Source of the DNA: Methylobacterium oxalidis
GTDB lineage: Bacteria; Pseudomonadota; Alphaproteobacteria; Rhizobiales; Beijerinckiaceae
Direction of reading: 5' to 3'
Assembly: GCF_007992195.1 (NCBI RefSeq)
Contig: NZ_BJZU01000003.1
Span: 124,001-188,000 of the forward strand
Length of the DNA: 64,000 nt
Shown here: positions 1-64,000 of the stretch, one piece after another
Numbering within the stretch: position 1 is the first letter of the stretch
Layout of the letters: every line of letters starts with the position of its first letter
Position numbers and translations under genes: made by a program
The notes under the pieces: generated by a model
The model's input: the letters and a program-made list of their open reading frames with translations, nothing else
Databases searched by the model: none
What the model was told of the DNA's origin: nothing

Positions 1-2
1 TC

Positions 3-251
3 ACGGTGGAGCGCTACCCCGACCTGAAGTCGAACCAGAACTTCCTGGCCCTGCAATCGCAGCTCGAGGGCACCGAGAACCGCATCGCCGTGTCCCGGCG
101 CGACTACATCCAGGCCGTGCAGGAGTACAACACCGAGGTCCGCACCATCCCGGGCCGCTGGATCGCGGCCTTCCTCTATCCCGACGCCAAGCCGATGGAG
201 ACCTTCACGGCGACGCCCGGGGCCGAGCGGCCGCCGAACGTGAAGTTCTAG
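3..251 (+). CDS. lemA: LemA family protein, C-terminal part
   Basis: This is the last 83 codons of a LemA-like protein whose start lies before the window. LemA proteins are small envelope proteins with one N-terminal membrane helix and a long helical bundle; their biochemical role is not settled. The visible part shows the conserved end of the bundle (YPDLKSNQNFLALQSQLEGT, then ENRIAVSRRDYI) and the typical NTEVRTIPGRW segment before a short tail. The reading frame is open to the left edge. The next gene, a TPM-domain protein, begins 11 bp downstream; the LemA-TPM order is common in bacteria and suggests a shared operon. Identification is firm. Confidence 0.9.
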   Translation, partial: TVERYPDLKSNQNFLALQSQLEGTENRIAVSRRDYIQAVQEYNTEVRTIPGRWIAAFLYPDAKPMETFTATPGAERPPNVKF

Positions 252-262
252 GGACGCCGGCC

Positions 263-1033
263 GTGTGGCGCGCCGGGCGCGGGCTCGCCCTGTGCGTGCT
301 GTTTCTCGCCTGCCTGCCGCTCCTGCGCTGGCCTGCGCTCGGCGCCGAGCTCGACTTCCCGGCGCTGAGCGGCCGCGTGGTGGACGCAGCCGGGATCCTC
401 GGGCCTGAGGCGCGCACGAAGCTCGAGGAGAAGCTGAAGGCCTACGAGGACAAGACCTCGAATCAGGTCGTCGTCGCCACCGTGCCGGGGCTCCAGGGCA
501 CGACGATCGAGGACTACGCGAACCGCCTGTTCCGGCACTGGCAGCTCGGGCAGAAGAAGGCGAACAACGGCGTACTCCTGGTTGTGGCGCCGAACGAGCG
601 CAAGGTCCGGATCGAGGTCGGCTACGGGCTGGAGGGGGCGCTGACCGACGCGCTCTCCAAGGTGATCATCACCACGGCGATGGCCCCGCGCTTCAAGACC
701 GGCGACTTCGCGGGCGGCATCGAGGCCGGAGTCGACGCCGTGCTGTCGATCCTGTCGGGCGACGCCGAGGAGTGGCACCGCCGGGCCGAGGTGCGCGGCG
801 ACGAGACGAGCCCCGTCGAGATCGTGATGTTCGTCATCATCCTCCTCGTGATCATCTTCCTCGTCTCGCGCATGGGGCGCGGGCGGCGCGGCGGCTTCAT
901 CATCGTCCCCGGCCCCGCCCCGGGCGGGTTCGGCGGCGGCTGGAGCGGCGGCGTCTCGGGAGGTCCCTCCGGCGGCGGCTTCTCGGGCGGCGGGGGCTCC
1001 TCGGGCGGGGGAGGCGCATCCGGTGACTGGTAG
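263..1033 (+). CDS. TPM domain protein, YgcG type, membrane-anchored
   Basis: 256 residues, GTG start. An N-terminal signal peptide (about residues 1-28, ending near LGA) is followed by a TPM domain (about 30-175) with the family features VVDAAGIL, NNGVLLVVAP and VEVGYGLEG-like segments. A membrane helix (about 190-208) comes next, and the protein ends in a glycine/serine-rich tail. TPM proteins such as YgcG are placed outside the inner membrane; plant homologues have phosphatase activity, but bacterial roles are unclear. It follows the lemA gene by 11 bp and its last codons overlap the next TPM gene, so the three are probably one operon. Function beyond envelope maintenance is inference. Confidence 0.88.
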   Translation: MWRAGRGLALCVLFLACLPLLRWPALGAELDFPALSGRVVDAAGILGPEARTKLEEKLKAYEDKTSNQVVVATVPGLQGTTIEDYANRLFRHWQLGQKKANNGVLLVVAPNERKVRIEVGYGLEGALTDALSKVIITTAMAPRFKTGDFAGGIEAGVDAVLSILSGDAEEWHRRAEVRGDETSPVEIVMFVIILLVIIFLVSRMGRGRRGGFIIVPGPAPGGFGGGWSGGVSGGPSGGGFSGGGGSSGGGGASGDW

Positions 1034-1655
1034 GGTGACGGAGACGCTCCCGCCCGCGGCGCTGGCACGGATCGCGGAGGCCGTCGGGGTGGCCGAGCGC
1101 GGCACGGCGGGCGAGATCGTCGTGATGGTCAGCGATCACGCGGGGCTGTACCGCTCGACCGTGATGGTCGGCGCACTCGTGGCGGCGTTGGTCCTGCCCT
1201 GGCCGCTGATCCTGCTGACGGGTTGGAGCGCCGCCAGCATCGCGCTGGCGCAAGGGCTTCTCGTCCTCGCATTCCTGGCCGCGACGCTCGATCCGGGCCT
1301 GCGGATGCGCCTCGTGCCGCGGCGGGTGGCGCGGGCACGGGCGCGCGAGGCGGCGCAGCGCGCCTTCCGCCAGCGGGGCCTCAGCCGGACGCGCGGGCGC
1401 ACCGGCGTGCTGATCTTCCTGGCGCTGGCCGAGCACCACGCCGAGATCGTGGCCGACGAGGGCGTCCTGCGCGCGGCCGGGCCCGACCCCTGGAACGGCG
1501 CCATCGCCGGGCTCCTCGACGCCCTGCGCCGGGGGGAGACCGAGGCCGGGCTCGTCGCCGCCGTGCGCGCGGTCGGCGCGATCCTGGCGGAAGCCTGCCC
1601 GCCGGTCGCCGGCGACGTGGACGAGTTGCCGAACCGCGTCATCGTCGAGGAGTGA
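1023..1655 (+). CDS. TPM domain membrane protein
   Basis: 210 residues, starting 11 bp inside the end of the preceding TPM gene, which implies translational coupling. The N-terminal part (residues 10-40) carries EAVGVAERGTAGEIVVMVSD, the first beta-alpha unit of a TPM domain. Two hydrophobic helices follow (about 43-65 and 70-88). The soluble C-terminal part (about 110-205) resumes the TPM fold with TGVLIFLALAEHHAEIVAD. This split arrangement is typical of the second TPM protein found beside LemA/YgcG pairs in alphaproteobacteria. Function is unknown; an envelope role is inferred from the context. Confidence 0.83.
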   Translation: MTGRVTETLPPAALARIAEAVGVAERGTAGEIVVMVSDHAGLYRSTVMVGALVAALVLPWPLILLTGWSAASIALAQGLLVLAFLAATLDPGLRMRLVPRRVARARAREAAQRAFRQRGLSRTRGRTGVLIFLALAEHHAEIVADEGVLRAAGPDPWNGAIAGLLDALRRGETEAGLVAAVRAVGAILAEACPPVAGDVDELPNRVIVEE

Positions 1656-1805
1656 GGCGAGGTCGGTTTTCGCAAGACGATCCGGATTATGACGGGGCAC
1701 CGGTGCAATCGCCCCGGAACCAACATAATCCTGCGGCCGAAACGCCCAGGTCCCCGCCTAATTCATCGGCGGCGGCCCCCGCGTTCGAGGAGCATTCGAC
1801 CGGCC

Positions 1806-2597
1806 ATGGACAGTCTCGAAGTCACGAAGGCGCCCGCCGGGTCGCGGGAGCCGCTGATTTCGGCCCTGGCTTCGGGCTTTGTCCCGGGTTTGGCGCGCCT
1901 CGGCTCGGGCCTCGCCCGGCGGCTCGACGCCCTGCCGCCGCCGCTCGGCCGCGCGCTGCACCGGCTCCGCACCCGCGGCGAGCGCAGGCGGCTCCACGCC
2001 ATCGCGCTCGCCCACATCGCCCGCCGGCTTCCCGAGATCCAGGCGAGCCTCGACGCGGCCCCGCCCGGCTTCGTCTATCTCGCCGGCGATTCCCACGCGG
2101 AGCTTCTCGGGCCGGAGCCCTTCGGCGGGAGGCCCTGCGTCAACGGCGGCATCGGCGGCCTGTCCTCGCGGGGCTACGCGACCTACCTCGCCGAGCTGAG
2201 CTTCCCGCGACGGGCCGGCCTCGCGCTCCTCTTCGTGGGCACGAACGACATCTTCGCCGGGAGCCGCCCGCGATCGCAGCCGCGGATCGACGGATTCGGG
2301 GAGGCCGTCGGGCAGATCCTCGACCGGCTGCAGGCGAGCGCGGACCGCGTCGTCCTCTGCGCGGTGCCCCCGCTCGAGCCCGGCGAGCAGGTCCGGCGGG
2401 ATCCGGGCGCCGTGGCGGCCTATTCCGAGCGCCTGCGCTCGATCGCGGCCGGGCGCGGCTGCGGCTTCGCGGACCCCTTCGCGGAGATGCGCGAAGGCCA
2501 CGGCGGCTTCGCCAAGCCCGGCTTCCTGCACGAGGGCGTGCACCTGCGCGATTACGCAAGCCTCGCGGCGGCTTTGGCGCCGACCGTCGCGGGCTGA
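1806..2597 (+). CDS. SGNH/GDSL-type hydrolase-like protein
   Basis: 263 residues from ATG 1806. An upstream in-frame ATG at 1689 would add an unlikely Arg/Pro-rich leader, so the inner start is preferred. SGNH blocks can be seen: GDSHAELLG (block I, Ser in GDS), NGGIGGLSSRGY (block II), GTNDIFAG (block III, Asn in GTND), and a C-terminal HEGVHL in place of the usual DGxH. SGNH enzymes hydrolyse esters of lipids, sugars or cell-wall polymers; the substrate here cannot be read. There is no clear signal peptide, so a cytoplasmic or membrane-associated place is likely. It converges with moaA, whose stop is 8 bp away. Confidence 0.75.
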   Translation: MDSLEVTKAPAGSREPLISALASGFVPGLARLGSGLARRLDALPPPLGRALHRLRTRGERRRLHAIALAHIARRLPEIQASLDAAPPGFVYLAGDSHAELLGPEPFGGRPCVNGGIGGLSSRGYATYLAELSFPRRAGLALLFVGTNDIFAGSRPRSQPRIDGFGEAVGQILDRLQASADRVVLCAVPPLEPGEQVRRDPGAVAAYSERLRSIAAGRGCGFADPFAEMREGHGGFAKPGFLHEGVHLRDYASLAAALAPTVAG

Positions 2598-2604
2598 GGC
2601 GGGC

Positions 2605-3633
2605 TCAGCCGCCCGTCACGCTCATGTGCCGCGGCACCGCGGGCTTCGCCCGCTCGATGACGAAGTCGTGGCCCTTGGGCTTGCGCGAGATCGCCTCGAC
2701 GATCGCCTGCGTGACGAGGTCGTTGTCCGGCGAGGCGCGGAGCGCCGCCCGCAGGTCCGCCGCGTCCTCCTGGCCGAGGCACATGTAGAGCTTGCCCGTG
2801 CAGGTGAGGCGGACCCGGTTGCAACTCTCGCAGAAATTGTGCGTCAGCGGCGTGATGAAGCCGAGGCGGCCGCCGGTCTCGGCGACGCGCACGTAGCGGG
2901 CCGGGCCGCCGGTGCGGTCGGGCAGCGGCGTCAGGGTGTAGCGGGTCTCGAGCCGCGCCCGCGCCACGGACAGGGGCAGGAACTGCTCGGTCCGGTCGCC
3001 CTCGATCTCGCCGAGCGGCATGACCTCGATCAGCGTCATGTCCATGCCGTCGCCGTGGGCCCAGGCGATCATGTCGGCGATCTCGTCCTCGTTGACGCCC
3101 TTCAGCGCCACCGCGTTGATCTTCACCTTGATGCCGGCGCGGCGGGCCGCCGCGATCCCGTCGAGGACCACGCCGAGGTCGCCCCGGCGCGTCACCGCCC
3201 GGAACTTGTCCGGGTCGAGCGTGTCGAGCGAGACGTTGACCCGGCGCACGCCGAGATCGGCGAGCTCGGAGGCGAAGCGGCCGAGCTGCGTGCCGTTCGT
3301 GGTGAGGGTCAGTTCGTCGAGGGCGCCGGTGCCGAGATGGCGCGAGAGGCGCCGGAACAGGTGCATGATGTCCCGCCGCACCAGCGGCTCGCCGCCGGTG
3401 ATGCGCAGCTTGCGCACGCCGCGGTCGATGAAGACGCCGCAGACCCGGTCGAGCTCCTCCAGCGTGAGGAGGTCGCGCTTGGGCAGGAACTGCATCTCGT
3501 CCGCCATGCAGTAGACGCAGCGCAGGTCGCAGCGATCCGTGACAGAGATGCGAAGGTAGGTGATGGCCCGCTGGAACGGGTCGATCAGCGGTGCGACGGC
3601 GTTTCCGGGCGCGTCGGTGCGGGGACCCCACAT
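2605..3633 (-). CDS. moaA: GTP 3',8-cyclase MoaA
   Basis: Radical-SAM enzyme for the first step of molybdenum cofactor synthesis, converting GTP to 3',8-cyclo-7,8-dihydro-GTP (with MoaC, to cPMP). The N-terminal SAM cluster motif is CDLRCVYC, followed by [11 protein letters not shown] (SAM binding). The C-terminal [4Fe-4S] ligands are in [20 protein letters not shown], and the protein ends in the conserved Gly-Gly needed for catalysis. The start at 3633 ([10 protein letters not shown]) gives 342 residues, the usual length; an in-frame ATG at 3693 would add 20 residues and cannot be excluded. The cofactor would serve, among others, the molybdenum aldehyde oxidoreductase at 10.8-14.7 kb. Confidence 0.96.
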
Positions 3634-3786
3634 ACGGGACTCAAGGCTCTGCTGGGACTGGGTTTCGGCGTCGTGCGGTGACGAACCTAGCATGTCTTGG
3701 CATATGAGGTCTCGCGCGTTTCCGGGCAAGCGCACCGGCTCCGGGCGCAGGGGTCCGGCCGCGGGAGAGGGCGAGGGAGTATGGTG

Positions 3787-4209
3787 ATGAGCACGGAATG
3801 CTGGCCGACCGAGATCCGCCTCAGCGCCGACCGGCGCGGCCTGGAGATCGGCTTCGACGACGGCGCGCGCTTCGCGCTGCCCGCCGAGTACCTGCGCGTG
3901 CACAGTCCGTCCGCCGAGGTGCAGGGCCACTCGCCGGCCGAGCGCAAGGTGATCGGCGGCAAGCGCAACGTGATGATCCTGGCGGTGGAGCCGATCGGCA
4001 ACTACGCGGTGAAGCTGCGCTTCGACGACATGCACGACACCGGCATCTTCGGCTGGGACTATCTCTACGCGCTCGGCCGGGACCGGGACGCGCGCTGGTC
4101 GACATACCTGGCGGAACTGGAGGCGAAGGGCCTCGACCGCGACGTCGTGCGCTCGGCCGCCGCGCCCGCGACCGGCGGAAGCTGCGGCAGCGGCTGCGGC
4201 TGCCACTAG
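3787..4209 (+). CDS. DUF971 domain protein
   Basis: 140 residues. The start at ATG 3787 is chosen because the purine-rich GAGGGAG lies about 8 bp upstream; ATG 3781 would sit too close to it. The body (about residues 5-110) is a DUF971 domain, related to the N-terminal domain of gamma-butyrobetaine hydroxylase, with [26 protein letters not shown] and [18 protein letters not shown]. The tail is rich in Gly and Cys ([11 protein letters not shown]), suggesting metal or Fe-S binding. DUF971 proteins often accompany Fe-S or molybdenum cofactor genes; here it is divergent from moaA. Exact function is not known. Confidence 0.85.
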
Positions 4210-4259
4210 GGCGGTTGCGCACCGGGGTCGCCCGCCGAGCGGGCTTGCCCAACGAGAAA

Positions 4260-4281
4260 GGGCCGGCGTCGCCGCCGGCCC
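4260..4281 (-). terminator. Hairpin between convergent genes
   Basis: A perfect 9-bp GC-rich stem (4260-4268 with 4273-4281) and a 4-base loop lie between the stops of the DUF971 gene (+) and the L,D-transpeptidase gene (-). On the minus strand the stem is followed by TTTC, so it can act as a weak intrinsic terminator for the transpeptidase gene. Confidence 0.5.
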
Positions 4282-4306
4282 TCGTGAACCTGTCCCGGCC
4301 GGCCGC

Positions 4307-4960
4307 TCAGCGCTGCACGACCACCCTCGTGCCGACCTTGGCGCGGGTGTAGAGGTCCGTGACGTCGTCGTTCGTCATGCGGATGCAGCCCGAGGAGACC
4401 GCGGTGCCGATCGATTCCGGCTCGTTCGAGCCGTGGATGCGGTAGATCGTGCCGCCGAGATACATGGCGCGGGCGCCGAGCGGGTTCTCGAGGCCGCCCT
4501 TCATGTAGCGCGGCAGGTCGGGCCGGCGGCGCAGCATCTGGGCCGGCGGGCGCCAATCCGGCCACTCGCGCTTCATGGTGATGGTCTGCACCCCGCCCCA
4601 GGTGAAGCCCGGCCGGCCGACGCCGACGCCGTAGCGCAGGGCCTGGCCGCCGCCGAGCACGTAGTAGAGGCGGCGCTCGCTCGTGGAGACCACGATCGTG
4701 CCGGCGCCGTAGGGCCCGCCATAGGCGACCGTCTCGCGCGGGATCGCCGACATCTGCGGCACCGTGGAGGCGAGCGGGTCGGCGGCGTTGAGCGAGGCGT
4801 TGGCGGTGGGCACCGCCACCGCCTGCGGGCGGACGCGCACGGTCAGCGCGTCGTTGAGCGGCTGGCGGGTGAGCGGGTCGATCTCGTAGGCGAGCGCGGG
4901 CGACGCCCACGCGGCAGCCGCGCAGGCAAACCCGATGAGGGCGGGGGCGAAACGGCGCAT
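4307..4960 (-). CDS. L,D-transpeptidase (YkuD family), secreted
   Basis: 217 residues from ATG 4960. A signal peptide (residues 1-23, cleaved after SPALA) precedes a YkuD catalytic domain (about 85-217). The active-site block is intact: [10 protein letters not shown], then [11 protein letters not shown] with the nucleophilic Cys. These periplasmic enzymes make 3-3 cross-links in peptidoglycan or attach lipoproteins or outer-membrane proteins to it; alphaproteobacteria carry many copies. There is a 0.5-kb gap upstream that holds a candidate sRNA on the other strand. The exact reaction of this copy cannot be told from the sequence. Confidence 0.92.
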
Positions 4961-5350
4961 CGAAGCCTCTCGTAGGCGGGCGAATCGTGTCGGGACGCGT
5001 GTGGAGAACAGGGGCACGATGGCGTGCCACACGTCGCCAAGCGGTAAACGCTGGCCCCGTAAAGCCAAGCTCTAAACGGGTGCGCCGCGGCGCTTCACCG
5101 GGCGCCGTGACTCGGTGGCAACACTGTGGCAGCTTTGCCGTAAGCGGGGCATGGCGGAGGGATTATCCGACCGCTGCGGGAACGGGTTGCGGCGCGGGCG
5201 CCGGCCCGCGCCATCGTGGCCCGAATGTGTCGCGATCGTGGCCGCCGGCCGCCGAGGGCCGAATCCGCGCCGCGCTGCGGCCGATGGGGTCACGAGACAA
5301 ACCGGGGTGCGGTGAAATCGGCCGGTCGCCCGCGCGCTCGCGCGGCCGTC
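4961..5350. other. Intergenic stretch before the candidate sRNA
   Basis: No convincing gene was found in these 390 bases. Short open frames have no ribosome site or family signature. The right end leads into the hairpin-rich candidate sRNA at 5351-5442. I could not pick a clear promoter for that RNA here. Confidence 0.5.
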
Positions 5351-5442
5351 GGGGTTCGTCCAGGATCGCCCCGCCCGTTTCCAGAGACCGCGGGCTACCT
5401 CCCGAGAGCGCGCTCCTCCGACGACGAGGGCGCGCTCTTTTT
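5351..5442 (+). ncRNA. Candidate small RNA with anti-Shine-Dalgarno stretch
   Basis: Three hairpins in a row on the plus strand: GGGG/CCCC (5351-5354 with 5369-5372), GCCCG/CGGGC (5373-5377 with 5391-5395) and a strong terminator (5406-5437) followed by five T. Between the second hairpin and the terminator lies an unpaired CTACCTCCC, complementary to Shine-Dalgarno sequences. No coding gene points into this terminator from the left, so it must serve an independent transcript. The layout resembles the alphaproteobacterial mmgR (suhB) type of sRNA, but that family assignment is from memory and tentative. The 5' end is uncertain and may lie further left. Confidence 0.5.
5406..5442 (+). terminator. 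Intrinsic terminator of the candidate sRNA
   Basis: Stem GAGCGCGC (5406-5413) pairs with GCGCGCTC (5430-5437), and CCTC/GAGG extends the stem inward past one bulged base. T5 follows at 5438-5442. The T-run exists only on the plus strand, so it does not serve the minus-strand nadC gene that ends at 5460. Confidence 0.75.
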
Positions 5443-5459
5443 GCTCGGGCCCCTCGGCC

Positions 5460-6317
5460 TCAGGCCGCGTCGAGGCCGAGGTCGATGATCGGCGCGCTGT
5501 GGGTGATCCAGCCGCAGGAGATCAGGTCGACGCCGGAGGCGGCGATGGGGCCGACCGTGTCGCGGTTGATCCGGCCCGACGCCTCGCTGATGGCGCGCCC
5601 GTCGATCAGGGCGACCGCCTCGCGCAGCGTCTCCGGGCCCATGTTGTCGAGGAGCACGGCGTCGGCGCCCACCGCGAGCGCTTCGCGGAGCTGGTCGAGG
5701 GTATCGACCTCCACCTCGATCTTCACGAGGTGGCCGGCATGGGCCCGCGCCCGCTCGATCGCCGGCACGATGCCGCCCGCCACCGCGACGTGGTTGTCCT
5801 TGATCAGCACCGCGTCGTCGAGGCCGAAGCGGTGGTTGGAGCCCCCGCCGGCGCGCACCGCGTGCTTCTCCAGCGCGCGCAGGCCCGGCGTCGTCTTGCG
5901 CGTGCAGACGATCCGCGCCTTGCCGTGCGGCCGCGCGGCCTCGACCAGGGAGGCCGTGGCGGTGGCGACGCCCGAGAGGCGGCAGAGGAGGTTCAGCGCG
6001 ACGCGCTCGGCCGTGAGGATCGCGCGGGCGGGCCCGGACAGGCGGATCACCGTATCGCCCGGCCGGACGCGGGCGCCGTCGGCCCGCTCCACCGTGACCG
6101 CGACCGCGGGGTCGATCAGCGCGAAGGCGAGCGCCGCCGCGTCGGTGCCCGCGATCACGCCGTCCTGGCGCGAGGCGATGACGCCCTCGAGCCGCGCGTC
6201 GGCGGGCACGATCGCGTCGGTGGTGACGTCGCCGGCCCGGCCGAGATCCTCGACGAGGGCCGCGCGCACGATCGGCTCCACGAGGAGCCGCGGCAGGGGC
6301 AGGATGGCATCGCTCAT
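5460..6317 (-). CDS. nadC: Nicotinate-nucleotide diphosphorylase (carboxylating)
   Basis: 285 residues. It converts quinolinate and PRPP to nicotinate mononucleotide, CO2 and PPi, the step after NadA in de novo NAD synthesis. The family blocks are present: ALVEDLGRAGDVTTDAIVP near the N-terminus, ERVALNLLCRLSGVAT, CTRKTTPGLRALEKHAVRAG with the PRPP/quinolinate-binding Arg and Lys residues, HRFGLDDAVLIKDNH and the C-terminal DLISCGWITHSAP. Its ATG overlaps the nadB stop by 4 bp (ATGA), so nadA-nadB-nadC form one coupled operon, presumably controlled by the operators upstream of nadA. Confidence 0.97.
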   Translation of the reverse strand: MSDAILPLPRLLVEPIVRAALVEDLGRAGDVTTDAIVPADARLEGVIASRQDGVIAGTDAAALAFALIDPAVAVTVERADGARVRPGDTVIRLSGPARAILTAERVALNLLCRLSGVATATASLVEAARPHGKARIVCTRKTTPGLRALEKHAVRAGGGSNHRFGLDDAVLIKDNHVAVAGGIVPAIERARAHAGHLVKIEVEVDTLDQLREALAVGADAVLLDNMGPETLREAVALIDGRAISEASGRINRDTVGPIAASGVDLISCGWITHSAPIIDLGLDAA

Positions 6318-7834
6318 GACAGCAGCTCCGCGAAACGCGGCTCCTCGAAGGCGCGCTCGACGTCGGCGAGGCGGGTCTCGCTGTGGCGCGGCGGCTCCAT
6401 GCCGGGATGGTCGCTGCGCCAGTGGGCGCCCCGGCTCTCGGTGCGGCGCAGGGCGCCGTCCGCGATGAGGAGGCCGGTCAGGGCCGCCTCGCAGCCCGTC
6501 TCGGCGAGCGCGCGCAGGCGCGCCACGGCCTCGGTCAGGCCCTCGGCGTCGCGCACCACGCCGACCTTGTGCTCCATGACCCGCCGGACCGCCGCGAGGC
6601 GGCTCGCGGGGGGCGCGGATTCGCGGGCGGTGAGCACCGGCCCCGGCGGGCCGGCGTCGAGCCCGTCCGCGATCCAGCCGGCGTAGGCGAGGGCTTCGAG
6701 GAGCGAGTTGCTGGCGAGCCGGTTCGCCCCGTGCAGCCCCGTCGAGGCGACCTCGCCGCAGGCGTAGAGGCCCGGCACGGTGCTGCGGCCGGCGGCGTCC
6801 ACGCGGATCCCGCCCATGTGGTAGTGGGCCGCCGGGCGCACCGGGATCGGCTCGCGCGCCGGGTCGATGCCGGCCGCCGCGCACAGGGCCGCGACGGTGG
6901 GAAAGCGCGTCGGCATGCGCGCGCCGAGCTCGCCCCGCGCGTCGAGGTAGACGGTGGCGCCTCGCGCGAGGGCCTGGAAGATGCCGCGGGCGACGACGTC
7001 GCGGGGGGCGAGGTCGCCGCCCTCGATGCCCGCCATCACCCGGTCGCCGCGCGCGTCGATCAGGCTGGCGCCCTCCCCGCGCAGGGCCTCGGTCGCGAGC
7101 GGCATCGGGTCGCCGCCGGCCGCGATGGCGGTGGGGTGGAACTGCACGAACTCCATGTCGCGCAGGCTCGCGCCGGCCCGGGCCGCGAGGGCGAGGCCGC
7201 GGCCGACGGCGCCGCGCGGGTTGGTTGTCGAGGCGTAGAGGCCGCCGACGCCGCCGGTGGCGAGCACCACGGCGCGGGCCGGGATCCGGAAGCGGGACCC
7301 GTCCCGCTCGCAGACGACGCCCGCCACCGCGCCCGCCTCGTCGCGCAGGAGATCGCGCACCGTGGCGGTGACGACCTCGACCGAGGGCGTGACGGCGACG
7401 GCGCGGACGAGCCCGTCGAGGACGGCGCGGCCGGTGGCGTCGCCGCCGGCCCGCACGATGCGGCGGCGGCTGTGCGCGGCCTCGAGCCCGAGGGCGAGCG
7501 CCCCGTCCTCGCGCCGGTCGAAGGGCACGCCGACCTCCACGAGCCAGTCGATCAGGCCGGGGCCGGCCTCCGCGACCCGGCGCGCCACGTCGGGCTCGGT
7601 GAGGCCCGCGCCCGCGGCCTCCGTGTCGGCCGCGTGCAGGCGCGGCGCGTCGTCGGCGCCGATCGTGGCGGCGATGCCCCCTTGCGCCCAGCCCGTGGCG
7701 GTGCCGGAGCCGAGCGGCGAGGCGGTGACGAGCGTGACCGGGCGGGGCGCGAGGCGCAGGGCGACCGCGAGGCCGGCCACGCCCGCCCCGACCACGACCA
7801 CGCGGTCGGCCGGGTTGCGCGAGAGTGCGTTCAT
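6314..7834 (-). CDS. nadB: L-aspartate oxidase
   Basis: 506 residues. This FAD enzyme oxidises L-aspartate to iminoaspartate, the substrate of NadA. The FAD-binding motif is [18 protein letters not shown] at residues 12-30. Further family blocks are [49 protein letters not shown], the active-site region [17 protein letters not shown], and [20 protein letters not shown]. The start at ATG 7834 overlaps the nadA stop by 4 bp. Length and motifs are normal for the family. It lies in the middle of the nadABC operon. Confidence 0.97.
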
Positions 7835-8850
7835 CGCGCCTTGACCGCCAGCATGCGCTCCACCGCCGCGCGGGCCCGGTCGGCCAGCTCCGGCGCCACC
7901 GTGACCTCGTGGGTCATCGTCTCCAGCGCCCGGCGGATGTTGGAGAGGCTCATCCGCTTCATGTGCGGGCACATGTTGCAGGGCTTGATGAACTCGATGT
8001 CGGGGTTGGCGGCCGCGATGTTGTCGGCCATCGAGCATTCCGTCACCAGCACCACCTGGGCGGGCCGCTTCGTCTCGACGAAGTTCATCATCATGGCGGT
8101 CGACCCCGAGAAGTCGGCCTCGGCCACAACCTCCGGCGGGCACTCGGGATGCGCGATCACGGTGACGCCCGGATAGCTGTCGCGGACCTCGCGGATGTCG
8201 GCCGGCGTGAAGCGCTCGTGCACCTCGCAGTGCCCGGCCCAGGTGAGGATCTCGATCTCCGGCAGGGCCGCCTGGACGTTCTGCGCCAGGAACTCGTCCG
8301 GGATCATGAGCACGCGCGGGGCGTTCAGCGACTTGATCACGTCGACGGCGTTGCCCGAGGTGCAGCAGAGGTCGGATTCGGCCTTCACCGCCGCCGAGGT
8401 GTTGACGTAGGTCACGATCGGCACGCCCGGATAGCGGGCGCGCAAGGAGCGCACGTCCTCGGCGGTGATCGAATCGGCGAGCGAGCAGCCGGCGCGCAGA
8501 TCCGGGATCAGCACGGTCTTGGCCGGGTTCAGGAGCTTCGCGGTCTCGGCCATGAAGTGCACGCCGGCCAGCACGATCACGTCGGCGTCGACGGTCGCCG
8601 CCTCGCGCGCCAGGGCGAGGCTGTCGCCGACGATGTCCGCCACCGTGTGGAAGATCTCGGGCGCCTGATAGTTGTGGGCCAGGATGACGGCGTTCCGCTC
8701 CCGCTTCAGCCGGAGGATCGCCTCGACGTCCGGGGCGAGCGCCGGCCACTCGATGGCCGGGACGTGCCGGCTCACCCGCGCGTAGATGTCCGGCAACGGG
8801 AGCGCCGGGGGGACGGGGCTGCGCCCGAAGGGGAGACTGGTCGCCGCCAT
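7831..8850 (-). CDS. nadA: Quinolinate synthase NadA
   Basis: 339 residues. A [4Fe-4S] enzyme that condenses iminoaspartate with dihydroxyacetone phosphate to quinolinate. The cluster Cys ligands are expected in AGCSLAD, in a later Cys segment, and in KPCNMCPHM. Substrate-binding blocks are [31 protein letters not shown] and HPECPPEV. The start at ATG 8850 is fixed by a strong ribosome site (AAAGGAGG, ending 6 bp upstream); an upstream ATG at 8880 would run through the operator. It is the first gene of nadABC, with two palindromic operators just upstream. Confidence 0.97.
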
Positions 8851-8863
8851 GGCGTCCTCCTTT

Positions 8864-8880
8864 ATGCTCACTTTGAGCAT
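8864..8880. promoter_or_regulatory. NadQ-like operator, site 1
   Basis: A perfect palindrome, ATGCTCA-CTT-TGAGCAT, ends next to the nadA ribosome site. Alphaproteobacteria are known to control nad genes by the repressor NadQ at sites of this general type; that assignment is from memory. Its position at the start of the transcript fits a repressor roadblock. Confidence 0.65.
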
Positions 8881-8920
8881 TCCGGAAGCTAAGTTAGGCG
8901 GCGCAGATCCGGATGTCCAG

Positions 8921-8941
8921 ATATGCTGAGACTGAGCATAT
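8921..8941. promoter_or_regulatory. NadQ-like operator, site 2
   Basis: A second copy of the nadA upstream palindrome: ATATGCT at 8921-8927 and AGCATAT at 8935-8941. It matches the ATGCTCA-N3-TGAGCAT pattern of site 1 with one mismatch. The two centres are 59 bp apart, close to six helical turns less one, so cooperative binding or looping over the nadA promoter is possible. Confidence 0.6.
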
Positions 8942-8999
8942 CACTTTTGCGCCGCGGTGTTTGTGTGCATCGCAACAGGATCGGTCGGTCCGGGGCGGC

Positions 9000-9635
9000 T
9001 CAGATCTCCGGCAGGCTCCAGTGCCCGCGCGCGGCGTCGTACTCGGATTCCGCGACGAGGCGCGTGCGCTTCCCCGAGACCCCGATCATGACCCAGACGA
9101 GCCAGGCCGAGATGCCCAGGCAGCCGGCGAAGAGGCAGAAGAGCTGGATCGCGAGCGCGTTGCCGAGTTCGTTCGCGGACCGGTACAGGTGGATGTCCAC
9201 GAGCGCCAGCACCGGCGAGACGAGGCAGATCGTGGTGCGCGCCCCGTCGGACCAGAGCCGGAACCGCGTCACGTAGCTCTGGATGCCCTTGCGGTTCGGC
9301 GGCGTGTAGAACCACAAGGGCAGCGCGACCTCGTTGTCGAAGTCGATCCGCTCGTACTGCTTGCAGTAGGCGATGAGCGCGCCGATGATGTAGTCGTTGT
9401 GGCGATACCACATCACGAAGACCGCGGACACGATCGGTATCGCGGCCGCCGGTATCAGTCTCAACTCGCTGTGCTCGCGCGGAATGCTGAAATGCGCCGC
9501 GGTGAGGCCGATCACGGACGCGATGTGATAGACGTTCAGGTTGCTTCTGACCGTCAGCCGGGTCGCGATCTCGGTCCAGGCACCGATATATCGGGTCGCG
9601 GCCGGGATGAGCGGGGTCTTCGCTGGCTCTGGCAT
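9000..9635 (-). CDS. Hypothetical membrane protein
   Basis: 211 residues from ATG 9635. I do not recognise a family. About four hydrophobic segments can be seen: around residues 36-50, 62-78 (LIPAAAIPIVSAVFVMWY), 138-155 and 172-195 (LFCLFAGCLGISAWLVWVMI). The stretch between the second and third (CKQYERIDFDNEVALPLWFYT) is polar and probably cytoplasmic. The gene stands alone between nadA and the sigma factor, with gaps on both sides and no operon partner. Codon use is like the rest of the chromosome, so it is likely a real gene. Confidence 0.6.
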   Translation of the reverse strand: MPEPAKTPLIPAATRYIGAWTEIATRLTVRSNLNVYHIASVIGLTAAHFSIPREHSELRLIPAAAIPIVSAVFVMWYRHNDYIIGALIAYCKQYERIDFDNEVALPLWFYTPPNRKGIQSYVTRFRLWSDGARTTICLVSPVLALVDIHLYRSANELGNALAIQLFCLFAGCLGISAWLVWVMIGVSGKRTRLVAESEYDAARGHWSLPEI

Positions 9636-9912
9636 CTTCGCGCCGCCGTGATGGGCCGAGAATCGGCATTGTAGACGCCGCGACGCGTGCGCGTGACCGC
9701 GTCCGGAACACATTCGCGTTGGGCCGGGTCCGGCGCGGGTACGCGGCGTCGCCCGCCGATCGTCGCGCGCCGGAGGCCGCCGGGCGAGCGCGCGGCGCAA
9801 TCTCCGGCGTCCGGTAACCTATGTTGAGGCAGCCCATTCCCGGCCCGGCAAGATCGCGGACATGAGCCCGGCGGACCTCCGTCCGGTCATGTCCACGGTC
9901 GATTGGAGAGCG

Positions 9913-10650
9913 ATGCCTGACGCCAAGGAACAGGGTGCGACCGCGCTTCTCCCAGCTCCCCTGACCGCCGCGATCCGCACCCATCTCGGCGGCCTCCTGA
10001 AGCGGGCCTACGCCGATTTCACCGCCGCCGCGCCGCCCGACCGGATCGGCGAGCTCATCGCCCGCCTGGAGCGGGCGCTCGCCGAGACGGACGACCGCAA
10101 CGCCCGCGCCTTCAAGGACGGCCTCGTCGAGGCGCTGCCGAGCCTCCAGAGCTTCGCCGTCTCGCTCACCCGAAACCCGACCCGCGCCGACGACCTCGTG
10201 CAGGACACGGTGATGCGGGCCTGGCGCAGCCGGGCGCGGTTCGAGCCCGGCACCAATCTCGGCGCCTGGCTCTTCACGATCATGCGCAATGCCTTCTACA
10301 GCGAGCACCGGCGGCAGGCCCGCGAGGTCGCCGACAGCGAGGGCGACCTCGCCGCGCGGGTGGCCACCGTGCCGAGCCAGACCGGGCACCTCGACCTGCA
10401 GGACGCCCGCGCCGCCCTCGACCGCCTGCCCGCGCCGATGCGCGAGGCGCTGATCCTCGTCACGATCGAGGACATGACCTACGAGGAGGCGGCGGTGGCG
10501 ATGAACTGCCGCGTCGGCACCGTGAAGAGCCGTGTCTGGCGGGCCCGCGACCAGCTCGCGCTCCTCCTCGGCTACAGCGCCGACGAGGTCGGGGCCGACC
10601 GCGTCACCCTCTCGGCCCTCGCAAGCCCGGTGGCGGGCGCCGAGACCTGA
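9913..10650 (+). CDS. Sigma-EcfG family sigma factor with NepR-like N-terminus
   Basis: 245 residues from ATG 9913 (GGAG 4-7 bp upstream); in-frame ATGs at 9889 and 9862 would add 8 or 17 residues. Residues about 15-58 (AAIRTHLGGLLKRAY, PPDRIGELIARLE) match the core of NepR, the anti-sigma factor of the alphaproteobacterial general stress response. Then come sigma region 2 (about 65-130; DDLVQDTVMRAW, GTNLGAWLFTIMRNAF) and region 4 (about 170-232; LPAPMREALILV, EEAAVAMNCRVGTVKSRVWRAR), both of the EcfG type. NepR normally binds EcfG and is titrated by phosphorylated PhyR. A tethered inhibitor would make a self-inhibited sigma factor, perhaps opened by PhyR; this is inference. No phyR is in the window. 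Confidence 0.85.
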   Translation: MPDAKEQGATALLPAPLTAAIRTHLGGLLKRAYADFTAAAPPDRIGELIARLERALAETDDRNARAFKDGLVEALPSLQSFAVSLTRNPTRADDLVQDTVMRAWRSRARFEPGTNLGAWLFTIMRNAFYSEHRRQAREVADSEGDLAARVATVPSQTGHLDLQDARAALDRLPAPMREALILVTIEDMTYEEAAVAMNCRVGTVKSRVWRARDQLALLLGYSADEVGADRVTLSALASPVAGAET

Positions 10651-10777
10651 CGCCCGCGCACCCGATCCGGGGAGGCTTGCGCCCTTGACGCGCCGCCGCG
10701 TCCGGGCGCCCGGCGGATCGATGACGCTCCGGCCCGCGTTGACCGTGCCTCGCAACGACGATGGCGTGAGCCGCGAC

Positions 10778-11419
10778 ATGACCGACCGGACGTTCGACCT
10801 GACCCGCCGGGCGATGATGGAGGGCTGCGTGGCCGCGGCCGCGTTCGGCGCCGCGGGCCTCCCCCGCCCGGCGACCGCCGCCCCCGGCCCGAACGACCCG
10901 CCGCCGCAGATGATGCCGGTGCGGCTCACCATCAACGGCACGCCGCGCGACCTAGTTCTCGACACGCGCACGACGCTCCTCGACGCGCTGCGCGAGCACC
11001 TCGACCTCAACGGCACCAAGAAGGGCTGCGACCACGGCCAGTGCGGGGCCTGCACGGTGCTGGTCGCCGGGCGGCGCATCAACGCCTGCCTGACGCTCGC
11101 CGCCATGCACGAGGGCGACGCCGTCACGACGATCGAGGGGCTGGCGCAGGGCGAGGATCTGCACCCGCTCCAGGCCGCCTTCCTGCACCACGACGGCTTC
11201 CAGTGCGGCTACTGCACGCCGGGGCAGATCTGCTCGGCGGTCGGCATGCTCGCCGAGGTGGAGGCCGGCTGGCCGAGCCACGTGACGGAGGACCTGACGG
11301 AGACGGCGACGCTCACCGACGCCGAGATCCAGGAGCGGATGAGCGGCAACCTCTGCCGCTGCAGCGCCTACCCGAACATCGTCGCGGCGATCCGCGACGC
11401 CGCCGGCACCGACCTCTAG
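10778..11419 (+). CDS. paoA: Aldehyde oxidoreductase 2Fe-2S subunit, PaoA-like
   Basis: 213 residues. The start [13 protein letters not shown] at 10778 places a twin-Arg-like motif (LTRR) and a hydrophobic stretch near the N-terminus, as in PaoA; an in-frame ATG at 10721 would add 19 residues. The plant-type [2Fe-2S] ligands are in [13 protein letters not shown] with a later Cys (NACL), and the second cluster in CGYCTPGQI and CRCSAYPNI. The subunit passes electrons from the molybdenum centre to the FAD subunit. It is the first of three adjacent genes for a xanthine-oxidase-family enzyme; with a Tat-type leader the complex is probably periplasmic. Confidence 0.88.
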
Positions 11420-11432
11420 GGGGGCGCAAGCC

Positions 11433-12416
11433 ATGAAAGCCTTCAGCTACGAGCGCCCCGCGAGCGTCGCGGAGGCCGCGCGCCTCGCCGCCGAGCGGCC
11501 GAACGCCCGCTTCGTCGCGGGCGGCACGAACCTCCTCGACCTCATGAAATTGCAGGTCGAGACGCCCTCGACCCTGATCGACGTGAACCGGCTGCCGCTC
11601 GCCGCGGTGGAGAACACGCCCGAGGGGGGCCTGCGCGTCGGCGCCCTGGTGCGCAACGCCGACCTCGCGGCCCATCCGCGGGTGCGCGGCGAGTACGGGG
11701 TGCTCGCCAAGGCGCTCCTCGCGGGCGCCTCCGGGCAGCTGCGCAACAAGGCGACCACCGCCGGCAACCTGCTCCAGCGCACCCGGTGCTACTATTTCTA
11801 CGACACGACGAAGCCCTGCAACAAACGGGAGCCCGGCTCCGGCTGCGCGGCGATCGGCGGGTTCAACCGCATCCACGCGGTGCTGGGCGCGAGCGGGGCC
11901 TGCATCGCCACGAACCCCTCCGACATGAACGTCGCGATGCGGGCGCTCGACGCGGTGGTCGAGACGGTGGGGCCGCAGGGCGAGGCGCGCAGCATCCCGA
12001 TCGCCGAGTTCCACCGGCTGCCCGGCGACACGCCGCAGGTCGAGACGGACCTGCGCCCGGGCGAGCTGATCACGGCGGTGCGCCTGCCGAAGCCCGTCAA
12101 GGGCGTGCACCTCTACCGCAAGGTCCGCGACCGGGCCTCCTACGCCTTCGCCGTGGTCTCGGTGGCGGCCGTGATCGACAAGGAGGGCGACCGGGTCGGC
12201 AGCGCAAGGCTCGCCTTCGGCGGGCTCGCCCACAAGCCCTGGCGGGTCGAGGCGGCGGAGGCGGCCCTCGTCGCCTCGGGCCGCGCCGACGCGGCGGCCG
12301 ATGCCGCCCTCGCGGGCGCCACCGGGCAGGAGGGCCAGGGCGGCGGCAACGCCTTCAAGATCCCGCTCGCGCGGCGGACGCTCCGCGCCGTCGTCGCCGA
12401 CGCGACCCGGGCCTGA
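11433..12416 (+). CDS. paoB: Aldehyde oxidoreductase FAD subunit, PaoB-like
   Basis: 327 residues. FAD-binding subunit of the xanthine dehydrogenase family: [13 protein letters not shown] near the N-terminus, [22 protein letters not shown] and the C-terminal FAD-associated domain from about residue 225. PaoB-type proteins carry an extra [4Fe-4S] cluster, and its Cys ligands are visible in [17 protein letters not shown] and PGSGC. The start follows the 2Fe-2S gene by 13 bp with GGGG upstream. In E. coli this type oxidises aromatic aldehydes and hands electrons to ferredoxin or oxygen. Confidence 0.9.
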
Positions 12417-12436
12417 GGCAGAAGGGGGACGCCAGC

Positions 12437-14662
12437 ATGGACATGAGCCAGCCGATCGGGCCGACGCCCCTCGATGCCAGGCCCGACGGACTCGTCGGCC
12501 GGGGCGTCGACCGCGTCGAGGGCCGCCTCAAGGTCACGGGCGCCGCGCCCTACGCCTACGAGACGCGCGAGCTGAGGAACCCCGCCTACGGCATGATCGT
12601 CGAGGCGGCCATCGCCAAGGGGCGCATCCGCGCGATCGACGCCGCGGCGGCGCGGCGCGCCCCCGGCGTCATCTACGTGATGACCCACGAGAACGCCCCG
12701 CCCCAGGGCAAGAAGAAGGAGCAGGTCGGCCCCGTGCTGAGGGGGCCCGAGATCGCCCATTTCGGGCAGCCGATCGGCCTCGTGGTCGCCGAGACCTTCG
12801 AGCAGGCCCGCGCGGCCGCCGCCCTCGTCGCGGTGGATTACGAGCGCGCCGAAGGGCGGTTCGACCTGCGCGCCGCGATGCCGGGCGCGATCGTGCCGAA
12901 GCAGGTGGCGAGCCCGCCCGATTCGAGCCTCGGCGACTTCGAGGGCGCCTTCGCGGCCTCCGCCGTGAAGCTCGACGTCGCGTACACGACCCCGGTCCAG
13001 ACCCACGCCATGATGGAGCCGCACGCCACCATCGCCGGCTGGGAGGGCGACCGGGTCACGCTCTACACCTCGAACCAGATGCTGAACCGCGGCCAGGTCT
13101 CCCTCGCCTCGGTGCTCGACCTGCCGGCGGAGAACGTGCGCCTCGTCAGCAAGTACATCGGCGGCGGCTTCGGCGCGAAGCTCCAGCCGCAGGCGGACGC
13201 CGTCTTCGCCGCGCTCGCCGCGCGGGTGATCGGCCGCCCCGTGAAGGTCGCGCTGAGCCGCCAGCAGGAGTTCCACGGCTCGACGCGGCGCACCGACACG
13301 ATCCAGCGGGTGCGCCTGGGCAGCGACGCCGAGGGGCGGCTCGCGGCCATCGCGCACGAATCCTGGTCCGACACCACGGTCGGCGACGACTTCTACGAGA
13401 CCTCGGCCAACGTCACCCGCTCCCTCTACGCGGCCCCGAATCGGCTGACGCGCCACCGCCTCGCCCATCTCGACCTGCCGCTCTCCTCGGCCATGCGGGC
13501 GCCGGGCGAGGCGGTGGGCATGCTCGCCTTCGAGTGCGCCATGGACGAGCTCGCCGAGACGCTCGGGCTCGACCCGATAGAGCTCCGGGTGCGCAACGAG
13601 CCGTCGGAGGACCCGGAGAAGAAGGTGCCCTTCTCCACCCGCCAGCTCGTGCCCTGCATGCGCGAGGGCGCGCGCCGCTTCGGCTGGGAGAAGCGCGGCG
13701 CCCCGGGCTCGATCCGGGACGGGCGCTGGCTCGTCGGCCTCGGCATGGCGGCCGCGGCCCGGCTGAACCCGCTCCAGCCCTCGTCCGCGAGCGTGCGGCT
13801 CGAACGCGACGGCACGCTCACCGTCCGCATGGCGATGACCGACATCGGCACCGGCACCTACACGATCCTCGCCCAGATCGCGGGCGAGATGACGGGCCTG
13901 CCCCTCGAGCGCATCCGGATCGAGCTCGGCGACACGCTCTACCCCAAGGCCGCGGGCTCCGGCGGCTCCTGGGGGGCGGGCAGCGCCGGCTCGGCGCTCT
14001 ACGTCGCCTGCGACGACCTGCGCCGGCAGCTCGCCGAGAAGGCCGGGATCGCGCCCGCCTCCGCCTCCTTCGCGGACGGGCGGATCGCGGGCGCCGAGCG
14101 CTCGGCCGCGCTCGCCGACCTCGCCGGAGACGGCATCGAGGCGCGGGGCGAGATCAAGCCGGGCGCGCTCAACAAGACGTACTCGCAGTACTCCTTCGGC
14201 GCGCATTTCGCCGAGGTCGGCGTCGACGCGGACACGGGCGAGGTGCGCCTGCGCCGCATGCTCGGCGTCTTCACGGGCGGGCGCATCCTCAACGCGAAGA
14301 CCGCCCGCTCGCAGGCGATCGGCGGCATGATCTTCGGCGTCGGCGCGGCCCTGACCGAGGAGGTCGTGATCGACCGCCGCTCGGGCACTTTCGTGAACCA
14401 CGACCTCGCCGAGTACCACGTGCCCGTCCACGCCGACATCCCGTCGCTCGACGCGATGTTCCTGCCCGAGCTCGACGACAAGGCGAACCCGCTCAAGAGC
14501 AAGGGGCTCGGCGAGCTCGGCATCTGCGGGGCCGGGGCGGCGGTGGCGAACGCGGTCCACAACGCGACCGGCATCCGCATCCGCGACTATCCCCTCACCC
14601 TCGACAAGGTGCTGCGCGGCCTGGAGGAGCGGGAGAGCGGGGCGCAGAGCCGCCGGACCTGA
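12437..14662 (+). CDS. paoC: Aldehyde oxidoreductase molybdenum subunit, PaoC-like
   Basis: 741 residues from ATG 12437, with GAAGGGGG upstream. Large molybdopterin subunit of the xanthine dehydrogenase family. The N-terminal a/b hammerhead (GRGVDRVEGRLKVTGAAPYA) leads into the molybdenum-binding domains with GGGFGAKLQPQ, MRAPGEAVGM, GSGGSWGAGSAGSAL and the C-terminal GLGELGICGAGAAVANAV. The Glu in that last block is the expected catalytic base. The usual maturation partner PaoD (XdhC family) is not next to it; the following gene is instead an acyl-CoA synthetase. Substrates are probably aldehydes; which ones cannot be read. Confidence 0.92.
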   Translation: MDMSQPIGPTPLDARPDGLVGRGVDRVEGRLKVTGAAPYAYETRELRNPAYGMIVEAAIAKGRIRAIDAAAARRAPGVIYVMTHENAPPQGKKKEQVGPVLRGPEIAHFGQPIGLVVAETFEQARAAAALVAVDYERAEGRFDLRAAMPGAIVPKQVASPPDSSLGDFEGAFAASAVKLDVAYTTPVQTHAMMEPHATIAGWEGDRVTLYTSNQMLNRGQVSLASVLDLPAENVRLVSKYIGGGFGAKLQPQADAVFAALAARVIGRPVKVALSRQQEFHGSTRRTDTIQRVRLGSDAEGRLAAIAHESWSDTTVGDDFYETSANVTRSLYAAPNRLTRHRLAHLDLPLSSAMRAPGEAVGMLAFECAMDELAETLGLDPIELRVRNEPSEDPEKKVPFSTRQLVPCMREGARRFGWEKRGAPGSIRDGRWLVGLGMAAAARLNPLQPSSASVRLERDGTLTVRMAMTDIGTGTYTILAQIAGEMTGLPLERIRIELGDTLYPKAAGSGGSWGAGSAGSALYVACDDLRRQLAEKAGIAPASASFADGRIAGAERSAALADLAGDGIEARGEIKPGALNKTYSQYSFGAHFAEVGVDADTGEVRLRRMLGVFTGGRILNAKTARSQAIGGMIFGVGAALTEEVVIDRRSGTFVNHDLAEYHVPVHADIPSLDAMFLPELDDKANPLKSKGLGELGICGAGAAVANAVHNATGIRIRDYPLTLDKVLRGLEERESGAQSRRT

Positions 14663-14735
14663 CGCGCGCGGGCCGGATTGACGGCGGCGGCACCCGGGGA
14701 GATCAGGGAGGCGACGCCCGCATCCGGACCCGCCC

Positions 14736-16268
14736 GTGACCGACGACAGCCGCCCGCCCGCCCGCTTCAACGCGGCCCGCCACTGCCTCGCCGAGAACGC
14801 GCGCCTGCGGCCGGACAAGACCGCCCTGGTGATGGCGGGGCCGGAGCGGACGACGCGCCTGACCTTCGCGGAGGCGGACCGGGCGGTGCGGGGCATCGCG
14901 GCGGGCCTCCTCGGGCTCGGCCTCGCACCGGGCTCCCGCGTGATGATCCGGATGGGCAACGAGGCCGACTACGTCCTCGTCTACTTCGCGGCGCTCGCCG
15001 CGGGCCTCGTGGCCCTGCCCTCCTCGCCCCAGCTCACGGCCGGCGAGGCCGCCTTCCTGATGGAGAACGCGGGCGCCGCGGTCGTGGTGGCGGGCGCGGG
15101 GCTCACGGTCGACCCGGCGAGCCTCGGCGGGCGCATCCTGCTCGACGCCGAGGCCGTCGCGGCCCTCAAGGCGAGCCCGCCGCTCCCCGACTACGTCGAC
15201 ACGGCGGCGGACGACCCGGCGACGCTGGTCTACACCTCCGGCACGACGAGCCGGCCGAAGGGCGTGCTGCACGCGCACCGGGCGATCTGGGGCCGCCGCC
15301 CGATGCACCGCCACTGGCTCGGCCTCGCCGAGCCCGACGTGATGCTGCACGCCGGCACCATGAACTGGACCTACACGCTCGGCGTCGGCATCACCGACCC
15401 CTGGGCGGTCGGCGCCACGACCGTGCTCTACGACGGGCCGCGCGACCCCGCGATCTGGCCCGCGCTGATCGCCCGCCACGGGGCGACCCTGTTCGCTGCG
15501 GTGCCGAGCCTCTACCGGCAGATCCTGAAATACGCGGATCTCGCGTCGGCCGACCTCTCGAGCCTGCGCCACGGGGTCACCGCGGGCGAGGCCCTGCCGC
15601 CGGACCTCCTCGACGCCTGGACGCGGGCGACGGGCAAGCCCCTCTACGAGGCGCTCGGCATGAGCGAGATCTCGACCTACGTGTCGAGCGGCCCGACCGT
15701 GCCGGTGCGGCCGGGCTCGCCCGGCAGGCCGCAGCCGGGGCGGCGCGTGGCGATCCTGCCGGTCGAGGGCGAGCCGGAGCCCCTGCCCGCGGGCGAGACC
15801 GGGCTCCTCGCCGTCCACCGCTCCGAGCCCGGCCTGATGCTCGGCTACTGGAACCGGCCGGACGAGGAGGCGCAGGTTCTGCGCGGGGCGTGGTTCGCGG
15901 GCGGGGACCTCGCCCGCCTCGACGCGGACGGCTACCTCTGGTTCGAGGGCCGCAACGACGACCTGATGAACGCGATGGGCTACCGCGTCTCGCCGAACGA
16001 GGTCGAGGGCGCGCTGGCCGAGCACCCGGACGTGGCGGAGGTCGGCGTGGCGGAGCTCGCGGTGCGCGCCGACATCCGCGTCATCGCGGCCTTCGTTGTC
16101 CTGAACGCGGACGCGCGCGCGGATGCCGAGGCGCTGCTGGCGTGGTGCCGGGCGCGCCTCGCCGCCTACAAGTGCCCGCGCGAGGTCCGCTTCCTCCCGG
16201 CGCTGCCGCGCACCGCCAACGGCAAGGTCCAGCGCAAGCGCCTCGCGGAGGCCGCGACCATCGGCTGA
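14736..16268 (+). CDS. AMP-binding acyl-CoA synthetase
   Basis: 510 residues, GTG start. ANL-superfamily enzyme that joins a carboxylic acid to CoA through an acyl-AMP. The P-loop-like motif is VYTSGTTSRPKG (about residue 165), the adenine motif is YEALGMSE, the hinge region is FAGGDLARLDADGYLWFEGRNDDLM, and the catalytic Lys is in RTANGKVQRKRL near the end. The sequence is nearest to benzoate/short aromatic acid-CoA ligases by general look. It lies 73 bp after the aldehyde oxidoreductase genes, which suggests a route aldehyde to acid to acyl-CoA; this link is inference. Confidence 0.87.
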   Translation: MTDDSRPPARFNAARHCLAENARLRPDKTALVMAGPERTTRLTFAEADRAVRGIAAGLLGLGLAPGSRVMIRMGNEADYVLVYFAALAAGLVALPSSPQLTAGEAAFLMENAGAAVVVAGAGLTVDPASLGGRILLDAEAVAALKASPPLPDYVDTAADDPATLVYTSGTTSRPKGVLHAHRAIWGRRPMHRHWLGLAEPDVMLHAGTMNWTYTLGVGITDPWAVGATTVLYDGPRDPAIWPALIARHGATLFAAVPSLYRQILKYADLASADLSSLRHGVTAGEALPPDLLDAWTRATGKPLYEALGMSEISTYVSSGPTVPVRPGSPGRPQPGRRVAILPVEGEPEPLPAGETGLLAVHRSEPGLMLGYWNRPDEEAQVLRGAWFAGGDLARLDADGYLWFEGRNDDLMNAMGYRVSPNEVEGALAEHPDVAEVGVAELAVRADIRVIAAFVVLNADARADAEALLAWCRARLAAYKCPREVRFLPALPRTANGKVQRKRLAEAATIG

Positions 16269-16368
16269 GCCCGGCGCCCGCCCGGCTTCGCGCAGGCGTC
16301 CCGGCCGCGCCCTCCCCGCCTCCAACCGGGTTGACCGGCCCGGCGCGAAATTCTAGAGCCAGAGCCGT

Positions 16369-16460
16369 GGAGACGTGGCCGAGCGGCTGAAGGCACTCGT
16401 TTGCTAAATGAGCATACCCAGAAATGGGTATCGAGGGTTCGAATCCCTCCGTCTCCGCCA
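16369..16460 (+). tRNA. tRNA-Ser (GCT)
   Basis: Acceptor stem GGAGACG pairs with CGTCTCC; the anticodon loop TTTGCTAAA gives anticodon GCT; a long variable arm (ATACCCAGAAATGGGTAT) is typical of tRNA-Ser; GGTTCGAATCC forms the T arm; CCA is encoded. Confidence 0.97.
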
Positions 16461-16580
16461 CCACGATCCGGACATGTCCTGAGCCTTCCGCCTGCACGGA
16501 CGCGCGCGCCGCCGGCATCGGCTCACTCCGTCGGCGCGGGCCCGCGGCCCGCCCTGCCCGCTCGCGCGGCGCCCGCCCGC

Positions 16581-16694
16581 TCAGGCGATGAGCAGCGCCC
16601 CGAGCAGGACGACGGCCAGGAACAGGCCTGAACTCACGGCAACGGCGACGACTTCGCGGTGTTCGAGCATCAGATTGTCGAGGGCGGTGGTCAT
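16581..16694 (-). CDS. Small single-helix membrane protein
   Basis: 37 residues (MTTALDNLMLEHREVV, then a hydrophobic helix SGLFLAVVLLGALLIA to the end). It is a predicted tail-anchored mini-protein with no recognised family. The start at 16694 has a few purines upstream but no strong ribosome site. Support is the clean helix with GC-rich third positions. Several similar mini-proteins occur in this region. Confidence 0.45.
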   Translation of the reverse strand: MTTALDNLMLEHREVVAVAVSSGLFLAVVLLGALLIA

Positions 16695-17034
16695 GGCGGG
16701 ACTGGCGAATGTGGCGAGGGTTCGTGTCAGTCCGCGATTAGCACCTGAAATCTGACCGTCGTGTGAGGCCGAATGCTGACCGCGCGCTTAAAATCCGAGC
16801 GTCACACGTCTGCAACATCGGGAGCAGGCGGGCGCGGACGGCGCGCACCGACGCGGCCGGGCGGGCCGGTTCGCCGGGCCCGTATCAACTGGATTCACAG
16901 CCTTCGAGGCAGCGGCGCGCGAAGAAGACGGGGGATCAAGAGAATTCGGCGGCGGGGCCGTTGAGTTCCCGCCGCGGCTGCGCGTAGAGGAGCGCCGGAA
17001 CGACACTCTTCAGGCACATCGGTTCGGCAGAGAG
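16695..17034. other. Intergenic region
   Basis: 340 bases between two small membrane-protein genes. I see no credible gene, RNA or strong terminator. Base composition is slightly lower than in the surrounding genes, as expected of non-coding DNA here. Confidence 0.5.
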
Positions 17035-17133
17035 ATGGAACGGGGACTTGTGGATCCGCGCGTCGACAGGCTCGCCTGCATGATGATCGCGCTCGGGCTC
17101 GCGCTGATCCTGTCGACCTACGCGATCCTCTGA
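17035..17133 (+). CDS. Small single-helix membrane protein
   Basis: 32 residues, MERGLVDPRVDRLACMMIA then GLALILSTYAIL. The C-terminal half is one hydrophobic helix. Upstream bases (GGCAGAGAG) give a modest ribosome site. No family is recognised. Its stop abuts the stop of the minus-strand gene at 17134. Confidence 0.4.
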   Translation: MERGLVDPRVDRLACMMIALGLALILSTYAIL

Positions 17134-17349
17134 TCAGATCCGCGCCCCGTCATCCTTCGGCGGCTTGCCGCAGCGGAACTTCTCGACCCGCCAGCGATCG
17201 TGGGTACGCTGCCACTGCGCCATCTGCGGCTGCGCGACGTTGAGGCACTGCTGCGGCGTCGTCACCTCTTCGCTGAAGAAGTGGACGCGGGTGACGCAAT
17301 GGGTCGGGTTCGCCGACAGGCAGGTCAGGAAGTAGAGGCCGTAGAGCAT
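17134..17349 (-). CDS. Small Cys-containing hypothetical protein
   Basis: 71 residues from ATG 17349. The N-terminus (MLYGLYFLTCLSANPTHC) is hydrophobic and could be a short signal or a membrane-facing segment. Four Cys residues (positions about 10, 18, 34 and 61) could form disulfides. The rest is polar (QPQMAQWQRTHDRWRVEKFRC). No family is recognised. It lies in a group of small genes with no clear operon partner. Normal codon use supports a real gene. Confidence 0.6.
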   Translation of the reverse strand: MLYGLYFLTCLSANPTHCVTRVHFFSEEVTTPQQCLNVAQPQMAQWQRTHDRWRVEKFRCGKPPKDDGARI

Positions 17350-17516
17350 GCGCCGTGATCCTCTGGCGTTGTGGCGCTTCCTCCGGCTGATCTGCTGTTC
17401 TTGAAGCTGCAACGAGCAAGCGGCGTGCCGGTTGCTGTTGCGCTGCCGAAACACCAGGCTCGCGCCGGCGCGGAGGGCGCAGGGCTAGCCGCGCGCCTCC
17501 CCGGGGTTCGAGGGGC

Positions 17517-17789
17517 TCAGTCGCAGATGCGACGGACGAGAAGGTCGCCGTCCTCGTCGACGTAGCGCTTCACCCGGCAGGTCCGGACATAGGCCGGCAC
17601 CACGGCGACGTAGCGCGGACCCCAGCCGAAGCCGTGCCCGAACCCGTGGTGGTGATGGTGGTGGAAGCCGTGGTGATGGCCGAAGCCGCCGAAGCCGCGG
17701 CCGCCGAACCCGCGGGCCGACGCCTCGGACGCGGAGAAGAGGGCGAGGCCGAGCGCGAGCGCGGCGGTGACGGGGACGATACGTGCCAT
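17517..17789 (-). CDS. Secreted His/Gly-rich small protein
   Basis: 90 residues. A clear signal peptide (residues 1-25, cleavage near ASA) is followed by a Gly/Phe/His-rich stretch (about 26-56) containing a run of six His and the repeated unit GFG, then a short ordered part with two Cys (RTCRVKRYVDEDGDLLVRRICD). The His-rich part could bind metals such as nickel, zinc or copper, but that is only inference. Proteins of this look are common in Methylobacterium and Bradyrhizobium. Two terminators on the same strand lie upstream, so it is transcribed on its own. Confidence 0.7.
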   Translation of the reverse strand: MARIVPVTAALALGLALFSASEASARGFGGRGFGGFGHHHGFHHHHHHGFGHGFGWGPRYVAVVPAYVRTCRVKRYVDEDGDLLVRRICD

Positions 17790-17926
17790 CGGGGTGACTC
17801 CTTGGATCCGAGCCGGGGATTCGGCTCGCCCGTCCTGAATGGCCGAGGGGCGGCCGGCGGACTGTGATCCGGGTCACGCGGGGAGAGCGGCGGCAGGATG
17901 CGCCGGTTCCGGCAGGCGGCGGCCAC

Positions 17927-17996
17927 AAAAAACCCGCCGCGGCGGAGGGGGCCGGCCGGGCGGGTGGAGGAGCTGTCACAGAGTGCGGCGAGCCGC
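17927..17996 (-). ncRNA. Candidate small RNA
   Basis: A minus-strand unit of about 70 nt between a possible promoter (18003-18031) and an intrinsic terminator. The terminator has stem ACCCGCC/GGCGGGT (17932-17938 with 17959-17965) followed by six T on the minus strand. Near the 5' end GCGGCTCGCCGC can form a hairpin, and an unpaired CTCCTCC follows, complementary to ribosome-binding sites. No open frame is associated. The 5' end is estimated from the promoter and is not fixed. Confidence 0.42.
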
Positions 17997-18002
17997 GCTA
18001 CG

Positions 18003-18031
18003 TAGTCTGCCGCAATCCCCCGGCGGGTCAA
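18003..18031 (-). promoter_or_regulatory. Possible housekeeping promoter of the candidate sRNA
   Basis: On the minus strand TTGACC (18031-18026) and AGACTA (18008-18003) are separated by 17 bases. The -35 is good for an alphaproteobacterium; the -10 is weak. Confidence 0.35.
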
Positions 18032-18066
18032 TCGGCCTCGCGGCACCGTCCGCCATCGCACGACGG

Positions 18067-18097
18067 AAAAGCCCCGCAGACCCAGGGGCCGCGGGGC
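18067..18097 (-). terminator. Intrinsic terminator
   Basis: Stem GCCCCGC/GCGGGGC (18071-18077 with 18091-18097); on the minus strand TTTT follows. It lies 170 bp downstream of the stop of the gene at 18265-18666 and would end that transcript before the candidate sRNA. Confidence 0.55.
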
Positions 18098-18264
18098 GGA
18101 AGGTTTCGCGACCTCGATGCGGGGCTGCGGATCGTCCCGCATCTTCCCGACCGGGGGTCGGGGAGCGGGATCGTCGGCGGCGCCTCTGGACGCGGGCCGA
18201 CAATCCCCGGTCAGGGTTAAGGGACCGTTAACGCCGCCAGCGCGGGGCCGCGCGGACGCGGCGC

Positions 18265-18666
18265 TCAGACCTGCGAGCGCTTGCGCTCGGGGCGCTGCGT
18301 CTTGGCCCGGCCGCGATTGGCGGCGCGGCGTCCGCGCAGGCCCTCCTGCCCGCGCGCCGGGGCGGCCTCGCGCGGGGCGGGCGCCGCGCGCTCGGGCGCG
18401 GGCACCGGGCGGAGCACCCGCCGGGGCTGGTCGGCCACCGCCGTGATCGCCTGGTGAAGCAGCTCGGGCAGCGCGTCGGACCGCTTCAGGTCGCTCCACG
18501 AGACCGTCGCCATGCGCCCGCACAGGAAGTCGTTGGCGACGGCGGTCAATCCGATGGTGGTGAGCCGGAGCTCGACGACGATGCCGGTCGTCTCGCGGAT
18601 GGCCTGGGTCTCGGTCCAGGCGTGCTCCAGCACGGTGGCGAGGAACTCCTGCGTGTGGCCCGCCAT
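18265..18666 (-). CDS. Hypothetical protein with basic tail
   Basis: 133 residues. Residues 1-78 look like a folded helical domain (MAGHTQEFLATVLEHAWTET, GIVVELRLTTIGLTAVANDF). The rest is rich in Pro, Ala and Arg, ending in KTQRPERKRSQV. The strongly basic tail could bind nucleic acid or acidic membrane surfaces. No family is recognised. It stands alone, followed downstream by an intrinsic terminator. Confidence 0.6.
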   Translation of the reverse strand: MAGHTQEFLATVLEHAWTETQAIRETTGIVVELRLTTIGLTAVANDFLCGRMATVSWSDLKRSDALPELLHQAITAVADQPRRVLRPVPAPERAAPAPREAAPARGQEGLRGRRAANRGRAKTQRPERKRSQV

Positions 18667-18784
18667 TCGCCTCTCCTACGCTACGCATACACCCACACCC
18701 AGGGCAGGGTAGGGTGCGGCATGGGGCGAGAAAGTGGCGCGGCCTGAATGGGTTAGGTATCGTACCGGATCGCGCGGGCGCCGA

Positions 18785-19912
18785 TCAGGCCGGTGCGGTC
18801 TCGGCGGCGAGCCAGTCGATCACGGCGCCGAGCGCCTGCCGCTCGCTCCTGCCGGCCGCGAGCGCCGCCTCGAAGGCCGCGACCTGATGGTCCGCGCTGG
18901 AGCCGCCGCGCACGATCGCGCGGGCGTGCCCGCACTCGGCCGCGCAGCCGAGGGCGTCCGCATCCTCGGCGGTGAGGTCGAGGATCCGGTCGAGGGCCTT
19001 GGAGACGGAGACGGCGCGCAGGCTCGCCTCGTCGATCACCGTCGCGTGCACGCCGTCGCGCTGCACCCGCCAGAGGTTCTCCATGACGAAGCCGCGCGAC
19101 GCGCCGGTCATGCGGGCGTTGAGGTCCGGTTCGCGGTCGAGGAGGCGCACGAGGCAGCGGTAGAGGGCCGCCACCGCCAGCGCATCCTCCAGGCGCGTGC
19201 AGCTGTCGGCGACGCGCAGCTCCAGGGTCGGGTAGCGCACGGAGGGGCGGACCTGCCACCAGAAATAGGTCGGGTCCTTCACGGCGCCGGCCTTCGTCAT
19301 GCCCTCGACGTAACGGTCGAAATCCGCCGCGTCGTCGAAGAGCTCCGGCAGGCCGGTGCGGGGCAACTCGGCGTAGGCGCGCAGGCGGTAGCCCGCGAGT
19401 CCCGTGCGCCGCTTCTCGAAGAAGGGCGAGGAGGTCGAGATCGCGAGCAGGACGGGCAGGAACGGCATCAGCCGCTTCATCGTGTCGACGCGCCGGTCGG
19501 GCCGCGGCACCTCGACGTGGACGTGCAGGCCGCAGATGACGGAGCGCTGCCCGACGATCTGCAGGTCCCTCATCATCGCCTCGTAGCGCGCCTTCGGGGT
19601 CAGCTCCTGCTCGGGCCAGGACGCGGTGGGGTGCGTGCCCGCCGCGAAGACGAGAAGGCCGTGCTTCCGGCCGACCTCGGCGAGGCCCGCGCGCAACTCG
19701 GCGAGGCGTTTCCGGGCCTCCGCGAAGGTCTCCGAGGGCGGCGTGCAGATCTCGACCTGGTTCTTGAGGAGCTCGCGCTCGACCGATCCGAGGCGGCGGC
19801 GCGCCGCCGCGTGGAAGGCCGAGACCGAGCCCTGCGGCGCCGCGCGGGAGCGGCGGCTCGCCAGGAACATCTCCTCCTCGATCCCGAACCTGTAGGCGTC
19901 ACGCATCCGCAA
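18785..19912 (-). CDS. Carboxylate-amine ligase, YbdK/GCS2 family
   Basis: 375 residues. Belongs to the glutamate-cysteine ligase 2 family (YbdK type), ATP-grasp-like enzymes that link a carboxylate to an amine; YbdK has weak glutamate-cysteine ligase activity. Family blocks: FGIEEEMFL at the N-terminus with metal-binding Glu residues, LLKNQVEICTPP, AAGTHPTASW, GLHVHVEVP and the C-terminal TLELRVADSCT. The true substrate is unknown. Start at 19912; ATG 19906 is also possible. The length is normal for the family. It stands alone between a hypothetical gene and the porin gene. Confidence 0.88.
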   Translation of the reverse strand: MRMRDAYRFGIEEEMFLASRRSRAAPQGSVSAFHAAARRRLGSVERELLKNQVEICTPPSETFAEARKRLAELRAGLAEVGRKHGLLVFAAGTHPTASWPEQELTPKARYEAMMRDLQIVGQRSVICGLHVHVEVPRPDRRVDTMKRLMPFLPVLLAISTSSPFFEKRRTGLAGYRLRAYAELPRTGLPELFDDAADFDRYVEGMTKAGAVKDPTYFWWQVRPSVRYPTLELRVADSCTRLEDALAVAALYRCLVRLLDREPDLNARMTGASRGFVMENLWRVQRDGVHATVIDEASLRAVSVSKALDRILDLTAEDADALGCAAECGHARAIVRGGSSADHQVAAFEAALAAGRSERQALGAVIDWLAAETAPA

Positions 19913-19985
19913 ACCCCCTCACCGCCACGCTCAACGGCTGAAACCTGCGGATGTTCTGTAGATTTCAACACAACTGAAACGAGAA

Positions 19986-20013
19986 ACGGCGCCCCGAGGA
20001 AGCGGGGCGCCGT
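19986..20013 (-). terminator. Intrinsic terminator of the porin gene
   Basis: A perfect 11-bp stem (ACGGCGCCCCG at 19986-19996 with 20003-20013) and a 6-base loop; the minus strand continues TTTCTCGTTTC. It lies 45 bp after the stop of the porin gene. Confidence 0.75.
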
Positions 20014-20058
20014 GCGGTGTGCAGGCAACGGGCGGGCCGGGCCGGCCCGCCGGGGCGA

Positions 20059-20979
20059 TCAGAAGGAGCCGAACTTGTAGTTCACGCCGACGCGGACGAG
20101 GTTGCCCTCGGTGCGGAAGCGGGAGGTGTAGGAGCCGTTGGCGGCGGCCACGAACTGGTTGCCGGTAGCCGGGTTCGTGCTGCTGACGAGAAGATTGCGC
20201 GAGCCGAGGTCGTAGTGGAGGTACTCGACCTTCATGGAGACGGCGCTGGCGCGGAAGAAGTTCAGGAAGCTGTCGGCGCCGAGCGCGTACTCGATGCCGC
20301 CGCCGTAGGCGAAGCCCGTCTGCAGGTCGCTGTAGCGGCCCGCGTAGGCGACGGGATTGCCGAGCGCGACGTTGTTCGAGAGGAACTGCGCCGAGTAGGT
20401 GACGTCGCCGTAGGCGAAGCCGCCGGTGCCGTAGATCATGAACCGGTCGAACGCGTAGCCGAGGCGGCCGCGCACGGTGCCGAAGAAGTCCATGCTCTGC
20501 CGGTAGCGCGACGGGTCGGCGACGAAGCCGTTCTGGGCGATGAGCGGGCTGAAGTAGGTCCGGGTCCGGTCGAGGTCGGTGTACTGGATGTCGGCCTCGA
20601 CACCGAACACGATGCCGCTGCCGGGCGTGAGCTGGACGTTGTAGCCGATCTGGCCGCCGCCCGTGATGCCCTCCTGCTCGGAGCGGAACAGCGGCGCGCG
20701 GCGGGCGAGCTGGACGTTGAGCACCGTGTTCGAGCCGGCGCCGCCGTTCTGCAGCGGCAGGATCGGGCCGGCGCCGGGGCCCTGGTTGCCGAGCGTGCGG
20801 ATCGTCTGGTCGTCGCTGAAGGCGTAGCCGACGTTGAGACCGGCGTAGAAGCCCGTCCAGGTGAAGACCGGGACCGGGGTGAAGACCGGCGGCGCGGCGC
20901 GGCGCGGCAGGTCGGCCGCGGAGGCGATGCCGGCGAGCGCCAGCGTGGCGGCTCCGGCGAGGAGCGACGTCTTGATCAT
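20059..20979 (-). CDS. Outer membrane beta-barrel protein (Omp25/Omp31-like)
   Basis: 306 residues. A signal peptide (residues 1-21, ending ASA) precedes ADLPRRAAPP, the exact type of mature N-terminus of Rhizobiales Omp25/Omp31/RopB-like proteins, then FTWTGFYAGLNVGYAF, the first strand of the 8-stranded barrel. The protein ends VRVGVNYKFGSF, with the terminal Phe required by the BAM insertion machinery. These are abundant surface proteins; some affect envelope stability and host contact. It has its own terminator and a 264-bp region upstream, so it is probably a single-gene unit. Confidence 0.92.
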   Translation of the reverse strand: MIKTSLLAGAATLALAGIASAADLPRRAAPPVFTPVPVFTWTGFYAGLNVGYAFSDDQTIRTLGNQGPGAGPILPLQNGGAGSNTVLNVQLARRAPLFRSEQEGITGGGQIGYNVQLTPGSGIVFGVEADIQYTDLDRTRTYFSPLIAQNGFVADPSRYRQSMDFFGTVRGRLGYAFDRFMIYGTGGFAYGDVTYSAQFLSNNVALGNPVAYAGRYSDLQTGFAYGGGIEYALGADSFLNFFRASAVSMKVEYLHYDLGSRNLLVSSTNPATGNQFVAAANGSYTSRFRTEGNLVRVGVNYKFGSF

Positions 20980-21243
20980 GGAACGGGTGCCCTGGAGGGA
21001 AGATGGGAGTGGCGACTCCCTGACGTTGAACGTGCGGCCCGCCTATCGCCTGGGCGCCACGTGTGCGCAAATTCGTGGCGCACAACCGAGATTGCCCGGA
21101 CTGCGGTTCGATTGTCCTTTGTCTGTATCAATATCGTCACGCCCGGCACGACGACTGAGAGAACCGATAAAAATTTCCGTGTTCGAGGATTAATCTCGCA
21201 TTCGCGTCGTGGATCGACTGCCGATCCCCGCTGCGCCCCGGTC

Positions 21244-24036
21244 TCAGCCCTCGATCATCTCGCGGATGCGGGCGGTGAGCGTCTCCATCACGAAGGGCTT
21301 CGTGAGCACCTGCATGCCGGGTTCGAGGAAGCCGTTGCCGACGAGCGCGGTCTCGGCGTAGCCCGTGATGAACAGCACCTTCAGCCCCGGGCGCGTCACC
21401 CGGGCCGCGTCGGCCACCTGCCGGCCGTTCATCCCGCCCGGCAGGCCGACATCGGTGACGAGGAGATCGACGCGCACGCGCGATTGCAGGATCTTCAGGC
21501 CGGCCGCCCCGTCCGCCGCCTCGATCGCCGTGTAGCCGAGCTCTTCCAGCACGTCCGTGACCAGCATGCGCACGCTCGGCTCGTCGTCGACGATGAGCAC
21601 CGTCTCGCCCTGCCCCGCCCGCGGCGCGTCGGCGCGCTCGGGCGGCGCGCCGTCCGCGACGAGCGCGCCCTGGAAGCGCGGAAGGTAGAGGCAGATCGTG
21701 GTGCCGGAGCCGGGCTCGGAATCGATGCGGACGTGGCCGCCGGTCTGGCGCACGAAGCCGTAGATCATCGAGAGGCCGAGCCCGGTGCCCTGGCCGAGGG
21801 GCTTGGTCGTGAAGAACGGGTCGAAGGCGCGCGCGACGACCTCCGGGCTCATGCCGCTGCCCGTGTCGGTGACGCAGAGCGACAGATAGGCGCCCGGCGC
21901 GAGGTCGTGCGCCCGCGCGTCGCGCGCGTCGAGGCAGTGGTTCGTCGTCTCGATCGTGATGCGCCCGCCCTCCGGCATGGCGTCGCGCGCGTTGATGCAG
22001 AGGTTGAGGAGCGCGCTCTCGAGCTGGTTCGGGTCGACGAGCGTCGGCCAGGCGTCGGGCGCGCCCTTCACCACGACCTCCTGGGCGGGGCCGACCGTGC
22101 GGCGGATCAGCTCCTCCATCTCGTGGATCAGCCGGTTCACGTCGGTGGGCTTCGGGTCGAGGGTCTGGCGGCGCGAGAAGGCGAGCAGGCGCTGGGTCAG
22201 GGCCGCCGCCCGCCGCGAGGCCCCCTGCGCCGCCGTGACGTAGCGGTCGATCTCGCCGACGCGCCCCTGCGCGACGCGGGACTGCAGCAGTTCGAGGCTG
22301 CCCGAGATGCCGGTGAGCAGGTTGTTGAAGTCGTGGGCGAGGCCGCCGGTGAGCTGGCCCACCGCCTCCATCTTCTGGGACTGGCGCAGGGCCTCCTCGG
22401 TGCGCACGCGCTCGGCGACCTCGTCGGCGACGCGGCGCTCCAGCATCTCGTTGAGGTCGCGCAGCTTCTCCTCGGCGCGGCGGCGCTCCTCCAGCTCGCG
22501 CTGGGCGGCGCGGAAGAGCTGGGCGTTGTCGATGGCGATGGCCGCCTGCCCGGCGAGGCCGACCATCAGGCGCTCGTGCCGCTCCTTGAAGCGGGCCGGG
22601 CGCGGGTGGCCGAAGAACAGGCCGCCGATCACCTCGCCCGAGCGCGAGGTGACGGGGACGGCGAGGTAGCTGCAGACCGGCAGGTGGCCCTTCGGCATTC
22701 CCTGGTGCGGGTCGTTGCGGCCGTAGCGGGGGTCGGCCCGGATGTCGTCCGAGCGGACCACCCCGGTGCCCGAGAAGGTCGGCGCGAACACCTCGGTGTT
22801 GCGCGGCATCGGGAAGGTCGCGAAGGCCGAGCGGTCGACGCCCGAGAGGGTGTAGAGCATGTAGCTCTCCCCCGCCTCGTCGGTCAGGTTGTAGAAGAAG
22901 GCCCCGAACGCCGCGCCCGAGAGGTCGACGCCCGCGTCCGTCACCATCTGCACGAGGCGTTCGAGGTCGAGCTCGGCGGCGAGCGCCGCGCCGGTGCGGT
23001 TGAGGGTCTCGGCGGTGCGGCTCTCCTCGCGGAACGCCGTCTCGGCCCGCGCCCGCTCCACCGCCGCCCAGGTCCGCTCCGCGACGTCGCAGACGAGGCC
23101 GACATCCTCCGCCGACCAGAGATGCGGCGCGGGCGCGTGCACGAAGAACACGGCCGAGAGGCGGCCCGCCTTGACGAGCGGCACGACGATCTGGGCGCGG
23201 ATCTGCAGGGCCTCGTGGGCGGGGCCCGCCGCGATGCCGGCGAGGCGCGGATCCTGCTCCATGTCGTCGAACACCACCGGCCGGCCGGCCGCGAGGTCGC
23301 CCATGAAGGTCCCCGCGTAGCTCGGCATGTGGAAGCGGCCGGCGATGGAGCGGATGCCCTGCGCGCACCAGTCCCGCGCGATCAGCAGGTGGGTGTCGGC
23401 GCCCTCCCCCTCGATTTCGCCGTAGCCGACGCGGCCGGCGTCGAGATACTCGCCGACGAGGCCGGCGGCCACGGACTTGATCGCGAGCGGGTCGGCGAGC
23501 TCGCGCAGGCCGTCGGCGAGCCGCGCCTGGAAGCGCCCGCGCCGCTCCGCCAGGACCCGCTCCGTGGTCTCCACCACGATCGCGATGACGCCGGCGGGCC
23601 GTCCCGCCTCGTCGAGCACCGGCGAGTAGTCGAGGTTCATCCAGACGGGCTCGGGGCGCCCGTGGCGGTAGAGGGTCAGCTCGTGGTCGCGGTAGGCCAG
23701 CGTGCCGCCCGCGAGCCCCACCCGCATGACGTTGTCGTTGAAGTCGGCCACCTCCGGCCAGCCCTCGCGGACCTTGCTGCCGAGGAGCGCCGGGTGCCGG
23801 CCGCCGGCGAAGGCCGAGTAGGCATCGTTGTAGATCATGATGCCGTCCTCGCCCCACAGCATCACGATGGGAACGGGCGACAGCAGCACGATGCCGACCG
23901 CCGTGCGCAACGACTCGCACCAGTGCTCGATCGGCCCGAGCGGCGTCGAGGCCCAGTCGAAGGCGAAAACCAGTCTGCCGAGTTCTCCCCCGCCGACGGG
24001 GAAGCTGCCGATCCGGGGATGGGCCGAGAGGTCCAA
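21244..24036 (-). CDS. Hybrid sensor histidine kinase (PAS-GAF-GAF-HisKA-REC)
   Basis: 930 residues. TTG start at 24036 is preferred: GAGGAG lies 7 bases upstream and the open frame further out is low-quality. Domains: PAS (about 15-150; [16 protein letters not shown]), GAF (about 155-330), second GAF (about 335-520), HisKA with HDFNN (His about 567), HATPase (N box [11 protein letters not shown] boxes DTGSGM and [13 protein letters not shown]), and a receiver domain (about 810-930; phospho-Asp in [11 protein letters not shown]). No membrane helix is seen, so the sensor is cytoplasmic. Kinase and receiver are in one chain, and no HPt or separate output regulator lies nearby. Confidence 0.93.
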
Positions 24037-24175
24037 CCTGCCGCTCCTCGCTTTGATTACAGGAGGGCATGCAGTCCTCGACTTTTCCTTGTCAATCGCG
24101 GCCGTCGCGCAAGTGCCCTGGAACCGGACGCCGCACCCTCCCCGAAGCGCGGCGTCCCGTCCCCATCTCTCGGGC

Positions 24176-24421
24176 ATGCCCGGCAGCGCGCCCGTCCCGA
24201 CCGATCTTCCGAGACGGCTCGGACGCAACGTCCGCCGGGCCCGGCTGGGCCTCGGGCTGACGCTGGAGGATCTCGCCTTCCTGGCCGATCTCGACGTCGC
24301 GCTCCTCCTCGCCGTCGAGGGCGGCGACGGGGCGGGACTCGATCTCGCCGGTCTCTGCCGGCTCGCCCGCGCCCTCGACGTCCCGGTCGAGGGCCTGATC
24401 GGGCGCGCGGATCCGCGCTGA
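24176..24421 (+). CDS. Small XRE-type HTH protein
   Basis: 81 residues. Residues about 12-75 form a Cro/CI helix-turn-helix domain (RLGRNVRRARLGLGLTLEDL, then LCRLARALDVPVEGLIG). There is no further domain. It is divergent from the hybrid kinase with 139 bp between them and may control that gene or itself. The DNA target is unknown. Confidence 0.7.
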   Translation: MPGSAPVPTDLPRRLGRNVRRARLGLGLTLEDLAFLADLDVALLLAVEGGDGAGLDLAGLCRLARALDVPVEGLIGRADPR

Positions 24422-24463
24422 ACCGGGCGCGCCGCGCGCGCGTTGGGATCGCGGTGGAGGCGG

Positions 24464-24500
24464 CCCATGATCCTGCCCATGATCCTGCCCATGATCCTGC
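24464..24500 (+). repeat. 12-bp tandem repeat over a start region
   Basis: Three head-to-tail copies of ATGATCCTGCCC (24467, 24479, then 24491 with the last copy partly changed). Each copy carries an in-frame ATG of the following gene, so replication slippage would change the N-terminal MILP count without breaking the frame. Confidence 0.8.
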
Positions 24501-24796
24501 GATCGATCTCCTCTCGGTTGAGGCTCGCGCCGACGCTGCTTCTCGCGCTGTCGGCGAGCGCGGCTGCCGCGGCCGAGCGGCCAGGCCCCGCTTCCGCCGC
24601 CGGCATGGCGCTGACCCTGCCCTGGCAGGGCATGGCGCTGGTGGCCGTGCCCGCGCAAGGCCACCCTGCCGGCTTCCGCAAGGCGGGCCTCGTCTCGCCG
24701 GCCGCCGACCCGATCCCGCCCGCAGGGCGGCTGCCGAACCAGCGCACCGGCGCGAAGCGCGACCACGTCGTCCGCGACATCTGCATCGGCTGCTGA
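24467..24796 (+). CDS. Predicted secreted small protein
   Basis: 109 residues from ATG 24467, which has GGAGG 6 bases upstream. The N-terminus repeats MILP twice, then MILRSISSRLRLAPTLLLALSASAAAAA, a plausible signal peptide. The mature part is Pro/Ala-rich with no recognised domain and ends DHVVRDICIGC, two Cys near the C-terminus. Two more in-frame ATGs (24479, 24491) sit in the repeat. No family is recognised. The strong ribosome site supports a real gene. Confidence 0.55.
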   Translation: MILPMILPMILRSISSRLRLAPTLLLALSASAAAAAERPGPASAAGMALTLPWQGMALVAVPAQGHPAGFRKAGLVSPAADPIPPAGRLPNQRTGAKRDHVVRDICIGC

Positions 24797-24955
24797 GCCC
24801 GCGCGAGGGACCGCGGGTACGCTGACGCACGCCGGGCCGGGATCCATGATTCCTGCGGATAGGAAGCCCGCTTTTGTGCAGGCACTCTGCGCGCGCATCA
24901 CGGATCATCCGTCCACGGATGCTTTCTCGGCGGCAGGATGGGCGAGGATCCGAAC

Positions 24956-25057
24956 GTGTCAGATCAGCGCGAGGCCGGCGGGTACTCCATCCTGCTCGTC
25001 GCCGCGGTGCTGCTCGTCATCCTCGCCTACGGCATCGCACTGATGATCCTCGACTGA
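24956..25057 (+). CDS. Small single-helix membrane protein
   Basis: 33 residues from GTG 24956 (GGCGAGG 8 bases upstream); an ATG at 24938 would add 6 residues. MSDQREAGGYS is followed by one hydrophobic helix, ILLVAAVLLVILAYGIALMI, to the end. No family is recognised. Confidence 0.5.
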   Translation: MSDQREAGGYSILLVAAVLLVILAYGIALMILD

Positions 25058-25080
25058 GGCGGCGCAACTCGCGCTCCCGC

Positions 25081-25491
25081 TCAGATGGGCTTGCAGGTGC
25101 CGTAGCTGAAGCGGATCTCGGTCTGATCCTCCGGGTTCAGCTGCGACTTGCCGAAGTTCAGGCCCGCGAGGTCGAGGGTGAAGAAGTTGGTGGCGTTCTG
25201 GCACTTGATCGTGTTGGTCCGCCGCCGCCCCTCGCCGCGGTAATACACCTCCTGGCACTCGTAGAACTCCGTCCGGCCCGCGAAGATCAGGTTCAGCATC
25301 TCGCGGTTCAGGATCAGCGAGAAGGTCCGGGTCGGCACCGGCTGCGCCCGCAGGCCGGCCGGCGGCGGTTCGCCCTGCCCGAGCCCGACGGAGACGGTCT
25401 CCTCGCACAGGAGCGCGCGGCGGGCCTGCGACAGAGACGGGATCGTGCCCAGCAGTGCGAGCACGAGCGCGATGCCGATCGCCACTCTCAT
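25081..25491 (-). CDS. Secreted hypothetical protein
   Basis: 136 residues. A signal peptide (residues 1-23, MRVAIGIALVLALLGTIPSLSQA) precedes a mature part of about 113 residues with four Cys (positions about 29, 79, 95 and 134), likely paired in the periplasm. The middle segment (RTFSLILNREMLNLIFAGRT) looks like beta structure. No family is recognised. It is a stand-alone gene with a 277-bp region upstream. Confidence 0.65.
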   Translation of the reverse strand: MRVAIGIALVLALLGTIPSLSQARRALLCEETVSVGLGQGEPPPAGLRAQPVPTRTFSLILNREMLNLIFAGRTEFYECQEVYYRGEGRRRTNTIKCQNATNFFTLDLAGLNFGKSQLNPEDQTEIRFSYGTCKPI

Positions 25492-25768
25492 CTGTTCCCC
25501 TCGCGCGGCGTTCGCCGTCTATGGCCCGCAACTGTTGTAGCGCAGGGAAAACCAACTTGTCTTGATTATCGAAAGTATTAGTGCGGAACGGCGCGGCGTA
25601 ACTTGGATCAATGTTTCCGCGAGTTCGGAGGCCGGGCCGGCCGGTGAGATGCGGCGTCATGTGCGGTGAAGCACCTCCTGCCGCGGCCGCCCGGGGGCAT
25701 GAAGGCTTGAGGGGCCGTGCCGGGCCGCGAGGTCCGGTCCGCAACCGCCTTTGCCCGAGGAGGCCCGC

Positions 25769-25921
25769 ATGAACGCTCCCCGTCCGTTCCGCTGGTTGCT
25801 CGCCCTCGTCGCCCTCGTGGTGCCGGCCGCGGTCGCCACCTGCCGTGGCGGGAACCTCGGCGCCGACGCGGGCCAGAAGCCCGACGCCCCGGCGAGCGTC
25901 GTCTTCCGCCACTACATCTGA
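25769..25921 (+). CDS. Small exported or membrane-anchored protein
   Basis: 50 residues: MNAPRPFRWLLALVALVVPA, then a short polar tail ending ASVVFRHYI. The ribosome site is excellent (GAGGAGG, 5 bases before ATG). The first 25 residues form a signal peptide or membrane anchor. It converges with the hybrid kinase gene, whose stop is 10 bp away. No family is recognised. Confidence 0.6.
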   Translation: MNAPRPFRWLLALVALVVPAAVATCRGGNLGADAGQKPDAPASVVFRHYI

Positions 25922-25930
25922 GGCCGCCGG

Positions 25931-28366
25931 TCAGGCGCTCATCCGCCCCTGCGCCATGACGAGGTGGAGCTTCTCCGCCAGTTCCTCGCGCAGGTAGGGC
26001 TTGCCGAGGAGCGGCAGGTCCGGGGGCACGCCCTGGTCGCTCAGGGCCGAGGCCGTGTAGCCGGAGGTGAGGAGCACGCGCAGGCCCGGCCGCAGGCGCC
26101 GCGCCTCCACCGAGAGCTGCACCCCGTTCATGCCTCCCGGCATCACCACGTCCGAGAACAGGATGTCGATCCGCTCGGGCCCGCGCAGCCGCTCCAGCGC
26201 CGCCGCCGCGTGCTCGGCCGTGAGCGTGCGGTAGCCGAGCTCGCCCAGGCTCTCGACGGCCATCTCGAGGACGCCCGGCTCGTCCTCCACCACCAGCACC
26301 ACCTCGCCGTTCGCCGCCCGCCGCAGGGGCAGGCCGGCCTCCGAGGGCGTGGGCGCGGCCTGCTCGCAGGAGCGCGGCAGGTAGAGCGCGATCGCGGTGC
26401 CGCGGCCGGGGGCGGTCTCGACCTTCAGGTGGCCGCCGGCCTGCCGCGCGAAGCCGTAGACCTGGCTGAGGCCGAGGCCCGTGCCCTTGCCGACGTCCTT
26501 GGTGGTGAAGAACGGCTCGAAGGCGCGGGCGGCCGTCGCCGCGTCCATGCCGACGCCCGTATCCGCCACCGAGACGAGAACGTAGGCGCCGGGCGAGAGG
26601 TCCGGCCGGTCCGCGAGCTCCAGCGCGTCGAGGGTGGCGTTGCAGGTGGTCACCGTGAGGGTGCCGCCGCCCGGCATCGCGTCGCGGGCGTTGACCGCGA
26701 GGTTGAGCACGGCGCTCTCGAACTGGCCGGGATCGAGCCGGACGGGGTCGAGCGCCGCGTCGAGGTCGAGCCGCACCTCCACGGTCTCGCCGACCGCGCG
26801 CCGCAGGAGCGGCTGGAAGTCCTTGAGCAGACGGTTCGGATTGACGGTCTGCGGCCGCAGCACCTGGCGCCGCGAGAAGGCGAGGAGCTTCTCGGTGACC
26901 TCCGCGCCCCGGCGCGCCGCCTGCAGGCCGGACTTCGCGAGGCGCTCGACGCGGGCGCGATTCTCGGGCGCACGCACGATCATGTCGAGGTTGCCGACGA
27001 TGATGGTCAGGAGGTTGTTGAAGTCGTGCGCGACGCCGCCGGTGAGCTGGCCGATCGCCTCCATCTTCTGCGCCTGCGTGAGGCGCTCGTCGGCCTGCCG
27101 CCGCTCCGTGATGTCGGTCGCGACGCCGGCGACGGCGAGCGGGCGGCCGGCCGCGTCGAGGCGCGTGCGGCCGCGCAGGGCGAGCCAGCGCACCGCCTCG
27201 TCGCCGGCCCGGACGATGCGCAGCTCGCAGTCGAGCCGGCCGGCGCGCCCGGCCTCGGCGAGCGCCGCGTCGAGGAGGGGCAGGTCCTCCGGCAGGATGT
27301 GGCGGCGCAGGTCCGGGAGGCCGAAATCCGCCCGCCCCGTCTCGTGGCCGAAGATGCGGTCGAGGCGCGGGCCCCGCCGGATCGCTCCGGTGGCGAGATC
27401 GAGCTCCCAGTCGCCCATGTCGGCCGCGTCGAGGGCGAGGGCGAGGTTGTCCCGCGCGCTCTGCAGCTCGGCGCGCCGCCGCTCGCGCTCCTCGGCGGTG
27501 CGCTCGGCGCGGGCGTAGAGGAAGTCGACCTCGCGCAGGTAGACCGCCAGCACGATGATGCCGGCGAGCAGCGCGCCGAGCCGGCCGGTGACCCAGCCGA
27601 CCGTGCCGCGGGCCGCGCCCGCCAGCGTCACCGCATTGTCGAGCACGAGCAGGAACAGAGACACGGCGAGCCAGAGCTGCAGCACGGTGCGCAGGCGCGT
27701 CCTCCAGCACAGGACCGCCAGGGAGAGCACGGTGAGCGCGACGACGGAGGGTCCGACGCCCGATAGGGTCAGGAGCCGGTAGTCGTCGCCCTCGACCGAT
27801 TTCGGCAGCCACGCGACGTGGCGGGCGACGAGGAGCGTGATCAGCCCGACCGCGACGAGCGTCGCCGCCACGGCGCCCCAGCCCACCCGCGCCGCGCTCT
27901 CCGGCGCAACCGGCCGGCGGCCCCCGCTCCCCTCGAGGATGGCGTAGGGGATCGCGAAGAGCGGCGGCCCGACGTGCCAGAACGTCCAGAGCCACGTCGT
28001 CGTGTCGGGGCCGGTGCCGAGGATGCGGCCGGTGCCGAACAGGTTCGGGAAGCTGAGAAGCTGCACCGAGACGATGAGCGTCGTGTAGAGGCTGCCGGTC
28101 GCGAGCAGCAGCAGCGGCACCGAGCGGGTCCGCCGGTACTGGGCGAAGAACAGGTAGGTCGTCACCGCGTAGACGCCGATCAGGGCGGCCTGATAGGCGG
28201 GCACGAAGCCCGGCATCGGCGCCATCGGCAGCGCCGCGACCGGCACCAGGGTGAAGGTCGCGGCGGCGAAGACGAGGCAGACGAGGGCCGCGAGGCGTCG
28301 TTGAGCCGTCCCGGCGGGCGTGGTCGCCAGGGTCGCCTGTGCGGGAGCCGACGTTACCGCGGCCAT
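25931..28366 (-). CDS. Membrane hybrid histidine kinase (MASE4-PAS-HisKA-REC)
   Basis: 811 residues. Start at ATG 28366 (GGAG 6 bases upstream); 28423 is a longer alternative. The N-terminal 290 residues hold about eight membrane helices and look like a MASE4 sensor (FVPAYQAALIGVYAVTTYLF, TTTWLWTFWHVGPPLFAIPY). Then a short coiled coil, PAS (about 320-430), HisKA with HDFNN (His about 447), HATPase (NLAVNARDAM, DTGVGM, GKGTGLGLSQVYG) and a receiver (about 690-805; phospho-Asp in ILFSDVVMPGG). It is of the same type as the cytoplasmic hybrid kinase at 21-24 kb. The stimulus and the output partner are unknown. Confidence 0.92.
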   Translation of the reverse strand: MAAVTSAPAQATLATTPAGTAQRRLAALVCLVFAAATFTLVPVAALPMAPMPGFVPAYQAALIGVYAVTTYLFFAQYRRTRSVPLLLLATGSLYTTLIVSVQLLSFPNLFGTGRILGTGPDTTTWLWTFWHVGPPLFAIPYAILEGSGGRRPVAPESAARVGWGAVAATLVAVGLITLLVARHVAWLPKSVEGDDYRLLTLSGVGPSVVALTVLSLAVLCWRTRLRTVLQLWLAVSLFLLVLDNAVTLAGAARGTVGWVTGRLGALLAGIIVLAVYLREVDFLYARAERTAEERERRRAELQSARDNLALALDAADMGDWELDLATGAIRRGPRLDRIFGHETGRADFGLPDLRRHILPEDLPLLDAALAEAGRAGRLDCELRIVRAGDEAVRWLALRGRTRLDAAGRPLAVAGVATDITERRQADERLTQAQKMEAIGQLTGGVAHDFNNLLTIIVGNLDMIVRAPENRARVERLAKSGLQAARRGAEVTEKLLAFSRRQVLRPQTVNPNRLLKDFQPLLRRAVGETVEVRLDLDAALDPVRLDPGQFESAVLNLAVNARDAMPGGGTLTVTTCNATLDALELADRPDLSPGAYVLVSVADTGVGMDAATAARAFEPFFTTKDVGKGTGLGLSQVYGFARQAGGHLKVETAPGRGTAIALYLPRSCEQAAPTPSEAGLPLRRAANGEVVLVVEDEPGVLEMAVESLGELGYRTLTAEHAAAALERLRGPERIDILFSDVVMPGGMNGVQLSVEARRLRPGLRVLLTSGYTASALSDQGVPPDLPLLGKPYLREELAEKLHLVMAQGRMSA

Positions 28367-28549
28367 GTCTCGCTCCAGGGCATCCGCGCGGCCGCCGAGG
28401 GGGCGGGGGCGAAGCCTGGCCATGATCTAGCACCTCGCGGCCGACCTGCCCATCGGTCCGGGCGTTCGATCAGCCGCTCGGCCGCCTCGATGCCGGCGCC
28501 GGTTCAGGCCGGGGCGGAGGGCCGTACGGGCCGGACTCCGCCCGCCATC

Positions 28550-28897
28550 TCACCAGCGGTGATGCCAGCCCCAGCCGGCGTGCCGGTAGCCCCACCCGTA
28601 GGGCCGGTGCCAGCCGACCGGGCGGTACCCGCCCCAGCGGTGCCAGCGGGGCCCGTACCAGCCGACGCGGCGGTAGCCGCCCCAGCGATGCCAGCGGGGC
28701 CCGTACCAGCCCACCCGGCGGTAGCCGTAGAAGGCCGGACGGTAGACGATCGGCCGGTAGAACGGGTTCGGGCGGCAATATCCGTAGTGGCCCCGGTGGA
28801 ACCCGGGCCCGCAGCCGTCGCGGGCCTCGGCGGCACCGCCGGTCGCCAGCACGGTGCCGAGGGTAAGGAGAGCGGCTCCTGCAAGCTTCAGTCGCAT
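28550..28897 (-). CDS. Secreted GCG_CRPN repeat protein
   Basis: 115 residues. A signal peptide (1-25) precedes the signature GCGPGFHRGHYGYCRPN, which fits the alphaproteobacterial GCG_CRPN prefix-to-repeats domain. After it come imperfect repeats of GYRRVGWYGPRWHRWG (two full copies and a diverged third), rich in Tyr, Trp, Arg and His. The function of the family is unknown; a cell-surface or matrix role is inferred. The repeats are nearly identical in DNA, so copy number may vary between strains. It has its own ribosome site and lies upstream of a sigma-EcfG promoter on the other strand. Confidence 0.8.
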   Translation of the reverse strand: MRLKLAGAALLTLGTVLATGGAAEARDGCGPGFHRGHYGYCRPNPFYRPIVYRPAFYGYRRVGWYGPRWHRWGGYRRVGWYGPRWHRWGGYRPVGWHRPYGWGYRHAGWGWHHRW

Positions 28898-28923
28898 GGG
28901 CTATTCCTCCGTTCGAGATGCTT

Positions 28924-28948
28924 GGAACAACTTGCAGCCCTTTCCGTT
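28924..28948 (+). promoter_or_regulatory. Sigma-EcfG promoter
   Basis: GGAAC (28924-28928), a 16-bp spacer, then CGTT (28945-28948): an exact match to the alphaproteobacterial general-stress promoter consensus. It reads toward the PAS-LuxR gene, whose start is about 200 bp downstream. Confidence 0.75.
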
Positions 28949-29152
28949 GCGACATGAACGGGATTTAATGTTTCTGTTCTTTTCCCGGCGAATGCAGTAC
29001 GGCGGTGCGGCCGGGAAGGTTCGGTTGCGCCCTGCGATGGGGCGGTCGCGAGCTCGCAGCCATCACGATTTCAAGCTCGGCGGAACCGGGGGCGCCCGCC
29101 ACGGTTGTCGCTCGAATTTGCCCCTTCCGCTTCGAACAGGCTCGGGACTCAC

Positions 29153-30610
29153 GTGACGGAAGCCGTCGAACGGTCGGAACTCCGGCAGATCGTCGCCGGA
29201 CTGACGGAGGGGGTGATCCTCGTCGAGGGCGACGGGCGCATCCTCTGGGCGAACGACGCGGCGGTCGCCATGCACGGCGCCGAGAGCGCCGACGCGCTCG
29301 GCGCCTCGATCGACGGCTACCGCCAGATCTACCGGATGCGCTACCGCGACGTCGCCTCGCCGCCCGATCACCCGATGGACCGGTTGATGGCGGGCGAGTC
29401 CTTCCGGGACGAGATCGTCGACGTGACCTCCCCGCGCGACGCCGACCTCGCCTTCGTGCACTCGCTGCGCAGCCTCGTCGTGCGGGACGCCGGCGGCGCG
29501 CCCTCCTGCCTCGCCCTGATCCTGCAGAACGTCACCCCGCAATTCGAGGCGGAGGAGCGCTTCGAGCGGACCTTCGGCGCCAACCCGGCCCCGGCCGTGA
29601 TCTGCCGCCTCTCCGACCTGCGCCACGTCAAGGTGAACAGCGGCTTCCTGGAGATGACGGGCTACCTGCGCGACGACGTCGTCGGCCGCAGCGTCTACGA
29701 GATCGACGTGCTGGCGGGCGCGCGCAACCGCGATCTCGCCATCGAGCGCCTGAAGGCGGGCCGCACCATCCCGCAGATGGAGGCGAGCCTGAACCTGCCG
29801 GACGGCGGCTCGCGCTTCGTCATCGTGGCGGGGCAGCCGATCGAGATGGGCGAGGAGCCGTGCATGCTCTTCACCTTCGCGGATCTGGAACTGCGCCGGA
29901 AGGCGGAGATCGCCCTGCGCCAGAGCGAGGAGCGCTTCGAGACGGCGTTCCGCCTCAACCCCGTGCCGACGCTCCTCTTGCGCGCCTCCGACCAGGCGGT
30001 GACCGGCATCAACGCGGCCTTCACGCGGGTGTTCGGCTACGGCGAGGACGCGGTGATCGGCCGGACGCCGCAGGGCTTCGGCCTCCTGAGGCGGGATGCG
30101 GCACGCGAGCACTTCGCCGCGCTGGTCGCGCGGCCGGGACCGACGGAAGGGTTCGAGACCTGCCTGAATCACCAGGACGGCGAGGAGCTCGACAGTCTCG
30201 TTTCCGCCGAGCGCGTCGCGATCGGCGACGCGGAGTTCCTGCTCGTGGTGCTGCAGGACATCACCGACCGCAAGCGGGGCGAGCGCGAGCTGTTCGCGGC
30301 GATCGAGACGGTGATGGCCGACACCTCCTGGTTCAGCCACGGGCTGATCGAGAAGCTCGCGAGCCTGCGCCACCCGGGCCGGCGGGGCGAGGGGCCGGCC
30401 GTGCGCCTCACCTTCCGCGAGCGGCAGATGCTGGAGCTGATCTGCTCGGGCCTCAGCGACGAGGCGATCAGCCGCCGCCTCGGCCTGTCCCGCAACACCG
30501 TCCGCAACCACACCGCCGCGCTCTACCGCAAGCTCGGTCTGCACAAGCGCTCCGAGGTGATCATCTGGGGCCGGGACAACGGCTTCCCCTCGGGCGGCAC
30601 GGCCGGCTGA
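29153..30610 (+). CDS. PAS-domain LuxR-type transcriptional regulator
   Basis: 485 residues from GTG 29153; TTG 29105 is an alternative, and neither has a strong ribosome site. Three PAS-like units are seen (about 5-125, 140-255, 270-390; typical text ILVEGDGRILWANDAAVAMH and GINAAFTRVFGYGEDAVIGR). The C-terminus (about 415-478) is a LuxR helix-turn-helix: LTFRERQMLELICSGLSDEA, SRRLGLSRNTVRNHTAALYRKLG. It probably senses a small molecule or redox state in the cytoplasm. A sigma-EcfG promoter 205 bp upstream suggests general-stress control. Confidence 0.88.
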   Translation: MTEAVERSELRQIVAGLTEGVILVEGDGRILWANDAAVAMHGAESADALGASIDGYRQIYRMRYRDVASPPDHPMDRLMAGESFRDEIVDVTSPRDADLAFVHSLRSLVVRDAGGAPSCLALILQNVTPQFEAEERFERTFGANPAPAVICRLSDLRHVKVNSGFLEMTGYLRDDVVGRSVYEIDVLAGARNRDLAIERLKAGRTIPQMEASLNLPDGGSRFVIVAGQPIEMGEEPCMLFTFADLELRRKAEIALRQSEERFETAFRLNPVPTLLLRASDQAVTGINAAFTRVFGYGEDAVIGRTPQGFGLLRRDAAREHFAALVARPGPTEGFETCLNHQDGEELDSLVSAERVAIGDAEFLLVVLQDITDRKRGERELFAAIETVMADTSWFSHGLIEKLASLRHPGRRGEGPAVRLTFRERQMLELICSGLSDEAISRRLGLSRNTVRNHTAALYRKLGLHKRSEVIIWGRDNGFPSGGTAG

Positions 30611-30613
30611 GCG

Positions 30614-30642
30614 CGGAACGCCGAACCCGCCCGCCCGTTCCG
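30614..30642. promoter_or_regulatory. Palindromic, two-way sigma-EcfG promoter
   Basis: On the plus strand GGAAC (30615-30619), a 16-bp spacer and CGTT (30636-30639). On the minus strand GGAAC (30641-30637), a 16-bp spacer and CGTT (30620-30617). The ends form a perfect inverted repeat, CGGAACG and CGTTCCG. The plus-strand reading would drive the gene at 30698; the minus-strand reading would run antisense into the PAS-LuxR gene. Confidence 0.65.
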
Positions 30643-30697
30643 TTCGCGTCGGCGCCCGTCGCGGCACGGGGCGCGGACCGAGCGACGAGAGGCGCCC

Positions 30698-31315
30698 GTG
30701 ACGAAGTCAGTCCTCACCGCGGCGATCCGGATCGCCTGGATCACCGCCGCTCTCATGCCGGGGCTCGCGGCGACCGCCGCCGCGCAGGGCGACAGGCCCG
30801 CCAATCTCTGCGCCGAGCTCGCCGCCTTCCTGCACCCGCCGGCGCAGGACCAGGCGACCGGCACGCCCCCGCCTCAGGCCGCCACCGCCGTGCAGGCGCC
30901 CGCGCAGGACAAGCCGGTGCCGAAACCCGCCGACAGCGGTGCGCCGCAGAAGGAATCCGGGCAGAGCGGCCCGATCCCGAACGCGGGTCCGGGCGCCTCC
31001 GGCCCGCAGGGCGAGAGCCAGAAGGACAGCCAGGCCGCCCCGAAGGCCGAGGCGCGGGCCGGGCCCAAGGCGGAGACAAAGCCGGAGACGAAGCCGGAAG
31101 CAAAGCCGGAGACGAAGCCGGCGGGCGCCCCGGCGGCGCCGAGGCCAGACCCGGATTCCGTCTCCCGCGCCGATCAGGCCGCGGCCTCGAACGACCTGCG
31201 CGGCTGCCGCGACGTGGCGCAGAGCCTGCGCCGGTCGGGCGTCGCGATGCCGGCGCCGCTGCTCGCACTGGCGGCGATGGACCTGAAGTTCCTGGAAGCC
31301 GCCGAGGCACCCTGA
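30698..31315 (+). CDS. Secreted Pro/Ala/Lys/Glu-rich hypothetical protein
   Basis: 205 residues, GTG start. A signal peptide (1-29, ending AAA) is followed by a short Cys-containing part (NLCAELAAFL), a long low-complexity stretch (about 45-150) rich in Pro, Ala, Lys and Glu with ETKPE-like repeats, and a C-terminal helical part (ADQAAASNDLRGCRDVAQSL) with a second Cys. The low-complexity part may span the periplasm or cell wall. No family is recognised. The palindromic sigma-EcfG promoter 59 bp upstream makes it a likely general-stress gene. Confidence 0.65.
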   Translation: MTKSVLTAAIRIAWITAALMPGLAATAAAQGDRPANLCAELAAFLHPPAQDQATGTPPPQAATAVQAPAQDKPVPKPADSGAPQKESGQSGPIPNAGPGASGPQGESQKDSQAAPKAEARAGPKAETKPETKPEAKPETKPAGAPAAPRPDPDSVSRADQAAASNDLRGCRDVAQSLRRSGVAMPAPLLALAAMDLKFLEAAEAP

Positions 31316-31401
31316 TCGGTCGGGCCATTCCCGGACACGCCGTAGCGGACCGCGCTGCCGGCTGCTCGGCGCCGCCGAAGGCTATTCGGTGCCGCCCGAG
31401 G

Positions 31402-32001
31402 CTACTTGGCGCTGCCGAAGGCCGGGGCTGCCTCGAGTTGCGCCTTCGTCAGGCGGATCTCGGCCTCGGTCGGCTCGCCGATCGGCACGGTGGCGCGGCC
31501 GCGACCGGCATCCGTGCGCGCGGTCGAGCCCGTGGCGGCGTTCTCGGCTCCGCTGCGGCGCTCCTCCACGGCCGGCAGGGCCGCGTCGCTCGTCTCGGCA
31601 CCCGGCATCCGCTCGGCGCCGGCCGATTTCGCCGCCTCGGCCGAGGGCGCGTTCGCCGGGGTCGCCACGGAGGTCGCGCGGGAGGTCTCGGCGCCGCCCG
31701 CGTTCCAGGCGAGCAGGTTGAAGGGCACCGCGACCTGCTTCTCGCCGATGCCGAGAAAGCCCCCGACATCGATGACGACGGCGCGCACGCGGCCCTCCTC
31801 GTCCACGAGCACGTCGTCGATCTTGCCGACGCGAACGTGGTCCTGCCCGATCACGGTCAGGCCCTTCAGCTTCGCGGCGCTGAACAGGCCCGGCGGGCGG
31901 GCGCTCAGGAACGGCGCCTGCCCCGCCTCCCCTTGCGCCCAGGCCGGGGATGCACAGCCGAAGGCGAGCGCGAGCGCCGCGGCGCAGGCATGTCGAACCA
32001 T
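31402..32001 (-). CDS. Secreted PRC-barrel domain protein
   Basis: 199 residues. A signal peptide (1-22, ending WAQ) precedes a PRC-barrel domain (about 38-100; LKGLTVIGQDHVRVGKIDDV, VRAVVIDVGGFLGIGEKQVA). The rest is Ala/Glu/Thr-rich and poorly ordered until the last 25 residues (PTEAEIRLTKAQLEAAPAFG). PRC-barrels occur in photosystem H subunits and in many small alphaproteobacterial envelope proteins of unknown function. It lies beside mcmA, 77 bp away, on the same strand but downstream of it. Confidence 0.82.
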   Translation of the reverse strand: MVRHACAAALALAFGCASPAWAQGEAGQAPFLSARPPGLFSAAKLKGLTVIGQDHVRVGKIDDVLVDEEGRVRAVVIDVGGFLGIGEKQVAVPFNLLAWNAGGAETSRATSVATPANAPSAEAAKSAGAERMPGAETSDAALPAVEERRSGAENAATGSTARTDAGRGRATVPIGEPTEAEIRLTKAQLEAAPAFGSAK

Positions 32002-32078
32002 GTGAGGATCCTCCCACCGAACTCTCGTCGGGGGAGAACGGGCGCGACCGCGCCGGGGTTCACCGCCGGCCGGGCGGG

Positions 32079-34241
32079 CTACTCGGCCGCCTGCCGCTCC
32101 ACGTAGCCGAGGCGCTCGTTCAACTCGCCGATCAGCTTCACGGCGGCCTCGGCGATGACGGTGCCGGGCGGGAAGATCGCGGAGGCGCCGGCCTCGTAGA
32201 GGGCGGCGTAGTCGCCGGGCGGGATGACGCCGCCGATCACGATCATCACGTCCTCGCGCCCCGCCTCGGTCAGCGCGGCCTTCAGCTCCGGCACCAGCGT
32301 CAGGTGGCCGGCGGCGAGCGAGGAGACGCCGACGATGTGCACGTCGTTCTCCACCGCCTGGCGCGCGGCCTCGGCGGGGGTGGCGAAGAGCGGCCCGATA
32401 TCGACGTCGAAGCCGAGGTCGGCGAAGGCGGAGGCGATCACCTTCTGGCCGCGGTCGTGCCCGTCCTGGCCCATCTTGGCCACGAGGATGCGCGGGCGCC
32501 GCCCGTCGTTCTCCTCGAACGCCTCCACGAGCTTGCGGACCTCTTCCACCACCGGCGACATGCCACCCACCTCACGCTTGTAGACGCCCGAGATCGAGCG
32601 GATCTCCGCCCGGTGCCGGCCCCACGCCTTCTCGAGCGCCTCCGAGATCTCGCCGACCGTTGCCTTGGCCCGCGCCGCGTCGACGGCGAGCGCCAGCAGG
32701 TTCTCCGTGCCCTCGGCGGCCTTGGTCAGCGCCGCGAGGCGGCCTCGCACGTCGGCCTCGTCGCGCTCGGAGCGCAGGCGCTTCAGCTTGTCGATCTGGA
32801 GCGTGCGCACGTTGCCGTTGTCGACGCGCAGGAGCTCGATGGCGCGCTCGTCGTCCGGCTTGTACTTGTTGACGCCCACGATCGTCTGGCGGCCGGAATC
32901 GATCCGCGCCTGCGCGCGGGCCGCCGCCTCCTCGATGCGAAGCTTCGGGATGCCCGCCTCGATGGCCTTGGCCATGCCGCCGAGCTCGTCCACCTCGCGG
33001 ATGTGCTCCCAGGCCCGGGCCACGATGTCGGCGGTGAGGCGCTCCACGTAGTAGGAGCCGCCCCACGGGTCGACGATGCGGCAGGTGCCGCTCTCCTGCT
33101 GCAGGAAGAGCTGCGTGTTGCGGGCGATGCGGGCCGAGAAGTCGGTTGGCAGCGCCAGCGCCTCGTCGAGCGCGTTGGTGTGCAGCGACTGCGTGCCCCC
33201 CTGCGTCGCCGCCATCGCCTCGATGCAGGTGCGGGTGACGTTGTTGAACACGTCCTGCGCGGTGAGCGACCAGCCGCTCGTCTGCGAGTGCGTGCGCAGG
33301 GGCAGCGACTTGTCCGACTTCGGGTCGAACCCCTTCACGAGCTTCGCCCAGATCAGGCGGGCGGCCCGCATCTTGGCGACCTCCATGAAGAAGTTCGTCG
33401 AGATCGCCCAGAAGAAGGACAGCCGCGGCGCGAACTGGTCGATCGTCAGGCCCGCGGCGAGGCCGGCCTTGATGTACTCGACGCCGTCTGCGAGCGTGTA
33501 GGCCAGTTCCAGGTCGTTCGTCGCGCCCGCCTCCTGCATGTGGTAGCCGGAGATGGAGATGGAGTTGAACTTCGGCATGTTCGCCGAGGTGTAGGCGAAG
33601 ATGTCCGAGATGATCCGCATCGAGCCCTTGGGCGGGTAGATGTAGGTGTTTCGGACCATGAACTCCTTGAGGATGTCGTTCTGGATCGTGCCGGCGAGCT
33701 TCTGCGGCGGCACGCCCTGCTCCTCGGCGGCCACGATGTAGAGGGCGAGGATCGGCAGCACCGCGCCGTTCATCGTCATCGACACGGTCATCTCGTCGAG
33801 GGGGATCCCCGAGAAGAGCGTGCGCATGTCGTAGATCGAGTCGATCGCGACGCCCGCCATGCCGACGTCGCCCGAGACGCGCGGGTGGTCCGAATCGTAG
33901 CCGCGATGGGTGGCGAGATCGAAGGCGACCGACAGGCCCTTCTGCCCGGCCGCGAGGTTGCGCCGGTAGAAGGCGTTCGAATCCTCGGCCGTGGAGAAGC
34001 CGGCATATTGCCGGATCGTCCAGGGCTGGGTGACGTACATCGTCGGGTAGGGCCCGCGCAGGTAGGGCGCGATGCCCGGATACGTGTTCAGGAACTCGAT
34101 GCCCGCGCGGTCCTCGGGGCCGTAATGCCCCTTCACGGGGATGCCCTCGGGCGTCATCCAGGGCTCGCCCGCCGCGGGAGGCGGGCCGGCGGCGGCCGCC
34201 TCGTAGGGAATCGTCGCGAAATCGGGGATGCGGGACGTCAT
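32079..34241 (-). CDS. scpA: Methylmalonyl-CoA mutase
   Basis: 720 residues (also named mcmA in Methylobacterium). It interconverts (R)-methylmalonyl-CoA and succinyl-CoA with adenosylcobalamin; in methylotrophs this step belongs to the ethylmalonyl-CoA pathway for glyoxylate. The substrate domain includes [40 protein letters not shown] and [10 protein letters not shown]. The C-terminal B12-binding domain (about 585-715) has the base-off motif DGHDRG and then [10 protein letters not shown] single chain of this length is the large-subunit type, which can act alone or with a small partner not in the window. A clean TATAAT lies about 35 bp upstream. Confidence 0.97.
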
Positions 34242-34274
34242 GCGCTCGCTCGTGCGGGGCTCGAATTGCGGCGC

Positions 34275-34280
34275 ATTATA
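34275..34280 (-). promoter_or_regulatory. -10 element before methylmalonyl-CoA mutase
   Basis: TATAAT on the minus strand, 34 bp before the start codon. No good -35 is seen at the usual spacing, so it is only a candidate promoter. Confidence 0.4.
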
Positions 34281-34357
34281 GGCAAGGCGGGGGGGAGGGC
34301 TACTCCCACTCTGGTCGACCTGAGGCGGCCCCTCCCCTCGCCGGGCGTTGCCGCCCC

Positions 34358-35350
34358 TCAGGGCTTGTCGCCGGCCTTCGCCTCCTTGGCGGCGCTCTCC
34401 TTGTCCATCTGCGCGGCGAACTCCTCGGGCGACTTGTCGATGAGGTCCTGCAGCATGCGCTCGACCTTCGCGAGGTCCTCGCCCTTCGGGCACGGCTTCT
34501 CGGCGAGCGCCTCCTTCATGCCCTTGCGGAGCTCGGCCTCGGCCGGCCCCATCTCGGCCTTCATCGCCGCGACCTTGGTGTCGAGGTCGGCGCGCTGCTT
34601 GCCGGTCGAGCGGATATCGCAGGTCTTGAGCGCCTCCTGCACCATGCCGGCGACGAAGTAGACCGCCACCCGCTCCTTGCTCGGGAGGGCCGGCGCCGCC
34701 GCGACGGCGGGCGCCGCCTGGGGAGCGGGGGCCGCGACGGCGGGCGTTGCGGCCTGGGGTGCGGGCTGCGGGGCCGTCGCGACCTGCGGGGTCGGCGCGG
34801 GAGGCGCAGCGACCTGCGGGGCGGGCTTGGCGAGATCGGCCGCCGCGGCGGCGGCCGCGTCGCAGCGCTTCAACGCGTCGTAGGCGTCGGGCAGGCCGGC
34901 GAGGTCGAAGTCGGCGTCGCCGTCGCTGAAGCGCAGGACGAGCTTCTTGGCGCCGATCAGATCCGGAAGGATGCGATCCGGGAAGCTCGTGTACAGGGTG
35001 GTGTCGTCGCCGGTCCACTTCGAGTTTTTGAGGACCATGCGCTTGTCGAGCAGGAAGGCGACCTCGACCTCCTCCTTCTTGTCCCAGCCCCAGTTCTCGT
35101 AGCCGAGCGAGATGATCACGACGCCCTCGTCGCGCTTCAGCACGACGGCGTTCTCGGCGTCGTCATCAGCCTTGTCCTTGTAGATCTTGGCCGCGAGGCA
35201 GGCATGGGCCCCGCTCATCGAGAGATCGCGCTCGACCTCCCATTTGCCCACCTTTTCGAACAGCTTCCGATCGGCGGCCGCGCCGGGATAGACCATGCCG
35301 ACGAAGAGTGCCGCGCCCGCGAGACCTGCGGATAATGCCTGGAATCTCAT
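34358..35350 (-). CDS. Secreted hypothetical protein with Ala/Pro linker
   Basis: 330 residues. A signal peptide (1-25, ending GAAA) is followed by a folded domain (about 27-165; [23 protein letters not shown] and a paired Cys near KRCDA) that looks like a periplasmic small-molecule or stress domain of unknown type. Then comes a 60-residue Ala/Pro/Gln linker, and a helical C-terminal domain (about 230-330; [37 protein letters not shown]). The two domains are likely separate in space. No family is firmly recognised. Stand-alone gene. Confidence 0.65.
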
Positions 35351-35544
35351 GCTGTGCCCCCGAAAATCCGACCCGTCCGGGACGTGCGGCCGTGCGCCGC
35401 CGTCGCTTCTGTTCTTGGACCGGCGAGACTTAGCACGCCGCCCGGTGCGACTTTCTTAATCTGCGTTCCTGATCGCTGAAAAGGGGAAACGATTTGTCAC
35501 GCGCCGGCCCGACCCGATCCCGGCGCGACGAGATCAATCGAGCG

Positions 35545-35811
35545 TCAGGCGCTTCCCGGTCCCCGGCCCGCGAGCCGGCCCGTCCGGGCGAGGCGGCCCT
35601 GCTCGACATGCCAGCGCGCCTCGTCGACGGCGCGGGCGAGCCGCCGGATCCGCCAGCGGCGGTAGAGCGCGAGGAGCGGGTTCCGCGCCGGGCGCGAGCG
35701 GTGATGCCGGAGGCGGGCGAGCAGGTCCGGCAGGCAGGCCCCGGCCGCCTCGCCGGTGGCGATCTCGATCAGTCGGAGCTGCCGGTAGAGGTCGGCCTTG
35801 TAGTCCTCCAT
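35545..35811 (-). CDS. Small hypothetical protein
   Basis: 88 residues from ATG 35811, MEDYKADLYRQLRLIEIATG, then a basic, helical part (RRWRIRRLARAVDEARWHVEQ). No signal peptide or membrane helix is seen. No family is recognised. The frame stays open upstream, but this ATG is the first that gives sensible codon use. The hairpin repeats at 35969-36085 lie between it and lepA. Confidence 0.5.
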   Translation of the reverse strand: MEDYKADLYRQLRLIEIATGEAAGACLPDLLARLRHHRSRPARNPLLALYRRWRIRRLARAVDEARWHVEQGRLARTGRLAGRGPGSA

Positions 35812-35968
35812 GCGGGCGGTCCTGCGGCACTGATCTCCGCCGTTGAGGATGCCGGAGGCGGCGGCGCCGTCAAGGCAGGCCGTTGCCGCAGCGGCAACGG
35901 CCACAGCCGACGCCGCCGGCAAAAGATGAGAGAAGAATGGGGCCTGCGATCGGGACCTCGCGCGGGTC

Positions 35969-36085
35969 CCCTCTCCCGTTCGGGAGAGGGACAGGGTGAG
36001 GGGTGCAGGTCCTTCCGGAGGGGTCGCACCCCTCACCCGGTCGGCTTCGCCATCCCACCTCTCCCGAACGGGAGAGGTGGGATGG
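35969..36085. repeat. Cluster of three hairpin repeats
   Basis: Three inverted repeats in 117 bp: a 10-bp stem with a 2-base centre (35969-35978 with 35981-35990), an 11-bp stem (35996-36006 with 36026-36036), and a 17-bp stem with a 2-base centre (36050-36066 with 36069-36085). The first and third share the core CTCCCG/CGGGAG and look like copies of a dispersed REP-type element found in many GC-rich genomes. The third ends 4 bp from the lepA stop and could block readthrough or protect the mRNA end. Confidence 0.8.
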
Positions 36086-36088
36086 TGC

Positions 36089-37894
36089 TCAGCTGTCCAT
36101 CTTGAGCGCGGCGATGAAGGCTTCCTGCGGGATCTCCACGCGGCCGAACTGGCGCATGCGCTTCTTGCCCTCCTTCTGCTTGTCGAGGAGCTTGCGCTTG
36201 CGGGAGATGTCGCCGCCGTAGCACTTGGCGGTGACGTCCTTCGACAGCGCCCGGATCGTCTCGCGGGCGATGATCTTGCCGCCGATCGCCGCCTGGACCG
36301 GGATCTGGAACAGGTGGCGGGGGATCAGGTCCTTCAGCTTCTCGCACATGGCGCGCCCGCGCGATTCGGCGCGGGTGCGGTGGACCAGCATCGAGAGCGC
36401 GTCCACCGGCTCGGCGTTGACGAGGATCGACATCTTCACGAGGTCGCCCTCGCGGTAGTCCGAGACGTGGTAGTCGAAGGAGGCGTAGCCCTTCGAGATC
36501 GATTTCAGGCGGTCGTAGAAGTCGAACACGACCTCGTTGAGCGGCAGGTCGTAGACCACCATCGCGCGCTTGCCGACGTAGTTGAGGTCGATCTGGACGC
36601 CGCGCCGGTCCTGGCAGAGCTTGAGCACGCCGCCGAGATACTCGTCCGGCGTCAGGATCGTCGCGCGGATCCAGGGCTCCTCGATCGTGTCGATCTTCAT
36701 CACGTCCGGCATGTCGGCCGGGTTGTGGAGCTCCTTCGTGGTGCCGTCCGTCATGTGCAGGTGGTAGACGACGCTCGGCGCCGTCGAGATCAGGTCGAGG
36801 TTGAACTCGCGCTCCAGCCGCTCCTGGATGATCTCGAGGTGGAGCAGCCCGAGGAAGCCGCAGCGGAAGCCGAAGCCGAGGGCGGCCGAGGTCTCCATCT
36901 CGTAGGAGAAGCTGGCGTCGTTGAGGCGCAGCTTGCCCATCGCCGAGCGCAGGTTCTCGAACTCGGCCGCGTCCACCGGAAACAGGCCGCAGAACACCAC
37001 CGCCTGCACGTCCTTGAAGCCCGCCAGCATCTCGGCGGTCTGGCGCTTGTCCTCCGTGATGGTGTCGCCGACGCGGGTGTCGGCCACCTCCTTGATCGAG
37101 GCGGTGAGGAAGCCGACCTCGCCGGGGCCGAGCTCGCCGATATCGGCCATCTTGGGCCGGAACACGCCGATGCGGTCGACGCCGTAGACGGCGTCGGCGC
37201 CCATCATGCGGATGGACATGCCCCTCTTGAGCACGCCGTCGACGATCCGCACGAGGACCACGACGCCGAGATAGACGTCGTACCAGGAATCGACGAGGAG
37301 CGCCTTGAGCGGCGCGTTCCGGTCGCCCTTCGGCGGCGGCAGGCGGGTGACGATCGCTTCCAGCACCGCCTCGATGTTGAGCCCGGTCTTGGCCGAGATC
37401 GGCACCGCGTCCGAGGCGTCGAGGCCGATCACCTCCTCGATCTGCTGCTTCACCCGGTCGGGCTCGGCGGCCGGCAGGTCGATCTTGTTGAGGACGGGGA
37501 CGATCTCGTGGTTGGCGTCGAGCGCCTGGTAGACGTTGGCGAGGGTCTGGGCCTCGACGCCCTGCGAGGCGTCGACCACGAGGAGGGAGCCCTCGCAGGC
37601 CGCGAGCGAGCGCGAGACCTCGTAGGCGAAGTCGACGTGGCCGGGCGTGTCCATCAGGTTCAGGACGTAGTCCCGGCCGTCCTGCGCCCGGTACTCGAGG
37701 CGGACGGTCTGCGCCTTGATGGTGATGCCGCGCTCCTTCTCGATGTCCATGGAATCGAGCATCTGCTCGCTCATGTCGCGCAAGGCCACGGTGCCGGTGG
37801 CCTGGATCAGCCGGTCGGCCAGCGTCGACTTCCCGTGGTCGATATGGGCGACGATCGAGAAGTTGCGGATGTTGGGTACAGGGGACGCGGTCAT
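36089..37894 (-). CDS. lepA: Elongation factor 4 (LepA)
   Basis: 601 residues. Ribosome-associated GTPase that acts in translation initiation or back-translocation, strongly conserved. GTPase motifs: [14 protein letters not shown] (G1), GITIKAQ (G2), DTPGHVDF (G3), [12 protein letters not shown] (G4). The LepA-specific C-terminal domain ends [18 protein letters not shown]. Length is normal. The gene stands alone, followed downstream by hairpin repeats. Confidence 0.98.
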
Positions 37895-38047
37895 CGAGAA
37901 ACCATATCGCGGCGCGCCCGCGGGCGGGAGGGATCGGCGCGCCGTCTCATGTTCGGAAGAACGTGCGTGCCGCAGATAGCAGCGCGGCCCCCGCCCGCCA
38001 AGCGCGGCCCCAGCCCGTCGGGCGAGGCCGGTCGCGGCCTCAGCCCC

Positions 38048-38830
38048 TCAGCCGGCCTTCGCCCGCGCCTCGGCGGCCATGGCGACGAGGGACTTGCGCA
38101 GGGACCCCATGTCGCGCACCGGCTCCGGGTAGGGCACGCGCGCCGTGCGCTCGCCCACCATCAGGTCCATGCCCTCCGGGTCGAGGCCGGTGAGGCGCCA
38201 CGCCCCCTCCCCCTCGCCGACGCCCGCCGCGTAGAGCGCGAGCGCGTCGGCGTGGTCCTGGTTCATGTGCTCGACGGCGCCGCGCTCGCCGGTCACCACC
38301 GCCTCGGCGCCCGCGAGGTCGAGGAGGAGCTCCGCGGCGGTCAGCGTCGCGGCCTTCGCGAAGCCGCCGTTGAGGTGACCGGCCTGCGGAGCGAGGGCGA
38401 AGAAGCCGAAATCGGGGAAATCCGCGTAGAGCTTCGCCTTGGGGTGGCGGGCGAGGAAGCGCTCGCGGGCGCGGACCTCCTGCGTCTGTGCGGCGCGGCC
38501 CGTCACCGTGAGCCGCGGATGCGCGAGCGGGTCGCCCTTGCCGCCCTGCGAGAACAGGAGCGAGCAGCGCGGGTCGGCGAGCAGGTTGCGGGTGTGGGCG
38601 GAGAGTCGCGACAGCAGCATCAGCGGCGTTCCGTCGATGTCGGTGGCGATCGTCACGAGGGAGGCGAAGGGCGTCCCGTCGGCCGTGTCGATCGTGGCGA
38701 GCGCGCCCGATCGGATGCTGCGCAGGAGGGTGCGGGCGAGCCCGACCGCGTCGAACGGCGCCTCCGCCGCGGGCAGCGGCTGTGCCGGCCCGCGCCGACC
38801 GCCCTGCCCCGTGCCGTCGCTCTCGTCCAT
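38048..38830 (-). CDS. PNPOx-like (HugZ-type) protein with DUF2470
   Basis: 260 residues. The N-terminal part (about 28-175) is a pyridoxamine-phosphate-oxidase-like split barrel (ARTLLRSIRSGALATID, PFASLVTIATDIDGTPLML). The C-terminal part (about 185-258) matches DUF2470, with HMNQDHADALALYA. This arrangement is found in HugZ-like heme-binding or heme-degrading proteins and in chloroplast relatives, so heme or flavin binding is likely but not proved. There is no signal peptide. The gene stands alone and is divergent from chvI. Confidence 0.8.
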   Translation of the reverse strand: MDESDGTGQGGRRGPAQPLPAAEAPFDAVGLARTLLRSIRSGALATIDTADGTPFASLVTIATDIDGTPLMLLSRLSAHTRNLLADPRCSLLFSQGGKGDPLAHPRLTVTGRAAQTQEVRARERFLARHPKAKLYADFPDFGFFALAPQAGHLNGGFAKAATLTAAELLLDLAGAEAVVTGERGAVEHMNQDHADALALYAAGVGEGEGAWRLTGLDPEGMDLMVGERTARVPYPEPVRDMGSLRKSLVAMAAEARAKAG

Positions 38831-39107
38831 CTCGTCGTCCCCGGCGCATCCTCTGCCCGACGATCATAGCGCGGGACGCGGCCCGCACGAGCCCCCGGAG
38901 CCCGCGACCTGTTAACCGGATACGGCCAAGCTACGAACGCCGCTCGCTTTTTTCCAGCGATGCCGTTAAAGCTCCATCCTTTCCGCGCGAAACGGACCCC
39001 GCGCCCAGCGCGTGGTTGCGTTCGTGTCTTTGCCTGCCCCGTCGGGGCCGGAGCCGGCAAGCGGGTCAGGACGAGCCCGCACCACCTCCGTTCAGTAGGG
39101 AACGCGC

Positions 39108-39818
39108 ATGCCGACCATCGCTCTCGTCGACGACGACCGTAACATCCTGACCTCCGTGTCGATCGCTCTGGAGACCGAGGGCTACCGCATCCAGACCTAC
39201 ACCGACGGCGCCTCGGCGCTCGACGGCCTGCGCCACTCGCCCCCCGACCTCGCGATCTTCGACATCAAGATGCCGCGCATGGACGGGATGGAGCTTCTGC
39301 GACGCTTGCGGCAGAAATCCGACCTTCCCGTGATCTTCCTGACCTCGAAGGACGAGGAGATCGACGAATTGTTCGGCCTCAAGATGGGCGCCGACGACTT
39401 CATCCATAAGCCGTTCTCGCAGCGCCTCCTCGTGGAGCGGGTGAAGGCCGTGCTGCGCCGCTTCGCCCCCAAGGAGGGCCCGGGCGCGCCGGCCCGCGAG
39501 GCGGACGCCGCCGCCCGCTCGCTGGAGCGCGGCCTGCTGATGATGGACCCGGAGCGCCACACCTGCACCTGGAAGGGCGAGCCGGTGACGCTGACCGTCA
39601 CGGAGTTCCTGATCCTGCAGGCGCTGGCGCAGCGCCCCGGCGTCGTGAAGAGCCGCAACGCCCTGATGGACGCGGCCTACGACGATCAGGTCTACGTGGA
39701 CGACCGCACCATCGACAGCCACATCAAGCGGCTGCGCAAGAAGTTCAAGGTCGTCGACACGAACTTCGACATGATCGAGACGCTCTACGGCGTCGGCTAC
39801 CGCTTCAAGGAGAGCTGA
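39108..39818 (+). CDS. chvI: Response regulator ChvI
   Basis: 236 residues. OmpR-type regulator with a receiver domain (1-120; VDDDRN, phospho-Asp 52 in [11 protein letters not shown], Lys in DFIHKPFSQ) and a winged-helix DNA-binding domain (about 145-234; [36 protein letters not shown]). In Rhizobiales ChvI acts with ChvG in acid and envelope stress, exopolysaccharide and host contact. The chvI-chvG-hprK-EIIA-HPr order is the conserved alphaproteobacterial arrangement. chvG follows by 31 bp. Confidence 0.95.
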
Positions 39819-39849
39819 GGCCGGCAGACGCCCCGCGACCCCGCTCATC

Positions 39850-41652
39850 ATGCTCTCACCCCTCTTCGGGAACACCGTGCGAAGCCAGGACGAAGACGGC
39901 GAGCGCCGCGGCCCGCTCACGTGGCCGAGCGCCCTCTGGCACGCGGTCGGTCAGCGCGCCTCGTCGAGCCTGACGCGGCGCATCGTCGTCCTCAACCTCG
40001 TCGGGCTCATCGTCCTGCTGCTCGGCTTCCTCTACCTGAACCAGTTCCGGCAGGGGCTGATCCAGGCGCGCGTCCAGAGCCTGCTGATCCAGAGCGAGAT
40101 CATCGCCGGCGCCATCGCGGCCTCGGCCTCCGTCGACACGGACACGATCCGCATCGACCCGGACAAGCTCCTGCAGCAGCAGGCCGGCGAGGGCGGCTCC
40201 GCGGAGGACAACCCGGCGCCCCTCGCCTTCTCGCTCAACCCGGAGCGGGTCGCGCCGCTCCTGCGCCGGCTCGTGACGCCCACCGGCAACCGCGCCCGCG
40301 TCTACGACGAGGAGGGCGGCCTCCTCTTCGACACCCGCTCCCTCTACGCCCGCGGCGACATCAGCCGGCCGGAGCCCGCGCCGATCCGCCCGCACAAGCG
40401 CAGCCTGATCGAGCAGGCGTTCGACTGGGTGCAGGGCAAGGTGTTCGGCCTCGTGGGCGACCGCACCCGGGCTCAGGAGGAGGTCGGCCCGCAGAACGGC
40501 CGCTCGCTGCGCGAGGTCCAGGCGGCGCTCGGCGGCGGGCGCGGCAACATCGTGCGCCGGAACGAGCTCGGCGAGACGATCGTCTCCGTGGCCGTGCCGA
40601 TCCAGCGCGCCGGCTCGGTCCGCGGCGCCCTGATGCTGTCGACGCAGGGCGACGCCATCGACCGGGTCATCGCCTCCGAGCGGTTCGGCCTGCTCCAGGT
40701 CTTCCTCGTCGCGGCCCTGGTGATGGTCGTGCTGTCGATCCTGCTGGCGGGCGCCATCGCCGGCCCGGTGCGCCGCCTCGCCGACGCGGCCGAGAAGGTG
40801 CGCATGGGCATCAAGTCGCGCCAGGAGATCCCCGACTTCACCTACCGCACCGACGAGATCGGCCATCTCTCCGGCGCCCTGCGCGACATGACCCAGGCGC
40901 TCTACCGGCGCATCGACGCCATCGAGAGCTTCGCGGCCGACGTCAGCCACGAGCTGAAGAACCCGCTCACCTCCCTGCGCAGCGCCGTCGAGACCCTGCC
41001 GCTCGCAAAGACCGACGAGTCGCGCGGGCGCCTCATGGAGATCATCCAGCACGACGTGAAGCGTCTCGACCGCCTGATCAGCGACATCTCGGACGCCTCG
41101 CGCCTCGACGCGGAGCTCGCCCGCGCCGAGGCGAAGCGGGTGGACATGCGCAAGCTCCTGACCACCGTCGTCTCCGTGGCCAACGAGCGGCGGCGCCCGA
41201 AGGACGCGATGATCCAGCTCGACATCGACGCGCCGGCCGCCGAGGAGAACCCCTTCACGATCATCGGCCACGACAGCCGCCTCGGGCAGGTGGTCAACAA
41301 CCTCCTCGACAATGCCCGCTCCTTCTCGCCCTCGGACGCCAAGGTCCGGGTCGCGCTCCGGCGCGTGCGCAACGAGGTCGAGATGATCTGCGAGGACGAG
41401 GGGCCGGGCATACCCGAGCACGCCATCGAGCGGATCTTCGAGCGCTTCTACACCGACCGGCCCGAGCAGGGCTTCGGCCAGAACTCCGGCCTCGGCCTCT
41501 CGATCTCCCGCCAGATCGTGCAGGCCCACCGCGGCACCATCCGGGCGGAGAACCGCCCCGGCCCCGCCGACGAGGACGGCCAGCCGACCGTGCGCGGCGC
41601 CCGCTTCGTCGTGCGCCTGCCGATCGCCTCCCGGCAGGCCGCCGCCGCGTGA
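39850..41652 (+). CDS. chvG: Sensor histidine kinase ChvG
   Basis: 600 residues. Two membrane helices (about 35-56, VVLNLVGLIVLLLGFLYL; about 278-303, FLVAALVMVVLSILLAGAI) enclose a periplasmic stimulus domain. HAMP (about 300-355) follows, then HisKA (AADVSHELKNPLTSLRSAVE, phospho-His about 364) and HATPase (NNLLDNARSF, DEGPGIPE, GLGLSISRQIV). It phosphorylates ChvI; in Rhizobiales the periplasmic repressor ExoR holds it off. Its stop overlaps the hprK start (GTGA), so the kinase and hprK are translationally coupled. Confidence 0.95.
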   Translation: MLSPLFGNTVRSQDEDGERRGPLTWPSALWHAVGQRASSSLTRRIVVLNLVGLIVLLLGFLYLNQFRQGLIQARVQSLLIQSEIIAGAIAASASVDTDTIRIDPDKLLQQQAGEGGSAEDNPAPLAFSLNPERVAPLLRRLVTPTGNRARVYDEEGGLLFDTRSLYARGDISRPEPAPIRPHKRSLIEQAFDWVQGKVFGLVGDRTRAQEEVGPQNGRSLREVQAALGGGRGNIVRRNELGETIVSVAVPIQRAGSVRGALMLSTQGDAIDRVIASERFGLLQVFLVAALVMVVLSILLAGAIAGPVRRLADAAEKVRMGIKSRQEIPDFTYRTDEIGHLSGALRDMTQALYRRIDAIESFAADVSHELKNPLTSLRSAVETLPLAKTDESRGRLMEIIQHDVKRLDRLISDISDASRLDAELARAEAKRVDMRKLLTTVVSVANERRRPKDAMIQLDIDAPAAEENPFTIIGHDSRLGQVVNNLLDNARSFSPSDAKVRVALRRVRNEVEMICEDEGPGIPEHAIERIFERFYTDRPEQGFGQNSGLGLSISRQIVQAHRGTIRAENRPGPADEDGQPTVRGARFVVRLPIASRQAAAA

Positions 41653-42131
41653 CGGCGCGCGCCGCCGGCGGGCCCGCGACGTCGGCGACGCTTCACGCCA
41701 CCTGCGTGGTGATCCGGGACGCGGGCATCCTGATTCGCGGCGAGGCCGGCTCGGGCAAATCGACCCTCGCCTTCGGCCTCCTCGACCGCGCGTCCCGCGA
41801 CGGGCTGCACGCGGCCCTCGTCGGGGACGATCGCGTCCGCGTCGCGCTGCGGCACGGGCGGCTCGTCGCCCGGCCGCACCCGGCCATCGCCGGACGGATC
41901 GAGATTCGCGGGATCGGTCTCCGGGAGGTCCCGGCCGTGCGGGCGGCCGTGCTGCGACTCGTGGTCGATTGCGTAGACGCGGTGCCTCGCCTGCCGGAAC
42001 CTGCGGAGCCTGCAGTTTTACTTGGCGTTGCTCTGCAACGCGTGATACTCGGCGCGCCGCTTCGCTCCACCGGTCAGGGGCCTGCCCACGTTCTGGCGGC
42101 GCTGGCCGTGGCTTCGCGGTCGCACTCGTGA
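41649..42131 (+). CDS. hprK: HPr kinase/phosphorylase, short alphaproteobacterial form
   Basis: 160 residues, GTG start overlapping the chvG stop. Only the C-terminal kinase domain of HPr kinase is present, as usual in alphaproteobacteria. Visible are the Walker A loop GEAGSGKST (about 31-39), GDDRV (about 66-70) and the family signature EIRGIGLREV. It would phosphorylate a Ser of HPr encoded 0.7 kb downstream and so link the PTS-type phosphorelay to ChvGI-controlled functions. The activity is known for relatives and not shown here. Confidence 0.92.
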   Translation: MTARAAGGPATSATLHATCVVIRDAGILIRGEAGSGKSTLAFGLLDRASRDGLHAALVGDDRVRVALRHGRLVARPHPAIAGRIEIRGIGLREVPAVRAAVLRLVVDCVDAVPRLPEPAEPAVLLGVALQRVILGAPLRSTGQGPAHVLAALAVASRSHS

Positions 42132-42289
42132 ACGGAGGGGCGCACCGTTTTAGGCGCCCCGTAGCGCCGTGGCGACTTGCATGGCATGATCGTGATGTCG
42201 TTTCGAGCAAAACGTCGCGACCGCCTTGCGCATCGTCGTGCGGTGCACAAAATGGCGGCCTCGCTGGCTAGGCGTCGGAAAACGCGTCG

Positions 42290-42691
42290 ATGATTGGAAT
42301 GGTGCTCGTCACCCACGGGTTGCTGGCGACCGAGTTCAAGGCCGCTCTGGAGCACGTGGTCGGCCCGCAGAAGCAGATCGAGACCATCACGATCGGGCCC
42401 GAGGACGACATGGAGCTCCGGCGCCGGGACATCATGTCGGCGGTCGGCAGGGTGAACTCCGGAAACGGCGTGGTGGTTCTCACCGACATGTTCGGCGGCA
42501 CCCCGTCGAATCTCGCCCTCTCCTGCATGAACGGCGGCGCGGTCGAGGTGGTCGCCGGCATCAACCTGCCGATGCTGATCAAGCTCGCCAGCGTCCGCGA
42601 CGAGGAATCCCTCGGCGACGCCGTCCTCCACGCGCAGGAAGCCGGGCGCAAGTACATCAACGTCGCCTCCCGCGTCCTGGCCGGGAAGTAG
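42290..42691 (+). CDS. PTS EIIA-Man domain protein
   Basis: 133 residues. EIIA of the mannose type, with active-site His in LVTHGLLATE (His 9), then VLTDMFGGTPSNLA and the C-terminal YINVASRVLAGK. No EIIB, EIIC or EIID is present, so it is regulatory, not a sugar transporter, as in other alphaproteobacteria. It can accept phosphate from HPr and signal nitrogen or carbon state. It lies 158 bp after hprK and upstream of HPr. Confidence 0.93.
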   Translation: MIGMVLVTHGLLATEFKAALEHVVGPQKQIETITIGPEDDMELRRRDIMSAVGRVNSGNGVVVLTDMFGGTPSNLALSCMNGGAVEVVAGINLPMLIKLASVRDEESLGDAVLHAQEAGRKYINVASRVLAGK

Positions 42692-42799
42692 TCTTCCGAA
42701 GCACGCGTTGGAATCCGGACTCGACAAGTCCGCGCGTCGGACCAGATGGCCCTGTTCGGGCACGAGACCCGGCAGGACACGAGGGACCGCACGAACCCG

Positions 42800-43120
42800 A
42801 TGACCGAGACTTACGCCGACGACGAGGAGCGGCCGCCGGTTCCCGAGGGCGGCTTCCTGCGCATCCTGCCGATCATCAACCGGCGCGGCCTGCACGCCCG
42901 GGCCTCCGCGAAGTTCGTGCAGATGGTGGAGCGCTTCGACGCGACGGTGGCGGTGACGCGCGCCGGCGAGACGGTGGGCGGGCGCTCGATCATGGGCCTT
43001 CTGACGCTCGGCGCCGCACAGGGCACCTCCATCGCCGTGACGGCGGTCGGCGCGGACGCCGAGACCTGCCTCGACGCGATCGAGGCGCTGCTCGCCGACA
43101 AGTTCGGCGAGGACGAGTAG
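42800..43120 (+). CDS. HPr family phosphocarrier protein
   Basis: 106 residues from ATG 42800; ATG 42746 would add 18 residues. The HPr fold is seen from residue 20 to 100, with the phospho-His in NRRGLHARASAKFV (His 32) and the Ser site in GGRSIMGLLTLGA (the Ser of RSIMG is the HprK target). It relays phosphate between an EI protein (not in the window) and the EIIA-Man protein. The N-terminal 18 residues are an acidic extension. It is the last gene of the chvI-hprK cluster. Confidence 0.93.
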   Translation: MTETYADDEERPPVPEGGFLRILPIINRRGLHARASAKFVQMVERFDATVAVTRAGETVGGRSIMGLLTLGAAQGTSIAVTAVGADAETCLDAIEALLADKFGEDE

Positions 43121-43127
43121 GGGCGAC

Positions 43128-44021
43128 TCAGCGCCCCTCCCCGCCCTCTCTGACCGTGACGGCCGGGGCGCTGCGCCAGAGCGCGGCGCGCCGACCGTCA
43201 CCCAGGCGCAGGCTGCCGGCGACGATCTCGCCGGAGCGGCGGGCAAGTTCGACGCGCACGGCCCTGCGGCGGGCGAAGAGCCGCGTCACCACGCGCACCA
43301 TCGCGGCCTCCGACGGGTCGGCGACGATCGGCCGGCCGGCCGTGCGCGCGTCGAGGGCCAGGAAGCTCTCGACGGCATCGCGGATGCGCGCCGGCTCGGA
43401 GATCGTCTCCACCTCCTCCGGGCGGAAATCGGCGGGGCGCACCCCGACGAGGCTCCCGGAGGGAACCGCGCGGCGGGCCGGGCGCTGCGCGCGGCCGGGC
43501 AGCAGCTCGAAGCGCAGGCACGGCGCCGGCAGCCCCGCGCTCTCCGCGAGATCGAAGGCGAGCCGTCTCCCGTCCGGGCGGAGCCGGGCGTCGAGCGCCG
43601 CGCCGATCTCCGCGGCGCAGCCCGCCTCGACGAGGTGGGCGGGCTTCAGCGACAGGCCCGGAGGCGACCAGGGCGTCACGCGCCCGCCGCGCCACAGCGG
43701 ATGGCCGAACGCGAGCGGCAGCACGGCCCTCAGCGACTCGGGCCCGTCCCCGCGCCGCGACCAGGCGAAGACGAGGGCGCGGCCGCCGCTCTGGTGCTTG
43801 GCGGCGGGCAGGAGGTAGTCGGGGTCGCAGAAGGCGGCGCCGGCCGCGCCGCTGCGGGTCAGAAGGGCCCGCCACGCGGCGACCGCCGCCGCATCGATCG
43901 AGTCGGCCGCCCGCAGGTCGATGCGCCAGTGCCGCTCGGCCGGCGCTCGCTCGACGGAATCGGCCGCGGCAGGCTCCGCCGCGAGCAGGCCGCCCGCGAT
44001 CACCGTGAAACGTTGCGCCAT
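43128..44021 (-). CDS. Putative GNAT/BioF2-like acyltransferase
   Basis: 297 residues. The order of helices and strands (RHWRIDLRAADSIDAAAVAA, FCDPDYLLPAA, LRAVLPLAFGHPLWRGGRV, SGEIVAGSLRL) recalls the CelD/BioF2-like acetyltransferase group that modifies polysaccharides or cell-wall precursors. No catalytic residue is certain. It converges with the HPr gene (7 bp between the two stops) and is not in an operon. The acyl donor and acceptor are unknown; it could also be a degenerate member of the family. Confidence 0.45.
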   Translation of the reverse strand: MAQRFTVIAGGLLAAEPAAADSVERAPAERHWRIDLRAADSIDAAAVAAWRALLTRSGAAGAAFCDPDYLLPAAKHQSGGRALVFAWSRRGDGPESLRAVLPLAFGHPLWRGGRVTPWSPPGLSLKPAHLVEAGCAAEIGAALDARLRPDGRRLAFDLAESAGLPAPCLRFELLPGRAQRPARRAVPSGSLVGVRPADFRPEEVETISEPARIRDAVESFLALDARTAGRPIVADPSEAAMVRVVTRLFARRRAVRVELARRSGEIVAGSLRLGDGRRAALWRSAPAVTVREGGEGR

Positions 44022-44133
44022 CGTTACGTTCCGATCCCGCCCACCGTCCCGATCCGGGACGATCCGGCGCCCGAGCGGCGCCGCCGGGCCTGACGGAACA
44101 AGGACGGTGCCGCGGCGCCCGCCCCGTTCCGGA

Positions 44134-45219
<1,086 letters not shown>

Positions 45220-45295
45220 CGCACCGGCCTAGCGGCGGCGGGCAGGCGCCGCAAGCGCGGCGGGCTGCGCGCTCAGCGCGGAGCGCGGCCCGGGA

Positions 45296-46846
45296 TCACT
45301 CCTTCGCCTTCGCCTTCGGCGCGGGCTTGGCGGGCGACTTCTGCGCCGTCTGCGCGGGCTTGTCGGCCGGGGGCTTCGCGGCCGCGGGCTTCGCCGCAAG
45401 GGGCTTCGTGCCGCCCTTGGCCTGCGGGATGGCGGGCTTCGTCTCGACGGAGGTGTAGGCCGTGGCGGCCTTCGGCACGGCGCCGCCGCGCGCGGGCTGC
45501 CTGCGCTCGGCCTGCTTCGGCTCCGCCCGGGCAGGCTTCGCCTCGGCCCTGGCCTCCGCCTTGGTGTCCGGCTTCACGTCCGCCTTGGCCTTGGCCTCGG
45601 CGCGGGCGGCCGCCTTCGCGGCGAGCGCGGCCTCCCGCTTGGCCTTCGCCGCCTCCTGCTTCGCGGCGCGCGCGGCGAGGCGCTGCGCCTTCTCCGCCTC
45701 CTCCTGCTCGTTCAGCATGATCTGGCTCTCGGCCGGATCGCGGCCGATCCAGACGAGGACGGGCTGGAGCGGCGCGCGGGGCGGCAGGGAGCGGGCCCGG
45801 AGCGCCGCGCTGTTGAGCGTGGCGAAGGCGAGCGCGGAGGACGGAGGCGCCGCCGCGCTCATCAGCTGCGCGTTCGCGTTGTCGGCGCTGGCGCCGGCGG
45901 CCGCGGCGCTCGCGGTGATGGCGCTCTGGCCCTCGTCCACCGGCATCGGCTTGCGCTTGTCGCAGATGTAGGGACGCATGTCCGGCGGCGCGGCGATGCT
46001 GGAGGGCGGCAGCGCGTCGAGGCTCTGGCTCGTCCAGCCAGGCGTCTGCCCGAACCCGTAATCGAACAGGTCCGCCGCCTTCAGGTCGCGCTCCCGTGCC
46101 GAGGGCTGGCCCATCACCACCGTGATGATTCGGCGGCCGTTGCGGGTGGCGCTCGCCACCACGTTGAAGCCGCCCGAGCAGATGAAGCCGGTCTTCATGC
46201 CGTCGGCGCCGGCGTAGCGGCCCAAGAGGCCGTTGTGGTTCGCCATCACGGAGCGGCCGAACTGGATGGCGCTGATCGAGAACAGGCCGCGCGAGTCGGG
46301 GAAGTCGCGCAGGAGCGCGCGGCCGAGCACCGCCATGTCGCGGGCGGAGGTCCACTGGCGGGGGTCGGGCAGGCCGTTCGGGTTCGCCCAGCGGCTCTCG
46401 CGCATGCCGATGCGGCGCGCGGTCTCGTTCATCATCTCGGCGAAGGTGTCGACGGAGCCGCCGAGATTCTCGCCGATCGCCCAGGCCACGTCGTTGGCCG
46501 ACTTGACCATGATGATCTTGAGGGCGTTGTCGAGGGTGATCTGGGTGCCCGGCTTGAAGCCCATCTTGGAGGGCGGCTCGGCCGCCGCGGCGGGCGAGAT
46601 CGTGAGCAGCGTGTCCAGCGAGACCTTGCCCTGGCGCACGAGGTCGAGGGCGACGTAGGCGGTCATCAGCTTGGTGACCGAGGCGGGGTACCAGGGGTCG
46701 GTCGCGCCTTGCGCGAAGATGACCTTGCCCGAATCGGCATCGACCACGAGCATCGGCGCCGTGACGGCGTGGGCGGCACCCGCCCCGACGAGGCTCGCCG
46801 CGACGATCACACCTCGGACGAAGCGGGTCAGCATTCGGTTCGGCAT
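45296..46846 (-). CDS. D-alanyl-D-alanine carboxypeptidase with Ala/Lys tail
   Basis: 516 residues. A signal peptide (1-27) precedes a penicillin-binding peptidase S11 domain (about 28-275) with the active-site motifs SVTKLM (SxxK), KSAND (SxN-type) and GMKTGF (KTG). It trims D-Ala from peptidoglycan pentapeptides in the periplasm. The C-terminal half is unusual: no PBP5 C-terminal domain and no amphipathic anchor, but a long Ala/Lys/Glu/Pro-rich stretch (about 380-516, with AARAAKQEAAKAKREAALAA) that may be a helical, wall-binding extension. The basic Ala/Lys tail could interact with acidic envelope polymers. Confidence 0.93.
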   Translation of the reverse strand: MPNRMLTRFVRGVIVAASLVGAGAAHAVTAPMLVVDADSGKVIFAQGATDPWYPASVTKLMTAYVALDLVRQGKVSLDTLLTISPAAAAEPPSKMGFKPGTQITLDNALKIIMVKSANDVAWAIGENLGGSVDTFAEMMNETARRIGMRESRWANPNGLPDPRQWTSARDMAVLGRALLRDFPDSRGLFSISAIQFGRSVMANHNGLLGRYAGADGMKTGFICSGGFNVVASATRNGRRIITVVMGQPSARERDLKAADLFDYGFGQTPGWTSQSLDALPPSSIAAPPDMRPYICDKRKPMPVDEGQSAITASAAAAGASADNANAQLMSAAAPPSSALAFATLNSAALRARSLPPRAPLQPVLVWIGRDPAESQIMLNEQEEAEKAQRLAARAAKQEAAKAKREAALAAKAAARAEAKAKADVKPDTKAEARAEAKPARAEPKQAERRQPARGGAVPKAATAYTSVETKPAIPQAKGGTKPLAAKPAAAKPPADKPAQTAQKSPAKPAPKAKAKE

Positions 46847-47172
46847 CGGGCCTGTCTCGAGAGGGGCCGGCGCGGGCTCGAAGCCCGGCGCCGTTCGGCA
46901 GGGTAGCTAGGACGACGGCCAAGCTTCGGCGAGTGGGCAGGGGCCGGCTGCGGGCCGCCCAGGCCACCCGCTCTCCGAGCGTGCGCCGTCCAGGACGCGA
47001 CTTCAACGCGTGATCCGTGGCGAGAGGATGGCGGGCGCCGCCCTCCACAGGTTTGCTCCGGCGCCCGCGCATGGCTCATCGCTGGCATCCCGCCCGGTCT
47101 CGGCCTATGTGCAGGGCGCGATTGGCGTTTTCTCGGCCCGCGGACAGCCGCCGGACCTTCCAGAACGAGACC
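46847..47172. other. Divergent region between carboxypeptidase and queE
   Basis: 326 bases between diverging genes. It must hold the two promoters, but I cannot point to clear -35/-10 pairs or a preQ1-type riboswitch. No gene or repeat is seen. Confidence 0.45.
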
Positions 47173-47805
47173 ATGGCGTACGCGGTCAAGGAACTCTTCC
47201 ACACGCTGCAGGGCGAGGGCGCGCAGGCGGGCCGTGCCGCCGTGTTCTGCCGCTTCGCCGGATGCAACCTGTGGTCTGGGCGCGAGGAGGATCGCGCGGG
47301 GGCGGCCTGCACCTTCTGCGACACGGACTTCGTCGGGATGGACGGGCCCGGCGGCGGCCGTTTCGCGGGCGCCGACGACCTCGCCGGGAGAATCGCGCAC
47401 ACCTGGGAGGGCGGCGCCCACGGGCGCTTCGTCGTCTTCACGGGCGGCGAGCCGCTGCTGCAGCTCGACGCGGCGCTGATCGCCGCCGTGCACGCCCGCG
47501 GCTTCGCCATCGCGGTCGAGACCAACGGCACGCTCGCCGCGCCGCCCGGCCTCGACTGGATCTGCGTCAGCCCCAAGGCGGGCAACGCCCTCGTCCAGAC
47601 GAGCGGGCACGAGCTGAAGCTCGTCTTCCCGCAGGCGGGGCTCGACCCGGCCGACCTCGCGGGCCTCGACTTCCCCCACCGCTGGCTCCAGCCTATGGAC
47701 GGGCCGCAGGCCGCGGCGAACACGCGGGCCGCGGTGGCCTATTGCCGGTCGGACGCCCGCTGGCGGCTGTCGCTGCAGACGCACAAGATGATCGGTATCC
47801 CCTGA
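47173..47805 (+). CDS. queE: 7-carboxy-7-deazaguanine synthase QueE
   Basis: 210 residues. Radical-SAM enzyme that turns 6-carboxytetrahydropterin into 7-carboxy-7-deazaguanine on the way to queuosine. The cluster loop is long: CRFAGCNLWSGREEDRAGAA then CTFCDTDFVG, the extended form seen in proteobacterial QueE, with the last CxxC intact. Also seen are FTGGEPLLQLD (SAM) and VETNGTL. Start at ATG 47173. It is the first of three tightly packed genes queE-queD-queC. Confidence 0.96.
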   Translation: MAYAVKELFHTLQGEGAQAGRAAVFCRFAGCNLWSGREEDRAGAACTFCDTDFVGMDGPGGGRFAGADDLAGRIAHTWEGGAHGRFVVFTGGEPLLQLDAALIAAVHARGFAIAVETNGTLAAPPGLDWICVSPKAGNALVQTSGHELKLVFPQAGLDPADLAGLDFPHRWLQPMDGPQAAANTRAAVAYCRSDARWRLSLQTHKMIGIP

Positions 47806-47844
47806 GCGCGCCGCGCCCGGCCGGACCCACGCAGAAGACACGAG

Positions 47845-48201
47845 ATGAAGATCACCCAAGCCTTCACCTTCGAGGCGGCGCACCGGCTGCCGAACGTGCC
47901 CGAGACGCACCGCTGCCATCGGATGCACGGGCACTCCTACCGGGTGGAACTGACCGTCGAGGGTGAGGTCGACCCGCACACGGGCTGGATCGTCGACTTC
48001 TACGACATGGAGCGGGTCTTCGCGCCGATCCTCGCCCGGCTCGACCACCACACCCTCAACGAGATCGAGGGGCTGGAGAACCCGACCGCCGAGAACATCG
48101 CGGCCTGGATCTGGCATCGAACGAAGGGCGGCCTGCCGGGCCTGTCGCGGGTGAAGGTCTGCGAGACCCCGATGTCCTGGGCCGAGTACGAGGGCGACTG
48201 A
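47845..48201 (+). CDS. queD: 6-carboxytetrahydropterin synthase QueD
   Basis: 118 residues. It converts 7,8-dihydroneopterin triphosphate into 6-carboxytetrahydropterin, using zinc. The Zn-binding His residues are in FEAAHRLPN and HRMHGHSY, and the catalytic Cys is in ETHRCHRM. The C-terminal half has DHHTLNEIEGLENPTAENIA with catalytic Asp/His. Length and motifs are typical of QueD. It lies between queE (39 bp) and queC (3 bp). Confidence 0.97.
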   Translation: MKITQAFTFEAAHRLPNVPETHRCHRMHGHSYRVELTVEGEVDPHTGWIVDFYDMERVFAPILARLDHHTLNEIEGLENPTAENIAAWIWHRTKGGLPGLSRVKVCETPMSWAEYEGD

Positions 48202-48204
48202 GAC

Positions 48205-48918
48205 ATGGACGCGGGCGGCGACGGGGCGCTGGTGCTGTTCTCTGGGGGACAGGATTCCACCACCTGCCTCGCCTGGGCGCTCGACCGCTTCCCTCGCGTG
48301 GAAACGCTGGGCTTCGATTACGGCCAGCGCCACCGGGTCGAACTCGCCTGCCGCGACCGGCTGCGGGGGGGCCTCGCGCGGATCGAGCCCGCCTGGGGGG
48401 CTCGCCTCGGGCCCGACCACACGCTCTCGCTCGACGCGCTCGGCGCCGTCTCGGAGACGGCGCTGACCCGCGAGGCGGAGATCGGCTACGAGGCGGGCGG
48501 GCTGCCCAACACCTTCGTGCCGGGCCGCAACCTCGTGTTCCTGACCTTCGCGGCGGCTCTGGCCTACCGGCGGGGCCTGCGCCGCATCGTCGGCGGCATG
48601 TGCGAGACCGACTACTCGGGCTATCCCGACTGCCGGGACGACACCGTCAAGGCGCTCCAAGTGGCGCTCAACCTCGGCATGGAGCGGCGCTTCCTCCTTG
48701 AGACGCCGCTCATGTGGATCGACAAGGCGGAGACGTGGCGGCTCGCGGAGAGGCTCGGCGGCCGGGCGCTCGTCGACCTCGTCGTCGAGGACACCCATAC
48801 CTGCTACCTCGGTGAGCGCGGCGCGCGCCACGCCTGGGGATACGGCTGCGGCACCTGCCCGGCCTGCGACCTGCGCGCGAAGGGCTACGCCCGCTTCCGG
48901 GCGGAAGCCGCCGACTGA
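48205..48918 (+). CDS. queC: 7-cyano-7-deazaguanine synthase QueC
   Basis: 237 residues. ATP-dependent enzyme that makes preQ0 from 7-carboxy-7-deazaguanine and ammonia. The PP-loop motif is [14 protein letters not shown] (about 10-23), and [11 protein letters not shown] and [12 protein letters not shown] follow. The zinc Cys ligands are in [25 protein letters not shown] near the end, split here as C then CGTCPAC. It lies 3 bp after queD. The product serves tRNA queuosine, or a 7-deazaguanine DNA modification if such genes exist elsewhere. Confidence 0.97.
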
Positions 48919-48921
48919 GCC

Positions 48922-49482
48922 TCAGCGCAGGCTCGCGCAGAGCGCCGCGAGCGTGCCCGCGAAGGCGCGGGGCCCGCCGAGCAGACGCTCCATCATGAGG
49001 GCCCCTTCGAGCGTCGCGACGACGAACCGGGCCTGCGCGGCGGGATCGAGCGCCGCCCGGACGCTGCCCTCGGCCTGCCCCTGCCGCAGCACCGCTTCCA
49101 GCCAGGCGATGTGCCGGTCGAAGAAGCCGACGACGGCCGCGCGCAGCCGCTCGGGCAGCGCCTCCCCCTCGGTGGCCAGGGCGGCGCAGAGGCAGCCGAG
49201 CCCCTGCTCCACCCCGCCGAGATAGAGGCGCCCGTAGGCCTCGATGCGGGCCACGGCGTCCGGATGCCCGGCCAGGATCGCGTCGAGCGCGGCGTCGTAG
49301 CGCGCCTCGTAGGCGCCCATCAGCGCGAAACCGAGATCCTCCTTGGTGCGGAAATGATGGTGGATGCTCGCCTTGCGGATCCCCACCGCCTCGCTGAGAT
49401 CGGCGTAGCTGAAGCCCGAGTAGCCGCGCCCCCGAACCAGCGTCTCGGCCTCGGCCAGGAGTTCCGCGCGCGTGTCTCTCAT
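48922..49482 (-). CDS. TetR family transcriptional regulator
   Basis: 186 residues from ATG 49482 (49515 is an alternative that would add 11 residues). The helix-turn-helix domain (about 5-50; AETLVRGRGYSGFSYADLSE, GIRKASIHHHFRTKEDL) is clear, followed by a ligand domain with a YcfQ/NemR-like look (EQGLGCLCAALATEGEALPE). Two Cys residues in GLGCLCAA could sense electrophiles. It is divergent from the quinoprotein-relay operon and an inverted repeat lies between them, so it probably represses that operon and itself. It converges with queC (3 bp). Confidence 0.9.
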   Translation of the reverse strand: MRDTRAELLAEAETLVRGRGYSGFSYADLSEAVGIRKASIHHHFRTKEDLGFALMGAYEARYDAALDAILAGHPDAVARIEAYGRLYLGGVEQGLGCLCAALATEGEALPERLRAAVVGFFDRHIAWLEAVLRQGQAEGSVRAALDPAAQARFVVATLEGALMMERLLGGPRAFAGTLAALCASLR

Positions 49483-49530
49483 GGTCCGCCAACTCTCGGC
49501 CGCAGCCGCCATCACGAGGGCGTTATCCCA

Positions 49531-49567
49531 TTGACGCGCGCAGAAATCTACCTACTAAATGGTTGGT
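49531..49567 (+). promoter_or_regulatory. Promoter with TetR operator
   Basis: TTGACG (49531-49536), a 16-bp spacer and TACTAA (49553-49558) form a promoter directed at the relay operon. The -10 overlaps an inverted repeat, ACCTAC-N6-GTTGGT (49550-49567), in the divergent region beside the TetR gene, as expected of a repressor site. Confidence 0.55.
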
Positions 49568-49673
49568 GAGAAGGGCCGGAAGGAACAGGCATGACGCCGA
49601 GCACGGCGGAACCGCACGCCGAACCCGTCCGGGCACCGGCTCCTCGGGCTCCGGCTCTCTCGGTCGCGCACCG

Positions 49674-50609
49674 ATGACGGGCCTCCTCTCCCGGCGCGAG
49701 GCGGTGTTCGGCGGCCTCTGCCTGTGCTGCCTGCCGACCCTCGGGCGCGCCGCGGCCGAGACATTCGAGATGCGCGAGGTCGGGCCCGGCATCTACGTGC
49801 GGTGCGGGCCGCACGAGGAGGCGAGCGCGCGGAACGACGACGCCATCGCCAACATCGGCTTCATCGTCGGGCGCGACGGCGTGCTCGTCACGGAATCCGG
49901 CGGAAGCCTCGCGGACGGAGCGTGGCTGCGCGCCGAGATCCGCAAGCGGACCGAGAAGCCGATCCGCCACGTCGTGCTCACCCACGTCCACCCGGACCAT
50001 TGCTTCGGGGCCGCGGCCTTCGCCGAGGACAAGCCGGCCTTCATCGGGCATCACGCCCTGCGCGCGGCGCTCGACGCGCGCGGCGACTATTACCGCCAGC
50101 GCCTCGTCGACATCCTGGGACCGGAGAAGGCCGGCAGCGTCGTCTACCCGACGCAGGCCGTGACGGACGGGGCCGAGATCGACCTCGGTGACCGCACCCT
50201 GCGCCTGACGGCGCACGGCACCGCGCACACGAACTGCGACCTCTCGATGATCGACACGGCAAGCGGCCTGCTCTTCCCGGCCGACCTCTTGTTCGTGAAC
50301 CGGGTCCCCTCCCTCGACGGCAGCCTTCTCGGCTGGCTCAGGGAGGCGGAGCGGCTGAAGGCGACGGGCGCGGCGCGGGCCGTACCCGGCCACGGCCCGG
50401 CGAGCGTCGATCTGGCGCCCGCGCTCGCCGACCTCACGCGCTATCTCGGGCTCCTGCGCGACGAGACCCGAAAGGCCATCGCCGAGGACGTGCCGATCGA
50501 GAAGGCGGTGCAGACCGTCGCCCAATCCGAGCGCGATCGCTGGGTCCTGTTCGACGCCTACAACGGCCGGAACGTCACGCAGGCCTTCAAGGAACTTGAG
50601 TGGGAATAG
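49674..50609 (+). CDS. Quinoprotein-relay metallo-beta-lactamase-fold hydrolase
   Basis: 311 residues. A twin-Arg-like or Sec signal (LLSRREAVFGGLCLCCLP) precedes a metallo-beta-lactamase domain (about 30-270): THVHPDHCFG (HxHxDH), GTAHTNCDLSMID, FPADLLFVN and VPGHGP. This type (SoxH-like or quinoprotein relay system zinc hydrolase) is found next to SoxYZ-like carriers and PQQ-dependent enzymes. It probably hydrolyses a thioester or persulfide in the periplasm. First gene of a five-gene operon, 192 bp from the divergent TetR gene. Confidence 0.85.
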   Translation: MTGLLSRREAVFGGLCLCCLPTLGRAAAETFEMREVGPGIYVRCGPHEEASARNDDAIANIGFIVGRDGVLVTESGGSLADGAWLRAEIRKRTEKPIRHVVLTHVHPDHCFGAAAFAEDKPAFIGHHALRAALDARGDYYRQRLVDILGPEKAGSVVYPTQAVTDGAEIDLGDRTLRLTAHGTAHTNCDLSMIDTASGLLFPADLLFVNRVPSLDGSLLGWLREAERLKATGAARAVPGHGPASVDLAPALADLTRYLGLLRDETRKAIAEDVPIEKAVQTVAQSERDRWVLFDAYNGRNVTQAFKELEWE

Positions 50610-50643
50610 ATCCGGGGCCACATCAGGACGCAGGAGAAACGCC

Positions 50644-51468
50644 ATGAAGACCCTTCGCTCGCTCGCCCTCGGGCTCGCCGTCTCGACGGGCCTCGCCCTC
50701 GTGCCCGCCGCCGGCTTCGCTGCCGGCGCCTCCGACACCGATGCCGAGCGTCAGGCGCGCTGGACCGAGATCGCGACCTCGATCTTCGGCGACCGCAAGA
50801 TCGAGCCTACGGAGTCGCTCATCAAGGTCGATGCGCCCGCCCGCGCGATGGACGCGGCCCTGGTGCCGATCACCCTGACCATGCCCGAGAAGGACAGGAT
50901 CAAGGGCGTGCACTTCATCATCGACGACAACCCGTCGCCCTACGCCGCCCACTTCACCTTCGGCCCGGCGGCCGACCCGGGCGAGCTGAAGCTGCGGGTG
51001 CGCATCAACAACTACACCAACGTGCACGCCGTGGCCGAGACCACGGACGGCCAGCTCTACGAGGCGGCCAAGTTCGTGAAGGCCTCGGGCGGATGCTCGG
51101 CCCCGATGGGCATGAGCGACGAGGAGGCCATGCGCGGCATGGGCGACATGAAGATGAAGTTCTCGGGCGACGCGCAGAGCGGCAAGCCCGTCGAGGCCAC
51201 CCTGATGATCCGCCACCCGAACTTCTCCGGGATGCAGATGAATCAGGTGACGCGCGACTACACGCCCGCCCGCTACATCAACAAGCTCACCGTCAGCTAC
51301 GGCGACGCCAACGTCTTCACGATGGACGGCGACATCTCGATCTCGTCGAACCCCGTGATCAACTTCGCCTTCGTGCCGAAGGGCAGCGGGCCGATCAAGG
51401 TGGCGGCGACCGACAACCAGGGCGGGCAGTGGCAGCACAGCTTCACCGCGCCATCGCCCAGCAACTGA
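50644..51468 (+). CDS. Quinoprotein-associated SoxYZ-like carrier protein
   Basis: 274 residues. A signal peptide (about 1-25, MKTLRSLALGLAVSTGLALV) is followed by a SoxY-like domain (about 50-165) with the Cys-bearing segment KASGGCSAPMG and a SoxZ-like domain (about 170-272; PVEATLMIRHPNFSGMQMNQ, SISSNPVINFAF). The two are separate carrier proteins in sulfur oxidation, where substrates ride on a Cys of SoxY; here they are fused. In this relay system the carrier is thought to hold an organic or sulfur intermediate. Second gene of the operon, 34 bp after the hydrolase. Confidence 0.85.
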   Translation: MKTLRSLALGLAVSTGLALVPAAGFAAGASDTDAERQARWTEIATSIFGDRKIEPTESLIKVDAPARAMDAALVPITLTMPEKDRIKGVHFIIDDNPSPYAAHFTFGPAADPGELKLRVRINNYTNVHAVAETTDGQLYEAAKFVKASGGCSAPMGMSDEEAMRGMGDMKMKFSGDAQSGKPVEATLMIRHPNFSGMQMNQVTRDYTPARYINKLTVSYGDANVFTMDGDISISSNPVINFAFVPKGSGPIKVAATDNQGGQWQHSFTAPSPSN

Positions 51469-51479
51469 GGCCGCGCGTC

Positions 51480-52079
51480 GTGGCCGGCACCCGACCGCCC
51501 TCCCCCGCGCGGCGCCTCGGCGCGGCGGCCTTCGCCGCTCTCGCGCTCGCGGCGGCGACGCCGGCCGACTCGCCGGTCAACGTGCCGGAGCCCGCCGGGC
51601 TCTGGACCGGGCCACAGCACGGCTACACGCCGACGACGCTCAAGGGCGCCACGATCCTCGACATCGGCGCCCTCGACGCGCTGATGGCCGAGCAGCCCGT
51701 GCTCATCGACGTCGGGATCATGGACCGGAAGCCCGAGGGCTTCCCGGCCAACCGCCCCTGGCTGCCCGCCCACCGCTCCATTCCCGGCGCCGTCTGGCTG
51801 CCGAACGCGGGCGCCGCGCCGCTGCCGCCCGCTGACGAGGCGCTGTTCTTCCGGCGCGTCGATGAGCTGACGGGCGGCGACAGGTCGAAGCCCGTCGTCA
51901 CCTTCTGCCACCCGGAGTGCTGGGGGAGCTGGAACGCGGGCAAGCGCCTCGTCGAGAAGGGCTACACCCGCGTCCACTGGTTCCCCGAGGGCGTCGAGGG
52001 CTGGCAGGACAGGCACGACACCACCGTGCTGCGGCAGGACCCGGCCTGGGCGGCCCGCGCCGCCGAGCCGCAGCGCTGA
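51480..52079 (+). CDS. PQQ-associated CXXCW-motif rhodanese-like protein
   Basis: 199 residues, GTG start. A signal peptide (1-28) is followed by a rhodanese-like domain (about 55-185): LIDVGIMD, RSIPGAVWLPNAG, and the family motif FCHPECWGSWNAGKRL with the Cys pair and Trp. The short end segment GYTRVHWFPEGVEGW is also typical. Proteins of this group occur with PQQ-dependent alcohol dehydrogenases. It probably handles the carrier-bound sulfur. Third gene of the operon, 11 bp after the SoxYZ-like gene. Confidence 0.85.
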   Translation: MAGTRPPSPARRLGAAAFAALALAAATPADSPVNVPEPAGLWTGPQHGYTPTTLKGATILDIGALDALMAEQPVLIDVGIMDRKPEGFPANRPWLPAHRSIPGAVWLPNAGAAPLPPADEALFFRRVDELTGGDRSKPVVTFCHPECWGSWNAGKRLVEKGYTRVHWFPEGVEGWQDRHDTTVLRQDPAWAARAAEPQR

Positions 52080-52099
52080 CCGGGCCGGACGAGGCGAGC

Positions 52100-52486
52100 A
52101 TGCAGACCCGACGCGCCCTCCTGTTCCTCGCCGCCGCGGCAGCGCTCGCCGGGCCCGGCACGGCCGAGGCCGGCCAGCCCTTCTCGGCCGAGGCCTTCGC
52201 GGCCGCGCAGGCGGAGGGGCGGCCGATCCTCGTCGCGGTCGCCGCACCCTGGTGCCCGATCTGCCGCACGCAGAAGCCCATCCTCGCCAAGCTCGCCGAC
52301 GACCCGCGCTTCAAGAGGCTCGCCGTCTTCGAGATCGATTTCGACACGCAGAAGGATCTGCTCCGGCGCTTCGACGCCCGCCAGCAGAGCACGCTGATCG
52401 CCTTCAAGGGAGCGGCCGAGGTCGGGCGCTCCGTCGGCGAGACGCAGCCCGAGTGGATCGAGAGCCTGCTCGAGAAGACGCTCTGA
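52100..52486 (+). CDS. Periplasmic thioredoxin-like protein
   Basis: 128 residues. Signal peptide 1-25 (ending AEA), then a thioredoxin fold with the active site APWCPICRTQKP (CPIC), EIDFDTQKDLLRRFDARQQSTL and a cis-Pro region weak in this family. It would pass electrons between the membrane CcdA protein and the carrier or rhodanese. Fourth gene in the operon, 20 bp after the CXXCW gene and 30 bp before ccdA. Confidence 0.87.
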   Translation: MQTRRALLFLAAAAALAGPGTAEAGQPFSAEAFAAAQAEGRPILVAVAAPWCPICRTQKPILAKLADDPRFKRLAVFEIDFDTQKDLLRRFDARQQSTLIAFKGAAEVGRSVGETQPEWIESLLEKTL

Positions 52487-52516
52487 GGCGGGTCCCGGCC
52501 TGAACGGACCGACGCC

Positions 52517-53236
52517 ATGACCGGCAGCCTCGCCCTCGCCTTCCTCGCGGGGCTCCTCACCGTGCTCTCGCCCTGCGTGCTGCCGCTGCTGCCGCTGGTG
52601 CTCGGCGCCGCCGCGACCGAGCACCGCCTCGGACCGGCCGCGCTTGCCGCCGGCCTTGCTCTCTCCTTCGTGGCGATCGGGCTGTTCGTGGCGACGGTGG
52701 GTTTCGCGATGGGGCTCGATGGCGACCTCTTCCGCGAGGCCGCCGCCGGCCTGATGGTCGCCCTCGGGCTCGTCCTGACGCTGCCGGCGCTCCAGACCCG
52801 GTTCGCCGTGGCGGCCGGGCCGGTGAGCGACTGGACGGAGGCGCGCTTCGGCGGCTTCTCGACGGAGGGCCCCGGCGGCCAGTTCTGCCTCGGCCTGCTC
52901 CTCGGGGCGGTGTGGAGTCCCTGCGTCGGACCGACCCTCGGCGCGGCCTCGCTGCTCGCGGCGCAGGGGCGGGACCTGCCCCGGGTCGCCGCCATCATGG
53001 CCGTGTTCGGCCTCGGGGCCGCGCTCCCGCTGCTCGCCCTCGGCCTTCTCTCGCGGGAGGTTCTCGGCGCCTGGCGCGCGCGCCTGATGCGGGCCGGCAC
53101 GGGGCTCAAGGCGGCGCTGGGGATCCTCCTGATCCTGGCGGGCGCGGCCGTCCTGACGGGCCTCGACAAGCGCGCCGAGGCCGTGCTCGTGGAGGCCTCG
53201 CCCGACTGGCTCAACGCGCTGACGACGCGCTACTGA
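52517..53236 (+). CDS. ccdA: Cytochrome c biogenesis protein CcdA (DsbD-like)
   Basis: 239 residues, about six membrane helices. It moves reducing power from cytoplasmic thioredoxin to periplasmic thiols. The two key Cys are in VLSPCVLPLLPL (helix 1) and VWSPCVGPTLG (helix 4), the mirrored pattern of the CcdA core. The partner here is the periplasmic thioredoxin-like protein just upstream. Last gene of the operon; no terminator is obvious after it. Confidence 0.92.
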   Translation: MTGSLALAFLAGLLTVLSPCVLPLLPLVLGAAATEHRLGPAALAAGLALSFVAIGLFVATVGFAMGLDGDLFREAAAGLMVALGLVLTLPALQTRFAVAAGPVSDWTEARFGGFSTEGPGGQFCLGLLLGAVWSPCVGPTLGAASLLAAQGRDLPRVAAIMAVFGLGAALPLLALGLLSREVLGAWRARLMRAGTGLKAALGILLILAGAAVLTGLDKRAEAVLVEASPDWLNALTTRY

Positions 53237-53666
53237 CGCCCCCGACCCGATCCGCGGATTCCGCCGCTTTCGCTTAAGAGACCAGCATCTTGAAGGCCGG
53301 CGATCCGATCCTTTCGATTGACACTGCCTCGGTTGTGGCAGAAAAAAGGCAACGCCCGGGAGCGGCCCGACGTCTAGGGAGGAAACGCCCGGAAAGGGCC
53401 GCGGGACGACAGGCCAAACGCCGTCGCCGCAACGAATGCCGCAGGCCCTCCCGGGCGGCATTTCCGCCCCTGCGCCATCTCATCGCTTGATCCCCTGCGC
53501 GGTCTGTCACCCTGCGCACCGTTCTCGCGCGCGCCGGCAAGATTTCCGGGCGCGCGCGGGGTATAAGCCGTCGCGAGGGGGCGCGGGCGGCCGTCGATGA
53601 CGGCCTGCCGACGCGGGGCCGGAGGCCGCCGGCACCTCCGCCGCGCGTGAACGAGGGTTCGAGTCG
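53237..53666. other. Region between ccdA and panB
   Basis: 430 bases without a convincing gene. It has a hairpin CTGCC/GGCAG near 53324-53341 followed by an A-run, a long GC stem (CGCGCGC with GCGCGCG) near 53525-53558, and a TATAAG at 53562-53567 that could be the -10 of panB. No sRNA or riboswitch is recognised. Confidence 0.45.
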
Positions 53667-54491
53667 ATGTCCCAGGTCGTGCAGTCCCGGCGCGTGCGCG
53701 CCGTCGACCTTGCCAGGTTCAAGGCCGACGGGCGCAAGATCATCGCGCTGACCGCCTACCACGCCCACACCGCCAGCATCCTCGACCGGCACTGCGACGT
53801 GATCCTCGTGGGCGATTCCCTCGGCATGGTCATGCACGGGCTGGAATCGACGCTGCCGGTGACCCTCGAGATGATGATCCTGCAGGCGCAGGCGGTGATG
53901 CGCGGGACCACGAAGGCGCTCGTCGTCGTCGACATGCCGTTCGGTTCCTACGAGGCGAGCCCCGAACAGGCCTTCCACAGCGCGGCACGGGTGCTGAAGG
54001 AGACGGGCGCCGGCGCGATCAAGCTGGAGGGCGGCGCGCATTTCGCCGAGACGGTGGCCTTCCTGACCCGGCGCGGCGTCCCGGTGATGGGCCATATCGG
54101 GCTCACCCCCCAGTCCGTGAACACGATGGGGGGCTTCCGCGTGCAGGGCCGCGCCCCGGGCGACGAGGCGCGCCTCCTGGAGGATGCCCGCGCCATCAGC
54201 GATGCGGGCGCCTTCGCGATCGTGATGGAGGGCATCGTCGAGCCGGTGGCGCGCGCGATCGCCGCCTCGGGCGCCGTCACCGCCGCCACGATCGGCATCG
54301 GCGCCTCGGCCCAGTGCGACGGCCAGATCCTGGTCCTCGAGGACATGCTGGGCTTGAGCGACCGCGCGCCGAAATTCGTGAAGGCGTTCGGCTCGCTGCG
54401 CGCCCACATCGAGGCGGCGGTAGAAGCCTACGCGGAGGAGGTCCGCAGCGGCCGCTTCCCCGCCGAGGAGCATACCTACCCGCCGCGCTGA
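53667..54491 (+). CDS. panB: 3-methyl-2-oxobutanoate hydroxymethyltransferase
   Basis: 274 residues. First step of pantothenate and CoA synthesis, adding a hydroxymethyl group from methylene-tetrahydrofolate to 2-oxoisovalerate. Motifs: [23 protein letters not shown] with metal-binding Asp, [30 protein letters not shown] and [18 protein letters not shown]. The length is normal. The gene stands alone, and panC is not next to it. Confidence 0.96.
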
Positions 54492-54586
54492 GCCATACCG
54501 GAGGCGACCGGGATCAACCCTCGCGGGGGCACGCGTCCGCGGCGCGGCGACGGATCTTCACGAGAGTGTAGGCGCCGTGGTCGGGC

Positions 54587-54661
54587 TGGTGCTGCGAGAG
54601 AGGATTGAACTCTCGACCTCCTCATTACCAATGAGGTGCTCTACCACTGAGCTACCGCAGC
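54587..54661 (-). tRNA. tRNA-Thr (GGT)
   Basis: Minus strand: acceptor GCTGCGG pairs with the 3' arm, D arm TAGCTCAGTGGTAGAGC, anticodon loop ATTGGTAAT gives GGT, T arm GAGAGTTCAATCCTCTC, and CCA is encoded. Confidence 0.97.
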
Positions 54662-54789
54662 GAGCGGTTCGGAGGATCGCGCTGGCGCGTCCCCGTCCGA
54701 CCGGGAGGGGCATTAGCGGATCGTGGGCGGCTTGGCAATCGGCCGGGCGCCGGAGTGACGCGATCTTCGTGCATGCGGGCGGGAATGCC

Positions 54790-55248
54790 TCAACCGGGCT
54801 TGAAGTCGTCACGCTTGAGGGCCGCGCGGATGATGGCGGCGAGGCCCGCCTCGGCGACGGCGTCCGCCGCGTCCGGAGGAGTGAACCAGCGCTGCTCGCG
54901 CTCGTTCTGCTCGGGCCAGCGCTTGAGCTGCTTGCGCACCTCGAGCGGGAAGACCTTGACCTGGCAGAGAACGAAGTCGCGGTTCTTCAGGCGCTTCTCG
55001 TAGATGAAGAAGCCGAGCGGCCGCTTCCCGATATGCCCGATCACGCCGGCTTCCTCGTAGGCCTCCCGCGCCGCGGCCTCGAAGGGCTTCCGGCCCTTCA
55101 TCGGCCAACCCTTCGGGATGACCCAGCGCCGGCTCTCCCGCGAGGTCACGAGCAGCACCGAGAAGCTGCCGTCCGCCCCCTTGCGGAACGGGAGCGCGCC
55201 GATCTGGCGCTGAGTGGTGCGCTCGGATTCCCCCGGATACGACATCAT
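54790..55248 (-). CDS. NUDIX hydrolase
   Basis: 152 residues from ATG 55248 (or 55245). Nudix box: GRKPFEAAAREAYEEAGV, with the Glu pair in YEEAG and an upstream Gly. The fold begins TTQRQIGALPFRKGADGSF and the C-terminal part has KVFPLEVRKQLKRWPEQNER, as in diphosphoinositol polyphosphate or bis-nucleotide hydrolases (DIPP/MutT-like). The substrate is not read from sequence. It stands alone after the tRNA-Thr gene. Confidence 0.9.
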   Translation of the reverse strand: MMSYPGESERTTQRQIGALPFRKGADGSFSVLLVTSRESRRWVIPKGWPMKGRKPFEAAAREAYEEAGVIGHIGKRPLGFFIYEKRLKNRDFVLCQVKVFPLEVRKQLKRWPEQNEREQRWFTPPDAADAVAEAGLAAIIRAALKRDDFKPG

Positions 55249-55573
55249 CGCGGGTACGCAGCCAGCCACGCGCCGACGGAGCCGGATCCCGGCGGATGCG
55301 GCGTCCTTCCTCTCGGCACATTCGACGGCGTCGGGATGATCGGGGCCTCCTCGCAACTCGGATGGGGAACGCTGCCGGAACCTCGGCGACCGGCCCGGCA
55401 CGAACCGTCACGCGCGGCCGGGGCGAAGCCGGTCACCGTTCTCCCGTCGCCATATGCGCTCCGGCCGGAGCCTCTCAAGAAGAAAGTTAACCGGCAAAGC
55501 GAATTTTCGGGACGATCGTCGCGCGCGGCCCCGCGCCCTGCTCTGCCCGCCACCGCCGCCGCGCTTCCGGCTC
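55249..55573. other. Region between NUDIX and ohrR genes
   Basis: 325 bases upstream of the NUDIX gene and downstream of ohrR, both on the minus strand. It has one AT-richer spot (around 55483-55508, AAGTTAACC and GCGAATTTTCG) that could hold a promoter for the NUDIX gene. I see no gene or RNA. Confidence 0.45.
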
Positions 55574-56041
55574 TCAGCCGTTCGCCGACAGGTTCTCGAT
55601 CAGGTGATTGAGATCCGCCCGCATCGCCTGGATCTCAGGCTCCGTGAGGTTCAGCTGGCACATCACGGACTGGCGCACGTGCACCGCCTCGGCCCGGAGC
55701 GAGCGTCCGCGGGGCGTCAGGCCGATCTCGACCTCGCGCTCGTCGCTCTGGCGCCGGTTGCGAACCAGGAGGCCCGCAACCTCCAGCCGCTTCAGGACGG
55801 GCGTGAGCGTCCCGGAATCGAGCCGCAGGCGCCGCCCGATCTCTGACACCGTGACCCCCTCGGTCTCCCAGAGGACGAGCAGCACCAGGTACTGCGGGTA
55901 GGTCAGGCCGAGCCGGTCGAGGAGCGGGCGATAGGATTTCGTCATGCGGTGCGCGGCCGCGTAGAGCGCGTAGCAGAGCTGGTTGTCGAGCAGGAGCGAG
56001 TCCCAGAGCATGCCCGCATTGTCCTTCGGCGCGTTCACCAT
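55574..56041 (-). CDS. ohrR: MarR-type organic hydroperoxide regulator, OhrR-like
   Basis: 155 residues. OhrR family: NQLCYALYAAAHRMTK near residue 20 includes the reactive Cys that is oxidised by organic hydroperoxides, and TYPQYLVLLVLWE precedes the winged helix (VTVSEIGRRLRLDSGTLTPV, RRQSDEREVEIGLTPRGR). Oxidation releases DNA and opens expression of the peroxidase Ohr. No ohr gene is adjacent, which is unusual, so the target must lie elsewhere. Start 56041; MLWDS at 56011 is possible. Confidence 0.9.
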   Translation of the reverse strand: MVNAPKDNAGMLWDSLLLDNQLCYALYAAAHRMTKSYRPLLDRLGLTYPQYLVLLVLWETEGVTVSEIGRRLRLDSGTLTPVLKRLEVAGLLVRNRRQSDEREVEIGLTPRGRSLRAEAVHVRQSVMCQLNLTEPEIQAMRADLNHLIENLSANG

Positions 56042-56509
56042 TCACACCATGCCGTTCGCCCACGCCGGCACGGCACGGAGGCGTCGGTGCGCTCCGGCCG
56101 GGCCGCCCTGCATACCATGATACCTGGCTTGGCGGGGCCAGCTACCGGCAGGATTCTTCCACAGGGCCTGAGAGATAATGCGGGCCCTGTCTCAAATTTC
56201 CAGTGCTCCGCGCCCGCCGGGGAGCCTAGATTTTGTTCAAGCGGCACCGGACCGGTGCGCTGACGGCGGTGCCGGTGCGGGAAACCTGTCCCGGCAGACC
56301 CGCGGAGCCGCTCGATCACCGTGCCGCGACACCCGTCGTGCACGGCGTCGGGGACCCGTTTCGAGGGGCGAACCTCTTCGGTCATGTGAGCGCGAGACGA
56401 ACCGATCCGAAGCCGCGCGGAAGGCTCCGGCAGGGGCTTGCCAAGGTCCGGACGAGCCACTAAACACCCCCCTCATCGGCCGGGCAGCGCACGCAGCCCC
56501 GCCCGCAGC
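56042..56509. other. Region between ohrR and tRNA-Arg
   Basis: 468 bases with no convincing gene; short open frames here are shadows. I searched by eye for an ohr gene or an AATTG-type OhrR box and found neither. It marks the end of the chromosomal backbone before the tRNA and the island. Confidence 0.5.
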
Positions 56510-56586
56510 GCGCCCGTAGCTCAGCTGGATAGAGCACCAGACTACGAATCTGGGGGTCAGAGGTTCGAATCCTTTCGGGCGCGCCA
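56510..56586 (+). tRNA. tRNA-Arg (ACG)
   Basis: Acceptor GCGCCCG pairs with CGGGCGC; anticodon loop CTACGAA gives ACG; T arm AGAGGTTCGAATCCTTT; CCA is encoded. A sharp change in sequence character begins at its 3' end, so it is a likely integration target. Confidence 0.97.
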
Positions 56587-56624
56587 ATTTTTTCAATAAC
56601 TTAGCAGAGTCTGCTGAAATTCCT

Positions 56625-56663
56625 TGCTTACGGAATTTGTGCGGTTGTAAGCATCCGTAAGCA
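56625..56663. repeat. Inverted repeat at the island edge
   Basis: TGCTTACGG (56625-56633) and CCGTAAGCA (56655-56663), a 9-bp inverted repeat with TTGTAAGCAT between. It lies 39 bp inside the island and could be an integrase/excisionase site or a hairpin. Confidence 0.55.
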
Positions 56664-56822
56664 CCGGGCTAGCTTGGCAGGTGCCGGTCACAATCCTGTG
56701 AACTCGGAGCCTGCCCGACGTGATCCGGACGCGGAATGACGTTCTCGGTCGGCCTCTTGGCCGCCTGAGCGCCGGTAGCGGTCTCTTGCGCCAATCCGGG
56801 CGGCGAGCCGGGCTCTGAGCAG

Positions 56823-57152
56823 TTGGAACTCGCCTTCGAGACGTTTGAGCTGCGCAGCATCTGCGAACGCCGGCGGGCCGCGACAGCGGCGATCGGTCAG
56901 GCTGCCGCGCGTGAACTGGAACAGCGTCTCGCCGATCTGGTTGCGTCCGACGACGTCGAAATGCTGTCCACTCTCTTTCCAGGGGAAATCCTCGATCGTA
57001 CGCCGACCGAGCGTTCCATTCGCCTGCAGGCCGGCTACGACATCATCTTCTGCGCTTCCCACGTCAAAACACCGAAATTGCCGTGTGGCGCTACTGACTG
57101 GGCTAACGTGTCTCGCATCAGAATCACCGGAATCGAGCCCGTCCATGGCTGA
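56823..57152 (+). CDS. HigB/RelE-like toxin
   Basis: 109 residues, TTG start. The opening MELAFETFELRSICERRRAA and the body LEQRLADLVASDDVEMLSTL match HigB-like (killer) proteins of the RelE/ParE family, which cleave mRNA on the ribosome. The end ASHVKTPKLPCGATDWANVS, then RIRITGIEPVHG, is the typical last strand. Its stop overlaps the next start by 8 bp, the usual toxin-antitoxin layout with the toxin first. The toxin would be lethal without the downstream HTH protein. Codon use is less GC-biased than in the chromosome, fitting a transferred gene. Confidence 0.8.
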   Translation: MELAFETFELRSICERRRAATAAIGQAAARELEQRLADLVASDDVEMLSTLFPGEILDRTPTERSIRLQAGYDIIFCASHVKTPKLPCGATDWANVSRIRITGIEPVHG

Positions 57153-58260
57153 CGCAGCTTTCCAAGCTGACTGGTTTTCGAAGCCCGGCGATACGCTGTC
57201 TGCCCTGATGGCGCGCCGCGCGCTGTCGGCAGGGATGGTTGCGGAGCGGATGGGATGCGACACGTCGTTGGTTCATGGCCTTCTAGCCGGGACTGCAGCG
57301 ATCGACGAAGACATTGCAGCGCTTCTGGCGGCGAGTGTCGGAGGGTCGGTTTCGTTTTGGAAGGCACGCCAATCGCAATTCGAACGAATGCTCGAGACGG
57401 CGGCCACTTCCGCGCCACGCGATGAGATTAAAGCTTGGCTGAAGGCAATTCCGCTCAAGAACATGGCCGACGCAGGCTGGATCAAGAAGCCGGCCGACAC
57501 TCACGAAGCGACCAAGACCACGTTATCGTTCTTCGACGTGGTCAGCCCGCAGGAGTGGTACGAACGCTATACGTCTTTCGGCAACTCGTTCTCCTTCCGA
57601 ACCTCACCAGCGTACGAGTCAAAGCTGGGTGCCGTCGCCGCTTGGCTCCGTCAGGGCGAGTTGCAGGCAGCTATGGTGCCCTGCGCTCGCTGGGACGCGG
57701 ATACATTTCGCTCCAGCCTAGAAGCCGTCAGGAAGCTTACCAGGGCCAAGGAGCCGGCCTACTTCCTTCCGCGGCTTCAATCTATCTGCGCTCGAGCCGG
57801 GGTCGCGGTGGTGATCGTCCGAGCTCCATCAGGATGTCGAGCCAGCGGAGCGACGCGCTTCATTAGCCCTGACAAGGCAATGATAATTCTGAGCTTTCGC
57901 CACCTATCGGATGACCATTTTTGGTTCACGTTCTTTCACGAGGCTGGCCATCTCCTGCTGCACGGCCCCGAGCATACGTATGTGGACGGTGATGAGTCCG
58001 AAAATACGGAGAAGGAGACTGAGGCTGACGCGTTCTCTGCAGGCGTGCTGATCCCCCCAGAGCGCACCGAAGCGATGGCGGACCTTCGAGCGCGCTCCGA
58101 GGAGATCATGCGCTTTGCAGTTTCGCTCAGCATAGCGCCTGGAATTGTTGTGGGTCAGCTCCAGAAAATGGGGATGTTAGACTACAAGCAGTTCTCCTGG
58201 CTGAAGAGAAGGTACACTTGGGAACAGATCGAAAGAGCCTTAGATCATCCCAAAAAGTGA
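57145..58260 (+). CDS. HTH-ImmA/IrrE metallopeptidase (HigA-type fusion)
   Basis: 371 residues. Residues about 15-75 form a HigA-like helix-turn-helix (ALMARRALSAGMVAERMG, TSLVHGLLAGTAAIDEDIAA). The C-terminal part (about 215-345) is an ImmA/IrrE (COG2856) zinc protease: FFHEAGHLLLHG with HExxH, and the third ligand Glu in EKETEADAFSAGVLIP. Such proteins repress their operon and are thought to cut repressors in response to DNA damage or phage. Coupled to a HigB-like toxin, it probably acts as antitoxin and as a protease that can break its own or another repressor. It converges with the gene at 58245 and overlaps it by 16 bp. Confidence 0.88.
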   Translation: MADAAFQADWFSKPGDTLSALMARRALSAGMVAERMGCDTSLVHGLLAGTAAIDEDIAALLAASVGGSVSFWKARQSQFERMLETAATSAPRDEIKAWLKAIPLKNMADAGWIKKPADTHEATKTTLSFFDVVSPQEWYERYTSFGNSFSFRTSPAYESKLGAVAAWLRQGELQAAMVPCARWDADTFRSSLEAVRKLTRAKEPAYFLPRLQSICARAGVAVVIVRAPSGCRASGATRFISPDKAMIILSFRHLSDDHFWFTFFHEAGHLLLHGPEHTYVDGDESENTEKETEADAFSAGVLIPPERTEAMADLRARSEEIMRFAVSLSIAPGIVVGQLQKMGMLDYKQFSWLKRRYTWEQIERALDHPKK

Positions 58261-59174
58261 ATAAACTTCTTCGGACTCTTCTGCCAGTTGCACAGCGAGT
58301 CTTCCATCACTTGCATGCCAACTTTTAGCTTGGCATCAAGAGCACGAAGCCGCTCTTCGAGAACCTTCTCAGAGATATTTGCATCCGGCGTGCCGCCGAA
58401 GAGAAGCCGTGCTCCCTTTAATGGCCCCGTTGCTCCGATGAGGTACGCCGAGCCTGGCTCAATCGGGGCGAGATCAAGCCGACCAACCAAGGCCAAAAAG
58501 TCGAATTTTCCGAGCCGTCCGAAGCGCAAGACCTTCATCGATCTGTAGAAATGATCGAAGATGCTATGAGGGTCATTTCCACCGGCCTGAACCAGATCCC
58601 TAACCATCTTTGCATGCGATCGATGAGGCCCGACCCACTCGACGTAGCTCTCGATAACCGACGCGGTTCCCTTCTTCGAGTCTGCCCGAAGGCTCTCATA
58701 CTTGCGATGGTTGCTGAAACCTCCACCGATCTTGTGCGCGTGCGCCGTCAGCCAAATTCGGAAGGATCCGGGATCTTTGCTGATACGGGCCCAGGTCCAC
58801 TGTCCTGATCCCAATCCGGAGTAGACCTCCTTCACCCGGAGCCAACCGTGCTTCCGGTGCTTGCCGAAGTGGGCAGAAAGAAAGAGGAGCCAAAACGCCT
58901 CATCGAACTGCCCTTGGCTGGCAAGGTACATTGAGCCCCGCTCGGGATCGAAGAGCGGACTTGAGGGATCAGCGCGATCCGGGCTGATATGCCGCTTTCG
59001 CAGGTGCTGGGTGTAGTCGAGGCGCCGCAGGCTCGCCACCATCTGCAGGGCTAGTGTTTCCGCTGCTGCTGCGGCAGCGATCCCTGGAAGCGGATGCTCC
59101 GTTGCTGAAAATTCTTGGAGGGCGGTCTTTAACCGTTTCGCGATTTTTTCGTATTTCGGCCACACGCAGAGCAC
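58245..59174 (-). CDS. Alpha-glutamyl/putrescinyl-thymine pyrophosphorylase clade 3-like protein
   Basis: 309 residues, GTG start at 59174 (no ATG in the open frame, weak ribosome site). The middle has DEAFWLLFLSAHFGKHRKHGW, then VYSGLGSGQWTWARIS, DPGSFRIWL and GGFSNHRKYESL, which I recall as the signature of clade 3 of the aGPT-PPlase proteins. Phage relatives of this group act on pyrophosphorylated 5-hydroxymethyl-pyrimidines in DNA, replacing the pyrophosphate by an amino acid or polyamine. The function of clade 3 is not established. It sits 35 bp after a thymidylate-synthase-like gene that could supply a hydroxymethyl-pyrimidine. The assignment should be confirmed by profile search. Confidence 0.6.
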   Translation of the reverse strand: MLCVWPKYEKIAKRLKTALQEFSATEHPLPGIAAAAAAETLALQMVASLRRLDYTQHLRKRHISPDRADPSSPLFDPERGSMYLASQGQFDEAFWLLFLSAHFGKHRKHGWLRVKEVYSGLGSGQWTWARISKDPGSFRIWLTAHAHKIGGGFSNHRKYESLRADSKKGTASVIESYVEWVGPHRSHAKMVRDLVQAGGNDPHSIFDHFYRSMKVLRFGRLGKFDFLALVGRLDLAPIEPGSAYLIGATGPLKGARLLFGGTPDANISEKVLEERLRALDAKLKVGMQVMEDSLCNWQKSPKKFIHFLG

Positions 59175-59209
59175 CCACGGGATGAGAAGCGAAAGGAAAG
59201 GATGGAAAA

Positions 59210-60175
59210 CTAAGTTGGCCGCCGCGTGGAACGGCGCTTCATCGTCTTCCGAGCTCGGATGTAAGGTGTATAACGGTCAAAAGCCATCTTTGATTCGATA
59301 GCGTCAATATTAGACTTGTCGCCAGTGGCTGCAAAGATTTGTAGCAGACGCGCGAGGTCAGCCCAGTACGAATCGATATCCCACCAATCTGGCTGTAAAG
59401 CCGTTCCGTTGCGAATACCTGCTTCCAGCTTCAGCAGCTTCGAAAGCGAAGACCAAGGGTCTCCTGCGGGCATGGATGGCATGGAAACCGTCGATTGAAT
59501 GCCCTCGGTAAGGTACTGCCGAGCGGCCGACCAATCTTCCTCGTAAAGATGCAAGCTGCCGGCGAAATGCTTATATGTCCCGAGTTTGCACCCTAAAGTA
59601 ACGGCCACAATTTCTTGAATCATCGTGAAGCAAAACACATCGTGAGCCAAGCCCTTGTGAGCATCGTTTGAGCGCATTGTGACAAATAGATGGAGGCACC
59701 GGTCGCGTACCAGAAACTGCAGCGTGCAGGTACATGGAATTTCTTTGTGTCTACGTGAAATATCCTCGGCATTAAATAACTGGATTACGGCACGTCGAGA
59801 ATCTGGGTGCTCTGTGAGCAAATCGACCACATTTTTAAGTTGGTTGTGACCTCTCTGGTTGAATATCCTTGGGCCGTATGCGCCGTGAACTGTGCTTCCG
59901 TCCTCCGTCTCTTCCTCATAGGCTGGCACATAGTGGCGGATAAAGTCGAGGCTATCGCTCCCTGAGAGATACCAGCATAGCTCACCCAAACAGCTGAATG
60001 GTCGTCCGCGCGTTTCGCTCCGACTGATACGGGCCCGTGGATTTTTTAGTTCAAGTAAGACGCCTGCCAACTCGAGGGCATCGCCCCGTGAAGGCTTAAT
60101 GAGAGTCTTGCTGGCGAGAAGCTTTGGATAGACCTTTCGCAGAAGGTCGTCGAGGATGTTACTCGAGAAACGCAT
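59210..60175 (-). CDS. Thymidylate-synthase homologue, likely (d)CMP hydroxymethylase
   Basis: 321 residues. Aligned by eye to ThyA: GELCWYLSGS (EELLWFLSGS), HGAYGPRIF (GPVYGKQW), PDSRRAVIQLFN (two phosphate-binding Arg), IPCTCTLQF with nucleophile Cys148, and LHLYEED with His209/Tyr211. The residue that reads uracil in ThyA (Asn in LPFNI) is Asp here (GLAHDVF, Asp179), as in T4 dCMP hydroxymethylase and CMP hydroxymethylases. So the substrate is predicted to be a cytosine nucleotide and the product 5-hydroxymethyl-(d)CMP, with methylene-tetrahydrofolate as donor. The gene is AT-richer than the chromosome. It is distinct from any housekeeping thyA. Confidence 0.8.
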   Translation of the reverse strand: MRFSSNILDDLLRKVYPKLLASKTLIKPSRGDALELAGVLLELKNPRARISRSETRGRPFSCLGELCWYLSGSDSLDFIRHYVPAYEEETEDGSTVHGAYGPRIFNQRGHNQLKNVVDLLTEHPDSRRAVIQLFNAEDISRRHKEIPCTCTLQFLVRDRCLHLFVTMRSNDAHKGLAHDVFCFTMIQEIVAVTLGCKLGTYKHFAGSLHLYEEDWSAARQYLTEGIQSTVSMPSMPAGDPWSSLSKLLKLEAGIRNGTALQPDWWDIDSYWADLARLLQIFAATGDKSNIDAIESKMAFDRYTPYIRARKTMKRRSTRRPT

Positions 60176-60302
60176 CTGCGCACTGAACCCCTGCAGAATC
60201 GGACCAAAAACAACGTTGTGGTATCCAGCACAGTATGTGGCGTGCTTGTTGGCCGGGCCGCCGGGTCAGGTATATGCTCCGAGTATCGATGAGGTTGCCC
60301 AG

Positions 60303-60317
60303 CAAGTTGTCAACTTG
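60303..60317. promoter_or_regulatory. Palindrome over a -35 sequence
   Basis: CAAGTTG-T-CAACTTG, a perfect 7-bp inverted repeat with one central base. On the minus strand it contains TTGACA, a perfect -35, pointed at the thymidylate-synthase-like gene; a GATACT at 60287-60282 is a possible -10, though with long spacing. This would be an operator for a regulator of the two modification genes. Confidence 0.45.
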
Positions 60318-60323
60318 GCGGCC

Positions 60324-61784
60324 TCAAGCAAGCCCTAATGCGCGGAAGTGCTCGGCCTTCGAGGCTGCCCATGGGTCGTCGGGTGCCGCCTTTTGATAGG
60401 CGCGCAGGAAAGCCGCGGCCTTACCGGTATCGCGGAGCTGCTCGAACACGGCGACGAGGCGCCGGAGGATCGCAGGTTTTCCCGGTATCCTTCGGTTTAG
60501 ATCCATGAGCTGCTCGGCGGCGTCCTCGTACTTCGCATCGAGGGCGAGGATCGACGCATGCTTCAGGAGCAGATCCGGCGCGTCGGGCGTTTCGGCCAGG
60601 CATCGCGCCACAAAGACCCGGGCACGATCCACCTGGCCGACTTCCAAATAGGTCGAGAGCGCCAGGCGCCGCAGCTCGGCTCCTGTGGAAGTCGGTGAGT
60701 CCACGACATCAGGGCGTGCCTCGAGGTCGCGAATGCAATCGAAGTACCGGCCCTCCTGGTACGACGCCTGAACCATGAGAAGGAAGGCCTGGGCATCTCT
60801 CGTGGACTCAAACTCTGCGCGCGCGACGAGCTCCGCGTCGCGGTAGTCTCCTGCTTCGACCAGGCGCACGGCCTGTGTGGACCAATCCTCCCGCAATGCC
60901 TGGGGTATGGCCAGCATGCGCGTTGGAGTGAACTGAAGCTGGGCGCGCCTCACCGCGCGAAACGCGTCCAGCATAGCGTCGATGTTGGGCCATCGTTCCT
61001 CCGGCGCAAGCTTCAGGCAGCGATCAATGTAATCGTCGAGCGGCTGCGACACCGACGAGTTGACCTCGCGTGCACGCGGGAAGGGAACATGACGAGCGAC
61101 CTGGCTCAACGTGTCGTGCGGTAGCCGCGCTGTTACGAGATGGTAGAGCAGTACGCCGAGGCTGTAGACGTCGCACAGGAAGCCGGAGGTTCGATTTTTC
61201 GACAACATCGTCGCTCCTACACTCTCTGGCGCGGAGTACAGGATGGTGCCCCCGTTTTCTCTCGTGCGCGCGTACATGTCCTCGGGCAGGACGCTCGAAC
61301 CGAAGTCGGTAAGCTTCGCGCGGTCAGCGGAGACGAGAATGTTCTGTGGCTTGATGTCGCCGTGGGACATGCCCAGGCGATGCAGGTGAGCACATCCCTC
61401 AAGTACCTGCTCGAAGACACCGAGCAGCTTGTCGTAGCTCGCCACAAAGCCTTCCTCGCCCTTGTCGAGCAGCTGGGCTAGTGTGATGGAGGGGAAGTAC
61501 TCCATCTCGATCACGTACCACTCTCGCTCTGGGGGTACGCGGCCCATCCAGTAAACGTCGACCACGCATGGGTGCGGCAACTGCTCTATGAGCGGGGAGC
61601 CTTCAGCCAACTCCTCGTTTCGCTTTCCTTGTGCCTTTGGGATCTTCACCGCAACGATGGCACCGTCAGTGAGGCGCTGGGCCCGCCACACCCAGCCGTA
61701 AGAGCCGTCGCCGAGACACTCGATCAGCTCGTAGCGTCCGCCGAGGCGACGGTCGGCGCGTGGGACGAAGAACTTGCTCGTCAT
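60324..61784 (-). CDS. Serine/threonine protein kinase with TPR domain
   Basis: 486 residues. The kinase domain (about 15-275) is complete: Gly loop GDGSYGWVWRA, Lys48 in VAVKIPK, catalytic HGDIKPQN (Asp and Asn), DFGSSV, and SAPESVG (APE). The C-terminal half (about 310-480) holds TPR-like helical repeats (EAGDYRDAELVARAEFESTR, LLKHASILALDAKYEDAAEQ) for protein binding. There is no membrane segment. Eukaryotic-like kinases occur in several phage-defence systems (Stk2, PglW/BREX), so a signalling or abortive role is plausible. Its ATG overlaps the previous stop by one base (TGATG), showing tight coupling with the unknown gene and HerA. Confidence 0.9.
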   Translation of the reverse strand: MTSKFFVPRADRRLGGRYELIECLGDGSYGWVWRAQRLTDGAIVAVKIPKAQGKRNEELAEGSPLIEQLPHPCVVDVYWMGRVPPEREWYVIEMEYFPSITLAQLLDKGEEGFVASYDKLLGVFEQVLEGCAHLHRLGMSHGDIKPQNILVSADRAKLTDFGSSVLPEDMYARTRENGGTILYSAPESVGATMLSKNRTSGFLCDVYSLGVLLYHLVTARLPHDTLSQVARHVPFPRAREVNSSVSQPLDDYIDRCLKLAPEERWPNIDAMLDAFRAVRRAQLQFTPTRMLAIPQALREDWSTQAVRLVEAGDYRDAELVARAEFESTRDAQAFLLMVQASYQEGRYFDCIRDLEARPDVVDSPTSTGAELRRLALSTYLEVGQVDRARVFVARCLAETPDAPDLLLKHASILALDAKYEDAAEQLMDLNRRIPGKPAILRRLVAVFEQLRDTGKAAAFLRAYQKAAPDDPWAASKAEHFRALGLA

Positions 61785-62359
61785 CAGTGGCCTCGCCGAA
61801 GAATGTGCTCGAGCCGCAGCCGTCCATCCTGTCCGACACGAACAACGAACTGGTAGAAGAGGAGCCGCGCGACCGGGTTTCCCGGAACGCGTACGCCTCC
61901 CGCGGCACGAAAACCGCCTCGCACAATGTTACGCAGGTTGTCATGGTCGGGCAGCGTCACGATCCCGACGCTCCAGTAGGCCAAGAGCAGCGTCGCGCTC
62001 TCACAGCCCCACCTCTGCTGCGCGAGAAGCAGGGTCTCGACCTTTGGACTGAGATCCTTCTGCTTGCCCGAGTAGCGCTCGAACTCTGCCAGCAGCGACA
62101 CAAGGCGCGTTTGGCGGTCGAACCACACGGAGTCAGATCGTACATCCTCTTCGACGTGAGCGAGCGCGCGTTCGCGCGGTGCCGGCACCTCAGAAACTGA
62201 CGCGAATCCGAGATCGCGGCCTACAGCGGTTAGGAAGGTGCAGCCGAGGCTGTGAACGAGGTGGCCGGCATCGTGCACGCCCCATTCGGTCCACATCGGC
62301 AGATGAGAGGTCGCAGCTTCAATGGTCAGTCGACTCTCCGCGACATTGAGCTCAACCAC
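61784..62359 (-). CDS. Unrecognised protein between HerA and kinase genes
   Basis: 191 residues from GTG 62359 (strong ribosome site GGGGGAGG; TTG 62362 is possible). I do not recognise the family. It is helical in look, with HDAGHLVHSLG near residue 30, EEDVRSDSVWFDRQTRLVSL in the middle, LLLAQQRWGCESATLLLAYW and a C-terminal GNPVARLLFYQFVVRVGQDG. No membrane segment or signal is clear. Its start overlaps the end of the HerA gene and its stop overlaps the kinase start, so it must act with them. A role as adaptor or effector of the HerA/kinase pair is inference only. Confidence 0.6.
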   Translation of the reverse strand: MVELNVAESRLTIEAATSHLPMWTEWGVHDAGHLVHSLGCTFLTAVGRDLGFASVSEVPAPRERALAHVEEDVRSDSVWFDRQTRLVSLLAEFERYSGKQKDLSPKVETLLLAQQRWGCESATLLLAYWSVGIVTLPDHDNLRNIVRGGFRAAGGVRVPGNPVARLLFYQFVVRVGQDGRLRLEHILRRGH

Positions 62360-64000
62360 CAAACCTCCCCCAGATGTTCAGCACCTCCGGCGACTCGCCG
62401 CCGTGGACCAATGCCTTCGTGCCGACACGGACGAGAAGCGGCGCGGGGATCGAGCGTCCGCAAATGAGCGCCTCGCCAGTCGACAGCCCAGGAAGCTGAT
62501 CGAGGTCTGCTGCGCTCACCATGTCAGAGGTCTTCGCGATAAATCGCTGGTCGTCCGGATTCTTCAGGCGCATTGCGATCAGAGTGTTGCACTGCGAGGT
62601 AACGTCGGGATCAAGCTTTGACGGGCGCTGGCTCACAACCGCGAAGCCAACGCCAAATTTTCGTCCCTCGCCAGCGATTTTCTTGATGATCCGATGGCTT
62701 ACTGCGGACTCGCCCGCCGGCGCGAAGTTGTGTGCCTCTTCGTAGACAAGGAAGGAGGGGCGGATGCGGTCAGTCTTGCTCGAAGCCACCCGAAGAATCT
62801 CGCTCGAGATGAGCGCCGTAATGACTTGCTTCGCCGTGTCGCTGAGGCCCTGTAGGTCGACAATCACGAGGCGGCCCTTGCGGTCCGTCGGTCTGCCGAT
62901 CATCTCGTAGATGTCCGTCGCTGCCGGAAGGCCTGAGTGATAAAAGCTCTGCGCTTCCTGAAGCACGCGCGAGAGCTTCATCGACGCGACCGCCGCGCTC
63001 CGACCATTCAGGGCCGTCGCCTCGGCCGGGCTAAGTTCGTCCCACTGACGGACGTCATCGATCCCGTCGCCGAGATAATGGCGCAGCCGGTTGATATCTC
63101 GCGGCATAGTACGCTCTTGAGAGACCCAGTAGCGGATAGCCACGTCAAGCACGCGCTGCTGCGGCTCCGTGAGCCCCGGCAGGATCTCGCTGATGTCGTC
63201 CATCTCGAAGCGATCGAATTGCAGCGCCAGCTCTTGGTTGGCGCCCGCGTACTTCTGCCGGAATGACGGGTTCTGTGGGCTGTAGACCGAGATGCCCGCG
63301 CCGGCCTCGCGCAGCCGTTTGAACGCGTCGCGGATTGCAGGCAGTGCCACCCGGTCGCGCTGATCGTCGAGTTCATCGGTCCGATCGTTGAAATGGAGCT
63401 GCGCACCTGCAAGTGCGCGGCCGTATTCACCGTGCGGGTCGAAGACGACGACGGTACCATTGTTAATGGCGACGAGCCGCTCAATGATACGGCCCACGGT
63501 GTACGACTTGCCCGATCCGGTCATCGCAAGGACGGCGAGGTGCTCTGTCACCAAGCGGTTCACCTCGAGGTATACGGGCACGGCCGAGGCGCCCCGTTCG
63601 TAGCCGACGAGGTTGCCGATGTGCAGGCTGGAGTGCTCCTGAAACTCGTAGAATGCGCTGAGGAACTGGAAGTCTACAGGCTCGACCGGCGAACCGGGGT
63701 CGAGAGCACGGCGCGGCATCTTGATCTGCCCGCTGTCCGGGTCTTTGTAGCCGATCGCTTCGAGCTTGCCGAGGATCTGCTCGCCCGTGACATGCGCACC
63801 GGGCAGCAGCTCTAACTCTGTCACGGCCTGCCCGAGCCCCGAGTTGTAGAGGACGTTGCTGCGGCTGATGCTCACGATGCGCGCGAGTACGTCGGTCTGC
63901 GCCGCATCTTCCTGCTCGCGATGCCGCACGCGCACGAACTCACCGCGCCTTCCGGCGAAGGACGAGTTGAGCACCATGGAAAGGTTTGTTGGATCGCCAG
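62352..64000 (-). CDS. herA: HerA-like ATPase/translocase, start beyond the window
   Basis: About 549 codons are visible; the frame is open to the edge and the residues before the first inner Met (DPTNLS) look like the HerA N-terminus, so the true start lies beyond 64 kb. HerA is a hexameric FtsK/VirB4-like ATPase that pairs with nucleases such as NurA or Sir2 in repair and phage defence. Visible: the HAS barrel (about 1-110), Walker A MTGSGKSYTVGRI, VVVFDPHGEYG, Walker B FLVYEEAHNFAP and the Arg-finger region SQRPSKLDP. Its stop overlaps the next gene. The usual nuclease partner may lie upstream, outside the window. Confidence 0.9.
   Translation of the reverse strand, partial: GDPTNLSMVLNSSFAGRRGEFVRVRHREQEDAAQTDVLARIVSISRSNVLYNSGLGQAVTELELLPGAHVTGEQILGKLEAIGYKDPDSGQIKMPRRALDPGSPVEPVDFQFLSAFYEFQEHSSLHIGNLVGYERGASAVPVYLEVNRLVTEHLAVLAMTGSGKSYTVGRIIERLVAINNGTVVVFDPHGEYGRALAGAQLHFNDRTDELDDQRDRVALPAIRDAFKRLREAGAGISVYSPQNPSFRQKYAGANQELALQFDRFEMDDISEILPGLTEPQQRVLDVAIRYWVSQERTMPRDINRLRHYLGDGIDDVRQWDELSPAEATALNGRSAAVASMKLSRVLQEAQSFYHSGLPAATDIYEMIGRPTDRKGRLVIVDLQGLSDTAKQVITALISSEILRVASSKTDRIRPSFLVYEEAHNFAPAGESAVSHRIIKKIAGEGRKFGVGFAVVSQRPSKLDPDVTSQCNTLIAMRLKNPDDQRFIAKTSDMVSAADLDQLPGLSTGEALICGRSIPAPLLVRVGTKALVHGGESPEVLNIWGRFGG

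Follow-up and report, generated by a model that had tools for sequence, protein, structure and literature searches.

The window (the whole stretch of 64,000 nucleotides that was analysed) contains a forward-strand open reading frame that starts with the ATG at 9913, has 245 codons and closes with a stop codon ending at 10650. The features of the locus are as follows:

9862..9912, forward strand: possible in-frame longer N-terminus (ATG at 9862 and 9889), poorly conserved (start-codon scan and comparison with the genome G019)
9905..9910, forward strand: Shine-Dalgarno-like GGAGAG before the ATG at 9913 (sequence inspection)
9913..10650, forward strand: gene of a fused NepR-EcfG sigma factor, 245 aa (open reading frame, Pfam sigma regions, G019 orthologue with a methionine at the matching place)
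9961..10095, forward strand: NepR-like domain, residues 17-61, with predicted helices at 19-38 and from 43 on (local NepR profile, AlphaFold2 helices)
10129..10323, forward strand: sigma region 2, residues 73-137 (PF04542, Sigma70_r2, 65.7 bits)
10402..10557, forward strand: sigma region 4, residues 164-215 (PF08281, Sigma70_r4_2, 50.9 bits)

The sigma part is unambiguous, and the gene is taken to encode an EcfG of the ECF15 group that is complete. In similarity to this part, the genome has ten EcfG-type genes that reach at least 128 bits, and the next ECF sigma factor reaches 92.6 bits. The nearest solved chain is that of the Bartonella quintana RpoE, which was crystallised with NepR (5uxx_A, E=4.5e-45, residues 65-219).

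Judging from profile comparisons, the first 61 residues or so are homologous to NepR, and the NepR motif is real, though weak in the window copy. A NepR-like N-terminus joined to a complete EcfG had been put forward in a preliminary description made from the sequence alone; this was borne out, and the genus Methylobacterium was named there correctly. The HMM comparison of the N-terminus with NepR gave a divided answer. Pfam NepR (PF18557) scores residues 1-64 at 12.4 bits (E=0.13) and does not reach its gathering cut-off of 25.7, and no NepR match to these residues was found in NCBIfam. With a local NepR profile, however, the segment scores 18.8 bits (E=5.4e-5 for 1000 sequences), which is beyond chance: among 12,300 shuffles made from 123 N-termini, none exceeded 9.3 bits. 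The 31 NepR matches behind this profile have frames of 75-218 aa and comprise 29 loci found in the family search and the copies on contigs C82 and C158 of the same genome; their stand-alone status was not checked singly. Two EcfG paralogues of the genome, on C15 (31.6 bits) and C66 (27.7 bits), have N-termini that PF18557 scores above its cut-off. The local profile gives 17-41 bits for eight of the nine fused EcfG frames of the genome; the one on C24 is homologous in its extension by alignment, yet scores 3.8 bits as NepR. Rows of the EcfG1 type score 24-43 bits.

Three observations support the start at 9913: the GGAGAG, the methionine at the matching position of the G019 orthologue (95% identical in the sigma part) and the step in dN/dS between the two genes. 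This ratio falls from 1.21 in the stretch upstream of the domain to 0.27 within the domain itself and to 0.09 in the sigma part, and the amino acid identity of the upstream stretch is 35%. In 9733-10119, the in-frame start codons are the ATGs at 9862, 9889 and 9913 and no others; a codon scan from 9916 to 10119 found no in-frame ATG, GTG or TTG. The NepR-like domain can therefore not be skipped by way of a later standard start, and a sigma factor that lacks the domain is not producible from a standard start codon upstream of 10120.

The surroundings of the gene are partly conserved. An oxidoreductase gene lies downstream at about 10778. It also follows the fused gene in G019 and in the Methylobacteriaceae MAG of L174, where nadA precedes the fused gene. 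The window gene, on contig C3, is not located at the phyR locus. The latter is on C82, where a lone nepR adjoins the genome's only strong PhyR match (77.6 bits). A pattern scan of 9500-9913 gave no match to the EcfG-type promoter GAACN15-18SGTT. Across the whole window this pattern occurs 21 times (7.5 expected; none of 100 shuffles reaches 21), a count in which three palindromic sites are included on both strands.

The fusion has already been described. In 2016, Francez-Charlot et al., who refer to a 2009 paper of their own, reported that EcfGs of M. extorquens AM1 carry an N-terminal extension resembling NepR, and called its function 'currently not known' (PMC4814048). AM1 EcfG1 to EcfG6 resemble the window gene in that a NepR-like N-terminal extension of about 55 aa stands in one chain with EcfG. 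They also share with it the lack of an upstream EcfG-type promoter, a position away from the phyR locus and the presence of several paralogues per genome. The number and set of EcfGs vary among Methylobacterium species (PMC4814048). Unlike what is described for AM1, the genome of the window has nine fused copies together with an unfused nepR-ecfG pair.

Two further comparisons can be made. With the canonical alphaproteobacterial nepR-ecfG system (RpoE-NepR, 5uxx; PhyR-NepR, 3t0y) the window protein shares a sigma part that aligns to 5uxx and a domain homologous to NepR. It is, however, one chain instead of two, and the QPVPD loop of NepR is mostly lost in the fused domains. Sigma and anti-sigma factor are also joined in one chain in IutY (ECF243) and in members of ECF36, according to the relevant parts of PMC8999054. 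The anti-sigma portion of IutY is C-terminal, membrane-bound and freed by proteolysis, whereas the domain of the window gene is short and lacks a part of this kind.

NepR-EcfG fusion is a known feature of Methylobacteriaceae, and the window gene is one of nine fused paralogues (C3, the window, and C15, C203, C73, C96, C66, C17, C24 and C223), in all of which the extension is in frame and free of stops. The one unfused nepR-ecfG pair of the genome is on C158. The distribution was followed with a profile of the extension plus sigma region 2 (A2), built from nine rows. Stop-free full-length A2 matches occur in at least 58 of 59 genus genomes; among the matches listed there is none for G057. In seven genus genomes, 33 of the 40 matches with E<=1e-24 are fused and stop-free, and the other seven are unfused, one per genome. 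These counts, and the 3-9 fused copies per genome, are lower bounds, since the best 29 candidates per genome were scored. At least 12 fused EcfGs are present in G019. Six loci (L136, L140, L141, L142, L151 and L161) were missed by the sigma-motif search, are fused by A2 match only and stand outside the profile scoring, the tree, the dN/dS values and the position counts; the tree includes 27 of the 33 fused genes from the seven genomes.

Fused copies are accompanied by an unfused EcfG (E about 1e-32 to 1e-34) in M. brachiatum, M. longum, M. pseudosasicola, M. tarhaniae, WSM2598 and M. phyllostachyos. Methylorubrum rhodinum, zatmanii and suomiense and the L174 MAG hold fused copies, one of them in zatmanii with a TGA within the match, and any unfused match in them is no better than about 1e-19. 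This pattern fits the extended EcfGs of AM1. Both fused and unfused EcfGs are present in Microvirga antarctica, flocculans and arsenatis, and in the family sample fused genes were found in three of five genomes of g32 (Microvirga) and one of two of g36, among the matches listed. For 297 genomes of the order (best 14 candidates scored in each), the sole fused match outside the family, among the matches listed, is that of G471. A class search of 385 genomes at E 1e-33 (best 11 candidates each) gave stop-free full-length matches only in the sample's two Methylobacterium genomes. The search profile was built from Methylobacterium, so that far-off fusions may be missed in the class and order searches.

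A possible route to the fusion is visible in the order. In at least 19 of the 297 genomes, 12 of which were read by eye, nepR and ecfG share a frame with exactly one stop between them; further, named cases include Mesorhizobium and Aminobacter. The stop codon of such an in-frame pair would have been lost before the split of Methylobacterium and Microvirga, and many duplications of the fused gene would have followed. The one-stop pairs indicate a route and are no proof of it, because tandem genes share a frame by chance one time in three.

A tree was made by a quick method from the sigma parts of 100 rows, all of the EcfG type. One of its branches, with a support of 84.6 that is not starred, has 71 of the 72 fused rows on one side. 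The window gene falls in a starred clade of 12 rows with rows of Methylorubrum zatmanii and M. rhodinum. By the tree, a second independent fusion (L091, in G130) seemed likely. The AU test, however, did not reject a tree in which all 72 fused rows form a single clade (p 0.718), and the log-likelihood of that tree is higher by 12.87. As a single clade is not rejected, one or two origins are claimed, and such a number would suffice for the fusion. L100, from G471 of a different family, nests among Methylobacterium rows; it was set aside as a new origin and attributed to transfer or contamination.

As for the function of the extension, a lid that acts in cis is the best guess. With a probability of roughly 0.55, the domain is derived from NepR through loss of a stop codon and acts as a weak, reversible lid in a paralogous EcfG. 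The two helices would rest weakly and reversibly on the NepR-binding face of their own sigma factor. Tethered in this way, the lid would be a competitor of free NepR and, perhaps, of core RNA polymerase. The paralogue would thereby be tuned or insulated from control by NepR and PhyR, and not permanently shut off.

The published experiments concern EcfGs of AM1 and not the window gene. In vitro, NepR was bound by truncated EcfG1 only, and in two-hybrid assays only by EcfG1 and EcfG5 without the extension. EcfG1 has a full-length isoform and one that is shorter by 14 residues; each complements the ecfG sextuple mutant, and both interact with NepR in vivo, as seen by pull-down (PMC4814048). Since the full-length form complements the mutant, EcfG1 is not locked for good, and since both isoforms meet NepR in vivo, the lid is not absolute. 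A reversible lid in cis agrees with all of these results. The idea of a tethered anti-sigma domain that inhibits in cis, raised in the preliminary description, is plausible and in line with the binding by truncated protein only; as a whole, the interpretation given there is partly supported.

The conserved positions were compared in 94 distinct fused rows (from 113) and 31 other NepRs, all aligned to the NepR profile. Core columns are gapped in 8 to 20 of the 94 fused rows, and the percentages refer to the aligned rows. G17 (96%), L20 (100%), Y24 (96%), P33 (81%), R35 (71%), L39 (98%) and L43 (90%) are kept in the fused rows, and I16 of NepR is replaced by Leu in all aligned ones. Other positions are relaxed when compared with the other NepRs: Q30 drops from 90% to 11%, P31 from 100% to 25% and D34 from 90% to 12%. 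The inter-helix loop QPVPDRF is not matched in the window copy, which has AAPPDRI at those columns and retains P33, D34 and R35. At the level of sequence, the helix core is retained in the fused domains and the QPVPD loop mostly is not. The helices that would pack on the sigma fold thus appear to be kept, while the loop, which free NepR needs, perhaps for one partner, appears to be lost. Neither this loop decay nor the one-stop route nor the unfused pair beside the fused set is spelled out in the main-text parts of the open literature, the 2009 paper and supplements aside.

Structure models were made with AlphaFold2. The pTM is 0.41 for the whole protein (45 alignment rows) and 0.42 for the sigma part alone, and the models decide neither for nor against a contact between the domain and the sigma part. 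Helices are predicted at 19-38 and 43-86. With VIA-align, the model could be aligned to 5uxx in sigma region 2 only (82 residues, 1.7 A); it therefore does not show regions 2 and 4 arranged as in the complex with NepR, which counts against the lid. The block means of pLDDT in region 4 are 90-98 with the domain and 80-93 without it, a difference that may stem from the different alignment rows.

The second modelled helix continues straight into sigma region 2, which would also suit a tolerated relic. In this case the extension would be a fusion scar, retained since the old ecfG start was lost, that caps sigma region 2 as an N-terminal helix and has no regulatory role. This explanation is considered unlikely, although several observations speak for it, the decay of the QPVPD loop among them. 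Selection was estimated in 14 pairs of fused genes, which were picked by likeness (L133 occurs in two) and are not all necessarily strict orthologues. The domain dN/dS is 0.06-0.74 and lies below 1 in all 14 pairs, as with the 0.27 of the window gene, which argues against a relic. It is higher than in the sigma part (0.00-0.25) in 12 of the pairs, equal in one and slightly lower in one; this weaker constraint favours a relic and counts against a lid. In the upstream stretch the values are 0.47-1.21 in 12 pairs and not computable in two. For the pairs L015/L122 and L014/L114, the domain is even less identical than the stretch upstream. A clade of four genes, C24 (L017), L124 (G019), L156 (G184) and L159 (G032), has retained the extension with a NepR match of less than 4 bits. 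The loss of NepR likeness in this clade again suits a relic and counts against a lid, as if a helical extension were enough. On the other side, the core leucines and the tyrosine are kept at 90-100%, the extension alters NepR binding in AM1 (PMC4814048), and no copy without extension was seen outside the unfused clade among the 40 best matches in the seven genomes.

It is improbable that the extension binds PhyR, either making the sigma factor responsive to PhyR or soaking up PhyR as a decoy. Some NepR homologues of AM1 do bind PhyR but no EcfG (PMC4814048), and P33, D34 and R35 are kept in the window copy. Against this stands the relaxation of Q30, P31 and D34 in the fused rows as compared with the 31 other NepRs. 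A decoy for PhyR had also been considered in the preliminary description; it found no direct support, and most fused domains have relaxed the loop that hardly varies in other NepRs. Action in trans, where the extension would bind other EcfG paralogues and fused sigma factors would inhibit each other, is very improbable, as tethering should favour cis on general grounds, even though nine fused paralogues coexist in one genome.

NepR-like segments are also found elsewhere in the genome. On C45 (L265:1707-2357, reverse strand; L005) such a domain is joined to a receiver domain (PF00072 41.8 bits; PF18557 21.2 bits, under the cut-off). At least 52 of the 58 genomes of the genus have a match to nearly the whole of this NepR-receiver stretch, and a literature search by title returned no title on such a fusion. 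C61 has a stretch similar to the C45 receiver (61545-61901, forward strand), followed on the same strand by a NepR-like open reading frame of 64 aa (L264:1033-1227, 18.5 bits); these are perhaps the C45 fused pair as two genes. A frame of 791 aa on C27 (L262:3056-5431, reverse strand), read by eye as PAS-PAS-kinase-receiver-receiver, has a NepR-like end segment (21.0 bits, local profile). Finally, C90 holds a small NepR-like open reading frame of 97 aa (L263:998-1291, reverse strand; 30.6 bits, local profile).

A more speculative, rather doubtful view is that the NepR fold is a mobile module. On EcfG it would have shed its loop and turned into a cis lid, blind to PhyR, by which each paralogue is insulated from the common pool of anti-sigma factor; further copies would have come to lie on a receiver domain and on the end of a hybrid kinase.

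If the cis lid is true, one genome would hold nine sigma factors with private inhibitors. This would help to explain how many EcfG paralogues can coexist under one NepR/PhyR switch. In the in-frame nepR-stop-ecfG pairs of other Hyphomicrobiales, the change of a single codon could make one chain out of a switch of two proteins.
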